DNA of 64,000 nt. It comes from Agromyces sp. H66. Its GTDB lineage: Bacteria; Actinomycetota; Actinomycetes; Actinomycetales; Microbacteriaceae. This document shows positions 1 through 64,000 of the stretch, piece after piece. Location of the stretch: NCBI RefSeq assembly GCF_004959775.1, contig NZ_SJZG01000001.1:496001-560000 (forward strand). Direction: 5' to 3'. The notes below the pieces were generated by a model, which saw only the letters and a program-made list of their open reading frames with translations, searched no databases and was not told the origin of the DNA. Both the position numbers and the translations under genes were made by a program. Each line of letters begins with the position of its first letter. Position 1 is the first letter of the stretch.

Positions 1-52
1 GCGTCGCCGGCCTCGTCTGAGCCCGCGCGGATCCACGGTCGGCGGCGGAAGG

Positions 53-58
53 TAGCGT
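53..58 (+). promoter_or_regulatory. -10 box of holB (leaderless type)
   Basis: TAGCGT ends 6 nt before the GTG start of holB, so transcription should begin at or next to the start codon. No clear Shine-Dalgarno sequence is present. Confidence 0.45.
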
Positions 59-64
59 GGTCTC

Positions 65-1240
65 GTGAGCGTGTGGAGCGACCTGACCGGGCAGGAACAG
101 GCGATCGCCGTGTTCCGGTCGGCGGCCGAGGCCGCCGACGCCTCGTCGGCCGCATCGCAGCAGATGACGCACTCGTGGCTCATCACGGGTCCGCCCGGCT
201 CGGGGCGGTCGAACCTCGCCTACGCGTTCGCGACGGCGCTCATCTCGGGCCGGCCCGACGGCGACGAGGCGACCCGCATCCAGGTCGAGGCGCGCAGCCA
301 TCCCGACCTGCAGGTGCTCGCCACCGAGGGCGTCATCATCAAGCGCGACGACGTGCGCGAGATCGTGCGACGCTCGCACTACTCCCCGTCGGTCGGGCGG
401 CACCGGGTCATCATCGTCGAGGACGCCGACCGCATGACCGAGCAGACCTCGAACTTCCTGCTGAAGGAGCTCGAGGAGCCGCCCGAGCGCACGGTCTGGA
501 TCCTCTGCGCACCGAGCGAGGCCGACCTCATCCCCACCATCCGCTCGCGCGTGCGCACCGTGCGGCTTCAGATGCCCTCGGTGGCCGAGGTGGCCGCGCT
601 CCTGGAGCGCCGCGACGGTATCGAACCCGTGCTCGCCGAGCGCTCGGCACGCGAGGCGCAGTGCCACATCGGCATGGCGCACCGGCTTGCGACGAGCGAG
701 GAGGCGAGACTCCGTCGCGCCGAGACCCTACGGCTCGCCCTCACGGTGCGGTCGGCGGCGACGGCCGTCATGACCGCGGCGCGGTTCCTCGAGATCGCCG
801 GCGACGACGCGAAGGCGATCACCGAGCTTCGTGACGCGGAGGAGCGTGCGCACGCGCTGCACTCGCTCGGCCTCGCCCCGGGGCAGCCGGTTCCGGCGGC
901 GCTCCGGCCCCAGCTGAAGGCCCTCGAAGACGACCAGAAGCGCCGCGCCACGAGGAGCCTGCGCGACGGCATCGACCGCATCCTCGTCGACCTCGCCTCG
1001 CTCTACCGCGACATCCTGCTGATCCAGCTCGACGCCCGGGTCGACCTCGTCAACCGCGAGATCGAATCCGAGATGCGTCGGGCCGCGGCATCCGCTGCGC
1101 CCGCGACGACGCTCGCGACGCTCGACGCCATCCAGGTCGCGCGCGAGCGCATCGACGGCAACGTGCAACCCGCGCTCGCCCTCGAGGCGATGCTCGTGAG
1201 CGCGATCCGCACCACCACGACCGAACGGGGAGCCGCATGA
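65..1240 (+). CDS. holB: DNA polymerase III subunit delta' (clamp-loader)
   Basis: A 391-residue AAA+ protein of the clamp-loader complex, which loads the sliding clamp during replication. The N-terminal part holds a P-loop-like GPPGSGRS in which the usual Lys is Arg. This fits the family, because delta' is normally unable to hydrolyse ATP. A DEAD-like VEDADR stretch and a LEEPPE segment follow, then a sensor-type RSRV motif that replaces the SRC motif of active loader subunits. The C-terminal third is the helical collar region. The GTG start is placed by the -10 box 6 nt upstream. The gene overlaps the next one by ATGA, so the two are probably co-transcribed. The upstream neighbour (commonly tmk) lies outside the window. 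Confidence 0.9.
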   Translation: MSVWSDLTGQEQAIAVFRSAAEAADASSAASQQMTHSWLITGPPGSGRSNLAYAFATALISGRPDGDEATRIQVEARSHPDLQVLATEGVIIKRDDVREIVRRSHYSPSVGRHRVIIVEDADRMTEQTSNFLLKELEEPPERTVWILCAPSEADLIPTIRSRVRTVRLQMPSVAEVAALLERRDGIEPVLAERSAREAQCHIGMAHRLATSEEARLRRAETLRLALTVRSAATAVMTAARFLEIAGDDAKAITELRDAEERAHALHSLGLAPGQPVPAALRPQLKALEDDQKRRATRSLRDGIDRILVDLASLYRDILLIQLDARVDLVNREIESEMRRAAASAAPATTLATLDAIQVARERIDGNVQPALALEAMLVSAIRTTTTERGAA

Positions 1241-2805
1241 CCGGGCCGAAGCACACCACGACGACCGGGCGGATGTCGCGGCGGGCACGTCTCGGCGCCG
1301 TCGCCGGCGTGCTCGTGGCGATGTTCGCGCTCGCGGGGTGCGTGCCGTTGCCCTCGCTTCTCGACGTCGAGAAGCCGCGCTCGACCCCGACCGGCGAGGA
1401 CGTCGCGGAGGCGCTGCGACCGTTCTACACGCAGGTGCTCGAATGGGAGCGCTGCGGCGACGGGCTCGGTTGCGCGACCGCGACCGCGCCGCTCGACTGG
1501 GACGACCCCGAACGCGGCGAGATCGAGCTCGCACTCGTGCGCCAGGTCGCCGGTGGCGACCGGATCGGCTCGCTGCTCGTGAACCCGGGCGGTCCCGGCG
1601 GATCGGGGTATGAGTTCATCGCCGAGTCGCTCGCCTACGCGGTCGGCGAGCCGCTGCAGGAGCGGTTCGATGTCGTGGGCTTCGACCCGCGCGGAGTCGG
1701 CCGGTCGTCGGCGGTGGCGTGCTACGACGCCGAGCAGATGGACGAGTACCTCTACGGCATCGTGCCCGCCGAGCGCGGCAGCGACGAGTGGGTCGAGGCG
1801 GTCGGCACGGCCTCGGCGGAGTTCGGACAGGCCTGCGCCGAGCGAACGGGCGACCTCCTCGGCGAGGTCGACACCGTGAGCGCGGCGCGCGACCTCGACC
1901 TGCTGCGGGCGATCCTCGGCGACGAGCAGCTCAACTACCTCGGCTACTCGTACGGCACGTTCCTCGGAGCGACCTACGCGGAGCTCTACCCCGACAAGGT
2001 CGGCCGCCTCGTGCTCGACGGCGCGATCGACCCGTCGGCGAGCGACGCCGAGGTCACCGAGGCGCAGGCGATCGGCTTCGAGCAGGCGCTGCATGCCTAC
2101 CTCGAGGACTGCCTGACGGGAACGGAGTGCCCGTTCGACGGCACGGCCGACGAAGGCATGGCCGAGGTCGGCCGCCTGCTCGCCTCGGTCGACGCGAGCC
2201 CACTGCGCGGCTCCGACGGCCGCATGGTCGGCGCCGACACGCTGCTGACCGCCATCATCTACCCGCTCTACAGCGCCGACTCGTGGCCGTACCTGAGCCA
2301 GATGCTCGAGTCCGTCATGTTCGGCGAGGCCGACTACGCGCTCTCGTTCGCCGACGGATACAACGGACGCAACGAGGACGGCACCTATCGCGACAACTCG
2401 ACCGAATCGTTCCGGGCGATCAACTGCCTCGATTACACGTACCAGTCCGACGTCGGCGTCATGCGCCAGAAGGCCGCCTCGGTCGCGGCTGCGGCGCCGA
2501 CCATCGGACCGTACTTCGGCTTCGGCGACCTCGCGTGCGTGAACTGGCCGCATCGAAGTGAGCGCGAGCGCGAGCCGATCCACGCCGAGGGTGCGGCGCC
2601 GATCCTCGTGATCGGCACCACGGGCGACCCGGCCACGCCCTACGACTGGGCGGTGGAACTCGCCGACCAGCTCGAGAGCGGGGTGCTCGTGAGCTATGAC
2701 GGCGAGGGCCACACGGCCTATAACAAGTCCAACGCCTGCGTCGACGACACCGTCGAGGCGTTCCTCATCGACGGCACCGTGCCCGCGAGCGATCCCCGCT
2801 GCTGA
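1237..2805 (+). CDS. Secreted alpha/beta hydrolase lipoprotein, tripeptidyl-aminopeptidase-like
   Basis: A 522-residue exported hydrolase. The signal peptide is basic, then hydrophobic, and ends in the lipobox LAGC at Cys35, so the mature protein should be a lipoprotein. The nucleophile elbow GYSYG lies near residue 235. The acid GDPATP and the histidine GEGHTAY lie in a C-terminal TAP-type lid/C-domain with paired cysteines. Known relatives (Streptomyces Tap/SlpD/SlpE) remove N-terminal tripeptides from proteins outside the cell. The start ATG overlaps the holB stop (ATGA), a linkage of holB with such a hydrolase that suggests translational coupling. The exact peptide specificity cannot be read from the sequence. 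Confidence 0.85.
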   Translation: MTGPKHTTTTGRMSRRARLGAVAGVLVAMFALAGCVPLPSLLDVEKPRSTPTGEDVAEALRPFYTQVLEWERCGDGLGCATATAPLDWDDPERGEIELALVRQVAGGDRIGSLLVNPGGPGGSGYEFIAESLAYAVGEPLQERFDVVGFDPRGVGRSSAVACYDAEQMDEYLYGIVPAERGSDEWVEAVGTASAEFGQACAERTGDLLGEVDTVSAARDLDLLRAILGDEQLNYLGYSYGTFLGATYAELYPDKVGRLVLDGAIDPSASDAEVTEAQAIGFEQALHAYLEDCLTGTECPFDGTADEGMAEVGRLLASVDASPLRGSDGRMVGADTLLTAIIYPLYSADSWPYLSQMLESVMFGEADYALSFADGYNGRNEDGTYRDNSTESFRAINCLDYTYQSDVGVMRQKAASVAAAAPTIGPYFGFGDLACVNWPHRSEREREPIHAEGAAPILVIGTTGDPATPYDWAVELADQLESGVLVSYDGEGHTAYNKSNACVDDTVEAFLIDGTVPASDPRC

Positions 2806-2810
2806 GGGTG

Positions 2811-2840
2811 GTCAACGGCCGCCGTCAGATCCGCTAACAT
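2811..2840 (+). promoter_or_regulatory. Promoter of tRNA-Thr
   Basis: TAACAT at 2835-2840 is a good -10 box, with a weak -35-like GTCAAC at 2811-2816. The tRNA begins 43 nt after the -10 box. Confidence 0.4.
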
Positions 2841-2883
2841 GGACTCTCGTGCCAGCCGGATCGCACGGCGATGCGCTGGTCAC

Positions 2884-2959
2884 GCCGCCTTAGCTCAGTC
2901 GGCAGAGCGATTCACTCGTAATGAATAGGTCGTGGGTTCGATTCCCACAGGCGGCTCCA
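2884..2959 (+). tRNA. tRNA-Thr (anticodon CGT)
   Basis: A 76-nt cloverleaf. The 7-bp acceptor stem GCCGCCT/AGGCGGC is perfect and the 3' CCA is encoded. The anticodon stem ATTCA/TGAAT carries the loop CTCGTAA, giving anticodon CGT, which reads ACG. The T arm is GTGGG-TTCGATT-CCCAC. This tRNA reads the ACG codon that is common in high-GC genomes. Confidence 0.97.
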
Positions 2960-3001
2960 TCACGTTTCACCGCGGCTCCTGTCGTGCGCCACTTCTGCGC
3001 G

Positions 3002-3028
3002 CTCCGCGCCACCTCGACTGGCGCGGAG
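3002..3028. terminator. Hairpin between convergent tRNA-Thr and arsR-like gene
   Basis: A perfect 9-bp stem CTCCGCGCC/GGCGCGGAG with a 9-nt loop lies between two convergent transcription units. There is no T-run, as is usual in this GC-rich group. It could end transcription from both sides. The rest of the 115-bp gap shows nothing else. Confidence 0.45.
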
Positions 3029-3074
3029 GACGCACGTATGGCGCGGGCGGTGGGTCGGCGAGATTCTCGCCGCG

Positions 3075-3731
3075 TCAGGTCTCGACCGGGAGCCCGGCCA
3101 GGCGCCACTCCAGAACGCCGTCGGCGGCCCGTCGGGCGTGGAGCCCGTGGGCATCGAGCAGTCGCACGGCGTCGTAGGCGAGGACGCAGTACCGCCCGCG
3201 GCAGTACGCGACGATCTCGCGGTCGCGGGGCAATTCCGACAACCGGTCGGCGAGCTCCTCGAGGGGGATGTGCGTGGCACCCGGGAGGTGCCCGCCGGCG
3301 TACTCCGGCCCCGGCCGGACATCCAGGATGACCGCGTCACCCTCGTCGAGGCGGCGGAGCAGCTCGTCGGTGTCGATGGCGTCGGTGTCCTCGGGGCCGA
3401 GGTAGGCGCGACGGGCGAGTTCGGTGTGCGGGCGATGTGCCTGGGCGACCCGGCGCAGGTGCTCCCACAGGGCGGCGACGTCGTCACCGGTCAGCGAGTA
3501 GTAGATCCGCTTCCCCTCGCGGCGGGCGTCGATCAGTCCTGCTTCCCGCAGGCTCTGCAGGTGCGCCGAACAGGTGCTCATGCCGATGGATGCCTCGGCG
3601 GCGAGTTCCTCGACGCTGCGGGCCCCCTGACCGAGGAGGTCGAGGAGCTCGAGCCGCTTGGGATTGCCGAGGACCTTGCCGACCGCGGCGAACTCGGCGA
3701 ACAGCGCCTCCTTGCGGGATCGGTCACCCAT
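3075..3731 (-). CDS. ArsR-family regulator fused to a rhodanese domain
   Basis: A 218-residue two-domain protein. Residues 10-95 form an ArsR winged helix (LLDLLGQG ... SAHLQSLREAGLI ... KRIYYSL). Residues 120-215 form a rhodanese domain with the catalytic loop CRGRYC, Cys177 being the expected persulfide carrier. Cys54 sits in the recognition-helix region. Such fusions are usually repressors that may sense reactive sulfur or thiol-reactive compounds; the inducer here is unknown. The gene overlaps the upstream MFS gene by 8 bp and is its operon partner. The ATG is preceded by GAGGGAG. Confidence 0.85.
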   Translation of the reverse strand: MGDRSRKEALFAEFAAVGKVLGNPKRLELLDLLGQGARSVEELAAEASIGMSTCSAHLQSLREAGLIDARREGKRIYYSLTGDDVAALWEHLRRVAQAHRPHTELARRAYLGPEDTDAIDTDELLRRLDEGDAVILDVRPGPEYAGGHLPGATHIPLEELADRLSELPRDREIVAYCRGRYCVLAYDAVRLLDAHGLHARRAADGVLEWRLAGLPVET

Positions 3732-5031
3732 GGTCGGCTCCCTCAGCGGTCGTGTCGGTGGGACGGTGATGGGTCTCGTACATCCTCACGGCGACGACGA
3801 GTGCGGAGACGACGCTGACCGCCGCGGCCACCCAGACGGCCGCGCGCAGGCTCCACAGGTCGGCGACGACGCCGCCCATGAGCGCGCCGACCGCGTAGCC
3901 GAGGTCGCGCCAGACCCGGTAGATGCCCACCGCTCGCCCCCGCCAGGCCGGGTGCGCCACGTCTCCGATCACGGCGAGCAGTGTCGGGTAGACCATCGCC
4001 GTGCCCGCGCCGAGCAGCATGGTCCCGGCCACCCAGGGCCCGAAGCCGTCGGCCGCGGCGATCACGGCGAGGGCGGCCGCCTGGGTGAACATGCCGGTCG
4101 CGATGAGCGGCTTTCGACCCCAGCGGTCCGACAGGGCCCCGGTGAAGAGCTGGCCGACGCCCCAGACCGCCGGATAGAGCGCGAAGAGCAGCCCGATCTG
4201 CCCGACGGGAAGGCCCGAACTCGCGAACAGCAATGGGAACAGTCCCCACGACAGTCCGAAGTTGAGGTTGTTGACGAGCCCCGCCTGACTCGCCGAGGAG
4301 AGCGCCGGCTCGCGGAAGCTGGTCTGGGTGAACACCTCGCGGCTGCCGAGCCCACCGTGCAAGTGGTCGTGCCGGCCGTCGGAACGAGGTACGTGAGCGG
4401 ATGCCTCGACCTCGGCGTGACCTCGCGTCTCCCTGACCGCCAGCGTGGACAACCCCAGCGCGATCGCGGTGTAGGTCAGGCCGAGCAGGAACGGCGCGGG
4501 CCGCAGGCCGAACTCCGCGGCCAGGTAGCCGGCCGCCATCGAGGTGACGGCGACGGCACCATAGCCGGCGGCCTCGTTCAGGCCCATCGCCAGGCCCCGC
4601 TGCTTCGGTCCGACCAGGTCGATCTTCATGATCACCGTGGTCGACCAGGTCAGCCCCTGGTTGACGCCGAGAAGCACGTTGGCCGCCACCACCCAGCCCC
4701 AGTCGGGGGCCCAGATCAGCAGCAGCGGCACCGGCACCGCGAACAGCCAGCCCGCGATGAGGACCGGCTTGCGGCCGTACCGGTCCGACCAGGTGCCCGC
4801 GAAGTAGTTCGCGATGGCCTTGCTGATGCCGAAGGCGATCACGTAGGTGAACATGAACGTGTAGCCGGTGAGGCCGAACTCGCTCTCGGCGAGGAGCGGC
4901 AGCACCGTCTGCTGCTGGCCGACCATGCCACCGACCAGCGCGTTGATCGCGACCAGCATCGTGAACTGCGCTGCATTGGCACGCAGGCCCAGCCGGATCG
5001 GGGGCCGTGGAGTGGGCTCGCTCGAGTTCAT
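3724..5031 (-). CDS. MFS transporter, exporter-like, co-transcribed with ArsR-rhodanese regulator
   Basis: A 435-residue, 12-helix major facilitator. The loop motif between helices 2 and 3 reads SDRYGRKP, and it is repeated in the second half as SDRWGRKP, the hallmark of duplicated 6-helix halves. A histidine-rich central loop (near residues 205-225, with HDHLHGG) may bind a metal. The start was set at the ATG preceded by AGGAGGAGG; an earlier ATG about 195 bp upstream lacks a ribosome site and would take in the operator. The regulator that follows and overlaps suggests export of a thiol-reactive or sulfur-related toxicant, but the substrate is unknown. Confidence 0.8.
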   Translation of the reverse strand: MNSSEPTPRPPIRLGLRANAAQFTMLVAINALVGGMVGQQQTVLPLLAESEFGLTGYTFMFTYVIAFGISKAIANYFAGTWSDRYGRKPVLIAGWLFAVPVPLLLIWAPDWGWVVAANVLLGVNQGLTWSTTVIMKIDLVGPKQRGLAMGLNEAAGYGAVAVTSMAAGYLAAEFGLRPAPFLLGLTYTAIALGLSTLAVRETRGHAEVEASAHVPRSDGRHDHLHGGLGSREVFTQTSFREPALSSASQAGLVNNLNFGLSWGLFPLLFASSGLPVGQIGLLFALYPAVWGVGQLFTGALSDRWGRKPLIATGMFTQAAALAVIAAADGFGPWVAGTMLLGAGTAMVYPTLLAVIGDVAHPAWRGRAVGIYRVWRDLGYAVGALMGGVVADLWSLRAAVWVAAAVSVVSALVVAVRMYETHHRPTDTTAEGADHG

Positions 5032-5096
5032 GCGTCCTCCTCCTGGTTGTCGCGGCCGTGCCCCGGCCGTCGGACGTGCACGCCGGATACGGTACA

Positions 5097-5120
5097 TCAT
5101 TCCATGAAATGTCGGAATGA
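5097..5120 (-). promoter_or_regulatory. Candidate ArsR-type operator
   Basis: A perfect inverted repeat TCATTCC-N10-GGAATGA lies 66 bp upstream of the MFS start. The inner ATTCCATGAAAT is itself a near palindrome. Size and position fit an ArsR-family dimer site controlling the MFS/ArsR-rhodanese operon. The assignment is inferred from position. Confidence 0.5.
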
Positions 5121-5222
5121 GCGGGAGGTGAGCGCGGTCGGGGGACGGGCCGCTGCCGGGACGCGAGCGGGACGCACCAGTCTCTCCTCGCGACATGCGC
5201 TGGCCCGCATTGTGTTCATGAC

Positions 5223-5237
5223 GCACGCAGAGCGTGC
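5223..5237 (+). promoter_or_regulatory. IclR-box copy 1 (upstream of aconitase X)
   Basis: The palindrome GCACGC-AGA-GCGTGC contains the core ACGCAGAGCGT, which differs in one base from the ACGCAGTGCGT in front of the iclR gene. It lies about 20 bp upstream of the possible -10 box TACCCT (5258-5263), where a repressor would block the polymerase. Confidence 0.5.
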
Positions 5238-5435
5238 AAATTCGACCTGGCGTGGGTTACCCTGAGCGAGGTGGAACGACGCGAGGGGCCGAGTTGGCGA
5301 AAGGGACGGCAGGGCCAGCCGCGACGACGTTGATCACACGCCTGCGCGGTGGCGTCCTTCACCGCCGACCTTCGGCGGCGACATCCATCGACAAGGACAT
5401 CCACCACGGAGACGATCACGAGACAGGAGCTCGCC

Positions 5436-6716
5436 ATGTTCCTCACCGACGAGGAGAAGCGGATGCGCGACGGCGCCGAGGGCGAGGCGGTCGCGGCGGC
5501 CATGGACCTGCTGGTCCGATACGGCGACGCCCTCGGCGCCGATCGCCTCGTCGAGACGCGCAACGTGGCGGGGACCATGACGCAGCCGTCGCCGGCGAAG
5601 CAGCGGCTGTTCGAGGAAGGCGGCTGGGCGAGGGCCTACGCCGTCATCAACCTCGACTGCGACCGCGACATCGAGATCCCGCGCATGAAGGTGCCCACCT
5701 GCCAGTTGCAGCACGGATTCGGTGAGGATGCCGCGGGGCTGACCGCGTACTCGCCGCAATCGATCGAGCTGCAGGGCAGTGCCGAGTCGTACTACAGCGA
5801 GCGCGGCGTCAACATCCTCGCGACGTGCACGCCGTACCAGGTGGGAAATCTGCCGGTGCGCGGCGAGCACGTCGCGTGGATGGAGTCGTCGGCCGTCGTG
5901 TATGCCAACTCGGTGCTCGGCGCCCGCACGAACTGCGAGGGCGGGGCATCCACCGGTGCCGCGAGCCTCACCGGCAGGATCCCGTACTGGGGCAACCACC
6001 TGCCGGAGAACCGTTTCGCGACGCATCTCGTGGAGGCCGAGGTGCCGGTCGACGGCTTCCAGGAGTGGGGGATGTTCGGGTACTTCGTCGGCGGCGAGGT
6101 GGAGGAGGCCCGGCCGGCCGTCGTCGGCGACCTCGGGCAGCCCGACCTCGCCGACCTCAAGCACTTCGGCGCGGCGACGGCCACCTCCGGCGGCGTGGAG
6201 CTCTACCACATCCCGGGCGTCACGCCCGTGGCGCCGAACCTCGACGCGGCCTTCGGCGGTCGCGCCGCGCCCGAGCCGATCCGCTACGGTCGCCGCGAAC
6301 GCGAATGGGTCTACGAGACCCTCAACGCGCAGGGCTCGAGCACCGACGTCGACTTCGTGCTGCTGGGGTGCCCGCACGCGTCTCTCGATCAGATCGCGCG
6401 CATCGCGTACCTGCTCGAGGATCGCCGGTTGCACGCCGGCACCGAACTCTGGGTGATGACCCCGCGGGCGCTGCGCACGATGGCCGATCGCAACGGCTAC
6501 ACCCGCACGATCACGCGCGCGGGCGGCCGCGTGCTCACCGACTCCTGCCCGGCGATGTCGAAGGCGGCGCCGCCCGGAACGCGCGTGTTCGCCACCGACT
6601 CGGCGAAGCAGGCGCACTACCTGCCCGCGATCCTCGGGATCGAGGCATGGTTCGGCGCCCTCGACGAGTGCATCGACGCCGCGGTCACGGGCACCTGGCG
6701 CGGAGGGCTGCGGTGA
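5436..6716 (+). CDS. Aconitase X, large (catalytic) subunit
   Basis: A 426-residue protein of the aconitase X family (DUF521), Fe-S dehydratases distantly related to aconitase. Conserved elements are seen: ATCTPY near residue 129 with a likely cluster Cys, the substrate loop GARTNCEGG, GRIPYWG, and TDSCP near residue 371 with another cluster Cys. Characterised members dehydrate cis-3-hydroxy-L-proline or, in archaea, mevalonate 5-phosphate. Here the substrate is unknown, and no proline-pathway reductase is adjacent. The ATG at 5436 has CAGGAG upstream. The stop overlaps the small-subunit start, as expected for a split two-chain enzyme. Confidence 0.85.
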   Translation: MFLTDEEKRMRDGAEGEAVAAAMDLLVRYGDALGADRLVETRNVAGTMTQPSPAKQRLFEEGGWARAYAVINLDCDRDIEIPRMKVPTCQLQHGFGEDAAGLTAYSPQSIELQGSAESYYSERGVNILATCTPYQVGNLPVRGEHVAWMESSAVVYANSVLGARTNCEGGASTGAASLTGRIPYWGNHLPENRFATHLVEAEVPVDGFQEWGMFGYFVGGEVEEARPAVVGDLGQPDLADLKHFGAATATSGGVELYHIPGVTPVAPNLDAAFGGRAAPEPIRYGRREREWVYETLNAQGSSTDVDFVLLGCPHASLDQIARIAYLLEDRRLHAGTELWVMTPRALRTMADRNGYTRTITRAGGRVLTDSCPAMSKAAPPGTRVFATDSAKQAHYLPAILGIEAWFGALDECIDAAVTGTWRGGLR

Positions 6717-7186
6717 GCGTGGGGGAGCCAGGGCGGGCAGCGGCAGCCGTCCTCGAGCTGCGCGGCCGAGGCATCGTGCCGGGCGTCGTCGAGGCCGAGG
6801 CGCTCGTCACCCACGACTCGATCTCGGGCTTCGGCGGCATCGACGTGGCGACGGGCACGGTGATCGAGCCGCGGCACGAGCTGTTCGGGCAGTGCTTCAC
6901 CGGGAGAGTGCTCGTGTTCCCGGGGGCGAAGGGTTCGTCGGGATGGTCGGGCTTCTTCCAGAGCACCCGCCTCATGGGCACGGCGCCGGCGGCCATGGTG
7001 TTCAACGTGCTCACCACGAAGGCCGTGCTCGGCGCGATCGTCACGCGCGTGCCGACGGTGGTCGAGGTCGCGCCCGATCCACTCGAGGCGATCCGCACGG
7101 GCGACCTCGTGCGCGTCGACGGCGATGCCGGCATCGTGACGATCCTGCGCCGTGCGACGTCGGCGACTGCCTCCGCGTCGGCATAG
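6713..7186 (+). CDS. Aconitase X, small (swivel) subunit, DUF126
   Basis: A 157-residue partner of the large subunit. It matches the aconitase X swivel domain: SGFGGIDVATG, the loop FPGAKGSSGWSG with the conserved serines that should touch the substrate, and a C-terminal hydrophobic beta layer. The GTG start overlaps the large-subunit stop in GTGA, so translation is coupled. The last ten residues are Ala/Ser/Thr-rich and probably disordered. The two subunits together should make one dehydratase active site. Confidence 0.85.
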   Translation: MSVGEPGRAAAAVLELRGRGIVPGVVEAEALVTHDSISGFGGIDVATGTVIEPRHELFGQCFTGRVLVFPGAKGSSGWSGFFQSTRLMGTAPAAMVFNVLTTKAVLGAIVTRVPTVVEVAPDPLEAIRTGDLVRVDGDAGIVTILRRATSATASASA

Positions 7187-7202
7187 GATGGGGAGGTCCT
7201 GA

Positions 7203-7213
7203 ACGCAGTGCGT
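7203..7213 (+). promoter_or_regulatory. IclR-box copy 2 (in front of iclR)
   Basis: The perfect 11-bp palindrome ACGCA-G-TGCGT sits 4 bp before the GTG start of the regulator. A -10-like TAGGAT lies at 7185-7190. The position fits autoregulation. The extended form CGCAGTGCGTACAA (7204-7217) matches the reverse of 11264-11277 at 13 of 14 positions. Confidence 0.55.
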
Positions 7214-7217
7214 ACAA

Positions 7218-8021
7218 GTGGGGGTGGCGGTGGCGACAGAGCGGTCGCGCGACCGGATTCAGAGCATCGAACGAGGCGTGGAGGTGCTTCGCGCGTTCGG
7301 TGAACGCGACGCGACCCTGAGCGTCGCCGAGATCGCGACGCGGGTGAACCTCTCGCGCCCCGTCGTGCGCCGCATCCTGCTCACGTTCGAGCACCTGGGA
7401 TACGCGGTCGCGCAGAGCGGCCAATGGCGGCTCACGCCCCGCATCCTCGAGCTCGGCGCCGGCTACTTCCAGCGCTCGTCGCTGCCCGAGGTCGCGTACC
7501 CCTACATGGCCGACGTCGTGGAGACGACCGGCGAGACGTGCAGCGCGGGGGTGCTCGACGGCACCGAGGTCATCCACGTCGCGCGCGTCGAGGACCGCCG
7601 CCCGCTTCCCGACGCCATCCGCATCGGCACCCGCCTGCCCGCCCATGCCACGGCCGTCGGTAAGGTGCTGCTCGCCGACCTCGCCGAGCGGGATCTGAAG
7701 CGCTACCTCAAGAAGGCGCGGCTCGAGCAGCACACCCCGCACACCATCACCGATCCGGAGGTGCTGGGTGAGCGGCTCACCCTCGTGCGGGAGCGCGGCT
7801 ACGACGTGTCGATGGAGGAACTGCACCCGGGCCAGGTGGCGGTCGCGGTGCCCATCGTGGTCGATGGTCGCGCCGTCGGCGGACTGACGGCGTCGTCGAC
7901 CACCGTGCGCGAGTCCGAGTCGTCCCTGCGTGAGACGGTCATGCCCGTGCTGCAGCGCGCGGCGGAGGGCATCGCGGGCGCCTACCGCAACGCGAACCCG
8001 CAGATCTTCCGATCGCGCTGA
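7218..8021 (+). CDS. IclR-family transcriptional regulator
   Basis: A 267-residue IclR-type regulator. The winged helix (residues 12-75) includes SIERGVEVLRAF and the recognition helix SRPVVRRIL. The effector domain (80-265) shows GTRLPAHATAVGKVLLA, the typical effector-pocket stretch. It resembles the PcaR/PobR branch, which controls catabolism of aromatic or hydroxy acids. The GTG at 7218 directly follows the palindromic box; GTG codons at 7224 and 7230 are possible alternatives. It follows the aconitase X pair by 31 bp on the same strand and probably controls that pair plus the dehydratase and carrier to its right. Confidence 0.88.
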   Translation: MGVAVATERSRDRIQSIERGVEVLRAFGERDATLSVAEIATRVNLSRPVVRRILLTFEHLGYAVAQSGQWRLTPRILELGAGYFQRSSLPEVAYPYMADVVETTGETCSAGVLDGTEVIHVARVEDRRPLPDAIRIGTRLPAHATAVGKVLLADLAERDLKRYLKKARLEQHTPHTITDPEVLGERLTLVRERGYDVSMEELHPGQVAVAVPIVVDGRAVGGLTASSTTVRESESSLRETVMPVLQRAAEGIAGAYRNANPQIFRSR

Positions 8022-8069
8022 CCGGGATTCGAGAGGGCCGCGGGCGAGCCTCCTCAACCCGCGAGGCGG

Positions 8070-9437
8070 TCAGCCGACGGCGATCTCCATGCCCTCCGGG
8101 GTCCTGGTGCCGAGGTACGCGCCGTCGGCCTCGAGCCGGCGCTGCAGCGTGGGCACGTCGACGTTCGCGGCCGTTCCGTCGCCCGAAAGGGCGAGGTCGG
8201 CGGCCGTGCCGGCGGCCTGGCCCATGGCGAAGCAGGGGCCGGTGACCCGGCCCGACGACTGGCCGCCCTGCGTCATCGAGGCGCAGCGGCCGGCGACGAG
8301 CAGGTTGTCCACGAGTTGTGGCACCAGCATCCGGTACGGCAGGTGGTTGAAGCCGCGGGAGTCCGCCGGCGCGAATCGGAACTCCACGTCGCCCACGACA
8401 TGCGCCTCCACCGGCCAGCCGTTGACGCCGATGGTGTCGTCGAAGTCGGCGCATCCGAGCACGTCCTGCTCCGTGAGCTGGTACTGCCCGATGATGCGCC
8501 GCGTCTCGCGGATGCCGATGGACGGGGCGATGTCGACGATGTATGAGTCCTGGAAGCCGGGCGTGACCTGCTTGATGAAGGCGAACGCGTCCTTCACCTG
8601 CTGCCGGCCCTGGATCTCGCCGCGGGTCAGCTGGAATACGTCGGTGCCGTCGATCGCCGAGCCGTCCTCGTTCGAGAGCTGGGTGAGATTGGAGCGCCAC
8701 TCCAGCGGATTGCGCTGCGGCCGCACGATCGGCTTCTTGCGCGGGAACCGATGCGTGCCGGCCGCCTCGGCCTCCTCCATGAGGCGGCGCACCGTCTTCC
8801 ACGCCGGGCCGGCTTCGTCGGGGTGCACGCCGTTGATGCGGAACATGAGCGACGGGTACATGAGGTGCTCGGAGCGCTCGTACGGTGCACCCGACCACGC
8901 CGCGAGGTCGCCGTCGCCCGTGCCGTCGATGAAGAACCGGCCGCGGATCGCGCCGCGACCAGACTTCGACTCCACGACGACCGCGTCGATGGCGGCGTCG
9001 TCGGCCTTGACGAGGCCGACCACCGAGGTGTGGAAGAGCAGCTCGGCACCGCCGGCCAGCACGAGCTCGTCGGCGGCGATCTTGAGAGCCGAGATGTCGT
9101 ACGACAGCGCCGCGATGCGGTCGTCGACCGAGAGGTGCGGCCGGTTCAGGCCATCCATCGCGGCCATGCGGTCGAGGAGTTCATCGACGTAGCCGTGCAC
9201 CGACTGGATGTCGGTGCCATAGTGGCGGGCGTGCATGCCGCAGAACGTGGCGAGCCCGCCCATGGTTCCGGCGCCGCCGAGGAAGCCGTACTTCTCGATC
9301 AGCAGGGTGGAGCGCCCGGCCCTCGAGGCCGCGGTCGCCGCGAGCAGGCCGGCCGGCCCTCCGCCGCAGACGACGACGTCGTACTCGCCGATCACCGGCA
9401 GGTCACGGGCCGGCTCGTGGACGGTGGCGGTGCTCAT
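8070..9437 (-). CDS. FAD-dependent oxidoreductase (FAD_oxidored family)
   Basis: A 455-residue flavoprotein with the dinucleotide-binding GGGPAG (residues 25-30) after a beta strand VVVC. It has an internal GTGDGD loop and a RETRR element typical of the PF12831 group, whose members are related to the fumarate-reductase flavoprotein fold but often uncharacterised. The C-terminal ACRCASMTQGG-like stretch (near residue 390) closes the FAD site. The ATG overlaps the stop of the upstream dehydratase gene (ATGA), so the two are translated from one message. Likely role: oxidation of a hydroxyl or saturated bond in the substrate of the IclR-controlled pathway. The substrate cannot be read from the sequence. 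Confidence 0.75.
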   Translation of the reverse strand: MSTATVHEPARDLPVIGEYDVVVCGGGPAGLLAATAASRAGRSTLLIEKYGFLGGAGTMGGLATFCGMHARHYGTDIQSVHGYVDELLDRMAAMDGLNRPHLSVDDRIAALSYDISALKIAADELVLAGGAELLFHTSVVGLVKADDAAIDAVVVESKSGRGAIRGRFFIDGTGDGDLAAWSGAPYERSEHLMYPSLMFRINGVHPDEAGPAWKTVRRLMEEAEAAGTHRFPRKKPIVRPQRNPLEWRSNLTQLSNEDGSAIDGTDVFQLTRGEIQGRQQVKDAFAFIKQVTPGFQDSYIVDIAPSIGIRETRRIIGQYQLTEQDVLGCADFDDTIGVNGWPVEAHVVGDVEFRFAPADSRGFNHLPYRMLVPQLVDNLLVAGRCASMTQGGQSSGRVTGPCFAMGQAAGTAADLALSGDGTAANVDVPTLQRRLEADGAYLGTRTPEGMEIAVG

Positions 9438-11200
9438 CGGGTCCCTTCCGGGGTCGGGGTGGTCACGAGATGCCGCGGCGCTGCTGCGCCGGGTTCGGGA
9501 TGCCGCGTCTCGGCTCGTTCGCAGAGGCCCGCGCACAGCACCGCGCCGCAGCTCAGGGGCTGCACGAGCTGCTCGTACTGGTCGAGGTAGCCGCCGCCGC
9601 TGTCCCGGTCGGCGGGGGGTTCGTACGGCGGACGGGCGGCGAGCTCGGCGGCGTCGACGAGCAGGTCGACCGTGCCGCGCTCGAGATCGATGTCGATGCG
9701 GTCGTCGTCGCGCACGAGCCCGAGCGGCGCGCCGGGCGCGGCCGCCTCGGGGGAGACCTCGCCCACGGTCATCCCCTGGTTGACCAGGCCGCTGAATTGG
9801 CCGTCGGTGACGAGCGCGACCTTCTGTGCGAGGCCGCGGGCGTGCAGGGCGAAGATGAACGCGCTGGTCATGCCCATGCCGGGCGCTCCCGACACCCCGA
9901 TGCCGCGGATGACGGCCACGTCGCCCTCCCGCAGACGACCGCTGGCGATGCTCGCGATCGCCTCCTCGCGGTCGGCGAAGACCCGGGCCGGGCCGGTGAA
10001 CCTGCGCGGCCCCGGGTCGGGCACGGGCCGCTTGGCGACGGCGCCGCCGGGGGCGAGGGTGCCCTTGAGCACGCTGATCGCCGGATCGGTGCCGAAGGGG
10101 TCTCGGATGCCTCGGATGACGTCGCCGTCGGCCGGTGCGGCGAGGGAGGCGTTCTCGGCGACGGTTCTGCCGCTGACGGTGAGCTGGTCGCCGTCGAGCA
10201 GCGGCAGGAGCTCGCGGATGACGGTGGCTCCGCCGCCGGCGTCCTCGAACTCCTCGGTGAGGCGCGGTCCGTTGGGCCGAACCGAGCACAGCAGCGGAGT
10301 CTCGCGGCCGAGCTGCCGGTAGACCTCCCACACGTCGACGTCGAGGCCGGCCTCGACGGCGATCGCCTGCAGGTGCTTGATGGTGTTGATCGAGCCGCCG
10401 ACGGCGAGCACCGTACGGGCGGCGTTCATCACGGAGCCCTCAGTGATGATGGCACGGGGTCGGATGTCGCGCTCGATGAGGTCGGCGAGGGCGACGGCCG
10501 ACCGGCGCACGTTGTCCCACATCCGCTCGCTGAGCGCCCGGACCGGCGCGGCGCCCGGCAGGGCCATGCCGATGGCTTCGGCGAGGATGTGCATCGAGTT
10601 CGCGGTGGCCAGCCCCGCGCACACGCCCGGACCGAGGATCGCGTCTTCGGCGAGCGTCTCGAGCTCACCGGTCGGCTCCCCGGTGACCGCGGCCTTGGAG
10701 GCGAGCAGGAAGATCTCCTCGATGTCGGCTTCACGGCCCTCGGCGAGGCCGCTGTGCTGGTAGCCGCACGGCACGATGATCGTGGGGATGTCGAGGCGTC
10801 CGGCCGCCATGAGGTGCGCGGGCGTGGTCTTGTCGCACGAGCTCAGGCAGATCATGGCGTCGAGCTTGGCACCCTCCACGGCCGCCTCGATGTCGTCGAC
10901 GATGAGGTCGCGGCTCGGCAGGATGTAGCGTCCGGCGCGGCCGGCGCTCGTGACGAAGTCGGACGGCGCCGTCGTGCGGATCTCGAACGGCAGGAGTCCT
11001 GCGGCGCGCAGCTCGCCCTTGAGCACGGCCGCGATCTCGTCGAGGTGCGAGTAGCACGCCGCGAGCTCCGACGATGTGTTGACGATGGCCACCTTCGGCT
11101 TCGTCCAGTCTGCTTTCGGGATGCCGAGGGCCGTGTAGTGGGCTCGACGTGCGATCGCCAGGGCGGAGGTGGGTGGAAGGTTGCTGCGGAGTTCGGGCAT
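9434..11200 (-). CDS. IlvD/Edd-family Fe-S dehydratase
   Basis: A 588-residue dehydratase. The three cluster cysteines are in place: Cys49 (AACYSH), Cys122 (SSCDKTTP) and Cys194 (GPGVCAG). The TANSM element and the C-terminal DGQFSG are also family hallmarks. The family includes dihydroxy-acid dehydratase, phosphogluconate dehydratase and sugar-acid dehydratases. The catabolic setting with an FAD enzyme, a carrier and an IclR regulator favours a sugar-acid or hydroxy-acid substrate over branched-chain amino acid synthesis. The ATG at 11200 was chosen for GAGG upstream; an ATG at 11218 would add six residues. An inverted-repeat operator lies 67 bp upstream. Confidence 0.8.
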   Translation of the reverse strand: MPELRSNLPPTSALAIARRAHYTALGIPKADWTKPKVAIVNTSSELAACYSHLDEIAAVLKGELRAAGLLPFEIRTTAPSDFVTSAGRAGRYILPSRDLIVDDIEAAVEGAKLDAMICLSSCDKTTPAHLMAAGRLDIPTIIVPCGYQHSGLAEGREADIEEIFLLASKAAVTGEPTGELETLAEDAILGPGVCAGLATANSMHILAEAIGMALPGAAPVRALSERMWDNVRRSAVALADLIERDIRPRAIITEGSVMNAARTVLAVGGSINTIKHLQAIAVEAGLDVDVWEVYRQLGRETPLLCSVRPNGPRLTEEFEDAGGGATVIRELLPLLDGDQLTVSGRTVAENASLAAPADGDVIRGIRDPFGTDPAISVLKGTLAPGGAVAKRPVPDPGPRRFTGPARVFADREEAIASIASGRLREGDVAVIRGIGVSGAPGMGMTSAFIFALHARGLAQKVALVTDGQFSGLVNQGMTVGEVSPEAAAPGAPLGLVRDDDRIDIDLERGTVDLLVDAAELAARPPYEPPADRDSGGGYLDQYEQLVQPLSCGAVLCAGLCERAETRHPEPGAAAPRHLVTTPTPEGTR

Positions 11201-11266
11201 CGTCGTCCTCGTCTTCATCGGCCGCGGGCGGCGGACATCGCTGTGCGCCATCGCGACTCCCAATTG

Positions 11267-11298
11267 TACGCATTGCGGGCGATATGTCGCAATGCGTA
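11267..11298. promoter_or_regulatory. IclR-box copies 3 and 4 (tandem, inverted)
   Basis: A perfect 11-bp inverted repeat TACGCATTGCG-N10-CGCAATGCGTA. Each arm holds the ACGCA-N-TGCG core seen at 5225 and 7203, and the centres are 19 bp (about two helical turns) apart. It lies between the divergent dehydratase and MFS genes, where it can control both directions. Confidence 0.6.
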
Positions 11299-11369
11299 GT
11301 CTAGGAAGCTGCGGGCGTGGCCCGCCCACACCGATGTGGGCGACTGCCTCCCCGGCGAGGAGGTGCCCT

Positions 11370-12608
11370 GTGGTCGATACCCGCCGCGTTCCCGGCACGG
11401 GCGTCGCGCCCGAGTTGAACGCCGCCCTCCTGATCGTGCTGTGCGCGATCATGATCCTCAATCCGATCGTCGCCAACATGTACCTGCCCGCGCTCGGGAT
11501 CATGGCCGACGACCTCAGCACGACGATCGCCGGCATCCAGGTCGCCCTGACGGCCTTCCTGGTCGGAGTGGCCGTCGGGCAGCTCGTCGTCGGCGCGCTC
11601 TCCGACGCGCTCGGCCGGCGCCGCATCGTCGTGATCGGGTTCGCCGTGCTCACCGCCGCGGGCGTCCTCGTCGCCGCAGCGCCGAACCTGGAGCTGCTGG
11701 TGGTGGGCAGGGTCTTCCAGGGACTCGGCGCCTCCGCCGGCGTGGTCGTGATCCGCGCCATCATCGCCGACGTGGGCGTCGGCCCGCAGGTCGCGCGGGC
11801 CTACAGCCTGCTCACGGGCACGCTCGCCATCGGGCCGCTCGTCGCCTCGTTCCTCGGCACCCTGCTCCTCGAGGTCGGCGGCTGGCGGCTCATCCTCGTC
11901 GGCATCACGGTCATCAGCGCGCTCTTCCTGCTGCTCGCGGTCTGGCGGGTGCCCGAGACGCTCGCACCCGCACGCCGGGCGTCGCTGCACCCCCGAAGGA
12001 TGGCCGCGAGCTACGGCCGGCTGCTCACGGACCCCGCGTACCTCGGCAACGCCCTGACCATGGCCTTCGCCCTCGGCGGCATCATGGCGCACGTGAGCTC
12101 CTCGTCGTTCGTCGCGCAGGACGTGCTCGGGGCGGACGTGTGGGGATTCTGGGGCATGTTCACGGTCTACGGACTGTCGGTGCTCGTGGGCGGGATGGTC
12201 AACGCGCCGCTCTCGGCACGCTTCGGGCCGGCGCGGGTGCAGGCCGTCGAGCTGGCGATCGCGATCGCGAGCTCGGCGGCGCTCATGGTGCTGAGCGCGG
12301 GCGGATGGTTGGGCGTCGGGTCGTACCTGCCCCTCATCGCGCTCGCCTGCGGGAGCGCGACGGGGATCATGGCCAACGCGACCACCCTGACGCTGGCCAG
12401 GGCCGCGTTCGCAGCGGGATCCGGCGCGGCGCTCATGGGGAGCATCCAGTTCGCCACCGGTGCGGTCGCCTCGCCGATCGGCGGGCTCTGGGGGCCGTAC
12501 ACTGCCGTGCCGATGGCGGCCACGATGCTCGCGTGCTTCGCCCTGAGCCTCGCGGCACGCCTCTTCGCCCGGTACTGGGAGCGTCGCCTGTCCACGTCTC
12601 CGCGCTGA
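11370..12608 (+). CDS. MFS transporter (Bcr/CflA-like)
   Basis: A 412-residue, 12-helix carrier. The N-terminal half shows MYLPAL in helix 1 and GALSDALGRRR in the 2-3 loop, both typical of the Bcr/CflA drug-resistance branch. The GTG at 11370 is preceded by GAGGAGG at ideal spacing; an ATG at 11334 has no such site. It is divergent from the dehydratase/FAD operon and shares its palindromic control region, so it may import the pathway substrate even though the nearest named relatives are exporters. It ends 19 bp from the convergent TPP-enzyme gene. Confidence 0.8.
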   Translation: MVDTRRVPGTGVAPELNAALLIVLCAIMILNPIVANMYLPALGIMADDLSTTIAGIQVALTAFLVGVAVGQLVVGALSDALGRRRIVVIGFAVLTAAGVLVAAAPNLELLVVGRVFQGLGASAGVVVIRAIIADVGVGPQVARAYSLLTGTLAIGPLVASFLGTLLLEVGGWRLILVGITVISALFLLLAVWRVPETLAPARRASLHPRRMAASYGRLLTDPAYLGNALTMAFALGGIMAHVSSSSFVAQDVLGADVWGFWGMFTVYGLSVLVGGMVNAPLSARFGPARVQAVELAIAIASSAALMVLSAGGWLGVGSYLPLIALACGSATGIMANATTLTLARAAFAAGSGAALMGSIQFATGAVASPIGGLWGPYTAVPMAATMLACFALSLAARLFARYWERRLSTSPR

Positions 12609-12627
12609 CCCGATCGCCGCGCCGGAA

Positions 12628-14223
12628 TCAGGCGCGCGCCGGCGACTCCGCGCCCTCCCGGATGCTCGGGTTGCGCAGCATCATCCACGACGGGTACCGC
12701 ACGATCTTCGCTTCGATGACGAGCGGGCGGTCGCGCGGGCGCTCCAGCCAGGCGGTCACCGGAGCGAGGTCGTCGAACCCACGCACGGTGACGGCGTCGC
12801 AGCCGAAGCCGCGAGCGATGGCGGCGAGGTCGGTCTCGGGGAACCGCACCGTGTCGAGGTGCGCGGTGTCGCGCTGGAAGAGGTTCACCTCGGCGCCGTA
12901 CGCCTCGTCGTTGAAGACGACGACGACCATGCCGAGGCCGAGCCGCACGGCCGTATCGAGTTCGACGAGCGACATCATGAACGCGCCGTCGCCCGTGCCG
13001 ACGACCGCCAGGCGGTTCGGCTGGGCGACGCCGGCGCCGATTCCCGCCGCGAGCCCCATGCCGATCGCCTGGAAGGAGAGCGGGATGCAGTACCCCCGCT
13101 GCGCGTCGAGTGCGTTGACGAGGGCCTGCGCGTCGATGCGCCCCGGTTCGACGTGCGCCTCGAACGGCTGGTCCTTCCAGTGGCGCGCGGCCCGCACCCG
13201 CTCGCGCATCTCGTGTCGGCGGTAGCCGGTGCGGGGGCCGGTGCCGTCGAGTGCATCGGATGCCGCAGCTGCAACCAGCGCCGCATCGCCCGGCACCGCC
13301 ACGTCGACCCGACGATGCAGGCCGATCGCCTCCTCGCGGTCGTCGACCTGCGCTACCGTCGCACGCTCGAGGAGCGCGCCGTTGCGGGTCGTCCACGTGT
13401 TGAACGCGACGCCGAAGCCCACGATCACGTCGGCGTCGGCGATGAGCCGCGCCGCGGCCTCGGTCGAGAAGCCGCCCATGACGTCGAGCGCCCACTCGTC
13501 GCCGACGAAGAGCCCACGGGCCGCCGCCGAGGTGGCGAGCAGCGCGCCGCTCGCCGCGGCGAGCCGGCGCAGTTCCGCCTTCGCGCCCCTGGCGCCGCGG
13601 CCGCCGACGATCACTGGTCGCTCCGCGCTCGCGAGGAGGTCGACGAGTCGGGCGATCTCGTCGGCGTCGGGCACGCGCGGCATCCGCTCACCGACAGCGG
13701 GAACGGACGCGGCATCCCACTCGATGAGCTCGTCCTGCACGTCCACCGGCATCGACAGCACGACCGTGCGGCGCTCGTGCAGGGCCAGGCGGAACGCCTC
13801 GGCGGTGTCGGCGACCGCGGTCGCGGCCGAGCGGACCCGGGCGGGCGTCGCGCCGATCGCGAGCACCGCGGCATCCTGGTCGATGTGGAAGTTCGACGTC
13901 GTGTCGCCGGCGGCGGTGTCGCCGGCCAGCACGAGGATCGGCGTGTGGCACTTCGCGGCCTCGGTGATGCCCGTGAGCGCGTTGGTGAGCCCGCAGCCCT
14001 GATGCACCGAGACGATCGAGACCCGGCCGGTCGCGCGGCTGAACGCGTCGGCCATGGTCGCGGCGCCCATCTCGTGCCGACTGGCGGTGAACGGCACGCC
14101 CGCGGCGATCGCCGCGTTGGTGGCGTGGAAGTTGCCGCTGCCGACCACCCCGAAGATGTGTGCAGCGCCGAGCGCGGCGACCGTGCGTCCGATCGCGTCG
14201 GCGACCGTGATGCGTGCTCCCAT
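12628..14223 (-). CDS. Thiamine-pyrophosphate enzyme, acetolactate-synthase-like
   Basis: A 531-residue three-domain TPP enzyme. The N-terminal PYR domain carries RHEMGAA, whose Glu should activate TPP. The C-terminal PP domain shows GDGAFM followed about 25 residues later by NDEAYGAE, the TPP-Mg motif. Family members include acetolactate synthase, benzoylformate decarboxylase and 2-oxoacid decarboxylases. No acetolactate synthase small subunit is nearby, so a catabolic lyase or decarboxylase role is more likely. The ATG is preceded by GAGGAGG. A second, related TPP gene lies at 34068-35720 and shares the unusual YGAEVNL motif. Confidence 0.78.
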   Translation of the reverse strand: MGARITVADAIGRTVAALGAAHIFGVVGSGNFHATNAAIAAGVPFTASRHEMGAATMADAFSRATGRVSIVSVHQGCGLTNALTGITEAAKCHTPILVLAGDTAAGDTTSNFHIDQDAAVLAIGATPARVRSAATAVADTAEAFRLALHERRTVVLSMPVDVQDELIEWDAASVPAVGERMPRVPDADEIARLVDLLASAERPVIVGGRGARGAKAELRRLAAASGALLATSAAARGLFVGDEWALDVMGGFSTEAAARLIADADVIVGFGVAFNTWTTRNGALLERATVAQVDDREEAIGLHRRVDVAVPGDAALVAAAASDALDGTGPRTGYRRHEMRERVRAARHWKDQPFEAHVEPGRIDAQALVNALDAQRGYCIPLSFQAIGMGLAAGIGAGVAQPNRLAVVGTGDGAFMMSLVELDTAVRLGLGMVVVVFNDEAYGAEVNLFQRDTAHLDTVRFPETDLAAIARGFGCDAVTVRGFDDLAPVTAWLERPRDRPLVIEAKIVRYPSWMMLRNPSIREGAESPARA

Positions 14224-14328
14224 GTCGTGCAGACCTCCTCGTCCGTCGCCGGCGGCAGGTGCGCGGCGTGCGCCGTGCGCGGCGGTGCAGCACGTTACCG
14301 GCGCGCGGTGTCCGGTGGAAGGAGCTGT

Positions 14329-14952
14329 TCAGTGAGTGGAACGGGTCGGAAGGGCGGTCGAATCCGGATCGGGCCGAGAGCCGAGTGCAGTGACCGCCCG
14401 GCGGACCGCGTCGGCGGGTGAGATCTCGCGCTCTGCCGTGGCCCACCAGGTGAGCGCGGTCATGATGGCCGCCTGCGCGGCGGCGGCCGTGCTCTGCGTC
14501 AGGAGGTCGTCGGTGGTCGCGCCGGTGCGCGCGGCGACGAACTCCGAGATCTGGCGTCGCCATTCCCGGAACGGCCCGGAATTGTTGGAGTGGAGCTCGG
14601 GCGTGGTCGCGATGAGGCGGAGCCGGGCGCGGTCGGTCTCGGGATCACCGCTCCCGTCGGCGATCGTCCGCACGATCGCCTCGGCGAGCGCGGGCATCAG
14701 CGGCAGGCCGGGGTCGGCCCGCTCGAGGTTGCGGTGGAGCTCCTGGAACGACGAGTCGATGGCGCCCCACACGATCGACGCCTTCGTCGGGTAGTACCGC
14801 TGCAGGGTGCGACCGCTGACGCCGAGCTCCGCCGCGATGTGCTCCATGGGGGCGGCGAAGCCGAGTCGGTCGAGTACCGCGATCGCGCGCCGATCGAGCT
14901 CCGCCGGCTCGAGGCTGGGGGGTCGCCCTCGTCGGGCCTGGGCCTTCGTCAC
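14329..14952 (-). CDS. TetR-family transcriptional regulator
   Basis: A 207-residue regulator with an N-terminal TetR helix-turn-helix (residues 13-60: LGFAAPMEHIAAELGVSGRT-, then LQRYYPTKASI) and an all-helical ligand domain. A basic RRGRPPS stretch opens the protein, typical of actinobacterial TetR proteins. The GTG at 14952 was chosen because the in-frame ATG 117 bp upstream lies within the divergent promoter. It is divergent from the flavoprotein gene at 15038, its likely target. The 105-bp gap on its 3' side holds nothing recognisable. Confidence 0.85.
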   Translation of the reverse strand: MTKAQARRGRPPSLEPAELDRRAIAVLDRLGFAAPMEHIAAELGVSGRTLQRYYPTKASIVWGAIDSSFQELHRNLERADPGLPLMPALAEAIVRTIADGSGDPETDRARLRLIATTPELHSNNSGPFREWRRQISEFVAARTGATTDDLLTQSTAAAAQAAIMTALTWWATAEREISPADAVRRAVTALGSRPDPDSTALPTRSTH

Positions 14953-14985
14953 GCCGCCACTGTACTCGGGTCGGTCCGACTCGGG

Positions 14986-15014
14986 TATGATTTCTGACGT
15001 AGGACGACAAAAAT
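14986..15014 (+). promoter_or_regulatory. -10 box and TetR-type operator of flavoprotein gene
   Basis: TATGAT (14986-14991) is a strong -10 box for the rightward gene. It overlaps an imperfect palindrome ATTTCTGACG-TAGGA-CGACAAAAAT (14990-15014, 8 of 10 positions paired) in the TetR/flavoprotein divergent gap. This suggests repression by the TetR protein. Confidence 0.5.
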
Positions 15015-15037
15015 CGACCGAGGACAAGGAAGTCTGG

Positions 15038-16645
15038 ATGTCTGAGACCAATGAGTACGACGTCATCATCGTGGGTTATGGGGACGCGGGAGCGGCCGCG
15101 GCGATCGAAGCCGCCGGCAACGGGGCACGGGTACTCGTGCTCGATCGCAGCTACGGCGGAGGTGCGAGCGCGCTGAGCGGCGGGGTCGTCTACGCGGGCG
15201 GTGGCACGAGGTACCAGAAGCAGGCCGGATACGAGGACACCGTCGAGAACCTCTACCGCTACCTGAAGCTCGAGGTGGAAGGTGCGGTCGACGACGAGAC
15301 CCTTCGACGCTTCTGCGAGCAGAGCCCGGGCATGATCCCATGGCTCGAGGAGCAGGGGGCGACGTTCGCGAGCTCGCTCGCCCCGTACAAGACCTCGTAC
15401 CCGACGGATGCCCACTACCTCTACTTCTCGGGCAACGAGAAGGCGTGGCCGTACACCGAGCATGCCGAACCGGCGCCGCGGGGGCATCGAACGGTCGCCA
15501 AGGGTCTTGCCTCGGGCAAGGTGCTGTGGCAGGCGCTCGCCGGGGCCGCGGCACGCAAGGGGGTCACCTTCGTACCGCTCGCGAACGTGAGCGAACTGCT
15601 CGTCGAGGATGGCGCCGTCGTCGGCGTGAAGTACCGAGTCCTCGAGGCAGACCACCCGAACGCCGCACGGCACCGGCGGCTCACCAGATCGAGCGCCAAG
15701 CTCGGCAACTGGTCGCCCGACCTCGTGAAGGGGACCGTATCGAAGATCAACCGCCTGTGGGAGGAGGGTGCCGTCGAGCGGGAAGCCCGCGCGAGCGCGG
15801 TCGTCCTCGCCGCGGGCGGCTTCATCTACAACCCCGACTGGGTTGCGCAGTACGCACCCGAGTTCACCGAGATCTCTCCGCTGGGCACCCCGGGCGACGA
15901 CGGCGCCGGCATCCGCCTGGGAATGGAGGCCGGGGGCACCGTCGACCGGATGGGCCGGATCACCGCCTGGCGCTTCCTGTCTCCGCCGAGCGCGTGGATC
16001 GAGGGCGTCACCGTGGGCCTCGACGGTCGGCGGATCGCGAACGAGGACCTGTACGGCGCCACCCACGGCGACGTGCTGATGCGAGAGTTCGGCGGCAAGG
16101 GCTGGGCGGTCTACGACTCGGACACCTGGAAGGAGGCCCGCAGCCAGTTCTGGAGCCAGACCCCGCTGCTCAGCAAGCTGCAGGCCGCGTACCTGATGAC
16201 GGTCGGCCATACGAAGGCCCGCACGCTCGACGCGCTCGCCGCGAAGATCGGTGTCGACCCGGCTGGGCTGCGCGCCACCGTCGAGGCGTACAACCGCGGG
16301 CTCGCGGACGGAAGCGGAGACCCGGCGCACAAGCAACCCGACGTGTCGATGCCGGTGGCCAAGGCGCCGTTCTACGCCTTCGACATCTCTGTCGACGCCT
16401 CCCCGTTCTATCCCATCCCGGGTCTCACGCTCGGTGGTCTCGTCGTCGACGGCGAGACCGGCGGGGTCGCGCGCGAGGACGGCAGCGTCATCCCGGGCCT
16501 GTACGCGGCGGGCCGCACCGCGGTCGGGGTGTGTTCGAACAGCTACCTGAGCGGACTCTCCCTCGCCGACTGCATCTTCAGTGGCCGGCGCGCGGGGCGC
16601 GACGCCGCGGTCACGGCGAAGCGGGGCGCTCTCGAGCAGGCGTGA
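15038..16645 (+). CDS. FAD-binding protein, fumarate reductase/ketosteroid dehydrogenase-like
   Basis: A 535-residue flavoprotein of the FAD_binding_2 group. It opens with VIIVGYGDAGAAAAIEA and a Glu/Asp-type VLDRS strand end. A second FAD contact, YAAGRTAVGV, lies near residue 490. Relatives reduce or dehydrogenate C-C bonds next to carbonyls (fumarate reductase, 3-ketosteroid 1-dehydrogenase). AAGGAAG precedes the ATG at good spacing. It stands alone with a divergent TetR regulator, so it is a single inducible enzyme. The substrate is unknown. Confidence 0.78.
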   Translation: MSETNEYDVIIVGYGDAGAAAAIEAAGNGARVLVLDRSYGGGASALSGGVVYAGGGTRYQKQAGYEDTVENLYRYLKLEVEGAVDDETLRRFCEQSPGMIPWLEEQGATFASSLAPYKTSYPTDAHYLYFSGNEKAWPYTEHAEPAPRGHRTVAKGLASGKVLWQALAGAAARKGVTFVPLANVSELLVEDGAVVGVKYRVLEADHPNAARHRRLTRSSAKLGNWSPDLVKGTVSKINRLWEEGAVEREARASAVVLAAGGFIYNPDWVAQYAPEFTEISPLGTPGDDGAGIRLGMEAGGTVDRMGRITAWRFLSPPSAWIEGVTVGLDGRRIANEDLYGATHGDVLMREFGGKGWAVYDSDTWKEARSQFWSQTPLLSKLQAAYLMTVGHTKARTLDALAAKIGVDPAGLRATVEAYNRGLADGSGDPAHKQPDVSMPVAKAPFYAFDISVDASPFYPIPGLTLGGLVVDGETGGVAREDGSVIPGLYAAGRTAVGVCSNSYLSGLSLADCIFSGRRAGRDAAVTAKRGALEQA

Positions 16646-16811
16646 CGGGGTCCTCGGAGGGCTGCGCCGAGCGGATGCGCCCGCCGTCGCCTCGAGTCCG
16701 ACTGCCGTGCTGCGTGGCGATCGTCAAGGGGGCGCGGCAGGAGCGGGTCGCGACCTATTCTGGGCGCAATCATCCGGCGATGATCGCCGGACGCAGACCG
16801 ACGGAGGCGCG

Positions 16812-17008
16812 GTGGGCAAGGCGACGGGCGGTCGACGCTCTGGATCCATCCGACGGTGCCCCTCCACTTCAAGTACGCGGGCGGGCGCCAGCCGTCCATC
16901 AACCGCGCGTGGATCGACCTCCTGATGAGCTCCGCCAACTCCCCGAGTGGTTTGCACCTCATGCCCGAGCCCGAAGACACCGGCACGGGCGGAGAGCGGG
17001 AGCCATGA
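16812..17008 (+). pseudogene. Remnant of a small Microbacteriaceae protein (DUF7882-like) with internal deletion
   Basis: A good ribosome site (GACGGAGG) leads into GTG GGC AAG, encoding the M-G-K opening I recall for this family. The next recognisable residues, GDGRSTLWIHPTVPLHFKY and NRAWIDLLMSSANSPSGLHL, are in another frame and end at TGA 17006-17008. About 45 codons of the usual 100-110 seem to be missing, with a frameshift at the join. The stop still overlaps the ATG of the next gene. Family assignment is from memory of similar short proteins often mislabelled as DNA ligase. Confidence 0.55.
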
Positions 17009-17325
17009 AGCGCATCGGGATCGTCTACGGCGGACGAGAGTTCTCGATCGGCCAGGAGGGCTTCGACCGGCTGAAGTCGGAGATCGAGGCGGCGCACCGC
17101 GACGGTCGCGCGGTCTGGATCCGCGTGAACCACGGCGAGGGGAGGCCGCAACCGGCCGACCTCCTCGTCGGGCCCGGCATCCCCATCGCGCTCCTGCCCA
17201 TCCCCGACGAACCGCCGACCCCGGCCGACCGGGCCGACGACTCGGCCGACCACCGCGCGGATCTCGATTCGGCCTCGATCGACGGCTCCGGGCCCGGCGC
17301 CGACGCGGCGACCCCGGCAGGCTAG
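17005..17325 (+). CDS. Small conserved hypothetical protein (paralogue A)
   Basis: A 106-residue protein of unknown function. An ordered N-terminal region of about 72 residues opens with RIGIVYGG and contains WIRVNH and LLVGPGIPIALL. An acidic, Pro/Ala/Asp-rich tail of about 35 residues follows and is likely disordered. It resembles the convergent protein at 17322-17675 over its first 70 residues (YxGxxFxxG, then a helix, a beta strand with V-x-H, and LVGP). The ATG overlaps the stop of the broken upstream gene. Its TAG stop lies within the CTAG shared with the convergent gene. Confidence 0.65.
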   Translation: MKRIGIVYGGREFSIGQEGFDRLKSEIEAAHRDGRAVWIRVNHGEGRPQPADLLVGPGIPIALLPIPDEPPTPADRADDSADHRADLDSASIDGSGPGADAATPAG

Positions 17326-17675
17326 ACCTCGTCCGTCCAGTCGTACCCGACTGGTCCCTCGGCGTCGGGAACGCCGTGGTTCGTCACGGGGTGCATAGGC
17401 GCCAGCTCGGCGGTCAACGCCCGCAGCCGCTCCACGAGTTGCTCATCCCGGATCTCGTCGTCCTCGTCCGTGTCGACGCGCTCGGTCACGATCTGGCTCG
17501 CGGGACCGACGAGGAAGTTCACCACGCCCTGTCGGCCGTCCTCCGGATGACGGACCGGGATCTCGATCGCGCCCGTCGTGCCGCGGCGGCCAAGGGCGGC
17601 CGCGTAGGACACGAGGGCCTTCGCGATGTCGGTACCCGTGAGGAACTGGTCGCCGGCGTAGTAGATGCGCTCCAT
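17322..17675 (-). CDS. Small conserved hypothetical protein (paralogue B)
   Basis: A 117-residue protein of unknown function, predicted soluble. It opens with MERIYYAGDQFLTG and has FLVGPASQIV near residue 60, placed like the same elements of the convergent neighbour at 17005-17325. Residues 67-85 are very acidic (DTDEDDEIRDEQ). Its stop codon and that of the neighbour are read from the same 4-bp CTAG on opposite strands. I infer a duplicated lineage-specific family; no function can be assigned. Confidence 0.65.
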   Translation of the reverse strand: MERIYYAGDQFLTGTDIAKALVSYAAALGRRGTTGAIEIPVRHPEDGRQGVVNFLVGPASQIVTERVDTDEDDEIRDEQLVERLRALTAELAPMHPVTNHGVPDAEGPVGYDWTDEV

Positions 17676-17736
17676 ACTCCACGACTAATCGCTGGGCCCG
17701 TTCCGATCAATCCCTTGACTCGGAGCGGAGGATGGA

Positions 17737-17768
17737 GTCGCCCCGTCGCGCGGTCGCCCCGTCGCGCG
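17737..17768. repeat. 16-bp tandem repeat, two copies plus partial
   Basis: GTCGCCCCGTCGCGCG occurs twice in direct succession, followed by a partial third copy (GTCGCCCGGCG) in the gap upstream of the Gfo/Idh gene. Confidence 0.7.
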
Positions 17769-17821
17769 GTCGCCCGGCGTCATCCGGTCGCGAGCGGCGC
17801 CCGTGCGCACGGCTCCGACGA

Positions 17822-17827
17822 TAGGCT
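17822..17827 (+). promoter_or_regulatory. -10 box of Gfo/Idh gene (leaderless type)
   Basis: TAGGCT ends 7 nt before the ATG at 17835, so the transcript should start at or next to the start codon. Confidence 0.45.
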
Positions 17828-17834
17828 TCCGGGC

Positions 17835-18818
17835 ATGACGGATCGACTGCGCTGGGGCATCCTGGCCACGGGCGGCATCGCCCGACTGTTCACGAACGAC
17901 CTCAAGCTCAACGGCTTCACGGTGCAGGCGGTGGGGTCTCGGTCGCGCGAGGGTGCCCAGGCGTTCGCGGAGAAGTTCGACATCCCGACCGCGCACGACA
18001 GCTACGAGGCGCTCGTCGCCGACCCCGAGGTCGACGTGATCTACGTCTCGACCCCGCACCCCCTGCACGCCGCGAATGCCCGCCTCGCGCTCGAGGCGGG
18101 CAAGCACGTGCTCGTGGAGAAGCCGTTCACCGTGAACGCCCGCGAGGCGCAGGAGCTGGCCGACCTCGCCGCCGAACGCGGCCTCCTCATCCTCGAGGCC
18201 ATGTGGACGCGGTACCTGCCGCACATGGTGCGCATCCGCGAGATCATCGCCGACGGCATGCTCGGCGAACTGCGCTCGCTCATCGCCGACCACACGCAAC
18301 TGCTCCCAGACGACCCCGAGCACCGCATCAATGCACTCGAACTCGGCGGCGGCGCGCTGCTCGACCTCGGGATCTACCCGATCTCGTTCGCGTGGGACCT
18401 GTTCGGCGCACCGCTCACGATCCAGACGACCGCGACGTTCAAGACCACGGGCGCCGACGCCCAGGTCGCCACGATCTTCGGATACGACGGCGACCGGCTC
18501 GCCACGACCCTCTCCGCGAGCCACACGCTCGGGCCGAACACCGCCAGCGTGCTCGGCACTCGCGGCCGCATCGAGATCGATCGGGTCTGGTACACGCCGA
18601 CGATCTTCCGCGTGATCGGGATCGACGGCTCCGTGCACGAGGAGTACCGTTCCGAGGTGACCGGCCGCGGCATGCACTTCCAGGCGGAGGCCGTCGAGCG
18701 GCTGGTCGCCGAGGGGAACCTCACCGGCGACGTGCTGCCGATCGACGAGACCGTCGCGATCATGGGCACGCTCGACGCGATCCGCGAGCAGATCGGGCTC
18801 CGCTACCCCGGCGAGTGA
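17835..18818 (+). CDS. Gfo/Idh/MocA-family NAD(P)-dependent oxidoreductase
   Basis: A 327-residue sugar-type dehydrogenase. The N-terminal Rossmann fold shows GILATGGIAR, followed by the EKPF motif near residue 99 with the catalytic Lys of the family. The C-terminal alpha/beta domain contains GGGALLDLGIYP, the stretch that lines the substrate site. Members oxidise or reduce sugars, inositols or trans-dihydrodiols. No sugar operon surrounds it, so the substrate is open. The next gene begins 9 bp downstream on the same strand. Confidence 0.85.
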   Translation: MTDRLRWGILATGGIARLFTNDLKLNGFTVQAVGSRSREGAQAFAEKFDIPTAHDSYEALVADPEVDVIYVSTPHPLHAANARLALEAGKHVLVEKPFTVNAREAQELADLAAERGLLILEAMWTRYLPHMVRIREIIADGMLGELRSLIADHTQLLPDDPEHRINALELGGGALLDLGIYPISFAWDLFGAPLTIQTTATFKTTGADAQVATIFGYDGDRLATTLSASHTLGPNTASVLGTRGRIEIDRVWYTPTIFRVIGIDGSVHEEYRSEVTGRGMHFQAEAVERLVAEGNLTGDVLPIDETVAIMGTLDAIREQIGLRYPGE

Positions 18819-18827
18819 TTCCGTCGC

Positions 18828-20030
18828 ATGGATGTCGCTGCACTCGCACGCCGGCTCGTGGCGATCGACGCCGCCAATCCGTCGCTCGTGCCCGGCGCTG
18901 CCGGCGAGCGCGAGATCGCCGAGTTCGTGGCCGAGTGGCTCGCCGCTCGAGCGTTCGACGTGCGGCTCGTCGGGTCCGATCCGGCCAGGGCGAGTGTGCT
19001 CGCCCGGCGACGGGGGACCGGGGGCGGAGGCACGCTCCTGTTGGCCGGGCACCTCGACACGGTGGGCGGCGCCGGGTCTGGAAGCGGGGTGGCAGGTGAC
19101 GTGGCGATCCCCGATGACCGAATCGTCGGCCGCGGCGCCTACGACATGGCCGGCGGACTCGCCGCGGCCATGGTCGCGGCGGCCTCGGCGCCCGATGATC
19201 TTGCGGGCGACGTGGTGCTGGCGTTCGCGGCCGACGAGGAGTTCGGTTCGATCGGCATGGAGGAGCTGCTGGCCGCGCTCGACGAGGACGCCGCGATGCC
19301 AGGGGCCCGCAGCCCGCGCCCTGACGCGGCCATCGTGCTGGAGCCCACCGATCTCGAGGTGACGCTCGCGCACCGCGGATTCGCGTGGTATCGGGTCGAG
19401 TACGAGGGCCTCGCCGCCCACGGGTCGCAGCCTCGGCTCGGCGTCGACGCGATCGACCGAGCGCTCGACGGTCTCGTCGCGTTGCGTGCGTTGGCGGCCG
19501 GGCTCGACGCTCGAGCGCGGCATCCGTTGCTCGGTTCCGGCAGCGTGCGGGTCGCCACCATCGAGGGCGGCACGGATGCTGCGACCGTCGCCGACCGGTG
19601 CGTGCTCGTCGTCGAGCGCCGCACGCTGCCGGGCGATCCCGACCCCGGTGCGGAGCTGGAACGTGTCCTCGCCCCGTCCCGTCCGGCGCGCATCATCCCA
19701 CTCGTCGCCCGTCCGGCGATGGAGGCCGACGCGGATGCGCCGATCGCGCGGGCGGTGCTCGCCGCGGTCGAACGAGTCACGGGTGCGCCGGCCGTGCGCC
19801 GAGGCGATCCGTGGTGGACCGACGCGGGACTCATCGCGGATGCGGGCATCCCGGTCGTGCTCGTCGGCCCGAGCGGGGGCGGCGCGCACGCCGACGAGGA
19901 GTGGGTGTCGGTGCCGTCGCTCGTCGCCCTCGTGCGGGTGCTCGACGGCGTCATCGCCGAGGTGTGCCGAGCGAGCGCCGATCCAGGCTCTGGGGGATCC
20001 TCAGGAACCGCCCGAGGCCGCCGCGTATGA
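18828..20030 (+). CDS. M20-family metallopeptidase (ArgE/DapE-like)
   Basis: A 400-residue di-zinc hydrolase. AGHLDTVGG (near residue 70) gives a zinc His and the following Asp, GRGAYDMAGG the bridging Asp, and ADEEFGS the catalytic base Glu with a metal Glu. A central dimerisation domain with AAHGSQP, whose His helps bind substrate, and a C-terminal GGGAHADEEW, the last metal His, complete the set. Such enzymes cut amide bonds of acylated amino acids or small peptides. It follows the Gfo/Idh gene closely and may be in one unit with it. Confidence 0.87.
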   Translation: MDVAALARRLVAIDAANPSLVPGAAGEREIAEFVAEWLAARAFDVRLVGSDPARASVLARRRGTGGGGTLLLAGHLDTVGGAGSGSGVAGDVAIPDDRIVGRGAYDMAGGLAAAMVAAASAPDDLAGDVVLAFAADEEFGSIGMEELLAALDEDAAMPGARSPRPDAAIVLEPTDLEVTLAHRGFAWYRVEYEGLAAHGSQPRLGVDAIDRALDGLVALRALAAGLDARARHPLLGSGSVRVATIEGGTDAATVADRCVLVVERRTLPGDPDPGAELERVLAPSRPARIIPLVARPAMEADADAPIARAVLAAVERVTGAPAVRRGDPWWTDAGLIADAGIPVVLVGPSGGGAHADEEWVSVPSLVALVRVLDGVIAEVCRASADPGSGGSSGTARGRRV

Positions 20031-20031
20031 T
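20026..20031 (+). promoter_or_regulatory. -10 box of dacB (leaderless type)
   Basis: TATGAT ends 6 nt before the GTG start at 20038 and overlaps the stop codon of the M20 gene, so dacB has its own leaderless promoter. Confidence 0.5.
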
Positions 20032-20037
20032 TCCCGG

Positions 20038-21552
20038 GTGATCGACGAGACGCCGTTCCCCGAGCGGCCCGAAGGGGCCGCGGGCGAGCCCACGACGTCC
20101 GGCGACCCCGTGAACCCGGCGAGCGCCGCCGCGAAACGAGGGCTCGCGGCATCCGTCGTCGCCTTCGCTCGCACGCACCGGCTCGCGGTCGCGGCCACCG
20201 GCGGCGTGCTCGCGCTCGCGCTGCTCGGCACCGGCGCGCTCGCCGCGGGGGCCGCCGTCAACGCCCCGCGCGACACCGTCGCCGCGACGACGTCGACGCC
20301 CACGCCCGCTGCCGAGCCGGCGCGGCCGGCGCCCGCGGCCGCAGCGACGCCGAGCCGCATCCGCACCTGCTCGGTCGCCGATCGCGCCGCCGACGGACGC
20401 CTCGCGAACCTGCAGGCGCAGGTCGTGAACGCGGCGACCGGCGAGGTGCTCTACGATCGCGGCGGCACCACCGCCTCCCGCACCGCCAGCGTCATGAAGG
20501 TGCTCACCTCGGCCGCCGCGCTCTCGGTGCTCGGACCCGAGTACCGCGCGGCGACGACGGTGGTGAAGGGGGCGGAGCCCGGATCGGTCGTGCTCGTGGG
20601 CGGCGGCGACGTCACCCTGAGCCGCACCCCCAGCGGCACCGAGACGGTGTACCCGGGTGCCGCCCACCTCGACGAACTCGCGACCCAGGTGCGCGACGCG
20701 TGGGACGCCGATCCGGCGAACCCGCCGCTCACGAAGCTCGTGCTCGACCCCTCGTACTTCGGCGGCGACGAGTGGGAACCGAGCTGGGACCTCGTCGAGC
20801 GCGAGTACGGGTACATGTCGAACATCACCGCGCTGCAGGTCGACGGGGACCGCGACGATCCGTTCGCGAACACCTCGTGGCGCAGCGGCGACCCGATCGG
20901 CCGGGCCGGCGACGCGTTCGCGGCCGAGCTCGGCGGCATCTCCGTGATCGAGCGCGGCACCGCACCGGCGGACGCCGCCCAGCTCGGCCAGGTGTTCTCG
21001 CCGACGGTCGCGCAGCTCGTCGACAAGGCGCTCGTCGTCTCAGACAACACGGTCGCCGAGATGCTCGCGCGGCTGGTGGCGATCGAGACGGGCGCGGGAA
21101 ACACGTTCGGCGCGATCAACCAGGGCGTGCTGCAGGGGCTCGCGGCGTACGGCCTCGACACGACCGGCATCACCGTGGTCGACGGGTCGGGACTCAGCGA
21201 CGACAACGCCGTGCCGCCGTCGTACCTCACCCAGCTGTTCGTGAAGATCAACGCCCGCGAGGGCCACCTCGGCGTCATCATGGACGGGCTGCCCGTGTCG
21301 GGACAGCGCGGCTCGCTGTCGTACAGCGATCGCTTCGCCGGCGACAACGGCGTGGCCCACGGCGCCGTTTCGGCGAAGACCGGCTGGATCGAGACGGGCT
21401 ACACGCTCGCGGGCGTGGTGCGCGCACAGGACGGGGCGACCCTCACGTTCGCGATCTACGCCCTGGGCGACGTCTCGGATGACACCAAGCAGGCCATCGA
21501 CACGCTCACGACCGGCTTCTTCCTCTGCGGTGACAACCTCTCGAACCAGTGA
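20038..21552 (+). CDS. dacB: D-alanyl-D-alanine carboxypeptidase/endopeptidase (PBP4, S13 family)
   Basis: A 504-residue penicillin-binding protein acting on peptidoglycan outside the membrane. An N-terminal cytoplasmic segment and one membrane helix (residues 50-73) are followed by a Pro/Ala/Thr linker. The three active-site motifs are intact: SVMK at 151-154, SDN at 335-337 and KTG at 447-449. The GTG start is fixed by the -10 box 6 nt upstream. In Mycobacterium and relatives dacB lies next to tilS and hpt; here pncA follows after a 106-bp gap instead. Cys111 and a Cys near the C-terminus may pair. Confidence 0.9.
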   Translation: MIDETPFPERPEGAAGEPTTSGDPVNPASAAAKRGLAASVVAFARTHRLAVAATGGVLALALLGTGALAAGAAVNAPRDTVAATTSTPTPAAEPARPAPAAAATPSRIRTCSVADRAADGRLANLQAQVVNAATGEVLYDRGGTTASRTASVMKVLTSAAALSVLGPEYRAATTVVKGAEPGSVVLVGGGDVTLSRTPSGTETVYPGAAHLDELATQVRDAWDADPANPPLTKLVLDPSYFGGDEWEPSWDLVEREYGYMSNITALQVDGDRDDPFANTSWRSGDPIGRAGDAFAAELGGISVIERGTAPADAAQLGQVFSPTVAQLVDKALVVSDNTVAEMLARLVAIETGAGNTFGAINQGVLQGLAAYGLDTTGITVVDGSGLSDDNAVPPSYLTQLFVKINAREGHLGVIMDGLPVSGQRGSLSYSDRFAGDNGVAHGAVSAKTGWIETGYTLAGVVRAQDGATLTFAIYALGDVSDDTKQAIDTLTTGFFLCGDNLSNQ

Positions 21553-21658
21553 CCGCGACCGCCGTCGAGTGACCGCGCCGGCGCGGGCTGGAAGAATGGG
21601 AGCACGACGGCACGCGACCGCGTGACCGGCGCGTGAACGACGAGCGAAGGAGCACACC

Positions 21659-22264
21659 ATGACCCGGGCGCTGTTCATCATCGACGTGCAGAACGACTTC
21701 ACCGAGGGGGGTGCGCTCGGCGTCGACGGGGGAGCGGCGGTGGCCGCCGGGGTGACCGAGTTCCTCGGCCGGCATCGTGACGACTACAGCGTGGTCGTGG
21801 CATCCCGCGACTGGCACTCGAGCGAGAACGACAACGGCGGTCACTTCGCCCTCGGCGACATGGACCCCGACTTCGTGGACTCGTGGCCGCCGCACTGCGT
21901 CGAGGGCACCGAGGGTGCGGAGTACCACCCCGCGCTCGATACCGGCCTCGTCGACGTGCACATCCGGAAGGGGCAGGGCGTGCCCGCGTACTCGATCTTC
22001 GAGGGCACGGATGACGCGGGGAGCACGGTGAGCGAACTGCTCACGTCGCGCGGCATCACCGACGTCGACGTCGTCGGACTCGCGACCGACTACTGCGTGC
22101 GGGCGAGCGCGCTCGACGCCCTCGAGCACGGGCAGCACGTGCGCGTGTTCACCGACCTCGTGGCCGGGGTCGCGTCCGAGACCTCCGACGCGGCGCTCGC
22201 CGAACTCGGGCACGCGGGCGCCGTCATCACCGAGTCGGGCGCGCTCGAGAGGCGCGAGGCGTGA
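21659..22264 (+). CDS. pncA: Nicotinamidase (isochorismatase-like hydrolase)
   Basis: A 201-residue enzyme that hydrolyses nicotinamide to nicotinate in NAD salvage. The catalytic triad is visible as Asp9 (FIIDVQNDF), Lys104 (HIRKGQ) and Cys146 (ATDYCV). Metal ligands are Asp51, His53 and His62. Length and motifs match bacterial PncA, including the TDYCVRASALDAL stretch. The gene overlaps the following hydrolase by 4 bp, so the two form an operon. GAAGGAG precedes the ATG. Confidence 0.92.
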   Translation: MTRALFIIDVQNDFTEGGALGVDGGAAVAAGVTEFLGRHRDDYSVVVASRDWHSSENDNGGHFALGDMDPDFVDSWPPHCVEGTEGAEYHPALDTGLVDVHIRKGQGVPAYSIFEGTDDAGSTVSELLTSRGITDVDVVGLATDYCVRASALDALEHGQHVRVFTDLVAGVASETSDAALAELGHAGAVITESGALERREA

Positions 22265-23055
22265 ACCGCGCCGCAGCCGCCTCGCCGACGCTGCACGCGG
22301 AGTCGCCCGACGGCGTACTCATCGCCTACCGGGTGCACGAGGAGGGCGACTCGGATGCCTCGCTGCCGCCCATGCTGCTCGTGCACGGGTTCGCCTCCGA
22401 CTCGCGGGTCACCTGGGAGGGCACCGGCTGGGTGCGTGCGCTGCTCGACGCGGATCGGACGGTCATCACCGTCGACCTGCGCGGTCACGGCGAGAGCGAC
22501 AAGCCGACGGACGCCGACTCGTACACGCCCGAGCGCCAGGGCGCCGATCTCGTCGCGGTGCTCGACTCGGCCGGGGCGTCGCGCGTCGACGTCGTCGGCT
22601 ACTCCATGGGCAACCGGGTCGTCTCGGGCCTGGCCGAGCTCGCGCCCGAGCGCGTCCGCCGCGTCGTGATCGGCGGGGCGGGGCCGCGGGAGTGGTTCGC
22701 CACCTGGGACCTCGACGAGGCCCGGCGCGTGCTGCTGCGCGGCGAGCCCTCGAGCGACCCGCAACTCGAGCAGGTGCTGCGGCCGGCGATCGCGGCGGGC
22801 GCCGACCGCCAGGCGCTGATGGCCTGCATCGAGGGGGTGCGGGGAGCCCCACTGTCGATCCCGGGGAGCACCCCCACCCTCTTCGTCGCCGGCGAGCAGG
22901 ATCCGGTTCCCGAGGGGGTGCAGGAACTCGCGCTCGAATGGGACAGCGACCTGGTCACGATCCCGGGCCGCGACCACGTGTCCACGCTCACGTCGCGCGC
23001 GTTCAAGGACTCGGCGATCGCGTTCCTGGCTGCGGCGTCGGCGTCCCACGACTGA
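22261..23055 (+). CDS. Alpha/beta-fold hydrolase
   Basis: A 264-residue serine hydrolase. HGFASD forms the oxyanion region, GYSMG the nucleophile elbow (Ser near residue 118), GEQDPVP the acid and GRDHVST the histidine. It is compact with a small cap and has no signal peptide, so it is cytoplasmic. The family covers esterases, epoxide hydrolases and C-C hydrolases, and the sequence does not decide among them. The GTG start overlaps the pncA stop (GTGA). Confidence 0.85.
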   Translation: MNRAAAASPTLHAESPDGVLIAYRVHEEGDSDASLPPMLLVHGFASDSRVTWEGTGWVRALLDADRTVITVDLRGHGESDKPTDADSYTPERQGADLVAVLDSAGASRVDVVGYSMGNRVVSGLAELAPERVRRVVIGGAGPREWFATWDLDEARRVLLRGEPSSDPQLEQVLRPAIAAGADRQALMACIEGVRGAPLSIPGSTPTLFVAGEQDPVPEGVQELALEWDSDLVTIPGRDHVSTLTSRAFKDSAIAFLAAASASHD

Positions 23056-23085
23056 GGGTTCGACGGCCGCTCAGCCGCCGGGTCG

Positions 23086-23162
23086 CGCAACTGAGGTGAT
23101 CCCGCTGCCCGAGGTCGCTCGCGCCCGAAGCGACCTCGGCAGCCGCGATCCCCTCAGTTGCG
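23086..23162. repeat. Large palindromic intergenic repeat, family A, copy 1
   Basis: Arms of about 33 bp (starting CGCAACTGAGG and ending CCTCAGTTGCG) pair with few mismatches around a short loop between two convergent genes. The arm sequence is shared with the palindrome at 55891-55965. It may act as a two-way terminator or be a small mobile-type repeat. Confidence 0.65.
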
Positions 23163-23220
23163 TCGAGAGTTGGTCGCGGGCACTCGGGGTGGAGGCGTCG
23201 GGCCGCGTGGGAGAGCTGCC

Positions 23221-24075
23221 TCAGAGCCCCAGGCGGCGGAAGATCCGCTTCACCCACCCGGGCAGTCGGCGCCCGACCACGCGTCGCCACAGGTGGCCGG
23301 TGAGGCGGGCCTTCGCCAGGGGGCCGAGGCTGCTCCTGCGGATCTCGGCGATGCCCGACCTCCGCAGCGCCAGCAGCTGCGTCTCGTCGTGCGGCCAGCG
23401 CTTCGAGAGACTCCCCGCCGTGTAGTACTTCTCGCAGAGCAGTTCGGGCACGCGCACGAACTCGCCGATGAGCGAGAGCCCGAGGAGCCAGGTCCAGTCT
23501 GCGGAGTACTCGCCCTGCTCGTTCGGATGGATGCCGCCCACCGCCCGGTAGGCCGATGACCGGAAGAGGCCGCGATTGGGCACCCACCAGTTGCCGGGGC
23601 GGCGAACCATCACCCGGCCGCGCTCGACGCTCGACCGGAGCCCCTCGAGTTCGTCGAACACGTGCAGGCGGCCCGGTCCGCCGACCTCGTGCACGTTCAT
23701 GTCGCTGAACGCCAGCACGGCGCGATCGTTCGCGAGCAGCGCCTCCGCGAGCCGCTCGACGTACGTCGGGGCGACGACGTCGTCGTGGAACGCGAAGAAC
23801 ATGAGCCCCCCGCGGGCGCGGGCCATCAGGTCGTTCGAGTTGCCCAGCCACCCGAGATTGGACTCGCGTTCGACGATCCGGACGTTCGGGTGCTGCTCCG
23901 CGAACCGTCGCACGATGTCGAGGGTGTCGTCGGTCGAGCGGTCGTCGCCGATGAGGATCTCGAGGTTCGACCAGGTCTGGGCGGCGAGGCTGTCGAGCGT
24001 CCGCTGGATGAACCGGGAGCCGTTGTAGGTCGGCACCAGTGCCGTCACCAGCGGGCTCGAGTCGCGGGCGTCCAT
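23221..24075 (-). CDS. Family 2 glycosyltransferase
   Basis: A 284-residue GT-A fold enzyme. The start VTALVPTYNGSRFI and IGDDRSTDDT are the nucleotide-sugar binding elements. FHDDVV near residue 95 is the DXD-type metal site, and a DWTWLLGL stretch supplies the likely catalytic Asp. The C-terminus is very basic (RRVVGRRLPGWVKRIFRRL), suggesting membrane contact. GGAGGACGGAG precedes the ATG. It is the last gene of a three-gene unit with an FAD oxidoreductase and a WxcM-like protein, so it probably adds a sugar to a surface glycan. Confidence 0.88.
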   Translation of the reverse strand: MDARDSSPLVTALVPTYNGSRFIQRTLDSLAAQTWSNLEILIGDDRSTDDTLDIVRRFAEQHPNVRIVERESNLGWLGNSNDLMARARGGLMFFAFHDDVVAPTYVERLAEALLANDRAVLAFSDMNVHEVGGPGRLHVFDELEGLRSSVERGRVMVRRPGNWWVPNRGLFRSSAYRAVGGIHPNEQGEYSADWTWLLGLSLIGEFVRVPELLCEKYYTAGSLSKRWPHDETQLLALRRSGIAEIRRSSLGPLAKARLTGHLWRRVVGRRLPGWVKRIFRRLGL

Positions 24076-24104
24076 GGTTCTCCGTCCTCCGGGTCGACTG
24101 GTGT

Positions 24105-25310
24105 TCAGCCGGCGATCTCGTCGGCGAGCGCCCGGGCGAGCCACGGTGCCGTCGAGTACTTGCCGGTGTCGATCGAGAAGTAGGCGCCGCGTCGCGCCAC
24201 TCCGTACCGGTCGCGGCGGTGCAGCCCCGAGCCCGGGTCGTCGAGCGACCCTCGGCCGCGGGCGTAGACGAAGCCCCCGTGCACGATCGTGGACTCGGCA
24301 TCGTCGAACACCCGCCCCGTCCACGGCATGACGTGCTCGAGCGCGGAGCGGACGCGGGCGACGAACGCGTCGGCCTCGGCGCCGCGCGGGGTGCGCGGCG
24401 CGACCAACTCGAGATCCGAGCTCTCGGCTTGGAGCCCCACGGGGTACCACGAGAGGTAGAAGTCGCGGCCGTTGTAGTTCTTGACGTCGCCGAACGGACC
24501 GGTCGCGACGATCGCACTCGGCAGGTCGAGCTCCCTGCGCGTGCGGACGAACACGCACAGGCGGTGGCGGTGGGTCCACGGCGGCTCCGGCGCCAGGCCG
24601 GCCGTGACGTCGATGGGCAGCCGCCCTCCCCACAGGGCGTTCACCACGAGGTCGAAGGGCTCCTCGTACCCGTCGGAACCGCGCACGCGCCAGCGTCCGT
24701 CGACCGCCTCCACCGGTTCCGCCGCCGTCACCCGAGTGCTCATCCTGAGCTCCACGCCCGGTTCGGATGCCGCGGCGCCGGCCAATCGGGCCGCGAACCA
24801 CCGCGTGTCGACCGATCGCTCGGGCACCCGGAAGCCGGCCACGATGTCGGCACCCGAGAGGGCGCGCAGCTCGTCGGAGCCGAGTTCGGTCGCCCGCGCA
24901 TTTGAGACGTCCACGAGATAGCGGGAGGCATCGGGATGCTCCCGGATCAGCTCGCTGACCGCGGCGAAGCGCTCCCGCAGCTGCTCGGGCGAGGCCACCG
25001 AGTCGCGGTGGATGAGGTAGACGTCGTCGGTGGTGGTCGTGTGACCGGCGAGGTCGCCGCCGATGAGTTCGCGAGCGAGCTCGGCGAACCGCAGGCTGCC
25101 GGGGAGGATGTGCTGCGCGGTCGCGAGCGTGGGGTCGGCGCCGTACAGGTAGCCGAGGTGGATCTTGCCCTCGTTCCATCGGCTCGTGGCGGCCATCGGC
25201 GCCGACTCCTGGTCGATGAGCGTCACGTCGAGACCGCGGCGGGCGAGTCCGATCGCCACGGCGCTGCCCATGATGCCGGCCCCCAGGACGGCGACTCGAC
25301 GATCCCTCAT
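24105..25310 (-). CDS. FAD-dependent oxidoreductase (DAO-type) in a glycan gene set
   Basis: A 401-residue flavoprotein of the D-amino-acid-oxidase fold. It opens with VAVLGAGIMGSAVAIGLA and ends the second strand with Asp (LIDQES). The middle holds a substrate-binding beta sheet, and a C-terminal HGGFVYARG stretch precedes a GKYSTAPW element. DAO-fold enzymes usually oxidise amines or hydroxy acids. Here it sits between a WxcM/FdtA-like gene (4-bp overlap) and a glycosyltransferase. I infer action on an amino-sugar or sugar-acid precursor; this is not established for the family. Confidence 0.72.
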   Translation of the reverse strand: MRDRRVAVLGAGIMGSAVAIGLARRGLDVTLIDQESAPMAATSRWNEGKIHLGYLYGADPTLATAQHILPGSLRFAELARELIGGDLAGHTTTTDDVYLIHRDSVASPEQLRERFAAVSELIREHPDASRYLVDVSNARATELGSDELRALSGADIVAGFRVPERSVDTRWFAARLAGAAASEPGVELRMSTRVTAAEPVEAVDGRWRVRGSDGYEEPFDLVVNALWGGRLPIDVTAGLAPEPPWTHRHRLCVFVRTRRELDLPSAIVATGPFGDVKNYNGRDFYLSWYPVGLQAESSDLELVAPRTPRGAEADAFVARVRSALEHVMPWTGRVFDDAESTIVHGGFVYARGRGSLDDPGSGLHRRDRYGVARRGAYFSIDTGKYSTAPWLARALADEIAG

Positions 25311-25753
25311 GAGGCGATCACGTCGGCGGCGTCGGCGGCGTCGGAGGCGTCGGAGGCGTCGGCGCCGTCGACGTACTCGGCGGCGTCATACGGTCCGTCG
25401 GCGAAGACGATGAGCGTCGAATGGTCGTCGAGGTAGACCTGCTGCGCCCAGACACCCGCTTCCACCAGTACGGCCGGGCACTCCTCGTCGAGCCTGATGG
25501 TGGCGTTCTCGCCGCGATGGCTGACGTGGACGTCGATCGCGCCGCTCGCCCGGAAGAGCACCTGGCGCACACGGCGATGGGCGTGACCGCCTCGCACCAT
25601 GCCCTGCGGGGCGCTCACCACGAAGGTGCGCGCAACGCTGAATCGCGCGTCGTCGAACGTCACGGGCGTGAGCGAACCCCGCTCGTCGCGGAAGCAGTCG
25701 AGTTCGAGGACTCGCACCATTCCGTCGAGGAGCGGGGTCCGTTCGGTCGGCAT
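25307..25753 (-). CDS. WxcM/FdtA-like cupin (sugar 3,4-ketoisomerase family)
   Basis: A 148-residue cupin. FRDERGSLTPV is a typical opening of the FdtA/WxcM group, and the sheet carries GGHAHRR, with the His pair found in dTDP-4-keto-6-deoxyglucose isomerases. FADGPYDAAEYV closes the domain. Relatives isomerise or epimerise keto sugars for surface polysaccharides. The tail is a DAS/DAA repeat encoded by 9-bp tandem units. A -10 box (TACAGT) 7 nt before the ATG suggests a leaderless start of the three-gene glycan operon. Confidence 0.8.
   Translation of the reverse strand: MPTERTPLLDGMVRVLELDCFRDERGSLTPVTFDDARFSVARTFVVSAPQGMVRGGHAHRRVRQVLFRASGAIDVHVSHRGENATIRLDEECPAVLVEAGVWAQQVYLDDHSTLIVFADGPYDAAEYVDGADASDASDAADAADVIAS
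25322..25366. repeat. 9-bp tandem repeat in the end of the WxcM-like gene
   Basis: Five units of GTCGGMGSC in direct succession encode the Asp-Ala-Ser/Ala tail on the minus strand. Copy number may vary by slippage without changing the frame. Confidence 0.75.
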
Positions 25754-25760
25754 GGTCAGC

Positions 25761-25766
25761 ACTGTA
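25761..25766 (-). promoter_or_regulatory. -10 box of the glycan operon (leaderless type)
   Basis: TACAGT on the minus strand ends 7 nt before the ATG at 25753. Confidence 0.45.
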
Positions 25767-25827
25767 GCCTGCCCGCGGTCTCGGGGGCAGCGGTCGGGAG
25801 GCGCGATGCGCGCCTCCCGACGGAGGG

Positions 25828-26994
25828 TCAGAGCTGGTGGCCGAGCTTGTACTCGCCCTGCTTCCACTCCGGCATCGAGGACTCGCCCTCCTCGGGGCGC
25901 GTGTAGGAGAACCCGTCGGCACCGATGGTCACGGCCATCTCGCTGGCGTCGGTGCGGGCGACGACCTCCTTCGGGTTGCCGTCGAGGTCGAGCACGAGCG
26001 AGGCCTCGGTGTACCACGAGGGCACGACCGGGTTGCCCCACCAGTCACGGCGCTGGTTGTCGTGCACGTCCCACGTGACGACGGGGTTGTCGGGGTCGCC
26101 CGTGTAGTAGTCCTGCGTGTAGATCTCGACGCGGTGGCCGTCGGGGTCGCGCAGGTAGAGGTAGAACGCGTTCGAGACGCCGTGGCGCCCGGGACCGCGC
26201 TCGATGCGGTCGCTCTGGCGCAGCGCGCCGAGCTTGTCGCAGATCGCGAGGATGTTGTGCTTCTCGTGCGTCGAGAACGCGACGTGGTGCATGCGGGGGC
26301 CGTCGCCGCCGGTCATGGCCGTGTCGTGCACGGTCGGCTTGCGGCGCATCCACGCGGCGTACACGGTGCCCTCGTCGTCCTGGATGTCCTCGGTGACGCG
26401 GAAGCCGAGGTCCTGCATGAACTTCGTCGCGCGCGGCACGTCGGGGGTGACCTGGTTGAAGTGGTCGAGGCGCACGAGTGCGCCCGGAGTGTAGAGGTCG
26501 TAGCGCCACGCGAGGCGCTCGACGTGCTCGACGTCGTGGAAGAACTCGTAGGGGAAGCCCAGCGGGTCCTCCACGCGCACCGACTCGCCGATGCCCTTGG
26601 TGAAGCCCTCGGCGCGACGCTCGACGCGGCATCCGAGCTCCTCGTAGAAGGCCACGGCCCTGTCGAGGTCCTCCGGCGTGCGCACGCGGTAGGAGAACGC
26701 GGCCACGGCGGCGACCGGCCCCTTGCGCAGCACGAGGTTGTGGTGGATGAACTCCTCGAGCGACCGGAGGTAGACGACGTTCTCGTCCTCCTCGGTCACG
26801 GTGAGGCCGAGCACGTCGACGTAGAACTCGCGCGAGCGAGCCAGGTCGGTGACGACGAGCTCCATGTACGCGCAGCGCAGGATGTCGGGGGCGGGCGCCG
26901 ACGGCGTCGGGATCGGGTTGTCGGTGTGGATCGGAGCCTCCTGCGAAACGTAGAAGCCCGAAGAGGTGAGGGTCTTGTCTTCCTTGGCGGTCAT
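25828..26994 (-). CDS. hpaD: 3,4-dihydroxyphenylacetate (homoprotocatechuate) 2,3-dioxygenase
   Basis: A 388-residue extradiol dioxygenase of the vicinal-oxygen-chelate fold, which opens the ring of homoprotocatechuate next to the hydroxyls. Metal ligands fit His178 (LDHFNQ), a His of MHHVAF (236/237) and Glu290 (VEIYTQDYY). The sequence resembles the Brevibacterium Fe and Arthrobacter Mn enzymes in length and in the long C-terminal extension (WDVHDNQRRDWWG). The metal, Fe or Mn, cannot be told from sequence. It is the last gene of the hpaG-gntR-hpaE-hpaD unit, 55 bp after hpaE. AAGGAC precedes the ATG. Confidence 0.92.
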   Translation of the reverse strand: MTAKEDKTLTSSGFYVSQEAPIHTDNPIPTPSAPAPDILRCAYMELVVTDLARSREFYVDVLGLTVTEEDENVVYLRSLEEFIHHNLVLRKGPVAAVAAFSYRVRTPEDLDRAVAFYEELGCRVERRAEGFTKGIGESVRVEDPLGFPYEFFHDVEHVERLAWRYDLYTPGALVRLDHFNQVTPDVPRATKFMQDLGFRVTEDIQDDEGTVYAAWMRRKPTVHDTAMTGGDGPRMHHVAFSTHEKHNILAICDKLGALRQSDRIERGPGRHGVSNAFYLYLRDPDGHRVEIYTQDYYTGDPDNPVVTWDVHDNQRRDWWGNPVVPSWYTEASLVLDLDGNPKEVVARTDASEMAVTIGADGFSYTRPEEGESSMPEWKQGEYKLGHQL

Positions 26995-27049
26995 GTCAGC
27001 GTCCTTGCCTGGTATCGGTTGTCAGTGAACGGATGTCTCGGGCCGGCGC

Positions 27050-28585
27050 TCAGCGCGGGTCCGGGTCGTCGAGGTCGGTCTCGTCGTGGTGCTCCTGCTT
27101 GCCGAACGTGGGGTTGTGCACGGCACCGAGCGTGATGTGCACCGCCTGCTGGTCGGTGTAGAAGTCGATCGAGCGGTAGCCGCCCTCATGGCCGAGGCCC
27201 GAGGCCTTGACGCCGCCGAACGGCGTGCGGAGGTCGCGGACGTTGTTCGAGTTGAGCCACACCATGCCGGCCTCGACCGCCTGCGAGAAGTTGTGCGCAC
27301 GCTTGAGGTCGTTGGTCCAGATGTAGGCGGCGAGCCCGTACTTCACGCCGTTCGCGAGCTCGAGCGCCTCCTCCTCGGAGTCGAAGGGCGTGATCGCGAC
27401 GACCGGCCCGAAGATCTCCTCCTGGAAGATGCGGGCGTCCTTCGGGACATCCGCGAACACCGTCGGCGCGACGTAGTTGCCCGTCGGGAAGCCCTCGGGC
27501 CGGCCGCCGCCGGCGACGAGTCGGCCCTCGGTCTTGCCGATCTCGACGTAGCTCATGACCTTCTCGTAGTGCTCGGGGTGCACGAGCGCGCCGACCTCGG
27601 TCTTCGGGTCGTGCGGGTCGCCCACGATGACGCGCTTGGCCTGTGCGGCGTACCGCTCGACGAACTCGTCGTAGATGGCACGCTCGACGAGGATGCGGCT
27701 TCCGGCCGTGCAGCGCTCGCCGTTCAGCGAGAACACGCCGAAGATGGTCGCGTCAACGGCCGCGTCGAGGTCGGCGTCGGCGAAGACGACGGCCGGGCTC
27801 TTGCCGCCGAGCTCCATCGAGAGGCCCTTGAGGTAGGGCGCGGCGTTGCCGAAGATGATCTGCCCGGTTCGGCTCTCGCCGGTGAAGGAGATGAGCGGGA
27901 CATCCGGATGCTTCACCAGCGCGTCGCCCGCCTCCTCGCCGAGGCCGTTGACGAGGTTGAAGACGCCCTTCGGGAGGCCCGCCTCCTCGAAGATGCCGGC
28001 CCACAGCGACGCCGACAACGGTGTGAACTCAGCCGGCTTCAGCACGACCGTGTTGCCGGTGGCGAGGGCCGGACCGAGCTTCCACGACTCGAGCATGAAC
28101 GGCGTGTTCCACGGCGTGATCAGGCCGGCGACGCCGATCGGCTTGCGGTTCACGTAGTTGATCTGGCGGCCGGGCACCTTGTACGTGTCGTCGGCCTGCG
28201 CGACGATCAGGTCGGCGAAGAACCGGAAGTTCTCGGCGGCCCGGCGGGCCTGCCCGAGCGCCTGGGTGATCGGCAGGCCCGAGTCGAACGACTCCAGCTC
28301 GGCGAGCTGCGCGTCGCGCGACTCGACGAGGTCGGCGATCCGGTGCAGCACGCGCGAACGCTCGCGCGGCAGCATCCGCGGCCACGGGCCCTCCGTGAAG
28401 GCGCGCTTCGCGGCGGCCACGGCGCGATCGATGTCGGCCTTCTGGCCGGCGGCCGCCTGCACGTACGTCTCGTTCGACACGGGGTCGAGCACGTCGAACG
28501 TCTCGCCGCCGATCGAGTCGACGGACTCGCCGTCGATGTAGTGACGGATGCGGTCGGGGAGCCCCTCGGGGATGTGATGCGTCAT
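27050..28585 (-). CDS. hpaE: 5-carboxymethyl-2-hydroxymuconate semialdehyde dehydrogenase
   Basis: A 511-residue aldehyde dehydrogenase that oxidises the ring-cleavage product of HpaD with NAD. Catalytic residues are Glu258 (MELGGKSP) and Cys292 (GERCTAGS); ITPWNTP contributes to cofactor binding. The substrate call rests on its place between the GntR gene and hpaD and on its resemblance to HpaE proteins. The ATG at 28585 is preceded by GAGGAAG. A His/Asp-rich tail (EHHDETDLDDPDP) is unusual but probably harmless. Confidence 0.92.
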   Translation of the reverse strand: MTHHIPEGLPDRIRHYIDGESVDSIGGETFDVLDPVSNETYVQAAAGQKADIDRAVAAAKRAFTEGPWPRMLPRERSRVLHRIADLVESRDAQLAELESFDSGLPITQALGQARRAAENFRFFADLIVAQADDTYKVPGRQINYVNRKPIGVAGLITPWNTPFMLESWKLGPALATGNTVVLKPAEFTPLSASLWAGIFEEAGLPKGVFNLVNGLGEEAGDALVKHPDVPLISFTGESRTGQIIFGNAAPYLKGLSMELGGKSPAVVFADADLDAAVDATIFGVFSLNGERCTAGSRILVERAIYDEFVERYAAQAKRVIVGDPHDPKTEVGALVHPEHYEKVMSYVEIGKTEGRLVAGGGRPEGFPTGNYVAPTVFADVPKDARIFQEEIFGPVVAITPFDSEEEALELANGVKYGLAAYIWTNDLKRAHNFSQAVEAGMVWLNSNNVRDLRTPFGGVKASGLGHEGGYRSIDFYTDQQAVHITLGAVHNPTFGKQEHHDETDLDDPDPR

Positions 28586-28604
28586 GTCTTCCTCGTTCGA
28601 TGGG

Positions 28605-29315
28605 TCAGTCGGTGGTGGAGGCGAGCGCCGGTTCGGCGGTCGCGGATGCCGCCGGGGAGGGATGCTTGTGCTCGGCGGTGAACGCGAGCACCGCGTCGAG
28701 GGTGGCGGTGCGGTGCGCACGCGCCGCGAGTTCGATCTCGAGCGGCTCGGCGCCCGACTCGATGAGCTCGACGATGTGCTCGTGCTCGGCCACGGACTCG
28801 GCGGCGCGTCCGGGCACGAAGCTGAACGACGTGTCGCGCAGCAGCTTCAGCCGGCTCCAGCCGCGATGCACGAGGTCGAGGATGTGCGGGTTCGGGCACG
28901 CCTCGTAGAGCGCCGCGTGGAACTCGATGTTCAGCGCGGTGAAGCGGTGGGGGTCGAAGTCGTCGAGCAGCCGCCGCATCCGCTCGTTGATGCGTCGGGC
29001 GTCCTGCAGCTGCTCAGCGGTGAGGTACGGCGCCGAGAGCGAGGTGGCCGCACCCTCGACGATCGAGAGCGTCTGCATGGTGTGCAGGTACTCGGTCTCC
29101 TTGATGAGCGCGACCTGGGCGCCCACGTTGCGCTCGAACGTGACGTATCCCTCGGCCTCGAGGCGGCGGATCGCCTCGCGCACGGGAACGACCGAGACGT
29201 CGAGCTCGCGCGCGATCTGGCCGAGCACGAGCCGGTAGCCCGGCACGAACCGGCCGTCGTCGATGCGCTCGCGGAGGTAGTCGTAGGCCTGCTGCGACTT
29301 GCTCGTGGCGGTCAT
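28605..29315 (-). CDS. GntR-family (FCD) regulator of the homoprotocatechuate genes
   Basis: A 236-residue repressor-type protein. The N-terminal winged helix (residues 8-72) has LGQIARELDVSVVPVREAIRRL. The C-terminal FCD domain carries FHAALYEACPN and a later AEHEHI, the His-containing metal/ligand site of this subfamily. It lies inside the operon, overlapping the upstream fusion gene by ATGA, so the pathway genes and their regulator rise together. Likely targets are the two near-identical boxes at 30794 and 32517. Confidence 0.88.
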   Translation of the reverse strand: MTATSKSQQAYDYLRERIDDGRFVPGYRLVLGQIARELDVSVVPVREAIRRLEAEGYVTFERNVGAQVALIKETEYLHTMQTLSIVEGAATSLSAPYLTAEQLQDARRINERMRRLLDDFDPHRFTALNIEFHAALYEACPNPHILDLVHRGWSRLKLLRDTSFSFVPGRAAESVAEHEHIVELIESGAEPLEIELAARAHRTATLDAVLAFTAEHKHPSPAASATAEPALASTTD

Positions 29316-30775
29316 GAGTTCCGCCCCTGCGCCTGCTCGTAGCGGGCCCGCCACTCGGCGTTCATGGGGAACAGCCCGTCGACGGATGCCCCGGACGCGA
29401 CCTGGTCGGCAACCCAGGCGTCCTCCCGCTCCTGCGTCTCCGCCTCGGCGAGCACCTCCTCGACGAGGGCGGGCGGGATCACGATGACGCCGTCGCCGTC
29501 GCCCACGATGACATCACCGGGCTGCACGGCGGCGCCGCCGCACGCGACCGTCACGTCGGTCTCCCACGGAACGTGCCGCCGGCCGAGCACCGAGGGGTGG
29601 GCGCCCTGCGAGAACACGGGGATCTCGAAGCCGCGCACGGCGTCGAAGTCCCGCACGCCGCCGTCGGTCACGATGCCGGCGGCGCCGCGCACCTGGGCGC
29701 GGAGCGCGAGCACGTCGCCCACGGTGCCGGTGCCGCGCTCGCCGCGTGCCTCGACCACGAGCACCTCGCCGGGCAGCACGGTGTCGAACGCCCGCTTCTG
29801 CGCGTTGAACCCGCCGCCGTGGGACGCGAAGAGATCGGGGCGGAAGGGGATGAACCGCAGCGTCTTCGCGCGGCCGACGAGGCGGTCGCCGTCGTGGTTC
29901 GCCGAGACGCCCTCGATGAAGATGTCGTGATAGCCGCGCTTGCGGAGCGCGACCGAGAGCGTCGCGACGCCGACGCCGGCGAGGCGTTCGCGCAGGTCGT
30001 CGGTGAGCTCGAATCCGGGTTCGGCGGCGGGCAGGCCCGCGGCCTCTCGCGAGCCCCACGCCTCCTCGCGCTGCAGGTCGTCGACCGCCGGCTTCGTGCC
30101 GAAGTCGCCGAACGACACGGTGCCCTCGGTGATGGTGGTCACGAGCCGGCCGCTCGACGGCGTGCCCGGGGCATCCGGTGCGTCCACCTCGACCTCGACG
30201 ACGTCGCCGGGCACGACGACCGACGAGCCTGCCGGCGTGCCGGTGAGGATGACGTCGCCGGTCTCGAGGGTCATCAGCTGCGAGAGGTCGGCGATCAACT
30301 GGCCGAACGGGAACAGCAGCGTGTCGCTGGTGTCGTCCTGCACGAGTGCGCCGTTGACCCACGTGCGCACGCGCAGGCCCGCCGGGTCGACGGCTGCTGC
30401 GGGGATCGCGCGCGGTCCGAGGGGCGTGAAGCCGTCGCCGCCCTTCGAGCGCACGTTCGAGCCCTTGTCGGCCGCCCGCAGGTCGTAGAGGCCGAAGTCG
30501 TTGGCGGCGGTGACGGATGCCACGTGCGTCCAGCCGTCGTCGGGGGAGACGCGCCGCGCGGGCTCGCCGATGACGAGCGCGATCTCGCCCTCGAAGGCGA
30601 GCAGTTCGGTGCCGGCGGGGCGCTCGAGGGTGCCGCCGGTGGCGGCGACCGATGACGACGGCTTCAGGAAGTAGCTCGGTGCGGCGGGCGTGCGGCCGCG
30701 TTGCGCCGCGCGCGACCGGTAGTTGAGGTGCACGGCGATGATCTTGCCGGGGGTGGCGATCTCGTCGGTGGTCAT
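29312..30775 (-). CDS. FAH-domain decarboxylase/isomerase fused to an RraA-like domain (HpaG-type)
   Basis: A 487-residue fusion. Residues 1-235 form a fumarylacetoacetate-hydrolase fold with metal ligands Glu62, Glu64 (FEGEIALV) and Asp93 (AANDFGLYD), and TGTPAG near 178. HpaG proteins of this fold decarboxylate and isomerise homoprotocatechuate intermediates. Residues 255-487 form an RraA/HMG-aldolase-like domain with DGGVRD (Arg375-Asp376, metal/phosphate site) and GDGDGVIVIP. RraA-fold enzymes include aldolases and oxaloacetate decarboxylases. The acidic residue usually found three positions after RD appears to be Ala. The ATG at 30775 follows a leader of about 21 nt. The fused domain may replace a missing pathway step. 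Confidence 0.8.
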   Translation of the reverse strand: MTTDEIATPGKIIAVHLNYRSRAAQRGRTPAAPSYFLKPSSSVAATGGTLERPAGTELLAFEGEIALVIGEPARRVSPDDGWTHVASVTAANDFGLYDLRAADKGSNVRSKGGDGFTPLGPRAIPAAAVDPAGLRVRTWVNGALVQDDTSDTLLFPFGQLIADLSQLMTLETGDVILTGTPAGSSVVVPGDVVEVEVDAPDAPGTPSSGRLVTTITEGTVSFGDFGTKPAVDDLQREEAWGSREAAGLPAAEPGFELTDDLRERLAGVGVATLSVALRKRGYHDIFIEGVSANHDGDRLVGRAKTLRFIPFRPDLFASHGGGFNAQKRAFDTVLPGEVLVVEARGERGTGTVGDVLALRAQVRGAAGIVTDGGVRDFDAVRGFEIPVFSQGAHPSVLGRRHVPWETDVTVACGGAAVQPGDVIVGDGDGVIVIPPALVEEVLAEAETQEREDAWVADQVASGASVDGLFPMNAEWRARYEQAQGRNS

Positions 30776-30793
30776 TGACGTCCTCGTCTCGTT

Positions 30794-30815
30794 GTATCCG
30801 AAATCATATACGATC
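30794..30815 (-). promoter_or_regulatory. GntR box A over the hpaG-operon promoter
   Basis: GTATCCGAAATCATATACGATC (22 bp, quoted in part: GTATC..GAAATCATATA) matches box B at 18 of 22 positions. On the minus strand it contains TATGAT (30803-30808), a strong -10 box for the fusion gene, so bound repressor would block the promoter. Confidence 0.6.
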
Positions 30816-30839
30816 CTGCACGGGTGGGGAAGCGCCGGC

Positions 30840-31682
30840 TCAGTAGCTCGCGCGCGGCGCGGTGGCGGGCCCAGCCGCACCGCCGTCCGCACCATCGCCG
30901 CGCCGGGCGATGAAGCGATCGGCGAGCGCCTCGGAGGCCCTGGCCAGCATCGCGACATCCGCTCCGACGAGCACGAAGGCGGTGCCGGCATCGAGGTACC
31001 GGTCGGCGACCGCGGGCGCGAAGGCGTTCACGCCGGCGGGCTTGCCGGCGGCCGCGGCCGCGCGGATGCAGTGCTCGACGGCGGCCACGACGTCGGGATG
31101 CTCCTGTTGGCCGAGGAACCCCATCGAGGCCGCGAGGTCCGACGGGCCGACGAAGATCGCGTCGACGCCGTCGACCGCGAGGATCTCCTCGACGTGCTCG
31201 ACCGCGGCCACGGACTCGATCTGCACCGTGAGCGAGATCGTGCCCGAGGCATCCGCCAGGTAGTCGGGCACCCGGTTCCAGCGCGACGCACGCGCGAGCG
31301 CACTGCCCACGCCGCGCACGCCGGCCGGCGGGTAGCGCACGGCGCGCACCATCTCGGCGGCGTGCTCGGCCGAGTCGACCATGGGCACGAGCAGGTTCTG
31401 CACGCCGAGATCGAGGTACTGCTTGATCGTCACCACGTCGCCGTACGGCGGGCGCACGAGCGGCGTGGCCGGGTAGGCGGCCACCGCCTGGAGCTGGGCG
31501 AGGATCGACTCGAGCGAGTTGGGGGAGTGCTCGCCGTCGATGAGCAGCCAGTCCAGGCCGCTGCCCGCGGTGATCTCGGCGATGAGCGGGCTGCCGGAGC
31601 ACACCCACATGCCGATGAGGGGACGGTCGGATGTCGCGAGCCGCTCGCCGAACGTCGGCGGCAGGGTCAATCGAATCGGCAT
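30840..31682 (-). CDS. hpaI: 4-hydroxy-2-oxoheptane-1,7-dioate aldolase
   Basis: A 280-residue class II aldolase of the HpcH/HpaI family. It cleaves the last C7 intermediate to pyruvate and succinate semialdehyde. Expected active-site residues are His52 (DGEHSPN), Arg77 (RPPYGD), and the metal ligands Glu156 (QIES) and Asp182 (GPSDLAASMG). The ATG overlaps the end of hpaH by 16 bp. The tail after residue 260 is Gly/Ala-rich. It is co-transcribed with hpaH from the promoter at box B. Confidence 0.92.
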   Translation of the reverse strand: MPIRLTLPPTFGERLATSDRPLIGMWVCSGSPLIAEITAGSGLDWLLIDGEHSPNSLESILAQLQAVAAYPATPLVRPPYGDVVTIKQYLDLGVQNLLVPMVDSAEHAAEMVRAVRYPPAGVRGVGSALARASRWNRVPDYLADASGTISLTVQIESVAAVEHVEEILAVDGVDAIFVGPSDLAASMGFLGQQEHPDVVAAVEHCIRAAAAAGKPAGVNAFAPAVADRYLDAGTAFVLVGADVAMLARASEALADRFIARRGDGADGGAAGPATAPRASY

Positions 31683-32452
31683 GTGATCGCCCCCAGCTGT
31701 CCGTAGTCGGCGTGCACCGTGTCGCCCCGCTCGACCCACATGGGCCGCGTGAACGACCCCGCGAGGATGATCTCGCCGGCGCCGAGCGACTGCCCGTGCT
31801 GCGCGAGCTTGTTCGCGAGCCACGCGACGCCCATCGCGGGGTGGCCGAGCACCGCGGCCGCGACGCCGGACTCCTCGATGGTCTGGTTGCGATAGAGGAG
31901 GGCGGAGACCCAGCGGAGGTCGACGGCGTCGACCTTCACGGGATTGCCGCCGACGACCATGGCGCCCATGGCCGCGTTGTCGGAGATGGTGTCGACGATC
32001 GTGCGCCCGGCCATCTCGATGTGCGAGTTCAGGATCTCGAGCGCGGGCACGACGTAGGCGGTGGCGTCGAGCACGTCGAAGATGGTGGTGTCGGGCCCGG
32101 CGAGCGGCTTCGCGAGCACGAACGCGAGCTCGACCTCGATGCGCACGTTCGAGAACCGGTCGAACTCGACGGTGGCGCCCGACTCGATGACCATGTCGTC
32201 GAAGATCACGCCGTAGTCGGGTTCGGTGATGCCCGTGGCGACCTGCATGACCTTCGAGGTGAGGCCGATCTTGCGGCCCACGAGGCGCGCGCCCCGCGCG
32301 GCGCGGCGCTCCGCCCAGAGCTGCTGCACGGCGTAGGCATCCTCGACCGTCATCTCGGGGTGCCGGGCCGTGAGCAGGGGGACGATGGATCGATCCCGAT
32401 CGGCGGCGACGAGTTCGTCGGCGATCGCGGCGATGCGTGCTGGTTCGAGCAA
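31667..32452 (-). CDS. hpaH: 2-oxohept-3-ene-1,7-dioate hydratase
   Basis: A 261-residue hydratase of the FAH superfamily/MhpD group, adding water to the dienoate before the HpaI step. Visible family elements are GRKIGLTS, the metal-binding IEVELAFVL and the late stretch AGSFTRPMWVE. I place the start at TTG 32452, preceded by GGAG at 7-nt spacing. The in-frame ATG at 32530 overlaps the predicted -10 box of this very transcript and would add 26 residues unlike the family. The start remains an inference. Confidence 0.88.
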   Translation of the reverse strand: MLEPARIAAIADELVAADRDRSIVPLLTARHPEMTVEDAYAVQQLWAERRAARGARLVGRKIGLTSKVMQVATGITEPDYGVIFDDMVIESGATVEFDRFSNVRIEVELAFVLAKPLAGPDTTIFDVLDATAYVVPALEILNSHIEMAGRTIVDTISDNAAMGAMVVGGNPVKVDAVDLRWVSALLYRNQTIEESGVAAAVLGHPAMGVAWLANKLAQHGQSLGAGEIILAGSFTRPMWVERGDTVHADYGQLGAITCRFD

Positions 32453-32516
32453 GCGTTGGCTCCACTTCGTTGTCGAGGACTCGCCTCGATCGTATTCGAT
32501 CTGGTCGTCAGATGTG

Positions 32517-32540
32517 GTATCTGAAATCATATATAATGAT
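32517..32540. promoter_or_regulatory. GntR box B and divergent promoters (hpaH / MHS carrier)
   Basis: The 22 bp from 32517 match box A at 18 positions (GTATC-T-GAAATCATATA). The segment 32526-32540 is a palindrome ATCAT-ATATA-ATGAT. It holds TATAAT (32532-32537) as a consensus -10 box for the rightward carrier and TATGAT on the minus strand for hpaH, so one bound repressor could shut both. Confidence 0.62.
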
Positions 32541-32607
32541 GCTCGCGCTCATCCGGACCTGCGATGAGCGGTCCCCGACAGCGACACGACAGAGGAGTCG
32601 ACGCGCC

Positions 32608-33987
32608 ATGACGACGACGTCCACCACCGCACCATCAACCGAAGCCAGGCAACGCGAACTCCGTCGCGTCGCCTTCGCGACCGTGATCGGCACCACCATC
32701 GAGTGGTACGACTTCTTCCTGTACGCGAGCGCCGCCGGACTCGTCTTCGGTGCGCTCTTCTTCGCCCCGGCCGGCCCCGAGTTCGCGACCATCCTCTCGT
32801 TCGCGACGGTCGGCGTGAGCTTCCTCTTCCGCCCGCTCGGCGCGTTTCTCGCCGGGCACTTCGGCGACAAGATCGGCCGCAAGGCGATGCTCGTCGTCAC
32901 GCTCATCCTGATGGGCGCCGCGACCACCCTCATCGGCGTCCTGCCCACGTACCAGCAGATCGGCATGGCCGCGCCCATGCTGCTCGTCCTGCTCCGCATC
33001 CTGCAGGGCCTGTCGACCGGTGGCGAGTGGGGCGGCGCCGTGCTCATGGCCGTCGAGCACGCCCCCGACGGCAAGCGCGGGCGCTACGGCGCGTTCCCCC
33101 AGATCGGCGTGCCGATCGGCCTGCTCCTGGCCTCGGGGGTGCTCGCGCTCATGACCGGCGTCGTCTCGCCCGGCGACGCGTTCCTCGAGTGGGGCTGGCG
33201 CATCCCGTTCCTGCTGAGCTTCGTGCTCATCATCGTCGGCATCATCGTGCGCCGCGCGGTCGACGAGAGCCCGGTCTTCAAGGAGATCTCCGAGAAGAAG
33301 GAGAAGGCGAAGACCCCGATCCTCACCCTGTTCCGCAAGCACTGGCTGCTGGTCGTGCTCGCAGCGCTCACCTTCGCCGGCAACAACGCCGCCGGCTACA
33401 TGACCACGGGCGGATACCTGCAGAACTACGCCACGACGCCGATCGCCGACGGCGGGCACGTCGGCATGGAGCGCACGCCCGTGCTCCTCGCCGTCGCCGG
33501 GGCATCGGTGGTGTGGCTCATCGTGACGTTCGCCGCGGGCGTGGTCTCCGACCGCATCGGCCGGCGCAACACCTACGTCATCGGCTGGATCGCCTTCCTC
33601 GCGACCGTGTTCCTGCTCTTCCCGCTGGCCGACACCGGCAACCCGTGGCTCCTCTTCCTCGGCGTCTCCCTGTTCGCCATCGGCAACGGCTTCACCTACG
33701 GCCAGCAGGCCGCGTACTTCACCGAGCTGTTCCCGGCCTCGATCCGGTACTCGGGCGTCTCGATCACCTACGCGATCGGCGCCATCATCGGCGGCGCCTT
33801 CGCGCCCACCATCGCGGCGTGGCTCGTGCAGTCCACCGGCACCGCGACCTCGGTCGCGTTCTACATCGCCGGAATCATGGTGGTCGCCTTCGCCGCGACC
33901 CTGCTGCTCCGCGACCGCACGGGCATCCCGCTCGGTCCCGACCACGAAGCGGAGCAGTCGGTGCGGCACTTCGCCTGGCAGAAGTAG
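32608..33987 (+). CDS. MFS transporter, metabolite:H+ symporter (MHS) family
   Basis: A 459-residue, 12-helix carrier. TTIEWYDFFLYA in helix 1 and the GDKIGRKAML loop are hallmarks of the MHS group (ShiA, KgtP, ProP). These take up shikimate, dicarboxylates or aromatic acids with protons. Divergent position and shared box B with hpaH point to uptake of a hydroxyphenylacetate-type aromatic acid. AGAGGAG precedes the ATG, and the 64-nt leader begins after a consensus TATAAT. The strong hairpin at 34007-34046 follows the gene. Confidence 0.88.
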   Translation: MTTTSTTAPSTEARQRELRRVAFATVIGTTIEWYDFFLYASAAGLVFGALFFAPAGPEFATILSFATVGVSFLFRPLGAFLAGHFGDKIGRKAMLVVTLILMGAATTLIGVLPTYQQIGMAAPMLLVLLRILQGLSTGGEWGGAVLMAVEHAPDGKRGRYGAFPQIGVPIGLLLASGVLALMTGVVSPGDAFLEWGWRIPFLLSFVLIIVGIIVRRAVDESPVFKEISEKKEKAKTPILTLFRKHWLLVVLAALTFAGNNAAGYMTTGGYLQNYATTPIADGGHVGMERTPVLLAVAGASVVWLIVTFAAGVVSDRIGRRNTYVIGWIAFLATVFLLFPLADTGNPWLLFLGVSLFAIGNGFTYGQQAAYFTELFPASIRYSGVSITYAIGAIIGGAFAPTIAAWLVQSTGTATSVAFYIAGIMVVAFAATLLLRDRTGIPLGPDHEAEQSVRHFAWQK

Positions 33988-34006
33988 GGTCCAGCGCCGA
34001 CCCGAT

Positions 34007-34046
34007 GCGGGGGCGGATGTCGCGAGCACGCGACATCCGCCCCCGC
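34007..34046. terminator. Perfect 18-bp hairpin between convergent genes
   Basis: GCGGGGGCGGATGTCGCG and its exact complement flank a 4-nt loop (AGCA). It ends both the MHS carrier and the convergent TPP-enzyme gene. There is no T-tract. The stem contains the abundant word CGGATGTCGCG. Confidence 0.7.
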
Positions 34047-34067
34047 GTCGTATCCGCGGCTCGGCAG

Positions 34068-35720
34068 TCAGCGGCCGCGATTGACCGCGATCACCTCGTG
34101 CTGATAGGGCGCGATGACCCGCCCCGAGATGCGGCAGTCGAGCAGCAGGAACCGGCGCTCGGCGACCGGCTCGGCCGCCCAGGACGCGAGCCGGTCGAGG
34201 TCGGCGAGTTCGCGCACCACCACGCCCTCGGCACCGACGGCGTTCGCGAGCCCCGCGAAGTCGACCTCGGGGATGAGCATGGGCTCCTCGGCGTATCCCT
34301 TGAGCCCGTAGAGGTTCACCTCGGCGCCGTAGGCCGCGTCGTTCCACACCACGGCGATGCCGCGACCGGCGGCCGTGCGCACGGCGCTCTCGAGGTCGGC
34401 GAGCGCCATCAGGCCCCCACCGTCGCCCGTCGTGAGCACGATGGCCGCGTCGGGCTTCGCGGCGGCCGCGCCCGGCACGCTCGGCAGCCCGAGCCCGATG
34501 GACTGGAACGCGGTGCCGACCATGAGCATCCGGTCGGGCGCCGCCACCGGCCAGTACATGTTCGCCCACCCGATGAAGTGCCCGCCGTCGGAGACGACGA
34601 CGCGGTCCTCGGGCAGCAGTTCGCCGAGGCGGGCCGCGACGCGGCGTGGGTCGAGGCGACCGTCGGGGGCGACGTCGTCACCCGGGTGGAGCCGGCGCAG
34701 TGGGGCGAAGTCGACGGACTCGCGCCATCCGCTGGGCGCGGCGCCGGTGCGCTCGAGCCGGTCGGCGATCCCGGATGCCGCGAGTCGCGCGTCGCCGGCC
34801 ACGAAGTCGGTGACCGCGGGGTTCGTCGCCTCGGGGGCCAGATCGACCTGCACGACCCGCGTACCCGGCGCGAACAGCTGCCCGAACCGCGTCGTGAACT
34901 GGTTGAGTCCGGCGCCGAAGACGACCGCGACATCCGCCTCGTGCACGAGCGCCATCGCGTCCTCCTGGCCGAACCCTCCGGTGACGCCGAGATCGAAGCC
35001 CCGGTCGGGGAAGATCCCGCGCGCGAGCGCGGTCGAGGCCGTGACCGCGCCGGTCAGCCCGGCGAGCCGGGCGAGCGCGTCGCCCGCGCCCGCGAGCCAG
35101 GCGCCGCGACCGGCGAGGAGGAACGGTCGGCGGGCGACGGCGAGCAACTCCGCGACCGCATCGAGGCGGGCCGAGTCGGGCTCCAGCGGCGCAAGCAACG
35201 TCACCGTACGCAGTTCGTCGGCCGACGGGAGCTCACCGGCGTCGGCCGTGGCGAGGTCGTACGGAACGGCGAGCACGACGGGGGTTCGGTGGGCGAGCGC
35301 GTGCTCGATCGCCCGCACGGTCGTGGCCGCGGCATCCTCGCGCCCCGCCGTGAGCGTCGGCACGCCCGCGGCGGCGGCCATGGCCGCCTGGTCGACGTCC
35401 CAGGGGCGGACACCCGTCGTGGGCGCGTCGCCGACGACGAGCACGACCGGGATCCGTGCCTGGGCCGACTCGGCGAGCGCGGTCAACGAGTTGGTGAATC
35501 CGGCGCCGTACGTCGCGGTCGCCGCCGCGAGCCGGCCCGAGGCGCGGTAGTGCGCGTCGGCGGCCACCACGCCGCCGGCCTCGTGGCGGAGCGCGGTGTA
35601 CCGGGCCGAGGTGCGGTCGAGGGCGTCGAGGAGGGCGGCGTTGCCGTTGCCCATGACGCCGAAGACGTGGTCGACGTGGGCGGAGAGGGCGTGCGCGACA
35701 TGCGCGGAGACCGAGGCCAT
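34068..35720 (-). CDS. Thiamine-pyrophosphate enzyme, decarboxylase/lyase-like
   Basis: A 550-residue TPP enzyme. RHEAGGVV in the PYR domain supplies the activating Glu. GDGGGLM followed by WNDAAYGAEVNLYG in the PP domain is the TPP-Mg site. It shares the YGAEVNL motif with the protein at 12628-14223, suggesting a paralogous pair. Benzoylformate- and phenylpyruvate-type decarboxylases belong to this family. Its position beside the aromatic-acid genes and just downstream of a broken aldehyde dehydrogenase suggests a former 2-oxoacid to aldehyde to acid route. The product is inferred, not proven. AAGGAC precedes the ATG. Confidence 0.78.
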   Translation of the reverse strand: MASVSAHVAHALSAHVDHVFGVMGNGNAALLDALDRTSARYTALRHEAGGVVAADAHYRASGRLAAATATYGAGFTNSLTALAESAQARIPVVLVVGDAPTTGVRPWDVDQAAMAAAAGVPTLTAGREDAAATTVRAIEHALAHRTPVVLAVPYDLATADAGELPSADELRTVTLLAPLEPDSARLDAVAELLAVARRPFLLAGRGAWLAGAGDALARLAGLTGAVTASTALARGIFPDRGFDLGVTGGFGQEDAMALVHEADVAVVFGAGLNQFTTRFGQLFAPGTRVVQVDLAPEATNPAVTDFVAGDARLAASGIADRLERTGAAPSGWRESVDFAPLRRLHPGDDVAPDGRLDPRRVAARLGELLPEDRVVVSDGGHFIGWANMYWPVAAPDRMLMVGTAFQSIGLGLPSVPGAAAAKPDAAIVLTTGDGGGLMALADLESAVRTAAGRGIAVVWNDAAYGAEVNLYGLKGYAEEPMLIPEVDFAGLANAVGAEGVVVRELADLDRLASWAAEPVAERRFLLLDCRISGRVIAPYQHEVIAVNRGR

Positions 35721-35922
35721 GGAAGTCCTTCGAGACGGTGACGGAGCTGGGGAATCCGTGTGTGTCTCGCTCGAGCCCGCTCGTGGCGGTTCGGCTTCGT
35801 GCCCATTTTTCGAGCACCGGCGCTCACGGCGCCTGGACATCACGATTCTACCGGCTCCACCGGCGACGGCGGCCGGGTCGAGGACTCCCACCCCGTCCCG
35901 GCCGCCGTCGGCGATCGCCCGA

Positions 35923-36549
35923 TCAGCCGTTGACGACCTGCGGAACGCCCAGCGCCTTCAGCCCCTCGACCCCGAACTCGAGGCCGTACCCCGACTGCTT
36001 CGCGCCGCCGAACGGCACCATCGGGTGCACGCCGCCGTGCGAGTTGATCCACACCGTGCCTGCCTCGATGCGCGCGGCGACCTCGCGCGCGCGGTCGCGG
36101 TCGCTCGACCTCGTCGACGCCGACGCCCATTGGCACGTTGCCCGCCACCTCGACGAGCGCGTCGCACACGGCGTCGTAGACGTCGTCGTGCACGTACAGG
36201 CGCTTGAGGGCGGCGCAGGTCTGCCCCGTGTTGATGAACGCGCCCCAGAAGACGCCCTCGGCGATCGCCTTCGGGTCGACGTCGGGCAGCACGATGCCGG
36301 CGTCGTTGCCGTCGAGCTCGAGGGTGAGTCGCTTGACGGTGTCGGCGGAGCTGCGGATGATCGCCTTGCCCGTCGCCGTCGACCCGGTGAACATCACCTT
36401 GCCGACGTCGGGGTGGCTCGAGAGGGCGGCTCCGACATCCCGCCCGCCCGAGCGGGATCGAGGATCTCGCGGCGCTCGCCGTCCTGGGGCGTGATCTCGT
36501 CGAGAAGACGCGCGTAGGTCTCCTCGAGGACTGGGGTCAGGCTGTCCAT
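35923..36549 (-). pseudogene. Aldehyde dehydrogenase remnant with two internal deletions
   Basis: Three pieces of one aldehyde dehydrogenase occur in order but in different frames. The N-terminus MDSLTPVLEETYARLL...LDPA follows GGAGGAG and starts at 36549. The middle part GRDVGAALSSHPDVGKVMFTGS to NTGQTCAALKR includes the catalytic Cys, and the C-terminus RDRAREVAARIEAGTVWINSHG to the TGA at 35923 is in yet another frame. The remaining 627 bp compare with about 1,450 bp for a full gene, so roughly 800 bp are gone in two blocks. It precedes the TPP-enzyme gene on the same strand. Confidence 0.8.
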
Positions 36550-36660
36550 AGCTCCTCCGCGTTGAGTCTGGGACTCCAACGCCAGGCAGCCGTGCGACAG
36601 CCCACTTGCCCGTCGGCGCGGGGGGCTTGACCCACCGCGCACGAACCGGGATCGATCGCG

Positions 36661-36825
36661 TCAGACTCGACGGCTGCCCGTCAGCATCCGCACCAGCCAC
36701 ACGATGACCGCGATGACCAGCAGGACGATGCCGACCCACAGGAGGAAGTTGAGCGACTCGACGAACCCGCCCGTGAAGAGCAGGATGACGGCGATGATGG
36801 CGACGATGATCAGGAGGATGTTCAC
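36661..36825 (-). CDS. Small two-helix membrane protein
   Basis: A 54-residue protein made almost entirely of two hydrophobic helices (residues 1-17 and 23-45) split by GGFVESLN, with a short basic tail MLTGSRRV. It resembles short actinobacterial membrane proteins of unknown function (DUF6131-like, from memory). The GTG start is supported by AGGGAAG upstream. It stands alone between the ALDH remnant and a divergent gene. Confidence 0.65.
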   Translation of the reverse strand: MNILLIIVAIIAVILLFTGGFVESLNFLLWVGIVLLVIAVIVWLVRMLTGSRRV

Positions 36826-36974
36826 GGATCTTCCCTTCGACGGATGGTCCTTCGTTCCACGGGTTCGCGGAGTGCGACCATGGGGCCACTCGACCACCGA
36901 ACGCCACGTCTGTCCAGCCGCTTGCGCGGCGGTCGCAGGTCCGCTATGCGGGCGCGATCGTCCAGAATGGACCG

Positions 36975-37277
36975 GTGAAGACGATCCAGCTCCGCAGGTA
37001 CACCCTCGTCGACGGCGCGTACGACGCATTCGTCGAGTGGTGGCACGAGGCGATGCCGGCCGTCCGGCCCCCTGCCGGGTTCACGATCGAGTTCGCCTAC
37101 GGGCTGCGCGAGTCGAACGAGTTCGTGTGGGCCGTGAGCGTGGCGGGCGACCGCGACGAGTTCCGGCGGCTCGAGGAGGCGTACCTGGCCTCGGACGCCC
37201 GTGCGGCTGTGTTCGAGGGCGTGCCGCAGCGGGTCGTGCGCTCCGACGTCGGCTTCGTCGACGACATCGCGGCGTAG
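36975..37277 (+). CDS. NIPSNAP-like dimeric alpha/beta-barrel protein
   Basis: A 100-residue protein with a ferredoxin-like layout: strand (TIQLRRYTLV), helix (AFVEWWHEAM), strand (FTIEFAYGL), strand (FVWAVSVAG), helix, strand. This fits the NIPSNAP/EthD-type stress-response barrel. Function is unknown. The GTG start is 6 nt after a weak -10-like CAGAAT, so it may be leaderless. It is convergent with the IclR gene, 18 bp apart. Confidence 0.6.
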   Translation: MKTIQLRRYTLVDGAYDAFVEWWHEAMPAVRPPAGFTIEFAYGLRESNEFVWAVSVAGDRDEFRRLEEAYLASDARAAVFEGVPQRVVRSDVGFVDDIAA

Positions 37278-37295
37278 TCTCAGCCGAGTTCGGCG

Positions 37296-38048
37296 TCAGC
37301 TGAGCTCGGCACGGATGCCGCGCGCCGCCTGTGCCAGGCGTGCCCCGATCTCGTCGGGCCGGGTCGTGAGGCCGATGTAGACGACGGCGAGGGCGGCGAG
37401 CGGCTGGCCGGGCACCGCGAGCGGCACGGCGACCGACGACATGCCGGGGATGACCTCGTCGCGGCTGACCGCATAGCCCTGCTCGTGCGCCTCGGTGATG
37501 CGGTCGTCGCCGAGATCGGGCCGCACGTCCGCGGGAAGGGCGCGGCGACGCTGCTCGCGTGTGAGGAGCGTCTGGATCGCGACGCCGGGAGCGCCGACCG
37601 CGAGCGAGTGCCGAGTGCCCGGCCGTTGGGCGACGGTGGCGTGCGCATGACGCGGCTCGACGCTCACGAGGGTGACGACCTCGCCGTGGTCGAGGATGCC
37701 GACGAAGGCCGTCATGCCGAGTTCGTTCGCGACCGCCGTGAGCTCTGGGAGCGCGGCGGACTGCAGGTCTCTCGAAACACTCCTGGCGAGCGCCGCGAGG
37801 CGCGCCCCGAGCTCGATGCTGCCCGCGGCGGTGCGCCCGACGAGGCCGTGGTCCTCGAGCGTGCGCAACAGCCGGTAGACGATCGAGCGGTGCACGCCAA
37901 GGGCGGTGGCGAGTTCCGCGATGGTGAGCGGACCGTCGGCCTCCGCCAGCACCTCGAGCACCCGGATGCCCCGGGAGAGCGTCTGCGAGTGCGGCGCCTT
38001 CTCGCGCTCGGCCGACGTCTCGGCATCCGCTCGATCGGCGGCGGTCAT
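37296..38048 (-). CDS. IclR-family transcriptional regulator (second)
   Basis: A 250-residue IclR regulator. The winged helix (residues 20-85) has SRGIRVLEVLAEADGPLTI and HRSIVYRLLRTLEDHGL. The effector domain shows TAFVGILDHGEVVTLV and GTRHSLAVGAPGVAI. Neighbours on both sides are unrelated to a clear pathway, so its target is uncertain; the divergent gap toward gap holds a palindrome (38068-38092) that may be its own operator. The ATG at 38048 follows AGGG; an ATG 69 bp upstream would lie in that palindrome region. Confidence 0.85.
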   Translation of the reverse strand: MTAADRADAETSAEREKAPHSQTLSRGIRVLEVLAEADGPLTIAELATALGVHRSIVYRLLRTLEDHGLVGRTAAGSIELGARLAALARSVSRDLQSAALPELTAVANELGMTAFVGILDHGEVVTLVSVEPRHAHATVAQRPGTRHSLAVGAPGVAIQTLLTREQRRRALPADVRPDLGDDRITEAHEQGYAVSRDEVIPGMSSVAVPLAVPGQPLAALAVVYIGLTTRPDEIGARLAQAARGIRAELS

Positions 38049-38067
38049 CGGAGCCCTTCGGTGCTCA

Positions 38068-38092
38068 ATAGTCGAACTGGAATTTCGATAAT
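38068..38092. promoter_or_regulatory. Imperfect palindrome upstream of second IclR gene
   Basis: ATAGTCGAACT-GGA-ATTTCGATAAT pairs at 8 of 11 positions. This AT-rich island lies 20 bp before the IclR start, a usual place for an autoregulatory IclR site. Confidence 0.4.
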
Positions 38093-38215
38093 AGAATGGC
38101 CCGAGCATGGCCCGCAACCGCGCATGACGCCGAGGGCATGAGCATTCCGTAGAATCGAAGCATCCCCCACCACGACGAGGCCGACGCCAGGCGCGCTCGG
38201 TCGAGGAGGAACCAC

Positions 38216-39706
38216 GTGACCCACGAGTTCGACGCCCGACGCGAGGAATGGATCGCCCGAGAGGAGCTCGCCGAGCGGATGATCCCGCTCATCGGCGGAC
38301 TCTATCGAGATCACGGGGTGGTGACCTCGATCCACGGCCGGCGACTCATCAACCGCTCGGCGATCGAACTGTTGAAAGCGCACCGCTTCGCGCGTCAGGC
38401 CGGCGACGAGGAGCTGCCGCTCGCCGACACCATGCGCGTGCTCGAGGCCCTGCGCGAGCTCGGACCCGGACCGGCGTCGGTCGACGTGGCCCGTCTCGTG
38501 GCGCGCTTCCGCGCATCGGGTGAGCAGGCGCCGCTGGTCGACTTCCTGCGCAGCGAGCTCGCTCCCGTCCTCGTCGACCCCGAGGCCGAGCCCGCGCGGG
38601 GCACCGACGTCGTGCTCTACGGCTTCGGCCGCATCGGACGGCTGCTCGCGCGCATCCTCATCGCGCACGCCGGCCACGGGCAGGGCCTGCGCCTGCGCGC
38701 CATCGTGGTGCGCAAGGGCGCCGAGAACGACCTGGTGAAGCGCGCGAGCCTGCTGCGCCGCGACTCGGTGCACGGCCCGTTCGCCGGCACGATCGAGGTC
38801 GACGAGGAGGCGAACACCATCCTCGCCAACGGCACCCTCATCCAGGTCATCTACTCGAACGACCCGGCCTCGATCGACTACACGCAGTACGGCATCGAGG
38901 ACGCCATCGTCGTCGACAACACCGGCCGCTGGCGCGACGAGGAAGGGCTCAGCCAGCACCTGCGCTCGACGGGCGTGGCGCGCGTGCTCCTCACGGCACC
39001 CGGCAAGGGCGCCCTGAAGAACATCGTGCACGGCATCAACCACACCGACATCTCGCCCGACGACCGCATCCTCTCGGCGGCGTCGTGCACGACGAACGCC
39101 ATCACGCCGGTGCTCAAAGCGGTGAACGACGCGTACGGAGTCGTACGGGGGCACGTCGAGACCGTGCACTCGTACACCAACGACCAGAACCTCATCGACA
39201 ACTTCCACAAGGGCGACCGCCGCGGGCGCTCGGCCGCGCTCAACATGGTCATCACCGAGACGGGTGCCGCCAAGGCCGTCGCCAAGGCGCTGCCGGAGCT
39301 CGCCGGGAAGCTCACCGGATCGTCCATCCGGGTGCCCACGCCCGACGTGTCGCTCGCGATCCTGAACCTGCAGCTCGAGCGCCCCACGTCGAAGGCCGAG
39401 CTCAACCGCTACCTCCGTCAGGTGTCGCTCACCTCGCCGTTGCGCCAGGAGATCGACTACATCGAGTCGCCCGAGGTCGTCTCCACCGACTTCGTCGGCT
39501 CGAACCGCGCCGGCATCGTCGACGGCCTCGCGACCATCGCCGACGGCACCGACGCCGTGCTCTACGTCTGGTACGACAACGAGTACGGCTACAGCTGCCA
39601 GGTCGTGCGCGTCATCGAGGCGATGGCCGGGACGCACCCGGTGGTGCTGCCCGAGCGCGAGCCGGTCGTGCTCGAGCGCTCGGTGGAGCCGGTCACCGCC
39701 GGCTGA
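38216..39706 (+). CDS. gap: Glyceraldehyde-3-phosphate dehydrogenase, long actinobacterial type
   Basis: A 496-residue enzyme, about 160 residues longer than classical GAPDH because of an N-terminal helical extension (residues 1-125). The NAD domain starts at VVLYGFGRIGRLLAR. The catalytic Cys lies in ASCTTN, and WYDNEYGYSCQVV is the classic C-terminal signature. Long forms of this type occur in actinobacteria and some proteobacteria, often beside a second, standard glycolytic copy, and may serve gluconeogenesis. The GTG start is preceded by GAGGAGGAA. A thiolase gene with its own promoter follows after 38 bp. Confidence 0.9.
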   Translation: MTHEFDARREEWIAREELAERMIPLIGGLYRDHGVVTSIHGRRLINRSAIELLKAHRFARQAGDEELPLADTMRVLEALRELGPGPASVDVARLVARFRASGEQAPLVDFLRSELAPVLVDPEAEPARGTDVVLYGFGRIGRLLARILIAHAGHGQGLRLRAIVVRKGAENDLVKRASLLRRDSVHGPFAGTIEVDEEANTILANGTLIQVIYSNDPASIDYTQYGIEDAIVVDNTGRWRDEEGLSQHLRSTGVARVLLTAPGKGALKNIVHGINHTDISPDDRILSAASCTTNAITPVLKAVNDAYGVVRGHVETVHSYTNDQNLIDNFHKGDRRGRSAALNMVITETGAAKAVAKALPELAGKLTGSSIRVPTPDVSLAILNLQLERPTSKAELNRYLRQVSLTSPLRQEIDYIESPEVVSTDFVGSNRAGIVDGLATIADGTDAVLYVWYDNEYGYSCQVVRVIEAMAGTHPVVLPEREPVVLERSVEPVTAG

Positions 39707-39731
39707 GCCCGCGCGGGCTCGTCGCTCCGCC

Positions 39732-39737
39732 TAGGCT
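39732..39737 (+). promoter_or_regulatory. -10 box of thiolase gene (leaderless type)
   Basis: TAGGCT ends 7 nt before the ATG at 39745. Confidence 0.45.
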
Positions 39738-39744
39738 GGAACAC

Positions 39745-40920
39745 ATGAGCACCGAAGCCGTCATCGTCGACGTGATCCGGACGCCCGTCGGGCGCGGCAA
39801 GCCCGGAGGCATCCTCTCGGGTATCCATCCCGTCGACCTGCTCGCGGGCGTCCTCGACGCCCTCGTGTCCCGCAACGACCTCGATCCGGCGCTGATCGAT
39901 GACGTCATCGGCGGATGCGTCAGCCAGATCGGCGAGCAGAGCTACAACATCACGCGCAACGCCGTGCTCGCTGCTGGCTTCCCCGAGACGGTGCCCGGCA
40001 CGACCATCGACCGCCAGTGCGGGTCGAGCCAGCAGGCGGCGACGTTCGCGGCCCAGGCCGTGCTCGCCGGGCACGCCGACATCGTCATCGCGTGCGGGGT
40101 GGAGTCGATGAGCCGCGTGCCGCTCGGCTCGAGCGCCGCCGGCGCCGACCCGTACGGCTCCCGCCTGCGCACCCGGTACCCCGACGGACTCGTCAACCAG
40201 GGGGTCTCCGCCGAGCTCATCGCCGCGAAGTGGGGCTTCTCGCGCGAGGAGCTCGACGCGTTCTCGGCTCGTTCGCATCAGCTCGCCGCGGCGGCGGGGG
40301 AGTCGGGCGCGTTCGCGACCGAGCTCGTGCCCGTGCCCGGCGTCGACTCGCTGGTCGACGAGACCGTGCGACCCGCCACGACGGTGGAGTCGCTCGCGGG
40401 CCTCAATCCCGCCTTCCGCACCGACGCGGTCGCCGAGCGGTTCCCCGAGATCGACTGGCGGATCACGCCCGGCAATTCGTCACCGCTCACCGACGGGGCA
40501 TCCGCCGCACTGATCATGAGCGCCGAGGCCGCCGCGAAGCTCGATCTCAGGCCCCGGGCCCGGTTCCGGTCGTTCTCGGTCGTCGGGAGCGACCCGCTGT
40601 ACATGCTCACGGGCGTCATCCCGGCGACCGAGAAGGCGCTCGCACGCGCGGGGCTCGTGCATGCCGACATCGACGCGTACGAGGTCAACGAGGCGTTCGC
40701 GTCGGTGCCGCTCGCGTGGCTTCGGGAGACCGGAGCGGATGCCGCGAAGCTCAACCCGCGCGGCGGTGCCATCGCCCTCGGTCACGCGCTCGGCTCGAGC
40801 GGCACCCGCCTGCTCACGACCCTCGTGAACCACCTCGAGGCCACGGGCGGTCGACTCGGCCTGCAGACGATGTGCGAGGGCGGCGGCATGGCCAACGCCA
40901 CCGTCATCGAGCGGCTCTGA
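39745..40920 (+). CDS. Acetyl-CoA acetyltransferase (thiolase)
   Basis: A 391-residue thiolase catalysing transfer between acyl-CoA and acetyl-CoA. The acylated Cys is Cys92 (DRQCGSSQQA), the His lies in GGAIALGHALGSSG, and the base Cys in CEGGGMANA. NEAFASVPL is the expected NEAF-type stretch. It resembles steroid/fatty-acid FadA-type thiolases of actinobacteria as much as PhaA. A short-chain dehydrogenase follows, so the pair may serve acyl-CoA breakdown. It has its own -10 box, apart from gap. Confidence 0.88.
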   Translation: MSTEAVIVDVIRTPVGRGKPGGILSGIHPVDLLAGVLDALVSRNDLDPALIDDVIGGCVSQIGEQSYNITRNAVLAAGFPETVPGTTIDRQCGSSQQAATFAAQAVLAGHADIVIACGVESMSRVPLGSSAAGADPYGSRLRTRYPDGLVNQGVSAELIAAKWGFSREELDAFSARSHQLAAAAGESGAFATELVPVPGVDSLVDETVRPATTVESLAGLNPAFRTDAVAERFPEIDWRITPGNSSPLTDGASAALIMSAEAAAKLDLRPRARFRSFSVVGSDPLYMLTGVIPATEKALARAGLVHADIDAYEVNEAFASVPLAWLRETGADAAKLNPRGGAIALGHALGSSGTRLLTTLVNHLEATGGRLGLQTMCEGGGMANATVIERL

Positions 40921-40942
40921 CCGACTCCCGGCCAGCCGTCTC

Positions 40943-41033
40943 CGAATGATGGCGTTCGCCGCCGAGTGATACCGGCGGCACGGTCCAACCCGGTTCGAAC
41001 GTCATCATTCGGCGGCGAACGTCGTCACTCGGC
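40943..41033. repeat. Large palindromic intergenic repeat, family B
   Basis: A unit of the form CGARTGAYGRCGTTCGCCGCCGARTGAT occurs twice in opposite orientation, separated by about 25 bp. It lies between the thiolase and SDR genes on the same strand. The unit itself repeats CGARTGA at both ends. No other copy was found in the window. Confidence 0.6.
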
Positions 41034-41065
41034 GAACCAGATCGCACCACGAAAGGACACACCAG

Positions 41066-41854
41066 ATGGAACTCGACGGCACCTCCGCGATCGTGACCGG
41101 CGGGGCATCCGGCCTCGGCAAGGCCACCGCTCGCGCACTCATCGACGGCGGGGCATCCGTCGTGCTCGTCGACCTGCCCGGCCCCCGGGGCGAGGAGGCC
41201 GCGGCCGAGCTCGGCGAGCGCGCGAGCTTCGTCGGGGCGGATGTCGCGGACGAGGCGCAGGTGCGGGCCGCCGTGGACGCCGCATCCGCGATCGCGCCGC
41301 TCCGCGTCGCCGTGAACTGCGCCGGCATCGTCACCGCGAACCGCACGGTCGGGCGCGACGGGCCGGCGCCGCTCGACGCGTTCGAGCGCACGATCCGGGT
41401 GAACCTCATCGGCACGTTCAACGTGATCCGGCTCGCCGCGACCGCCATGGCCGCGACCGAGCCGGTGTCGGCGGGCGTGCCGGGCGGCCCGTCCACGGCC
41501 GAGCGCGGAGTCATCGTCAATACCGCATCGGTCGCCGCGTTCGACGGCCAGATCGGCCAGGCGGCCTACTCGGCGTCGAAGGGCGGCGTCGTGGGCATGA
41601 CGCTGCCGATCGCGCGCGACCTGTCGAAGCTCCTCATCCGCGTCGTCACGATCGCGCCCGGCATCTTCGAGACGCCCATGATGGCGGGAATGCCCGACGA
41701 CGTTCGCGCGTCGCTCGAGGCGCAGGTGCCGCACCCGTCGCGTCTCGGTCACCCCACCGAGTACGCGGCGCTGGTGCGCTCGATCATCGCGAACCCGATG
41801 CTGAACGGCGAGACGATCCGGCTCGACGGTGCGATCCGCATGCAGCCGAAGTAG
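41066..41854 (+). CDS. Short-chain dehydrogenase (3-hydroxyacyl-CoA dehydrogenase type II-like)
   Basis: A 262-residue [13 protein letters not shown] binds NAD, CAG follows as the second cofactor element, and the active site is Ser (TASV) with YSASK. The opening ([17 protein letters not shown]) and length match the 17-beta-HSD10/type II hydroxyacyl-CoA dehydrogenase group. Adjacent to a thiolase on the same strand, it could supply the step before thiolysis. GAAAGGA lies upstream of the ATG, just after palindromic repeat family B. Confidence 0.85.
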
Positions 41855-41872
41855 GAGACGCGCTGCGCGTCG

Positions 41873-42844
41873 CTATCCGACCACCGAGGCCACGGGCATG
41901 CTGCGGTTGGCGGCGGCCTTGCGGAACCCGTCGATGATGTCCCAGACGGCGATGCCGACGAACACGAACGTGAGGATGACGACCACGGGCCCGCCGCTCG
42001 GCCACGGCCATGAGATCGCGTCGAGGAACTCGGGGGCGAGCAGTCGCCCGCTGAGGAAGAGCCAGACCGCCGGAACCGTGAAGGCGGCGTTCAGCAGCAC
42101 GTTGACGCCGGCCATCGTCCACGTCCAGCCGCGGAGGTAGATGACCACGGCGAAGGCCACCTCGAGGGCGAGGAGGACCAGGAAGTAGGGGATCCAGAAC
42201 GACCACAGGTCCGGATCCAGCACGGGGATCGGGAGGCGCTCGCCGTCGACGAAGATCGCCCCGGCCTGCTGCCACACGATGGCCCCCGCGAAGATCGCGA
42301 GGAACACGACCGAGCCGATGAGGTCGCCGAGTCGGCCCGCCCTGGCGTCGTCGCGTACCTGTGGGAGTTGCTCGGGCGTCCACGTGGCGACCGGCATCGC
42401 GGTGGCGCTGCGTTCGGCGATCGCGAAGACGAGCGTCGTCCAGAAGCCGACGTGCACCGCCACCGAGAGTGCGACGGTGATCGGCTCGGCGATGATCTCG
42501 CCGATCGGAGCGCCCGAGAGCACCTGTCCCAGCAGAACGCCGACCGCTGAGAGGGGTACCAGGATGACGAGCAGAAGCTTCACGAGGCGCCACCACGCCG
42601 CGAAGTAGCGAGGCCCGATGAGGTGCAGCGGCCGGTCCACGTAACGGGCGGCGAGCTGCCACGGGTCGCCCAGCTCGACGAGTGCGGCGTGCTCGGCGTC
42701 GGCCGCGGCGGCGCCGCGCGCGATGTGCGCATCGATCGCGTCGCCGATGCGCTCGCGCAACTCGCGTTGGAACTCGGGTCGCTGCGCCTCGGGGACGCTG
42801 CGTGCGGCGGCCCAGACATAGCGGTCGGTGAGGCTGGCGGTCAT
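41873..42844 (-). CDS. HAAS-domain membrane protein, PadR-controlled
   Basis: A 323-residue protein. Residues 1-75 form a cytoplasmic helical HAAS-like domain (FQRELRERIGDAIDAHI ... LGDPWQLAARY). Six or seven membrane helices follow. Proteins with this layout are regularly encoded just after a PadR regulator and are thought to be membrane sensors or partners; the function is unknown. It overlaps the PadR gene by ATGA. It is convergent with the SDR gene, 18 bp apart. Confidence 0.78.
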   Translation of the reverse strand: MTASLTDRYVWAAARSVPEAQRPEFQRELRERIGDAIDAHIARGAAAADAEHAALVELGDPWQLAARYVDRPLHLIGPRYFAAWWRLVKLLLVILVPLSAVGVLLGQVLSGAPIGEIIAEPITVALSVAVHVGFWTTLVFAIAERSATAMPVATWTPEQLPQVRDDARAGRLGDLIGSVVFLAIFAGAIVWQQAGAIFVDGERLPIPVLDPDLWSFWIPYFLVLLALEVAFAVVIYLRGWTWTMAGVNVLLNAAFTVPAVWLFLSGRLLAPEFLDAISWPWPSGGPVVVILTFVFVGIAVWDIIDGFRKAAANRSMPVASVVG

Positions 42845-43191
42845 GATTCGTCTCCGGTCGTGAGTCGGGTGAGGGCGTCGTCGAGGCGTCGCCAGTCGGC
42901 GGTGAGTTCGGCGGCGAGCGCCTCGCCGGCCGGACTCGTGCGATAGAACTTGCGCGGGCGGGATTCGTCGGTGTTCCACTCGCTGGTGAGCAGGCCCTGC
43001 TTCTCGAGCCGGCGCAGTAGCGGGTAGAGCGTGTTCGCGTCCACGGTGATGCCGCGCGCGTTGAGCGACTCGAGCAGCGCGTACCCGTAGTCGGCCGTGC
43101 GCAGGCGCACGAGGCAGGCGAGCACGACGGTGCCACGACGCAGCTCCTGGAGGTGCCCGATGGTGAGGTCGTCGTCCTGCATGCTCCACAC
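42841..43191 (-). CDS. PadR-family transcriptional regulator
   Basis: A 116-residue PadR-type repressor. The winged helix includes ADYGYALLESLNARGI, then NTLYPLLRRLEKQGLL and RKFYRTSPAG, the classic PadR series. A short C-terminal helix mediates dimerisation. The start may be GTG 43191 or ATG 43182 (GGAG upstream of the latter). It is first in an operon with the HAAS membrane protein and probably represses itself through the palindrome at 43198-43210. Confidence 0.88.
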   Translation of the reverse strand: MWSMQDDDLTIGHLQELRRGTVVLACLVRLRTADYGYALLESLNARGITVDANTLYPLLRRLEKQGLLTSEWNTDESRPRKFYRTSPAGEALAAELTADWRRLDDALTRLTTGDES

Positions 43192-43197
43192 GATACT

Positions 43198-43210
43198 GTG
43201 TGATGCACAC
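43198..43210 (-). promoter_or_regulatory. Candidate PadR operator
   Basis: GTGTG-ATG-CACAC, a perfect palindrome, lies 7 bp upstream of the padR-like start in an otherwise AT-rich promoter segment. Confidence 0.45.
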
Positions 43211-43275
43211 TATCGCAACCGTCACGTCATCGTGCGTGCACGGCACCCTCGGGGCCGAAACGCCGAATGGCGGGA

Positions 43276-44718
43276 TCAGTGGTCGGCGTGCGCCTCGAGG
43301 AACTCGTAGACCTCGGCGTCGTCGACGCCCGGGAACGTGCCCGACGGCAGCGGCGAGAGCACGTGCGCATGCAGGCGGGCGCTCGGCCACGCCTTCCCGG
43401 CCCAGCGCTCGGCGAGACCGTCGGGCGCCCGACGGCAGCAAGCCTCGTCGGGACACGTCGAGACGGCGCGCACGGTCGTCTCGCGCCCGCGGAACCACTT
43501 GGCCTGGTTGAACGGCACGCCGACCGTGATCGAGAACTCCGCGGCATCCGTGCGTCCGGTCTGCGTGGCGTCCCAGAAGGTGCCCGCCGGGGTGTCGGTG
43601 TACTGGTAGTTCTCCGTCGTGCGGTTGGTGTGCTCGAACGCCCGTCGGGCGCTCCACTGCTTGCACACCCACTGGCCCTCGATCGATCCCGTGACGTCGG
43701 TCGGCAGCGGCAGGCCGTCGTTCTCGTAGCCCTTCAGCAGCGCGCCGTCACCGGCCACCCGCAGGAAGTGCACGGTCATGTCGAGCTGGCTCGTCGCCAG
43801 GTTCGTGAAGCGCAGTGCCGCGGCCTCGTGCGTCACGCCGAACGCGTCCCGGAAGTCCTCGATGGCGAGCCGCTTCTCCTTCTTCGCGGCCTGCAGGAAC
43901 GCGACGGACGCCTCCTGCGGCATCAGGCAGGCGGCGGCGAAGTAGTTGATCTCCAACCGCTGCCAGAGGAATTCGTCGTAGCTGGCCGGCGGCGTGTGCC
44001 CGAGGAGCCGATGCGCCATGGCCTGCAGGGCCATGGACCGCAGGCCGTGGCCGCCGGGGATCGACGCCGGCGGCAGGTAGATGCGACCGTTGGCGAGGTC
44101 GGTGATGGAGCGCGTCGAGTCGGGCAGGTCGTTGACGTAGATGAGCTGGAAGCCGAGCCGCTCGGCCATGACGCTCACCTCGCGGTGCGTGAGGGCGCCC
44201 GTGCGGTGGCCGGACGCGCGCACCTGCTCCTCGGCGAGCAGTTCGATGTCGGGCAGGTAGTTGGCCCGCTCGCGCATGCGCTCGCGCAGGTCGGTGTTCG
44301 CGCGCCGCGCCTCCTCGGGGGTCGCGATGGCCTCGCTCGCGCGCCGTTGCAGCTCGCGATGCAGGCCGACGATGGCCTCGAGCGACTCGTCGCTGATGCC
44401 GCGGCCCGGTCGGATCGGCGGAAGGCCGAGGCTCGCGTACAGCGGGCTCGACTGCGCGCGCCCGAGTTCGAGCTCGAGGGCGGCGCGCCGGCTCGGCGCC
44501 TCCCGCGCGAGGAGCTCGGCCAGCTCGACGTCGAGGGCGAGGGCGAGGGCGTCGAGGGTGGAGAGCTTGGGTTCGCGCTTGCCGTTCTCGATGAGCGAGA
44601 GCTGGCTGCCCGCGAGCCCCACCATCTCGCCGACCTGGTCGAGCGTGAGTCCGCGCTCGCCGCGGAAGTGACGGATGCGCTGGCCCAGGATGGCCAGGTC
44701 GGGGGTGCCTGCCTTCAT
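43276..44718 (-). CDS. ramB: RamB-like regulator (XRE HTH + short-chain acyl sensor domains)
   Basis: A 480-residue regulator. Residues 10-65 form an XRE helix-turn-helix ([27 protein letters not shown]). The middle has an ImmA/IrrE-like region (residues 160-290, with [13 protein letters not shown]), and the C-terminal DUF2083-type domain holds a CPDEACCRR cysteine cluster. This is the layout of RamB, which controls acetate and glyoxylate-cycle genes in Corynebacterium. It is divergent from pckG, a plausible target in gluconeogenesis. The exact ligand (short-chain acyl-CoA or acid) is inferred from the family. Confidence 0.82.
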
Positions 44719-44721
44719 GGC

Positions 44722-44752
44722 TTAAGGATAGCGAAAGATTCTTGGTTCTTAA
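44722..44752. promoter_or_regulatory. AT-rich control segment between ramB-like gene and pckG
   Basis: TTAAG and CTTAA arms frame a 21-bp segment with GCGAAAG and TTCTTGG, immediately upstream of the ramB-like ATG. It is the only AT-rich part of the 129-bp divergent gap and a likely site of autoregulation. Confidence 0.3.
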
Positions 44753-44847
44753 CACGCGCTCGGGTCGAACAACCGCGTGAAGGAGGCGCATCCTTGAAGT
44801 ACCGAGGTGAACAGCGACCGACGGTCGACCACATGAAAGGGACGAAG

Positions 44848-46713
44848 ATGACGATCTCAGACTTCTCGATCGGCACCGACGCATCCGCTGCGGCCGGCGG
44901 TACCCGACGCGGCACCACGGATCCCGACCTGATCGCCTGGGTCAACGAGATCGCGGCGCTGACCAAGCCCGACGAGATCGTCTGGTGCGACGGCTCCCAG
45001 CAGGAGGCCGACCTCATCACCAAGCAGATGCTCGCCGAGGGCAAGCTCATCAAGCTGAACCCCGAGTGGCGGCCGAACAGCTTCCTGGCGCGCACCGACC
45101 CGGGCGACGTCGCGCGCGTCGAAGACCGCACGTTCATCTGCTCGACGTACGAGGAGGACGCCGGACCCACGAACAACTGGCGCGACCCGCACGCGATGCG
45201 CGAGGAGCTCACGCACGTGTTCGACGGTTCGATGAAGGGCCGCACGATGTACGTCGTGCCGTTCTCGATGGGTCCCCTCGGCGGCCACATCTCGCAGCTC
45301 GGCGTCGAGATCACCGACTCGCCCTACGTCGTGCTCTCCATGGGCATCATGACCCGCATGGGCGACGCGGTGTACCGCCTCATCGAGGCGGGAGAGCCGT
45401 GGGTGCACACCGTGCACTCGGTCGGCTACCCGCTCGTCGACGGCGTCGGCCACCGACGCGCCGACGTCGAGTGGCCCTGCAACGAGACGAAGTACATCGT
45501 GCAGTTCCCCGACTCCCGCGAGATCTGGTCGTACGGCTCCGGATACGGCGGCAACGCCCTGCTCGCGAAGAAGTCGTTCGCGCTGCGCATCGCATCGGTC
45601 ATGGCGCGCGACGAGGGCTGGCTCGCCGAGCACATGCTCCTCATCAAGATCACCTCGCCCGAGGGCCGGGCCTACCACGTGGCCGCGGCGTTCCCGTCGG
45701 CGTGCGGCAAGACGAACCTCGCGATGCTGCGCCCGACCATCCCCGGCTGGAAGGTCGAGACGATCGGCGACGACATCGCCTGGATGCGCCCCGGCGACGA
45801 CGGCCGCCTCTACGCCATCAACCCCGAGGCGGGCTTCTTCGGCGTCGCGCCCGGCACCGGCGAGAGCACCAACCCGACCGCCGTGCAGACGCTCTGGGGA
45901 AACACGATCTTCACCAACGTCGCGCTCCGCGACGACGGCGACGTCTGGTGGGAGGGTCTCACCGACGAGGTGCCCGAGCACCTCGTCGACTGGCAGGGCA
46001 ACGACTGGACGCCGGCATCCGGACGTCCGGCGGCGCACCCCAACTCACGGTTCACGGTCGCGGCGGCCCAGTGCCCGCAGATCGCCGACGACTGGGAGGC
46101 GCACGACGGCGTGCCGATCGACGCCATCCTGTTCGGCGGCCGTCGCGCGACGAACGTGCCGCTGGTCGCCGAAGCGCGCAGCTGGAAGCACGGCGTGTTC
46201 ATGGGCGCGACGATCTCGTCGGAGCAGACCGCGGCCGCCGAGGGCACGGTGGGCGAGCTCCGCCGCGACCCGTTCGCGATGCTCCCCTTCTGCGGCTACA
46301 ACATGGCCGACTACTGGGGCCACTGGGTCAAGATGGGCCGCATCCTCGGCGAGAAGGCGCCGAAGATCTACCAGGTGAACTGGTTCCGCAAGGGTCACGA
46401 CGGCTCGTTCCTGTGGCCCGGGTTCGGCGAGAACTCGCGCGTGCTCGAGTGGATCGTGCGCCGCGTCGAGGGTGCCGCCGAGGCCGTCGAGACGCCCATC
46501 GGCCTGCTGCCCGCGCCCGGCTCGCTCGACATCGACGGGCTCGACCTCGCCGACGACACGGTCGAGCAGCTGTTCGAGGTCGACCACGAGACGTGGCTGG
46601 CCGAGTGCGACCTCACCGAGGAGTACTTCGCCCAGTTCGGCGACCGCGTCCCGGCGGCGCTGAACGCCGAGCTCGCGAGCCTGCGCTACCACCTGCAGCA
46701 CCAGGGCGACTAG
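44848..46713 (+). CDS. pckG: Phosphoenolpyruvate carboxykinase (GTP)
   Basis: A 621-residue enzyme making PEP from oxaloacetate with GTP, the entry to gluconeogenesis. [12 protein letters not shown] is the P-loop with the reactive Cys of the GTP-type family. GDDIAWM is the second metal/nucleotide motif, and NWFRKGHDG near residue 520 binds guanine. Length matches actinobacterial PckG. AAAGGGA precedes the ATG at 44848; an ATG 15 bp upstream is possible but poorly spaced. Two strong hairpins follow the gene. It is divergent from a RamB-like regulator. Confidence 0.95.
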
Positions 46714-46719
46714 CGCCAT

Positions 46720-46750
46720 CCGAGGTGCGCCCCGAGCGGGCGCACCTCGG
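46720..46750 (+). terminator. Terminator-like hairpin after pckG
   Basis: A perfect 13-bp stem CCGAGGTGCGCCC/GGGCGCACCTCGG with a 5-nt loop lies 7 bp after the pckG stop. No T-run follows. Confidence 0.65.
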
Positions 46751-46757
46751 CATGTCG

Positions 46758-46817
46758 ACGACGGATGCCGCGAGCCGGCGTGCACGGGAAGGTGCGCCGG
46801 CTCGCGGCATCCGTCGT
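46758..46817. repeat. Perfect 23-bp inverted repeat with 14-nt loop
   Basis: The left arm starts ACGACGGATGCCGCGAGCC and the right arm is its exact complement. The abundant word CGGATGCCGCG is in both arms, and a further GCGGCATCCG follows at once. It may be a second terminator or a repeat of its own. Confidence 0.7.
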
Positions 46818-46902
46818 TCCGCGGCATCCGTCGCTCCCGTCTCCGGCAGGTCGCACCGCGCCGAGCGCGTCGCGGCGCTAGCCTGTGCCCCGAGGAGGCG
46901 GC

Positions 46903-47295
46903 ATGGATTTCGGCGAGATCATCGAGCGGGTCGGCGAGATCATCGACGTCGTCGGCGTCGTGGCGATCGTCGTCGGGGTGGTCTATGCGACAGCAGACGC
47001 GGCATTCCGCGGCCTCCGGCGGCGGAGTCCCGTGTACACGCGCTTCCGCCGGGTGCTGGGTCGCGCGATCCTCCTCGGCCTCGAGCTGCTCGTCGCCGCC
47101 GACATCATCAAGACCGTCGCGGTGACCCCGACCCTCGAGTCGGTCGTCGTGCTCGGCATCATCGTGCTCATCCGCACGTTCCTGAGCTTCTCGCTCGAGC
47201 TCGAGATCACGGGACGCTGGCCGTGGCAGAAGCGCATCGTCGACGACGGCGATGACATGGCGCGAACCGCCGCCGCCCGGGCCGACACCGCCTGA
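46903..47295 (+). CDS. DUF1622 family membrane protein
   Basis: A 130-residue membrane protein with three helices (residues 14-34, 48-70, 76-98). ADIIKTVAVTPTLESVVVLG and IRTFLSFSLELEI-GRWPW are the family signature. The function is unknown. GAGGAGG precedes the ATG, with a -10-like TAGCCT farther upstream. It is convergent with the LigT gene, one base apart. Confidence 0.85.
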   Translation: MDFGEIIERVGEIIDVVGVVAIVVGVVYATADAAFRGLRRRSPVYTRFRRVLGRAILLGLELLVAADIIKTVAVTPTLESVVVLGIIVLIRTFLSFSLELEITGRWPWQKRIVDDGDDMARTAAARADTA

Positions 47296-47296
47296 T

Positions 47297-47794
47297 TCAG
47301 CCGGCCGCGTCGGGAGCGCTCGACCCGCCCAGCCGCCAGGAACCCACGATGCGGCCGTGGTGCGACGTCTCGGGCGGACGCAGCCTGACGAGGGCGAGGG
47401 TGTCGAGCGTCAGCCGGTCGCCCTGGCGCACGCGGCCGTGCTGCTTGGCGGTGATGTGCGGGCGGTAGTCCTCGCGGATGTGGCCGAGATCGACGGCCCG
47501 GTCACGGAGCGCGGCCGCCGAGACGGCGCGCAGCGCGAGGAGGGCGCGGCCGTCGTCTCGCACGAGTGACACGAGGATGTTCTTCCGCGGGCCGAACATC
47601 GCGTCCTCGCCGATGTCGACGGGGATCGCCTGCGCGCCGGCCGCGACCGGGGCGAGCGCGGCGTTCAGCGTCTCGACCTCGACGTCGGTCTCGAACGGCT
47701 CGACGAGCGTGAGGTGCAGCGGCCACTGCGCCACGGTGAACTCGTCGTTCACGACGAGCGGCTCGAGCGGCAGCACGAGGACGAAGCGCGCCAT
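47297..47794 (-). CDS. 2'-5' RNA ligase/phosphoesterase family protein (LigT-like)
   Basis: A 165-residue two-H phosphoesterase. The two catalytic motifs are HLT near residue 28 (WPLHLTLVEPF) and HIT near residue 113 (YRPHITAK), about 85 residues apart as expected. Members hydrolyse or form 2'-5' or cyclic phosphodiester bonds in RNA. The physiological substrate is unknown. A -10 box 6 nt upstream of the ATG indicates a leaderless start. Confidence 0.85.
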   Translation of the reverse strand: MARFVLVLPLEPLVVNDEFTVAQWPLHLTLVEPFETDVEVETLNAALAPVAAGAQAIPVDIGEDAMFGPRKNILVSLVRDDGRALLALRAVSAAALRDRAVDLGHIREDYRPHITAKQHGRVRQGDRLTLDTLALVRLRPPETSHHGRIVGSWRLGGSSAPDAAG

Positions 47795-47800
47795 CCCGCG

Positions 47801-47806
47801 AGTCTA
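47801..47806 (-). promoter_or_regulatory. -10 box of LigT-like gene (leaderless type)
   Basis: TAGACT on the minus strand ends 6 nt before the ATG at 47794. Confidence 0.45.
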
Positions 47807-47844
47807 GCCGCGCTCCGTCGGTGTACGCGGGGTGCGGGGCCGGC

Positions 47845-49728
47845 TCAGACGAGCAGCTGGTGCGCCGCGAGGTCGCGGTACAGGGGAACGGATGCCACGA
47901 GCTCGCCGTGCGTGCCGTCGCCGATGACCCGGCCGGCGTCGACGACGAAGATCCGGTCGGAGTCGACGACCGTCGAGAGGCGATGCGCGATGACGATGAG
48001 CGTGCGCCCCGCCGACACGGCGTCGATGGCCTCGCGCATCATGCGCTCGTTGACCCCGTCGAGCGACGAGGTCGACTCGTCGAGGAGCAGGATCGGGGGC
48101 GCGGCGAGGAGCGCTCGGGCGATCGCGAGGCGCTGACGCTCGCCGCCCGAGAGCATGATGCCGTCCTCGCCGACCGCCGCGTCGAGGCCCGCCGGGTCGC
48201 GGTCGAGCACGCCGCCGAGGTTCACGGCACGCAGCACCTGCTCGCACTGCGCGTCGGTCGCGTCGGGGCTGCCGAGTCTCAGGTTGTCGCGCAGCGAGCC
48301 GGCGAGCACGGGCGCGTCCTGCTCGACGTAGCCGATCTGGGCGCGCAACTCGGTGCGGTCGAGCGAGCGCAGGTCGAGGCCGCCCATGCGCACCGCGCCG
48401 ACCGAGGGGTCGTAGAACCGCTCGATGAGGGCGAGGATCGTCGACTTGCCGGCACCCGACGGGCCCACGAGCGCGACGCGCTGCCCGCGGGGCACCCGGA
48501 ACGAGACGCCGCGCAGCACGGGCTGGCGCTCCGTGACGTTCGGCTCGGGGAGATGCTCGTCGGCGGAGTCGTTGTCGGGGTCGGCCGGGTCCTGGCGGGT
48601 CGTCGCATAGGCGAAGTGCACGTCGTCGAACTCGATGGCCGGGGCATCCGGGAGCACGCCGGCGTTCGCCTCGCCGACCACGAGCGCGAGCGGGGCGAGC
48701 TCGCGATCGTGCGCGTCCTCGTCGGGCAGGTCGAGGATCTCCTGGATGCGGCCGAGCGCGCCGAGCGCCTGGTTGACCGAGGTGATCGCCCCGAACGCCT
48801 GGCCGAGCGGCAGGATCATCATGAACAGGAACAGGATGAACGCGACGAGGTTCGCGACCGTGATGGCGCCGCTCGCCACCCGGAAGCCGCCGACGCCGAG
48901 CACCACGAGGAACGACACCTGCATCGCGATGCCCGCGATGGGCACGATGAGGGCCGAGATCTTCGCGACCTTGACGCCCATCTCCCACGCGCCCTCGGCC
49001 TCGCCCTCGACCGCGCGGATCTCGCGCTCGGTGGCGCCGGCGGCACGGATCGTGCGCACCGAGCTGATCGCGCGCTCCACGGCCGCGGCGACGTCGCCGA
49101 TCTTCTCCTGCGCCCGGTGCGACGCCTCGCGCACGCGTCGAGAGAGGAGGGTCACGGTGGTGATGGCGATCGCCACGACGAGCACCGTGAGCCCGAGCAG
49201 CACGGGGTCGATGATGAGCATCGCGATGAGCGCGCCGACGAACGTGACGGTGCCGCCGATCGCCTCGACGAGACCCTGGGTGAGCACGGCGCGCAGCATC
49301 GTCGTGTCGCTGCCGACCCGCGAGACGAGGTCGCCCGTGCGACGCGTGTCGAATTCGGCGATCGGCAGGCGCAGGAGCTTGGCCACGAGTCGCTTGCGGC
49401 TCGAGAGCACGACGCCCTCGCCCGTGCGCTGCAGCAGGTAGTGCTGGTAGCCCGAGATGACGCCGCTCACGACGACGAGGGCGATGAGCCCCCACACGAT
49501 CCAGCCGAGCGGCTCGGCGGCTTCGACGATCGAGATGACCTGGCTGACGAGCAGCGGCTGGGCGAGGCTCGCGAGCGCGCCGACGACCGAGAGCCCGGCG
49601 ACCCAGACGAGCACCGGGCGATGCTCGAAGATGAACGGCAGCAGCTGCCCGAAGGTGGCGCGTGGTCCGGTGCCGGTGTCGCGCCGCGCGAAGGGGCTGC
49701 GTCGTCCGCGGGTGGTGGTCTCGCTCAT
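47845..49728 (-). CDS. ABC exporter, fused membrane and ATPase domains
   Basis: A 627-residue half-transporter that should work as a dimer. Residues 35-330 hold six helices of the type I exporter fold. The ATPase part shows GPSGAGKST (Walker A), LSGGERQR (signature), ILLLDEST (Walker B, with Glu) and a following AHRLST. A loop of about 25 acidic residues (near DPADPDNDSADE) is inserted early in the nucleotide domain, which is unusual. The substrate may be a lipid, peptide or drug. GGAAGAGG precedes the ATG. Confidence 0.88.
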   Translation of the reverse strand: MSETTTRGRRSPFARRDTGTGPRATFGQLLPFIFEHRPVLVWVAGLSVVGALASLAQPLLVSQVISIVEAAEPLGWIVWGLIALVVVSGVISGYQHYLLQRTGEGVVLSSRKRLVAKLLRLPIAEFDTRRTGDLVSRVGSDTTMLRAVLTQGLVEAIGGTVTFVGALIAMLIIDPVLLGLTVLVVAIAITTVTLLSRRVREASHRAQEKIGDVAAAVERAISSVRTIRAAGATEREIRAVEGEAEGAWEMGVKVAKISALIVPIAGIAMQVSFLVVLGVGGFRVASGAITVANLVAFILFLFMMILPLGQAFGAITSVNQALGALGRIQEILDLPDEDAHDRELAPLALVVGEANAGVLPDAPAIEFDDVHFAYATTRQDPADPDNDSADEHLPEPNVTERQPVLRGVSFRVPRGQRVALVGPSGAGKSTILALIERFYDPSVGAVRMGGLDLRSLDRTELRAQIGYVEQDAPVLAGSLRDNLRLGSPDATDAQCEQVLRAVNLGGVLDRDPAGLDAAVGEDGIMLSGGERQRLAIARALLAAPPILLLDESTSSLDGVNERMMREAIDAVSAGRTLIVIAHRLSTVVDSDRIFVVDAGRVIGDGTHGELVASVPLYRDLAAHQLLV

Positions 49729-49856
49729 GTCCTCTTCCTGTCCGCGCGGTGAGCGGCGCGGTCGCAAGCCGTCGAAGGGATGCCGCATCCGCTCGGATGC
49801 CGCGCCGTCGCCGCCTTGCAGCATACGTGTCCCGGCTGCGACGAAGATGTGGCCGG

Positions 49857-50120
49857 CTACCCCCGGCCGTACTTCTTGTGCACCGCCTGCTTCGACACCT
49901 CGAGCGCGAGCGCGATGATCTGCCAGCTGGCGCCGGCGGCGCGAGCGCGCCGGACGGCCACCGCCTCGGCCCGGTCGAGCTCGCGATTGACCTCGATGCG
50001 GGCATGGTGCAGGTCGCGCAGCGCCCGATTCGGGTCGTCGCCGTCGGCCGCGGCGATCGCGGTGCGAAGGGTTCCGTCGTCCAGGTCGTCAACCGTAGTT
50101 GACGTAGGTCGAGCCGTCAA
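49857..50120 (-). CDS. Small helix-turn-helix protein downstream of a toxin-antitoxin pair
   Basis: An 87-residue protein. The N-terminal half is acidic, the centre (residues 40-62) is a charged helix, and the end ASWQIIALALEVSKQAVHKKYG is a clear helix-turn-helix. The only in-frame start is TTG at 50120, which lies inside one of two palindromes and lacks a good ribosome site, so the true start is uncertain. It follows the PIN-toxin gene by 28 bp on the same strand. I infer a DNA-binding protein that may bind those palindromes. Confidence 0.6.
   Translation of the reverse strand: MTARPTSTTVDDLDDGTLRTAIAAADGDDPNRALRDLHHARIEVNRELDRAEAVAVRRARAAGASWQIIALALEVSKQAVHKKYGRG
50087..50104. promoter_or_regulatory. 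Palindrome CGTCAAC-CGTA-GTTGACG
   Basis: A perfect 7-bp-arm inverted repeat inside the start of the small HTH gene, centred 28 bp from an equal palindrome at 50115-50132. Confidence 0.6.
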
Positions 50121-50132
50121 CCCACGTTGACG
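50115..50132. promoter_or_regulatory. Palindrome CGTCAAC-CCAC-GTTGACG
   Basis: The second copy has arms identical to those at 50087-50104. It spans the TTG start of the HTH gene, which fits negative autoregulation. Confidence 0.6.
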
Positions 50133-50148
50133 AGGCGCGACGGGTGCG

Positions 50149-50577
50149 TCACGCGGACCCCGTGTCGCCGAGGACCTGCCAGCCGAGGCGCCCGGCAGCC
50201 GCGCGGTCGAACGTCACCGTCTCGGCGACGCCGAAGAGCTCCATCGTGCCCTCGATGAGCGCATCCGCGAAGTCCGCGCCGTCCTCGGCGAGGGTGAGCG
50301 CGCGCACGACGCTCTCGCCGTCGTCGAACTCGAGCACCTCGGTCCCGACGAGCGCACGGATGACCGTGAGGCATGCCGCACGCGGCATCCGGACCGATCG
50401 CGCGAGCACCCAATAGGTCTCGACGAGAGACACCTGGGTGATGAAACCGGGCGTCTCGCCGGTCAGGTCCCGGAACAGGCGCTTGGCCACGGGCGACTGG
50501 ATCGGGTCGTCGTCGAGAACCGCACGCAGGATCACGTTCGTATCGATTCCGACCAGCCGTGTGTCGGAACCGATCAC
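50149..50577 (-). CDS. PIN-domain ribonuclease toxin (VapC-like)
   Basis: A 142-residue PIN-domain protein. The acidic residues of the active site are visible: Asp12 (GIDTNVI), Glu near 53 (SLVETYW), Asp near 102 (GADFADALI) and Asp near 124 (VTFDRAA). VapC-type toxins cut specific tRNA or rRNA sites. The ATG overlaps the antitoxin stop (ATGA), the usual toxin-antitoxin arrangement with the antitoxin first. Confidence 0.88.
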   Translation of the reverse strand: MIGSDTRLVGIDTNVILRAVLDDDPIQSPVAKRLFRDLTGETPGFITQVSLVETYWVLARSVRMPRAACLTVIRALVGTEVLEFDDGESVVRALTLAEDGADFADALIEGTMELFGVAETVTFDRAAAGRLGWQVLGDTGSA

Positions 50578-50834
50578 GCCATGCCCCTCAGTCCGCTCTC
50601 GGCGCCGCCCTCCGCGATGGCGTCGTTGATCTCCTCGATCGTCATCGGCTTGCGCCGGGGATCATGCAGGAGGCCGATGAAGTCCTCGACGGTTCCCGTC
50701 CGTGCGACGATTCGGTACTGCCCATTCGGGAGCTTGACGAACATGACCTTCGAGCCTGCGGTGAGGTGGAGGTCATCCCTGACCTCCTTGGGCACGGTGA
50801 TCTGACCTTTGCTGGTCATCGTGGCGACGGGCAC
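50574..50834 (-). CDS. AbrB/MazE-type antitoxin
   Basis: An 86-residue antitoxin. Residues 5-48 form a swapped-hairpin AbrB DNA-binding fold (MTSKGQITVPKEVRDDLHL ... GSKVMFV). The C-terminal helix EEINDAIAEGG likely plugs the toxin. The start is GTG 50834; an ATG 15 bp inside is possible. It should neutralise the PIN protein and repress their shared promoter. Confidence 0.87.
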   Translation of the reverse strand: MPVATMTSKGQITVPKEVRDDLHLTAGSKVMFVKLPNGQYRIVARTGTVEDFIGLLHDPRRKPMTIEEINDAIAEGGAESGLRGMA

Positions 50835-50863
50835 TCCAGAATCCTTTCGATATCCATTCCAGA

Positions 50864-50884
50864 TTACCGTATGGCGGACCGTAA
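50864..50884 (-). promoter_or_regulatory. Candidate antitoxin operator
   Basis: TTACCGT-ATGGCGG-ACCGTAA pairs except at one base per arm. It lies 30 bp upstream of the antitoxin start. Confidence 0.4.
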
Positions 50885-50897
50885 GGATATGCGCGCG

Positions 50898-51758
50898 CTA
50901 CCGCGACCTGGCTCCCGGGCTCGTGAGCACGGATGCCGCGCTCGCATGTCCGGCCCGGCACGCCGCCGCGACATCCGCCCCCTGCAGGGTGGCCGCGAGG
51001 AACCCGGCCGCGAACGCGTCGCCCGCACCCGTGGTGTCGCGGATGCCCGCAACGGGCGGCACGTCCACGCGAGTTGCGAGCCGGCCGCCCGTGATCACGT
51101 CGGTCGGCAGCGGCCCGTGCTTCACGACGACGGTGGGGGCGACGGATGCCGCGAGGGCACCGCCGCCCGCGAGGCCGAGGAGCGCCGCCTCGTCCTCGTT
51201 CGCGAACACTACGTCGGGGGCGAACGCGCGGACGAGTTCGAGCGCGGCCTCGACGCCGAGGCCCGAGATGAGGCCCGTCGAGGAGGCGTCGAGCGAGGTG
51301 CGCGCGCCCGCGTCGCGGGCGATCGCCGCGAGCCGCAGGAGCTCGCCGCGCATCGGCTCCCGCTCGAATCCGTAGGCAGGCGCGTGCAGCCAGGCGACGC
51401 CGTCGAGCCAGGCGGGGTCCACTCCGACGAGCTCGGCGGAGGCTCCGCGGTCGGGGAACATCGTGCGCTCGCCCCCGGCGTCGACGAGGAGGACGATCGT
51501 GCCGGTGCGGCCCTCGCGCTGCACGCGCACGTCGACGCCGTGCGACGCGAGCTCGGCGACGAGCGCGTCGCCCGCGGCATCCGCGCCCACCCGCCCGATG
51601 AACCCGGTCGGCACGAGCCCGGCCGCGAGCGCCGCGACGTTCGCCGCGCTTCCGCCGCGCGACCGGAACACCTGCGCGGCCGTGTCGGTCGCGGTGCGCA
51701 CGGGCTCGCCCGCCCAGACGACGATGTCCTCGACGAGGTCGCCGACGACCGCGAGCAC
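50898..51758 (-). CDS. psuK: PfkB-family kinase, pseudouridine kinase
   Basis: A 286-residue sugar/nucleoside kinase. SRGGSAANVAALAAGL and IGRVGADAAGD are PfkB substrate-site elements, and DTTGAGDAFAAGF contains the catalytic Asp. The substrate is inferred from psuG just upstream: PsuK phosphorylates pseudouridine and PsuG splits the phosphate. The GTG at 51758 is the first plausible start after psuG. It lies 13 bp past a palindromic repeat that fills the gap, and its ribosome site is weak. Confidence 0.85.
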   Translation of the reverse strand: MLAVVGDLVEDIVVWAGEPVRTATDTAAQVFRSRGGSAANVAALAAGLVPTGFIGRVGADAAGDALVAELASHGVDVRVQREGRTGTIVLLVDAGGERTMFPDRGASAELVGVDPAWLDGVAWLHAPAYGFEREPMRGELLRLAAIARDAGARTSLDASSTGLISGLGVEAALELVRAFAPDVVFANEDEAALLGLAGGGALAASVAPTVVVKHGPLPTDVITGGRLATRVDVPPVAGIRDTTGAGDAFAAGFLAATLQGADVAAACRAGHASAASVLTSPGARSR

Positions 51759-51770
51759 GCCGGGTGCGGC

Positions 51771-51822
51771 CCCTGAGCTCGTCGAAGGGGCTGCGTGGCT
51801 CGCCTCGACGGGCTCAGCGAAC
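51771..51822. repeat. Palindromic repeat between psuG and psuK
   Basis: CCTTCGACGAGCTCAGG-like and CTGAGCCCGTCGAGG-like arms face each other. This is a common dispersed repeat in actinobacterial genomes (from memory). It sits inside the psuG-psuK transcript and could form an RNA hairpin between them. Confidence 0.6.
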
Positions 51823-51831
51823 GGCGAGCGC

Positions 51832-52752
51832 TCAGCGCGCGGCGACGGCACGTGCGATCTCCGCCCCGAGCGCGACGTTGCCTCGGTACACCTCGAGGTT
51901 GACCTCGAGGCTGCGCCCGCCGGTGGCGCGCTGCACGAAGTCGAGCAGGAAGGGCGTCGTGTCGTGCCCCGTGATGCCGGCATCGGATGCCGCGGCCAGC
52001 GCCTCGGCGAGCACGCGGTCGTGGAAGGCGGGGTCGAGCTGCTCCGCCTCGGCGACCGGGTTCGCCACGAGCACCGCGGCGGTCAGGCCGAGTTCGTCCC
52101 GGGCATGCGCCAGCGCCGCGGCCTCCGTGGGGTTCTCGATGCGGTAGTCGAGGGAGAAGCCCGAATCGGCCACGTAGAAGCCGGGGTAGCGGTTCGTGCG
52201 ATAGCCAACGACCGGGATGTTGAGCGTCTCGAGGCGTTCGAGGGTGGCGCCGATGTCGAGGATCGACTTCACGCCCGCGCTCACCAGCGTGATGGGCGTC
52301 GTCGCGAGCGTGGTGAGGTCGGCCGACTCGTCGAACGTCTCGCCGGCGCCGCGGTGCACGCCGCCGAGGCCGCCCGTCGACATGACCCGGATGCCGGCGC
52401 GGTGCGCGAGCCACGCGGTCGCCGCGACCGTCGTGCCGCCGTCGAGCCCCTTGGCCCGGGCGATCGGCAGGTCGCGCACGCTCACCTTGACGACGGCGTC
52501 GGCCGTGCAGAGCCGTTCGATCTCGGCGCGGCCCAGGCCCACCGTGGCGACGCCGTCGATGACGCCGATGGTCGCGGGCAGCACGCCGGCCGATCGCACC
52601 TGCTCCTCGGACTCGAGGCCGACCTCGAGGTTGCGGGGGCTCGGCAGGCCGTGGCTCAGGATGGTCGACTCGAGGGCGAGCACCGGGGCGCCGGCTCGGA
52701 GCGCGTCGCGAACCTCGTCGGCGATGCGGATGCCGGGTGGGGGAGTCTGCAT
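51832..52752 (-). CDS. psuG: Pseudouridine-5'-phosphate glycosidase
   Basis: A 306-residue enzyme that splits pseudouridine 5'-phosphate into uracil and ribose 5-phosphate (the reversible C-C glycosidic bond). LALESTILSHGLP, with the catalytic Glu, and a later VSAGVKSILDIG (active-site Lys and metal Asp) are family signatures. FDESADL lies between. Start ATG 52752 is supported by a leaderless-type -10 box. It heads the psuG-psuK unit for pseudouridine breakdown. Confidence 0.92.
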   Translation of the reverse strand: MQTPPPGIRIADEVRDALRAGAPVLALESTILSHGLPSPRNLEVGLESEEQVRSAGVLPATIGVIDGVATVGLGRAEIERLCTADAVVKVSVRDLPIARAKGLDGGTTVAATAWLAHRAGIRVMSTGGLGGVHRGAGETFDESADLTTLATTPITLVSAGVKSILDIGATLERLETLNIPVVGYRTNRYPGFYVADSGFSLDYRIENPTEAAALAHARDELGLTAAVLVANPVAEAEQLDPAFHDRVLAEALAAASDAGITGHDTTPFLLDFVQRATGGRSLEVNLEVYRGNVALGAEIARAVAAR

Positions 52753-52758
52753 GCTGTC

Positions 52759-52764
52759 AGCGTA
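52759..52764 (-). promoter_or_regulatory. -10 box of psuG (leaderless type)
   Basis: TACGCT on the minus strand ends 6 nt before the ATG at 52752. Confidence 0.45.
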
Positions 52765-52815
52765 CGAGGTCCCGGCGTCGGTCGGACCGACTGTACGGAT
52801 GTCGGTGCCCGGGTC

Positions 52816-52821
52816 TATCGT
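52816..52821 (+). promoter_or_regulatory. -10 box of ABC-2 operon (near-leaderless)
   Basis: TATCGT ends 8 nt before the GTG at 52830. Confidence 0.4.
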
Positions 52822-52829
52822 GGTGGCTT

Positions 52830-53756
52830 GTGCCGGAACCAGTGATCGTCGCCCAGGGACTCGTCAAGCGCTACGGTGCCTTCGCCGCGGTCGACGGCAT
52901 CTCGTTCGAGGTCGCGCCGGGCGAGTCGTTCGGGCTGCTCGGCCCCAACGGTGCGGGCAAGTCGACCACGATGCGCATGGTGGGAGCGGTCTCATCCCGA
53001 AGCGGCGGGGAACTGAAGATCCTCGGGCTCGATCCCGACCGGCACGGTCCCGACATCCGCTCGCAGCTCGGCGTGGTGCCGCAGGCCGACAACCTCGACA
53101 CCGAGTTGCGCGTGCGCGAGAACCTCCTGGTGTACGGACGCTACTTCGGCCTGCCCCGCCGCGTCGTCGCCGAGCGGGCCGATGAGCTCCTCTCCTTCGC
53201 CCAGCTGGAGGACCGGGCCGCCGCGAAGGTCGACGCGCTGTCGGGCGGCATGAAGCGTCGCCTCACCATCGCGCGGGCGCTGATCAACGACCCGCGCATC
53301 CTGCTGCTCGACGAGCCGACGACCGGGCTCGACCCGCAGGCCCGCCACATCCTGTGGGACCGGCTGTTCCGGCTCAAGGAGCAGGGCAAGACCCTCGTGC
53401 TCACCACGCACTACATGGACGAGGCCGAGCAGCTCTGCGACCGCATCGTCGTGGTCGACAAGGGCAGCATCATGGCGGAGGGCACGCCGGCGGAGCTGAT
53501 CCGCCGGTACTCGTCGCGCGAGGTGCTCGAACTGCGTTTCGGCTCCGACCGCAACCACGAGGTCGCGCAGGCCCTGCAGGGGCGGGGCGACCGCATCGAG
53601 GTGCTGCCCGACCGCATCCTCGTCTACACCGCCGACGGGGAGCAGGAGCTCGAGCGCGTCTCCGAGGCGGGTCTGCATCCGATCACGAGCCTGGTGCGCC
53701 GATCGAGCCTGGAGGACGTGTTCCTCCGCCTCACCGGACGGAGCCTGATCGAATGA
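52830..53756 (+). CDS. ABC transporter ATP-binding protein (NodI/DrrA-like)
   Basis: A 308-residue ATPase driving the two permeases that follow. LLGPNGAGKST is Walker A, DALSGGMKRRL the signature, ILLLDEPTTGLDP Walker B plus D-loop, and TTHYMDEAEQL the H-loop. The C-terminal extension of about 80 residues is typical of DrrA/NodI-type exporters of antibiotics or lipo-oligosaccharides. The GTG start follows the -10 box closely. The stop overlaps the first permease start (ATGA). Confidence 0.9.
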   Translation: MPEPVIVAQGLVKRYGAFAAVDGISFEVAPGESFGLLGPNGAGKSTTMRMVGAVSSRSGGELKILGLDPDRHGPDIRSQLGVVPQADNLDTELRVRENLLVYGRYFGLPRRVVAERADELLSFAQLEDRAAAKVDALSGGMKRRLTIARALINDPRILLLDEPTTGLDPQARHILWDRLFRLKEQGKTLVLTTHYMDEAEQLCDRIVVVDKGSIMAEGTPAELIRRYSSREVLELRFGSDRNHEVAQALQGRGDRIEVLPDRILVYTADGEQELERVSEAGLHPITSLVRRSSLEDVFLRLTGRSLIE

Positions 53757-54640
53757 GCGATCCCCGCTGGTCGAAAAGCGGCGACGTCGCGTCTCGAGAC
53801 CGCTCCGCGGCATCCGCCTACGCGACCGATGACGCGCGCCTCGCGCTCGCCGCCGGCGCGCGTCCTCGGCGGTTCGGCGCCTGGTACGTGGCCGAGCACC
53901 GGCTGCGCGTCATGTGGTCGTACGCGCAGACGATCATCTCCACCGGGTTCGGCGAGCCGCTCGTCTACCTCTACGCGATGGGCGTCGGCCTCGCCACGCT
54001 CGTCGATCGCAACCTCGACGCCGGCGGCGTCGGCTACCTCGTCTTCGTGGCCCCCGCCCTGCTCTGCAGCGCCGGACTCACCGCCGCGATGATCGAGTTC
54101 TCGTACCCCGTGATGGTCGGCTACAAGTGGAATCCCACGTTCAGCGGCATGCACGCGGGGCCGATCCGTCCCGGTCAGATCGTCGACGGCCTCGTGATCT
54201 CGGTCGTCATCCGCCTCGCGGCGACGATGGTCGTCTACTACGCCTTCATGGTGCTCTTCGGCGCCGTGCCGTCGCCGACCGGGTGGATCGCGATCCCCGT
54301 CGCGGTCCTCACTGGCATGGCGTTCGGCACGTTGCTCATGGCGTACGCCTCGACCATCCGAGAGGACACCGGCCAGCTGGCCATGGTCCAGCGGCTCGTG
54401 GTGCTGCCGCTCACGCTGTTCTCGGGCACCTTCTTCCCGCTCACGCAGCTGCCGTGGTTCCTGCAGTGGATCGGCTGGATCTCGCCCCTCTGGCACGGCA
54501 CGGAACTGTCCAGGGTGGCGACGTTCGGATACGCGGAGCCGATCTGGCTCACCGCCGTGCACGTGGTCGTCCTCGTCGCCATGACCGCGGTCGGATGGCT
54601 CTGGTCGCGGCGCATCGCGGTGCGGAGGCTGACCGCATGA
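53753..54640 (+). CDS. ABC-2 type permease, first of two
   Basis: A 295-residue membrane protein with six helices after a cytoplasmic N-terminus of about 50 residues. The family element LPLTLFSGTFFPLTQLP near residue 215, followed by PLWHGTELSR, matches NodJ/DrrB-type permeases. The first 20 residues are encoded by a GCTGGTCGA...CTCGAGACC repeat and look like a repeat-derived extension. Both gene ends overlap neighbours by ATGA, so the three genes form a tightly coupled operon. Confidence 0.85.
   Translation: MSDPRWSKSGDVASRDRSAASAYATDDARLALAAGARPRRFGAWYVAEHRLRVMWSYAQTIISTGFGEPLVYLYAMGVGLATLVDRNLDAGGVGYLVFVAPALLCSAGLTAAMIEFSYPVMVGYKWNPTFSGMHAGPIRPGQIVDGLVISVVIRLAATMVVYYAFMVLFGAVPSPTGWIAIPVAVLTGMAFGTLLMAYASTIREDTGQLAMVQRLVVLPLTLFSGTFFPLTQLPWFLQWIGWISPLWHGTELSRVATFGYAEPIWLTAVHVVVLVAMTAVGWLWSRRIAVRRLTA
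53766..53806. repeat. Dispersed repeat inside the permease start
   Basis: GCTGGTCGAAAAGCG ... GTCTCGAGACCG resembles a repeat common in related genomes (from memory), here read in frame as the N-terminus of the permease. Confidence 0.4.
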
Positions 54641-55461
54641 CCCTCGTCGATCACGCGGCCGAGCACCGCACCGGCCGGGGTGGCGTCGCAGCCCTCTACG
54701 CCGGCAACGCCAGGGCCGTGATGTACCGCGGCTGGCGTGCCACCCGCTCCACGAACTGGCTCGTGATGATGAGCGGACTGTTCGAGCCGATCTTCTACCT
54801 GCTCTCGCTCGGCGTCGGGCTCGGCGCGCTCGTCGGCACGGTCACGGTCGACGGCCGGGAGGTCGAGTACGCGGCGTACATCGCGCCGGCCCTGCTCGCG
54901 GTCGCGGCGATGAACGGCGCGATCTACGACTCCACGTGGAACGTGTTCTTCAAGATCCGCTTCGCCAAGCTCTACGAGGGCATGCTCGCCACCTCGCTCG
55001 GACCGCTCGACGTGGCACTCGGCGAGATCTCGCTCGCGCTGCTGCGCGGCGGACTCTACGCGGCGGGCTTCATGGTCGTCATGCAGGCGCTCGGACTCGC
55101 CCTGTCGTGGTGGGCGCTGCTCGCCATCCCCGCGGTGCTGCTCATCGCCTTCGGGTTCGCGAGCTTCGGCATGGCGGTCACGAGCTACATGAAGTCGTTC
55201 CAGCAGATGGACTGGATCAACTTCGTGCTGCTGCCGATGTTCCTGTTCTCGGCGACCTTCTACCCGCTCTCGGTCTACCCCGAGTGGCTGCAGGTCGTGA
55301 TCCAGGCGTTGCCGCTCTGGCACGGCGTCGAACTCGTGCGCGGACTCACCACGGGCGCCGTGGATCCGGGGATGCTGTGGCACGTGCTGTACTACGCGGT
55401 GATGATCGCGGTCGGACTGGTGTTCACGACGAAGCGGTTGCGGGCGCTCTTCCTCGATTGA
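54637..55461 (+). CDS. ABC-2 type permease, second of two
   Basis: A 274-residue, six-helix permease. FLFSATFYPLSVYPEWLQ and PLWHGVELVRGLTTG mirror the same elements of the preceding permease, so the pair arose by duplication and probably forms a heterodimer. The ATG overlaps the upstream stop. The exported compound is unknown. The gene is convergent with a small monooxygenase-like gene 13 bp away. Confidence 0.87.
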   Translation: MTLVDHAAEHRTGRGGVAALYAGNARAVMYRGWRATRSTNWLVMMSGLFEPIFYLLSLGVGLGALVGTVTVDGREVEYAAYIAPALLAVAAMNGAIYDSTWNVFFKIRFAKLYEGMLATSLGPLDVALGEISLALLRGGLYAAGFMVVMQALGLALSWWALLAIPAVLLIAFGFASFGMAVTSYMKSFQQMDWINFVLLPMFLFSATFYPLSVYPEWLQVVIQALPLWHGVELVRGLTTGAVDPGMLWHVLYYAVMIAVGLVFTTKRLRALFLD

Positions 55462-55474
55462 GCCGCGCGCCCCG

Positions 55475-55789
55475 TCAGTCCACCATGTCGTCGGGCGGAA
55501 GCACCCCGGCATCCTCGAGGAGGATGCGCTCGGGCGGGCGGGCGTACCAGCGCCCGTCGGGGTCGTCGTGCGCCGCGACCTCCAGCAGCCCAGGCCGGGC
55601 CGCCTCCCAGTGCGCCCGCGATTCCCAGACGGCGATGGCCACGATGCGGTCGCCGCCGTCCTCGCGCCACGGGCCGATCTGCACCAGCCCCGGCGTGCCG
55701 AGCGCAGCGAGGCGCACCCGGTTCATCGCGTCGAGCACCTCCTGCTCCGAGCCCGGATTCGGCACGAGGAACGACATCTCGATGAACAT
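55475..55789 (-). CDS. Antibiotic biosynthesis monooxygenase-like (ABM) protein
   Basis: A 104-residue dimeric alpha/beta-barrel protein. MFIEMSFLVPNPG is the first strand, followed by a helix (EQEVLDAMNRVRLAAL), VQIGPW, IVAIAVWESRAHWEAA and a C-terminal tail. The fold matches ABM/heme-degrading relatives, but no specific catalytic residue can be named. Start ATG 55789 is set by a -10 box 6 nt upstream; an upstream in-frame start would run into a palindromic repeat. Confidence 0.7.
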   Translation of the reverse strand: MFIEMSFLVPNPGSEQEVLDAMNRVRLAALGTPGLVQIGPWREDGGDRIVAIAVWESRAHWEAARPGLLEVAAHDDPDGRWYARPPERILLEDAGVLPPDDMVD

Positions 55790-55795
55790 GGGCCC

Positions 55796-55801
55796 ACCGT
55801 A
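55796..55801 (-). promoter_or_regulatory. -10 box of ABM-like gene (leaderless type)
   Basis: TACGGT on the minus strand ends 6 nt before the ATG at 55789. Confidence 0.42.
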
Positions 55802-55890
55802 GCGAGTGTTTCCGCGTGTGACGACCCCACGCGGCATCCATGATCCCCGGCGTATCGTGGCGGCATCGAAGATTGCCGCGATGACCTCGC

Positions 55891-55965
55891 GCAATCGAGG
55901 AGATCCCGCCGATCGAGGTCGATCTCGCTCGATCGGACCTCGTTCGTCGGGATCTCCTCAGTTGC
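55891..55965. repeat. Large palindromic intergenic repeat, family A, copy 2
   Basis: Arms of 30 bp (GCAATCGAGGAGATCCCG... and the complement of GCAACTGAGGAGATCCCG...) pair with four mismatches. The arm consensus GCAACTGAGGNGATCCCG...CGAGGTC is shared with 23086-23162. Confidence 0.65.
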
Positions 55966-55983
55966 AGCGGGCGGATGCCGCGA

Positions 55984-56340
55984 TCAGCGCCAGGCGACCG
56001 CCACGATGACGTTGGCGAGCGTGAGCCCGCCGACGGCCCACAGCGCCCAGCTCGGCGCCGGGTTCTTCTTGCGGTAGACGAAGACGAGCACGGTGATGAT
56101 GACCGCGATCACGAGCTTGACCGCGATCTTCCAGTTGTTCACGTCGTAGAGGTCGCCCATCTCGATGGTCGCCACCAGCAGCAGGCCGGTGATCAGCTGC
56201 GTCAGCGCCCCGTCGATCATGGCCCGCACCACGGTGCCCTTGCCCTGCCCGATCGATTTCACCTGTACCAGGAATCCGCCGAGCAGCATGGCGAGGCCGA
56301 CGAAGTGCAGGATGACGAGGATGATGCGCAGGATTTCCAT
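55984..56340 (-). CDS. Four-helix membrane protein of unknown function
   Basis: A 118-residue integral membrane protein with helices near residues 4-26, 43-61, 70-90 and 98-116. MLLGGFLVQ and DGALTQLITGLLL are distinctive, and a basic YRKKNPAPSW loop separates helices 3 and 4. The layout recalls small actinobacterial membrane proteins linked to copper or electron-transport genes, but I assign no function. Leaderless start from TAGGCT. Confidence 0.7.
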   Translation of the reverse strand: MEILRIILVILHFVGLAMLLGGFLVQVKSIGQGKGTVVRAMIDGALTQLITGLLLVATIEMGDLYDVNNWKIAVKLVIAVIITVLVFVYRKKNPAPSWALWAVGGLTLANVIVAVAWR

Positions 56341-56346
56341 GGTTCG

Positions 56347-56352
56347 AGCCTA
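56347..56352 (-). promoter_or_regulatory. -10 box of membrane protein gene (leaderless type)
   Basis: TAGGCT on the minus strand ends 6 nt before the ATG at 56340. Confidence 0.45.
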
Positions 56353-56423
56353 GGAGCCCGGCGACCCTCGGCGCCACCGGAGCACGCTCGCTGCCGCGGA
56401 AACCAACCGAAAGTCGGATGGGC

Positions 56424-56894
56424 TCAGCGCGCGAGCGACCGGATGGCGCGCACCGTGGCGATCACGGCCTCCGCGGCCTCGCGGCCCTTGTCCTCCTTCG
56501 ACCCGGGGAGCCCCGCCCGGTCGAGTCCCTGCTGCTCGTCGTCGAGGGTGAGCACGCCGAAGCCCACGGGCTTGCCGGTGTCGAGGGCGACGCGCGTGAG
56601 TCCGTCGGTGGCGGCCGACGAGACGTACTCGAAGTGCGGGGTCCCACCGCGGATGATGACGCCGAGCGCGACCACCGCGTCCGCGCCGAGGTCGAGCGCG
56701 GCCTTCGCGACCACGGGCAGCTCGAAGCTGCCGGGCACGCGCACGAGCTCGAAGGCGGCGCCGGATGCCTCGAGCGTGCGCGTCGCGCCGTCGATGAGCC
56801 CGTTCGTGATCTCCTCGTGCCAACTGCCGGCGACGATCACGACCCTCAGGCCGGTGCCGTCGACGTCGAGTTCGGGGGATCCCTGTCCACTCAT
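56424..56894 (-). CDS. ribH: 6,7-dimethyl-8-ribityllumazine synthase
   Basis: A 156-residue enzyme of the penultimate step of riboflavin synthesis, joining the dione and the butanone phosphate. Its relatives form icosahedral or pentameric shells. [35 protein letters not shown] (with the catalytic His) and [15 protein letters not shown] are family signatures. It is last in the rib operon and overlaps ribBA by ATGA. Confidence 0.95.
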
Positions 56895-58192
56895 GATGCG
56901 TGTCCTTCCAGGAGGGCCTCAGCCGCGGCATCCGTCAGCTGCTGGTCGTCGATCGTGTGTCCCATGCGGTGTCGCTTCGTGTCGAGGTACGCCGCGTTGC
57001 CCGCGCCGACGCCGACGACGAGCGGCAGGCGCTCGACCACCCGGATGCCCCGCGCCTCGAGCTGGCGGACCTTCTCGGGGTTGTTGGTGAGCAGGCGCAC
57101 GCGGTCGATGCCGAGGTCGGCGAGGATCGCCGTCGCCGCGCCGTAGTCGCGCGCGTCGATCGGCAGGCCGAGCGCGAGGTTCGCATCGAGGGTGTCGAGG
57201 CCGTCCTCCTGCAGGCGGTACGCGCGCAGCTTGTTGATGAGGCCGATGCCGCGGCCCTCGTGGCCGCGAAGGTACACGACGACGCCGCCGCGCTCCTCGA
57301 TCGCATCGAGCGCGGCGTCGAGCTGCGGGCCGCACTCGCACTTCAACGAACCGAACGCCTCACCGGTCAGGCACTCGGAGTGCACTCGCACGACGGCGCC
57401 CTCGGGGTCGCGCGACGGGTCGCCGGAGACGATCGCCACGTGGTCGGCGCCGGTTCCGCGGTCGCGGTACGCGCGCACGCGGAAGACGCCGTGCTCGGTG
57501 GGCAGCGAGGTCTCGACCTCGAAGGCGACGCGCGACGACTCGGGCACCACCATGCGCTCGCCGGTTCCGAGGTCGTAGCCGGCGTGCCACTCGTACATCC
57601 ATTCGATGAGCGCCGCGACCGTGGTCACCGGCAGCCCGTCGCGTGCGCCGAGTTCGAGGAGCCCGGGCAGGCGCATCATCTCGCCGTCGTCCTGCACCAA
57701 CTCGCCGATGACGGCCACGGGCTCCAGCCCGGCGAGCCGCATGAGGTCGACGGCCGCCTCGGTGTGCCCCGCGCGCTGGCGCACGCCGCCGTCGACGGCG
57801 CGGAGGGGCAGCACGTGCCCCGGCCGGATGAGCATCTCGGGCGTCGATGCGGGGTCGGCCAGGACGCGCAGCGTGTGCGCGCGGTCGGCGGCGCTGATGC
57901 CGGTCGACACGCGATCGGCCGCGTCGACCGAGATGGTGTAGGCCGTGCCGCGGATGTCCTCGTTGCGTTCCGTCATGAGCGGCAGCTCGAGTCGGTCGGC
58001 GACGGCGTTCGGCATCGGCGCGCACAGGTAGCCGCTCGTGTGGCGGATCATCCAGGCGAGCCACTCCTGGGTGGCGAACTCCGCGGCCATGATGGCGTCG
58101 CCCTCGTTCTCGCGGGCCTCGTCGTCGGCGACGATCACGGGTTTGCCCGCACGCAGCGCGTCGAGCACGTCGGGGATGCTGGCGAGGCTCAT
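56891..58192 (-). CDS. ribBA: Bifunctional 3,4-dihydroxy-2-butanone-4-phosphate synthase/GTP cyclohydrolase II
   Basis: A 433-residue two-domain enzyme supplying both riboflavin precursors. The N-terminal DHBP synthase has [10 protein letters not shown] (acidic metal loop) and [14 protein letters not shown]. The C-terminal GTP cyclohydrolase II has the zinc cysteines [17 protein letters not shown] and the stretch [11 protein letters not shown]. Both active sites look intact. The ATG overlaps the ribE stop, and the stop overlaps the ribH start. Confidence 0.95.
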
Positions 58193-58854
58193 GCGAGGCT
58201 CCCGGTCGAAATGGGCGCCGGTTCGGCGAGCGACGAGGGCAGCGTGCGATGCGCGTCGAGGCGCAGCATCCGCTCGACGTGACGCGCGAGGATGTCGGTC
58301 TCGATGTTCACGCGATCGCCGACCTCGACCCGGCCGAGCGTGGTCGCGGTGAGGGTCTCGGGGATGAGCGACACCTCGAACCACGAGCCGTCGGGCTCGT
58401 CGCCGAGGTCGCTCACCGTCAGCGAGACGCCGTCGACCGCGATCGAGCCCTTGTCGACGACGAGCGGCGCGTGCGCCTCGTCGAGGGAGAAGCGGATGAC
58501 GCGCCACGCCTCGCCGGGGCGGATCTCGAGCACCCTCGCGGTGCCGTCGATGTGCCCCTGCACGATGTGCCCGCCGAGGCGGTCGCCCACGAGCGCGGCG
58601 CGCTCGAGGTTCACGGGCCGACCCTCCTGCACGTCGTCGAGGGTCGACATGGCGAGCGTCTGGGCCATGACGTCGGCCGTGAACGATTCGTCGTCGGAGT
58701 CCACCACGGTGAGGCACACTCCCGACACGGAGATGGAGTCGCCGTGCCGCGCGCCTTCCACGGCCTTCGGTCCGCGAACGGTGAGTCGCGCCGCATCGGC
58801 GCTGCGCTCGACGCGCGTGACCGTGCCGAGCTCCTCGATGATTCCGGTGAACAT
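58189..58854 (-). CDS. ribE: Riboflavin synthase, alpha chain
   Basis: A 221-residue enzyme that converts two lumazines into riboflavin and the dione. Two tandem lumazine-binding repeats are seen: MFTGIIEELG...SISVSGVCLTV and GHIVQGHIDGTA...SIAVDGVSLTV. The C-terminal tail of about 20 residues is longer than usual. It starts one base after the ribD stop and overlaps ribBA. Confidence 0.95.
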   Translation of the reverse strand: MFTGIIEELGTVTRVERSADAARLTVRGPKAVEGARHGDSISVSGVCLTVVDSDDESFTADVMAQTLAMSTLDDVQEGRPVNLERAALVGDRLGGHIVQGHIDGTARVLEIRPGEAWRVIRFSLDEAHAPLVVDKGSIAVDGVSLTVSDLGDEPDGSWFEVSLIPETLTATTLGRVEVGDRVNIETDILARHVERMLRLDAHRTLPSSLAEPAPISTGSLA

Positions 58855-58855
58855 G

Positions 58856-59959
58856 TCAGTTCCCTTCTCTGACGCTGGTCGAGGCGCGCGAGGTGCCCTC
58901 GGAGTCGGTGGTCGTGTCGGCCGGGGGCCGGGTCTGGACCGGGTGGGCGACGACGAGCAGGTCGTCGCCGAGCCGCTCGACGGCGGCGAAGTGGAAGTGC
59001 CGGGCCTCGGCGATGGTCGTCACGCCGAGGTCGCCGACCGCGACACGCGGGCCGCCGAGCAGCACCGGCGCCACGTAGACGAGGAGCTCGTCGACGAGCC
59101 CGGCCGCGAGGAACGCGCTCGCGAGCGTGGGGCCGCCCTCGACGAAGAGCGAGCGGATGCCGCGGCGCTGGAGTTCGAGCAGGTCGCTCGCGAGGTCGGC
59201 GCCTCGCATGGTGATCGGCGCATGCGGGTGCCGGGTGATCGCGGCGCCGGCCGGGAGCGGTCGCCGCCCGAAGACGACCGGAACGGGCTGCGCGTCGAGG
59301 AGTTCGCCGGCCGGCGTGCGGGCCGTGAGCGACGGGTCGTCGGCGAGCACGGTGCCGGTGCCCACGGCGATCGCGTCGACCGCGGCCCGGCGGCGGTGCA
59401 CGTCGGCGCGGGCGGCGGGCCCGGTGATCCAGCGGCTCGTCCCGTCGGATGCCGCGGCGCGGCCGTCGAGGCTCGCCGCCCACTTGACGGTGACGTGGGG
59501 GCGGCGGTGGCGGGTGGCGAACAACCAGTCGTCGAGGAATGCCTCGACCTCATCGACGAGCACGCCAGCGGCCACCTCGATGCCCGCCGACCGGAGGCGG
59601 TCGGCCCCGCCCGCGGAGCGGTCGCCCGGGTCCGCGACGGCATAGACGACTCGTGCGATGCCGGCGTCGATGAGGGCGACCGCGCACGGCCCGGTGCGCC
59701 CCGTGTGATTGCACGGCTCGAGGGTCACGACGGCGGTCGCGCCCTGGGCGGCGCCGGGGGCGAGCTTCGACAGCGCGTCCACCTCGGCGTGCGCCGTGCC
59801 CGCGCCTCGATGCCATCCCTCGGCGAGCACGTCGCCATGAGCGGAGAGGATGACGCAGCCGACGCGCGGGTTCACGCCCCTGGCCGGTCCGCGGGTGGCG
59901 AGCTCCAGCGCACGGCGCATGGCAGCGGCATCCGCCATGGTCCGCTCGTCGGTGATCAT
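58856..59959 (-). CDS. ribD: Bifunctional diaminohydroxyphosphoribosylaminopyrimidine deaminase/reductase
   Basis: A 367-residue two-domain enzyme for steps 2 and 3 of riboflavin synthesis. The deaminase part has HAEVDAL and EPCNHTGRTGPC, the zinc ligands and catalytic Glu. The reductase part opens with RPHVTVKWAASLDGR and ends with VEGGPTLASAFL. The start may be ATG 59959 or ATG 59938 (MADAAAMRRALEL), the latter nearer the family norm. It is the first gene of the operon behind the FMN riboswitch. Confidence 0.93.
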   Translation of the reverse strand: MITDERTMADAAAMRRALELATRGPARGVNPRVGCVILSAHGDVLAEGWHRGAGTAHAEVDALSKLAPGAAQGATAVVTLEPCNHTGRTGPCAVALIDAGIARVVYAVADPGDRSAGGADRLRSAGIEVAAGVLVDEVEAFLDDWLFATRHRRPHVTVKWAASLDGRAAASDGTSRWITGPAARADVHRRRAAVDAIAVGTGTVLADDPSLTARTPAGELLDAQPVPVVFGRRPLPAGAAITRHPHAPITMRGADLASDLLELQRRGIRSLFVEGGPTLASAFLAAGLVDELLVYVAPVLLGGPRVAVGDLGVTTIAEARHFHFAAVERLGDDLLVVAHPVQTRPPADTTTDSEGTSRASTSVREGN

Positions 59960-60295
59960 CCTCGTGCCGTTCTCTCAGGCTCCGGGGATGCATCGGCGAT
60001 GCCGATGACGTCGACGACGCAGTGCGCCGCCGACACGTGCCGCCTCCCATCCGGACTTTCACCGTCGGTACCGGAATTCCACCGGTTCAACCGTTCGCCC
60101 GAGACCATTCGGCCTCGCGCTCGCGGCTCGCGGACTGTCACCGCCGGTTCGGACTTACACCGACCCCGGAGCACGTTGTCGTGTCGATTCTATGTCAACG
60201 CGACGACGTCCGACGTATTCCCCGGGTCGAGGCCCGCCGTTCCGGGGTCGTGGCGGCCGTACGGTGAACGATCCCGACGTCGACGGCCCGACGCG
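59960..60295 (-). other. 336-bp leader region of the rib operon
   Basis: This gene-free stretch holds the FMN riboswitch aptamer (60036-60178). Between it and ribD lies a hairpin CATCGGC-GAT-GCCGATG (59991-60007) that may be the expression platform. The part 60179-60295 belongs to the promoter and to the end of the upstream gene's transcript; nothing else is seen. Confidence 0.7.
60036..60178 (-). ncRNA. FMN riboswitch (RFN element)
   Basis: On the minus strand the conserved RFN blocks appear in order: GGTGTAAGTCCGAACCGGCGG, GACAGTCCGCGA, the variable arm, ACCGGTGGAATTCCGGTACCGACGG (in part) and GTGAAAGTCCGGATGGGAG. It binds FMN and lowers expression of the downstream ribD-ribE-ribBA-ribH operon. 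The hairpin at 59991-60007 lacks a U-run, so control of translation is more likely than intrinsic termination. Confidence 0.93.
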
Positions 60296-61453
60296 TCAGC
60301 GGCACTGTGCGGCCGCGGCGATCTGCGCGTCCGACGGCCGGCCGTACGCCTCGATGCCCGCACCCGGCAGGTCGTATCCAATGCCGATCGCCCAGGCCGT
60401 GGCCCACGTCTCGTGGTCGCCGCTGAAGGGATCGGCCGTGAAGATGGCGTAGCACTCGTCGCGGAGGACCTGCGTGTGGCCGACCTCGTGCACCACGACC
60501 GCCTTCGCGTTCTCGTCGGAGTACCAGTCCCGCTCGATGCTCTCGGTCAGCGAGATGAGGCCCCAGCCGACGCCGTCGGGCTTGAACTCGGCGGTTCCCG
60601 AGTACCAGACGTCGCTGGAGCGGCCGGCGACCTCGTAGGCCCAGGCGAACTCGAGTTCGACGCCCGACGCGATCGATCGCGCGAACGACTCGATCTCGGC
60701 TCGCACGGGGTGGGCGTTCCGGCGCTCCTCCTCCGCGGCGTGCGATGCGCGGACGTCCGCGATGGCGGTGGCGAGCGCGGTGAAGCGGTCGGCGTCGCCC
60801 GACGATGTGGTCGGCGAGTGGCGGAGGCCGTCGAGCGCCGCCTCGGCCGCGTGCCGGAAGCGATAGGTCGCCGAGGGGCTCGCGTCGAGGGCGACGGTCG
60901 CGAGTTCCTCGGTGCCCGAGATCAGCGTCTCGGACGCCTCCGCGAGCGCGCCGGTTCCGTCCGCGACGCGATCGACCGCCGCCTCGAATCGCTCCGCGGC
61001 CGCGTGGCGCGACGGGACGAGTTCGAGGAGGCGCCAGAGGTCGGCGTATCGCTCCCAGGCGGGGGCCGGCGTCGCCGGGTCGCCGAGCTCCACGATGCCG
61101 GCGGGGCCGGCGGGGGAATCCGCGAGGATGCCCCGGGCCGACTCGATGCGCTCGGCCAGGGCCTCTCGATCTTCGGGCCGGACCAGGTCGCCGGTGGCCA
61201 TGCCCAAGAGGTACTCCGCGCGCGCGATGGCGGCGTCACCGCGATCGGCCGTCGCCTCGTAGTCGGCGCGCGCCTCGTCGAAGCGTCCGTCGGCGGCCGT
61301 CCAGGTCGGCCAGGCCTGTGCGTGCGCTGTCGTGGCGACGACGTGATGGCCGGCCAGCCCGAACGCGAACAGGCCGGCGAGCGCGGCGACCGCGACGACG
61401 CCGCCGTGGCGGCGTCGGGCGACGGGGCGTGCGGATGCGTCGGACGGGCGCAT
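60296..61453 (-). CDS. Membrane-anchored putative metalloprotease (HEXXH)
   Basis: A 385-residue protein with one N-terminal membrane helix (residues 18-36) after a basic start, so the rest is outside the cell. Residues 55-250 are helical and acidic without a known domain. Residues 318-330 read KAVVVHEVGHTQV, a zinc-binding HEVGH (322-326), and HETWA with Glu348 lies 22 residues later as a possible third ligand, a gluzincin-like spacing. Cys334 and Cys384 may form a disulfide. I do not recognise the family; peptidase activity is inferred. GAGAGGAT precedes the ATG. Confidence 0.65.
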   Translation of the reverse strand: MRPSDASARPVARRRHGGVVAVAALAGLFAFGLAGHHVVATTAHAQAWPTWTAADGRFDEARADYEATADRGDAAIARAEYLLGMATGDLVRPEDREALAERIESARGILADSPAGPAGIVELGDPATPAPAWERYADLWRLLELVPSRHAAAERFEAAVDRVADGTGALAEASETLISGTEELATVALDASPSATYRFRHAAEAALDGLRHSPTTSSGDADRFTALATAIADVRASHAAEEERRNAHPVRAEIESFARSIASGVELEFAWAYEVAGRSSDVWYSGTAEFKPDGVGWGLISLTESIERDWYSDENAKAVVVHEVGHTQVLRDECYAIFTADPFSGDHETWATAWAIGIGYDLPGAGIEAYGRPSDAQIAAAAQCR

Positions 61454-61610
61454 GGGATCCTCTCGTGCTCGGACGACCGGGATTCACGTTACCCGCCGGC
61501 GCCGGGGCGCTCGATCACGATCTCGTCGCGGAGCGTCGCGGCAGGTACGGTGAGACGACGGGCCGGGCGCATGGGGGTGCGTTCCGGCCCGTTCCCGGCT
61601 CCGCCCGCCC

Positions 61611-62384
61611 TCAGGACCAGCGCGCGCCGAGCAGGTCCGCGAGCTCGCCGAGTCCACGCACCTCGAGCACGCCGGCCGCACGAGCCGCCGCGGCATCCTC
61701 GGGCGAGGGGGACTCGCCGCGACGGTTCAGCCACACGCCGACCAGGCCCGCGTTCGCGGCACCCACGGCATCGGTGTGCAGGCGGTCGCCGACGTAGGCC
61801 GCGGCCGAGACCGGAGCCGTCGCACGGAACCGGTCGAGTGCGACGGCGAAGATCGCCGAGTCGGGCTTGGCGACGCCGACCGCCCCGGAGGCGACCACGT
61901 GCTCCACGCGGCCTCCGAGCGCGAGCCGGGCGATCTTCGCCGACTGGTACTCGAGCTCGCCGTTGGTGATGATGCCGAAACGGACGCCGGGCAGCCGGGC
62001 GGCGAGCGCGTCGAGTGCCGGGGCGACGTCGTCGTGCAGCGCCCACGATTCGCGGTAGCGCTCGAAGTACTCGGCGAACCACCGGCTGGCGCCGTGCTCG
62101 TCGAGTTCCTCGCCGAAGAGCCGGGCGAACTCGGCCGCGCGAGCCCGGCGCTGGCCCTCGAACGTGAGCGCACCCGCGAGGTACGCGAGGTAGTGCTCCT
62201 CCTCGAGCTCGTGCCATCGGCGCATCGCGTCGGACTCGTCGCCGCGATACGCGCGGGCGCGCATGTGCAGCACGATGCCGGCGGCGACCGCCTCGCGGTG
62301 CGCCATCAACGTGTCGTCGAGGTCGAACAGCACCACGGGTCGGCTCGTCGGTGCCACCGGCTCGGGCTCCGAGGGCGGGGTCAC
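61611..62384 (-). CDS. HAD-superfamily hydrolase
   Basis: A 257-residue phosphatase-like protein. LFDLDDTLMAH has the nucleophile Asp and acid Asp, GIITNGELEYQ the second motif, AKPDSAIF the Lys, and YVGDRLHTDAVGAANAG the metal Asp. The cap lies between motifs 1 and 2, so it is a type I (beta-phosphoglucomutase/YjjG-like) member. The substrate is unknown. The GTG overlaps the upstream GNAT stop (GTGA). Confidence 0.88.
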   Translation of the reverse strand: MTPPSEPEPVAPTSRPVVLFDLDDTLMAHREAVAAGIVLHMRARAYRGDESDAMRRWHELEEEHYLAYLAGALTFEGQRRARAAEFARLFGEELDEHGASRWFAEYFERYRESWALHDDVAPALDALAARLPGVRFGIITNGELEYQSAKIARLALGGRVEHVVASGAVGVAKPDSAIFAVALDRFRATAPVSAAAYVGDRLHTDAVGAANAGLVGVWLNRRGESPSPEDAAAARAAGVLEVRGLGELADLLGARWS

Positions 62385-62962
62385 GCGGCGGCCCCGAGCA
62401 CGGCGTCCCAGCTCGCGTGCGCAGCCGGATCGACGGATGCCTCACGCACCGCGTACCACGCGGGCAACGTGACCGTGCCGTCGCGCGTGGGCACCGTGGC
62501 ATCCGCAGGTTCGATCCGCCGGAACCCCACCGCCCTGGCGACCCTCGCGGATGCGACGTTGCCTTCCACGGCACGCCAGAGGACCGTCGTGGCGCCGCGG
62601 ATGCCGCCATCGAGCGTCCAGTCGACGACCGCCGTCGCGGCTTCGCTCATGAGCCCCTCGCCGCGATGCTCGGCGCCCATCCAGAAGCCGAGCTCGTGCT
62701 GGGTGTCGCGCACGCTGATCACTCCGAGGAGGGGACCGCCCTCGACCCGACGGAGCGCCCAGGTGAGCTCCGTGCCGCTCGCCCAGGACTCGGGCACGTG
62801 CTCGCTGAGGAACGCACGGGCGTCGGCCCGTGTGTACGGCCACGGCGTCGTGAGGTACCGCTCGAACAACGGGTCCTGGCAGTACCGGGTCACCAGCTCG
62901 GCGTCGGCCGGCACGGGCAGGTCGAGCACGAGTCGCGTCGTGCGGATGCCGACGGGTCGCAC
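62381..62962 (-). CDS. GNAT-family N-acetyltransferase (RimJ-like)
   Basis: A 193-residue acetyltransferase. IRTTRLVLDLPVPAD is the typical RimJ/RimL opening. LGFWMGAEHRGEGLMSEAA is the acetyl-CoA pyrophosphate loop (R/Q-G-x-G), and NVASARVARAVGFRRI is the last motif. The substrate may be a ribosomal protein or small amine. It starts with GTG one base after the trpS stop and is followed by the HAD gene in a compact operon. Confidence 0.85.
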   Translation of the reverse strand: MRPVGIRTTRLVLDLPVPADAELVTRYCQDPLFERYLTTPWPYTRADARAFLSEHVPESWASGTELTWALRRVEGGPLLGVISVRDTQHELGFWMGAEHRGEGLMSEAATAVVDWTLDGGIRGATTVLWRAVEGNVASARVARAVGFRRIEPADATVPTRDGTVTLPAWYAVREASVDPAAHASWDAVLGAAA

Positions 62963-62963
62963 G

Positions 62964-63998
<1,035 letters not shown>

Positions 63999-64000
63999 GG

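What the first reader, a model, noticed from the sequence alone, without database searches (positions are those of the whole stretch)
29312..30775. FAH-RraA fusion in a homoprotocatechuate cluster that lacks hpaF
Seen: one 487-residue chain with an FAH domain (Glu62, Glu64, Asp93) and an RraA-like domain (Arg375-Asp376). Known: the classical pathway needs the HpaF isomerase and a two-part HpaG. No HpaF-like tautomerase gene is in the cluster. Inference: the RraA part may do the decarboxylation or isomerisation, giving a rearranged pathway.
Basis: partly seen in the sequence, partly recalled or inferred. Interest (0 to 1): 0.6.

Follow-up and report, generated by a model that had tools for sequence, protein, structure and literature searches.

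The report
Fused FAH-RraA enzyme in homoprotocatechuate breakdown
Many actinobacteria with genes for degrading tyrosine-derived aromatics carry one fused two-domain enzyme where other bacteria have separate isomerase and decarboxylase genes, which suggests an untested second way of running the middle of a textbook pathway.

Summary
Window 30775..29312 (minus strand) is one intact 487-aa gene: an FAH domain plus an RraA/aldolase-like domain, in a homoprotocatechuate cluster (hpaH, hpaI-like, fusion, gntR/FCD, hpaE, hpaD). The architecture is not new: it matches NCBIfam NF009399 (PRK12764), named only "fumarylacetoacetate hydrolase family protein".

The context is less familiar. Of 80 fusion loci kept by one capped scan, gntR is present in 79, hpaE in 78, hpaD in 75. 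CHMI (HpaF) was not found in 61 of 62 fusion genomes; the exception is weak and on another contig. The same search found it in 9 of 9 classical records. HpaG-C over its cut-off was found in 0 of 42. The fusion FAH is a clade apart from HpaG. It keeps the metal ligands, but differs from HpaG-C at three pocket positions, identically in 81 of 81 near relatives (distant fusions keep one). The RraA half keeps a D-x20-R-D aldolase motif in 81 of 81.

Best reading: the fusion replaces HpaG (and makes HpaF dispensable), with RraA decarboxylating the tri-acid and FAH isomerising. That split is inference; "RraA replaces HpaF" is the live rival. New variant of a known kind; no biochemistry.

The parts
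29312..30775 (-). FAH-RraA fusion gene, 487 aa (NF009399/PRK12764 family)
   Evidence: single open frame; NF009399 829 bits over residues 4-483, cut-off 444
30182..30745 (-). FAH domain, residues 11-198; metal ligands E62, E64, D93; K111; altered pocket R22, Q25, Y97
   Evidence: PF01557 E 2e-49; column comparison; 81 of 81 invariant
29480..29959 (-). RraA/aldolase-like domain, residues 273-432, with D354-x20-R375-D376
   Evidence: PF03737 E 3.7e-31; NF006093 subfamily over cut-off; 81 of 81 invariant
28605..29315 (-). GntR/FCD regulator; ATG at 29315 overlaps the fusion's stop codon (start chosen by me; the open frame begins at 29354)
   Evidence: PF07729, PF00392; start candidates
27050..28585 (-). 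hpaE, CHMS dehydrogenase (start chosen at ATG 28585; the open frame begins at 28720)
   Evidence: TIGR02299 662 bits, cut-off 638; start candidates
25828..26994 (-). hpaD, homoprotocatechuate 2,3-dioxygenase
   Evidence: TIGR02295 443 bits, cut-off 321
30840..31682 (-). hpaI-like aldolase
   Evidence: TIGR02311 325.5 bits, below cut-off 368.8
31667..32452 (-). hpaH, OHED hydratase (start uncertain; the open frame runs to 32530)
   Evidence: TIGR02312 360 bits, cut-off 351.5
30792..30810 (-). candidate operator TATATGATTTCnGATACnA before the fusion
   Evidence: 0 mismatches; 0 in 100 shuffles; one of two in the genome at up to 3 mismatches
32515..32533 (-). second copy of the candidate operator, before hpaH-hpaI
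32437..33987 (+). divergent MFS transporter, possible uptake (start uncertain)
   Evidence: PF07690/PF00083; a match in 37 of 80 loci

Best explanation
The fusion is an actinobacterial replacement for HpaG in the meta-cleavage of homoprotocatechuate, and its presence goes with no detectable HpaF. Between HpaE (which makes the tri-acid CHM) and HpaH or a DHDPS-type gene (taken to use the di-acid OHED), three changes are needed: CHM to OPET (tautomerisation), OPET to HHDD (loss of CO2), HHDD to OHED (isomerisation). I infer that the RraA half, a Mg2+ pyruvate-enolate enzyme of the HMG/CHA aldolase type, decarboxylates OPET, a vinylogous counterpart of oxaloacetate, giving the metal-bound dienolate HHDD; and that the FAH half, which keeps the metal ligands and a conserved lysine but not three residues that HpaG-C conserves, does the enol-keto isomerisations (HHDD to OHED, perhaps also CHM to OPET, which is also reported to proceed spontaneously). 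Fusion would keep the two sites together, as the OPETD-HHDDI complex does in Acinetobacter. Shown here: gene, linkage, no match to HpaF and HpaG, conserved sites. Inferred: every catalytic assignment. My estimates: the fusion covers this section of the pathway 0.85; this particular split 0.45.
For: Linkage: of the 80 loci that the capped scan kept, GntR is matched in 79, HpaE 78, HpaD 75, HpaI-like 73, HpaH 71; several loci end at contig ends. All 7 loci without an HpaI-like match carry a DHDPS-type gene in the cluster. The Rhodococcus NBC_00297 plasmid holds a putative hydroxylase (phenol 2-monooxygenase-like), fusion, gntR, hpaE, hpaD, hpaH, HpaI-type aldolase and an SSADH, with no other listed gene for the middle steps; P. 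aurescens pTC2 is alike, though hpaD is not listed in that incomplete table. HpaF: no match in own genome, 0 of 50, 0 of 10 plus one weak match in G383, and 0 of 2 fusion plasmids; control 9 of 9. HpaG-C over cut-off: 0 of 42 fusion genomes, 4 of 5 control records, 3 of 4 other actinobacterial clusters. FAH tree of 55 rows: 15 fusion rows in one clade (100/99), apart from HpaG-N, HpaG-C and the other actinobacterial FAHs. Pocket: R22/Q25/Y97 where HpaG-C has H/E/R. RraA motif aligned to HMG/CHA aldolase 3NOJ, D354/R375/D376 on its D102/R123/D124 by my count; that enzyme class decarboxylates oxaloacetate (PMC5065237, introduction). FAHD1 ketonisation is ascribed to a lysine, K123 (PMC8398924, passages). 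G106 carries an unfused RraA, equal to the fusion's in 26 of 28 compared pocket columns, near an over-cut-off HpaD and a DHDPS-type gene. OPETD plus HHDDI work without CHMI, more slowly, and form a complex (PMC12718150, sections).
Against: No paper found assays any member of this family. Alphaproteobacterial clusters pair HpaF with a single FAH that also has R at the R22 position, so that change alone does not show loss of decarboxylase activity, and by subtraction RraA there matches HpaF. Fusions of G383 and G278 keep E at position 25. The unfused sister FAH group shares R22 and works without a fused RraA. G106 has no over-cut-off HpaE beside its RraA and an unfused FAH elsewhere, so its pathway may differ. 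HpaG domain roles themselves rest on structure only. Other FAH paralogues exist in the own genome and could act. Tautomerase PF01361 is present in 13 of 35 fusion genomes examined, and a Rhodococcus ruber paper lists a 4-oxalocrotonate tautomerase in its homoprotocatechuate cluster (PMC6498646, passage). The model's domain arrangement is uncertain (pTM 0.53). The HpaI-like gene is below its family cut-off.
Confidence: 0.5

Rival explanations
1. The RraA half replaces HpaF: it tautomerises CHM to OPET on its metal, and the FAH half does both the decarboxylation and the HHDD isomerisation.
For: Five alphaproteobacterial clusters and one Deinococcus cluster hold HpaF plus one FAH in the run; the fusion clusters hold FAH plus RraA and no HpaF, so by subtraction RraA equals HpaF. 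HMG/CHA aldolase catalyses proton exchange on pyruvate (PMC5065237, passages).
Against: Three other actinobacterial genomes (G032, G056, G108) have HpaG-C with neither HpaF in the genome nor RraA in the stretch, so an HpaF substitute is not always needed, although G032 and G108 have a PF01361 tautomerase elsewhere; the fusion FAH lacks the HpaG-C pocket residues; CHM is reported to isomerise spontaneously. Gemmobacter and Rhizobium have a further FAH gene a few kb away.
Confidence: 0.22
2. The FAH half does all the chemistry; the RraA half is structural or regulatory, like RNase-binding RraA proteins.
For: Closest solved relative of the RraA half is S. coelicolor RraAS2 (5x15, TM 0.92 by target, 33% identity), titled an unusual member of the RNase ES inhibitor RraA family.
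Against: D354, R375, D376 and other pocket residues are invariant in 81 of 81; an unfused RraA sits near an HpaD gene in G106.
Confidence: 0.1
3. A separate FAH elsewhere in the genome performs the HpaG steps and the fusion acts on a side product or another substrate.
For: Eight weaker matches to the fusion exist in the own genome, six of them to the FAH half.
Against: None of the eight covers both halves; no HpaG-C over cut-off in the own genome; the fusion is in the hpa cluster in nearly all loci seen, and one of the genome's two candidate operator sites stands before it.
Confidence: 0.08
4. The RraA half is an additional pyruvate aldolase for 4-hydroxy-2-oxoheptanedioate.
For: HMG/CHA aldolase relationship.
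Against: An HpaI-like (73) or DHDPS-type (the other 7) gene is matched at 80 of 80 loci, if the latter is an aldolase of this pathway.
Confidence: 0.03

Closest known systems
NF009399 / PRK12764 (NCBIfam 'fumarylacetoacetate hydrolase family protein')
   Same: Full-length match in the same domain order, 829 bits against cut-off 444
   Different: The model names no reaction; a text search for PRK12764 found 0 papers
HpaG/HpcE (two FAH domains; OPET decarboxylase/HHDD isomerase)
   Same: Proposed same place in the pathway; the FAH half aligns best to the HpcE C-terminal half among solved structures
   Different: One FAH domain, not two; below HpaG-C cut-off (137 against 276 bits); separate clade; second domain is an unrelated family; pocket residues changed
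HMG/CHA aldolase, LigK/PcmE (PDB 3NOJ)
   Same: RraA family and D-x20-R-D alignment
   Different: Below LigK cut-off (84.5 against 304.5 bits); fused; the N324, Q326, K327, R399, H401 set is shared in full by 1 of 8 unfused relatives compared, that of G106
S. coelicolor RraAS2 (PDB 5x15)
   Same: Nearest solved RraA relative of the C-terminal half
   Different: Unfused, 33% identical, described in its PDB title as an unusual member of the RNase ES inhibitor family
HpaF/CHMI (PF02962)
   Same: Possible functional counterpart
   Different: No sequence match; not found in 61 of 62 fusion genomes

Membership tests
NF009399 / PRK12764 fusion family | Full-length score over curated cut-off with both domains | tested here: met
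   829 bits, residues 4-483, cut-off 444
HpaG (HpcE) | HpaG-C score over cut-off | tested here: not met
   137.3 against 276.4; 0 of 42 fusion genomes
HpaG (HpcE) | Second FAH domain or separate partner FAH gene in the cluster | tested here: not met
   One FAH domain; in the operon the only other FAH-family gene is hpaH
HpaG (HpcE) | H/E pair and R of the HpaG-C pocket | tested here: not met
   R22, Q25, Y97 instead
HpaG (HpcE) | OPET decarboxylase and HHDD isomerase activity | not testable with these tools
   needs assay
RraA/HMG-CHA aldolase superfamily | RraA-like fold | tested here: met
   PF03737 E 3.7e-31; Foldseek 5x15 TM 0.92 by target
RraA/HMG-CHA aldolase superfamily | D-x20-R-D metal/catalytic motif (motif name recalled; positions read here) | tested here: met
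   D354, R375, D376 in 81 of 81; aligns with 3NOJ
LigK/PcmE CHA aldolase | Equivalog score over cut-off | tested here: not met
   84.5 against 304.5
HpaF (CHMI) | PF02962 match | tested here: not met
   not among Pfam matches of the fusion; none in own genome

The most novel reading that the evidence does not exclude
An RraA-fold aldolase has been recruited to a new reaction, decarboxylation (or tautomerisation) of the tricarboxylate OPET/CHM, and fused to a re-tooled FAH isomerase, giving a one-protein substitute for HpaF plus HpaG across Microbacteriaceae and other actinobacteria.
Probability: 0.6. Interest if true: 0.65.

Novelty: new variant of a known kind. Interest (0 to 1): 0.52.

Why it matters
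Two Arthrobacter genome papers propose the homoprotocatechuate route and cite enzymology of the 1970s for Gram-positive bacteria (passages and reference lists); the A. arilaitensis paper lists eight candidate genes by locus tag and the Rue61a paper points to a supplementary table that I could not read, so I cannot say what they assigned to this gene. I found no paper that gives the fusion a reaction. If the reading is right, it assigns a function to a widespread family with only a generic name, adds a reaction to the RraA superfamily (members of which appear in public records as 'ribonuclease activity regulator RraA' or 'dimethylmenaquinone methyltransferase'), and gives a simple two-mutant test of which HpaG/HpaF step each domain performs.

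Tried and rejected
Chance, frameshift or misassembly: rejected, 80 near-full-length relatives in named contigs. Another tautomerase family in place of HpaF: PF01361 is not found in the own genome and is present in 13 of the 35 other fusion genomes examined; in the six G-numbered ones with a match (G008, G230, G237, G280, G347, G383) it lies on another contig or more than 200 kb from the fusion; so it is not a general substitute, though it could act in some. An unannotated small gene in the operon: rejected for the window, intergenic gaps are 64 bases or less. RraA as aldolase: see rivals.

The first CHMI search of relatives had a control that did not ring and the tool warned that this does not show absence, so classical plasmid records were searched as controls with the next genomes. 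Completeness of the 50 genomes is not told. In one search my HpaI query was in the wrong frame; the HpaI count there (30) is void and was redone. The RraA tree has long, poorly placed branches and I use only its residue table; it used 12 of the 80 loci. From the FAH tree I dropped 5 rows before building: four duplicates and L168, whose sequence holds unknown residues. Two annotated stretches (L163 Thermomicrobium, L164 Rhodococcus pseudokoreensis) had an HpaD-like gene but no hpaE in the stretch and are not counted in cluster types. G078 is counted among the four other actinobacterial clusters although its FAH reading frame looked broken. One fold model only; no use made of domain arrangement.

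Papers: PMC12718150, abstract, introduction (part 1 of 2) and two further sections read; PMC5065237, introduction and passages; PMC8398924, PMC12176266, PMC3534580, PMC6498646, PMC2991359, PMC7356986, passages; PMC13101518, searched for four terms, none found; others only as search listings. FAHD1 residue numbers are from PMC8398924; I compared them with this sequence from a recalled FAHD1 sequence, which is in none of the alignments. The DHDPS-type genes score best against TIGR02313 'HpaI-NOT-DapA' but below its cut-off, and over the dapA cut-off (L171, L165), so their role here is inferred.
Full report
WHAT IS THERE. The gene lies on the minus strand, 30775..29312, and encodes 487 residues without interruption. 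Residues 11-198 are an FAH domain and 273-432 an RraA-like domain. The whole chain matches NCBIfam NF009399/PRK12764 (829 bits, cut-off 444), so the domain order is already a catalogued family with a generic name. An AlphaFold model from 33 aligned sequences has mean pLDDT 84.3 but pTM 0.53, so the domains are usable and their arrangement is not. Foldseek matches the FAH half to HpcE (1i7o) and the RraA half to S. coelicolor RraAS2 (5x15, TM 0.92 by target length).

THE CLUSTER. On the minus strand, in order: hpaH, hpaI-like, fusion, gntR/FCD, hpaE, hpaD. HpaD, HpaE and HpaH exceed their NCBIfam cut-offs; the aldolase does not. Gaps are 64 bases or less, and the regulator's likely ATG overlaps the fusion's stop. 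A 19-base site, TATATGATTTCnGATACnA, stands before hpaH and before the fusion; at up to 3 mismatches these are the only two sites in the 4.2-Mb genome, and such a site lies within 300 bases upstream of the fusion match in 52 of 80 related loci. It is a candidate operator of the GntR protein, not a tested one. A 73%-identical counterpart of the putative hydroxylase of the Rhodococcus cluster is elsewhere in the genome.

HOW WIDESPREAD. In 396 Actinomycetota genomes drawn across the phylum, the own genome included, 12 hold the fusion over the family cut-off, among them the 9 of the window's own family in the list. In these 80 loci GntR is matched in 79, HpaE in 78, HpaD in 75, HpaI-like in 73, HpaH in 71; all 7 without an HpaI-like match carry a DHDPS-type gene in the cluster. 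In L171 such a gene scores best against TIGR02313 'HpaI-NOT-DapA', below that cut-off and over the dapA cut-off. One locus, L118, has the fusion, gntR and the DHDPS-type gene but neither hpaE nor hpaD in the stretch. Because the scan kept only the best 80, this sample leans to near relatives.

WHAT IS MISSING. CHMI (PF02962): none in the own genome at E <= 1; 0 of 50 of the 80 loci's genomes, the largest number one call takes; 0 of 10 further fusion genomes, 0 of 2 fusion plasmids, and one weak match (39.9 bits, cut-off 26.5) in G383, on a contig other than those of its two fusion copies. That is 61 of 62 genomes without a match. One search's control did not ring; one search included nine classical plasmid records, and 9 of 9 rang (E <= 3e-35). 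HpaG-C (TIGR02303): over cut-off in 0 of 42 fusion genomes, against 4 of 5 control records (the Rhizobium record missed) and 3 of 4 actinobacterial genomes with the other cluster type; four fusion genomes (G278, G383, G414, G423) have weaker FAH matches below the cut-off. The unrelated tautomerase family PF01361 is in 13 of 35 fusion genomes, not in the own one.

COMPARISON OF CLUSTERS. Type A (Azotobacter, Pantoea, Erwinia plasmids): HpaF with two FAH domains, as two genes or one 427-aa or similar HpaG. Type B (Gemmobacter, Aminobacter, Agrobacterium, Rhizobium, Ruegeria, and Deinococcus without hpaH/hpaI nearby): HpaF with one FAH in the run; Gemmobacter and Rhizobium have another FAH gene a few kb off. 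Type C: the fusion, no HpaF found. Type D (G032, G056, G108; G078 with a damaged-looking FAH frame): HpaE-like, HpaB-like, HpaD, one FAH (HpaG-C type in three), a DHDPS-type gene in the three stretches scanned for it (G032, G078, G108), no HpaF found and no RraA in the stretch. G106 has an unfused RraA, 52% identical to the fusion's half, with a DHDPS-type gene and an over-cut-off HpaD in the same stretch and no FAH there; its dehydrogenases are below the HpaE cut-off, and an unfused FAH of the sister group lies on another contig. A Streptomyces coelicoflavus plasmid has an unfused RraA with an HpaB-like hydroxylase, a VOC dioxygenase-like gene, an aldehyde dehydrogenase and a separate FAH. 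The two subtractions disagree: B against C suggests RraA = HpaF; D against C suggests RraA supplies something the type C FAH has lost.

RESIDUES AND TREE. The fusion FAH keeps E62, E64, D93 and K111, but at the positions where HpaG-C, the readable type D FAHs and Deinococcus have H, E and R it has R22, Q25 and Y97; these are identical in 81 of 81 sequences (window plus 80 loci). More distant fusions (G383, G278) keep E at position 25. Alphaproteobacterial FAHs have R, E and R there, so the first change alone is not diagnostic. HpaG-N/G1 lacks the two Glu ligands. The tree of 55 FAH sequences puts the 15 fusion sequences in one clade (100/99) with unfused actinobacterial FAHs as nearest relatives, apart from HpaG-C, HpaG-N and type D. 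So the FAH half is not a degenerate HpaG but another FAH lineage. In the RraA half D354, R375 and D376 are invariant in 81 of 81; R375 and D376 align with Arg-123 (enolate-stabilising, essential) and Asp-124 (metal-binding) of HMG/CHA aldolase.

MECHANISM. Class II pyruvate aldolases of this kind decarboxylate oxaloacetate through a shared pyruvate enolate (PMC5065237). OPET presents the same 2-oxo acid to a metal, with the leaving carboxylate one double bond further (established chemistry, my comparison). FAHD1 is proposed to tautomerise metal-bound enols with a lysine (PMC8398924, passages). In Acinetobacter, OPETD and HHDDI must be together for efficient decarboxylation, CHMI speeds it up, and CHM is said to isomerise slowly by itself (PMC12718150). 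I therefore favour RraA as decarboxylase and FAH as isomerase, at 0.45, within a 0.85 claim that the fusion covers this section of the pathway. RraA as HpaF substitute stays at 0.22.

NOVELTY. Searches for homoprotocatechuate with RraA, FAH/RraA/fusion/4-hydroxyphenylacetate, pathway and actinobacterial terms, PRK12764 and RraA/FAH decarboxylases showed me no paper assigning this fusion a reaction in the open-licence library; I read passages or sections of nine of the listed papers, and subscription papers and supplementary tables could not be searched. The architecture is known; the pathway role appears unassigned there. I call it a new variant of a known kind.

Noticed in passing
L160 9983-11056; L161 9962-11035: Pantoea and Erwinia plasmids carry an HpaD about 78% identical to the window's HpaD inside otherwise classical clusters with HpaF and double-FAH HpaG, which suggests transfer of hpaD between phyla.
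   Followed up: partly
L123 5445-15405: Streptomyces coelicoflavus plasmid with an unfused RraA between a VOC dioxygenase-like gene and a cupin, plus HpaB-like hydroxylase, aldehyde dehydrogenase and separate FAH: perhaps another ring-cleavage pathway using the same pair of folds.
   Followed up: partly
L105, L111, L114, L115, L116, L117, L118: Seven fusion loci have no hpaH or hpaI match and carry a DHDPS-type gene in the cluster instead, so the downstream hydratase/aldolase pair may also be exchangeable.
   Followed up: partly
L192, L193, L194, L195: The unfused FAH sister group sits in one stretch with an HpaE-like dehydrogenase and a GntR gene; in L193 a glutamine synthetase-like gene and a P450 lie between: an unassigned pathway.
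   Followed up: no
L172 and L173 (G383): One 11-Mb genome has two copies of the fusion, each with hpaE and hpaD matches nearby, on different contigs.
   Followed up: no
window 34068-35891: A TPP-dependent enzyme near the cluster, matched at 25 of 80 related loci, scores under all NCBIfam cut-offs shown; it could be an arylpyruvate decarboxylase feeding 4-hydroxyphenylacetate (guess).
   Followed up: no
PDB 4pfz (fold match): A Mycobacterium smegmatis structure titled 5-carboxymethyl-2-hydroxymuconate delta-isomerase matches the FAH half, so the isomerase name is used for an FAH-type protein as well as for CHMI.
   Followed up: no
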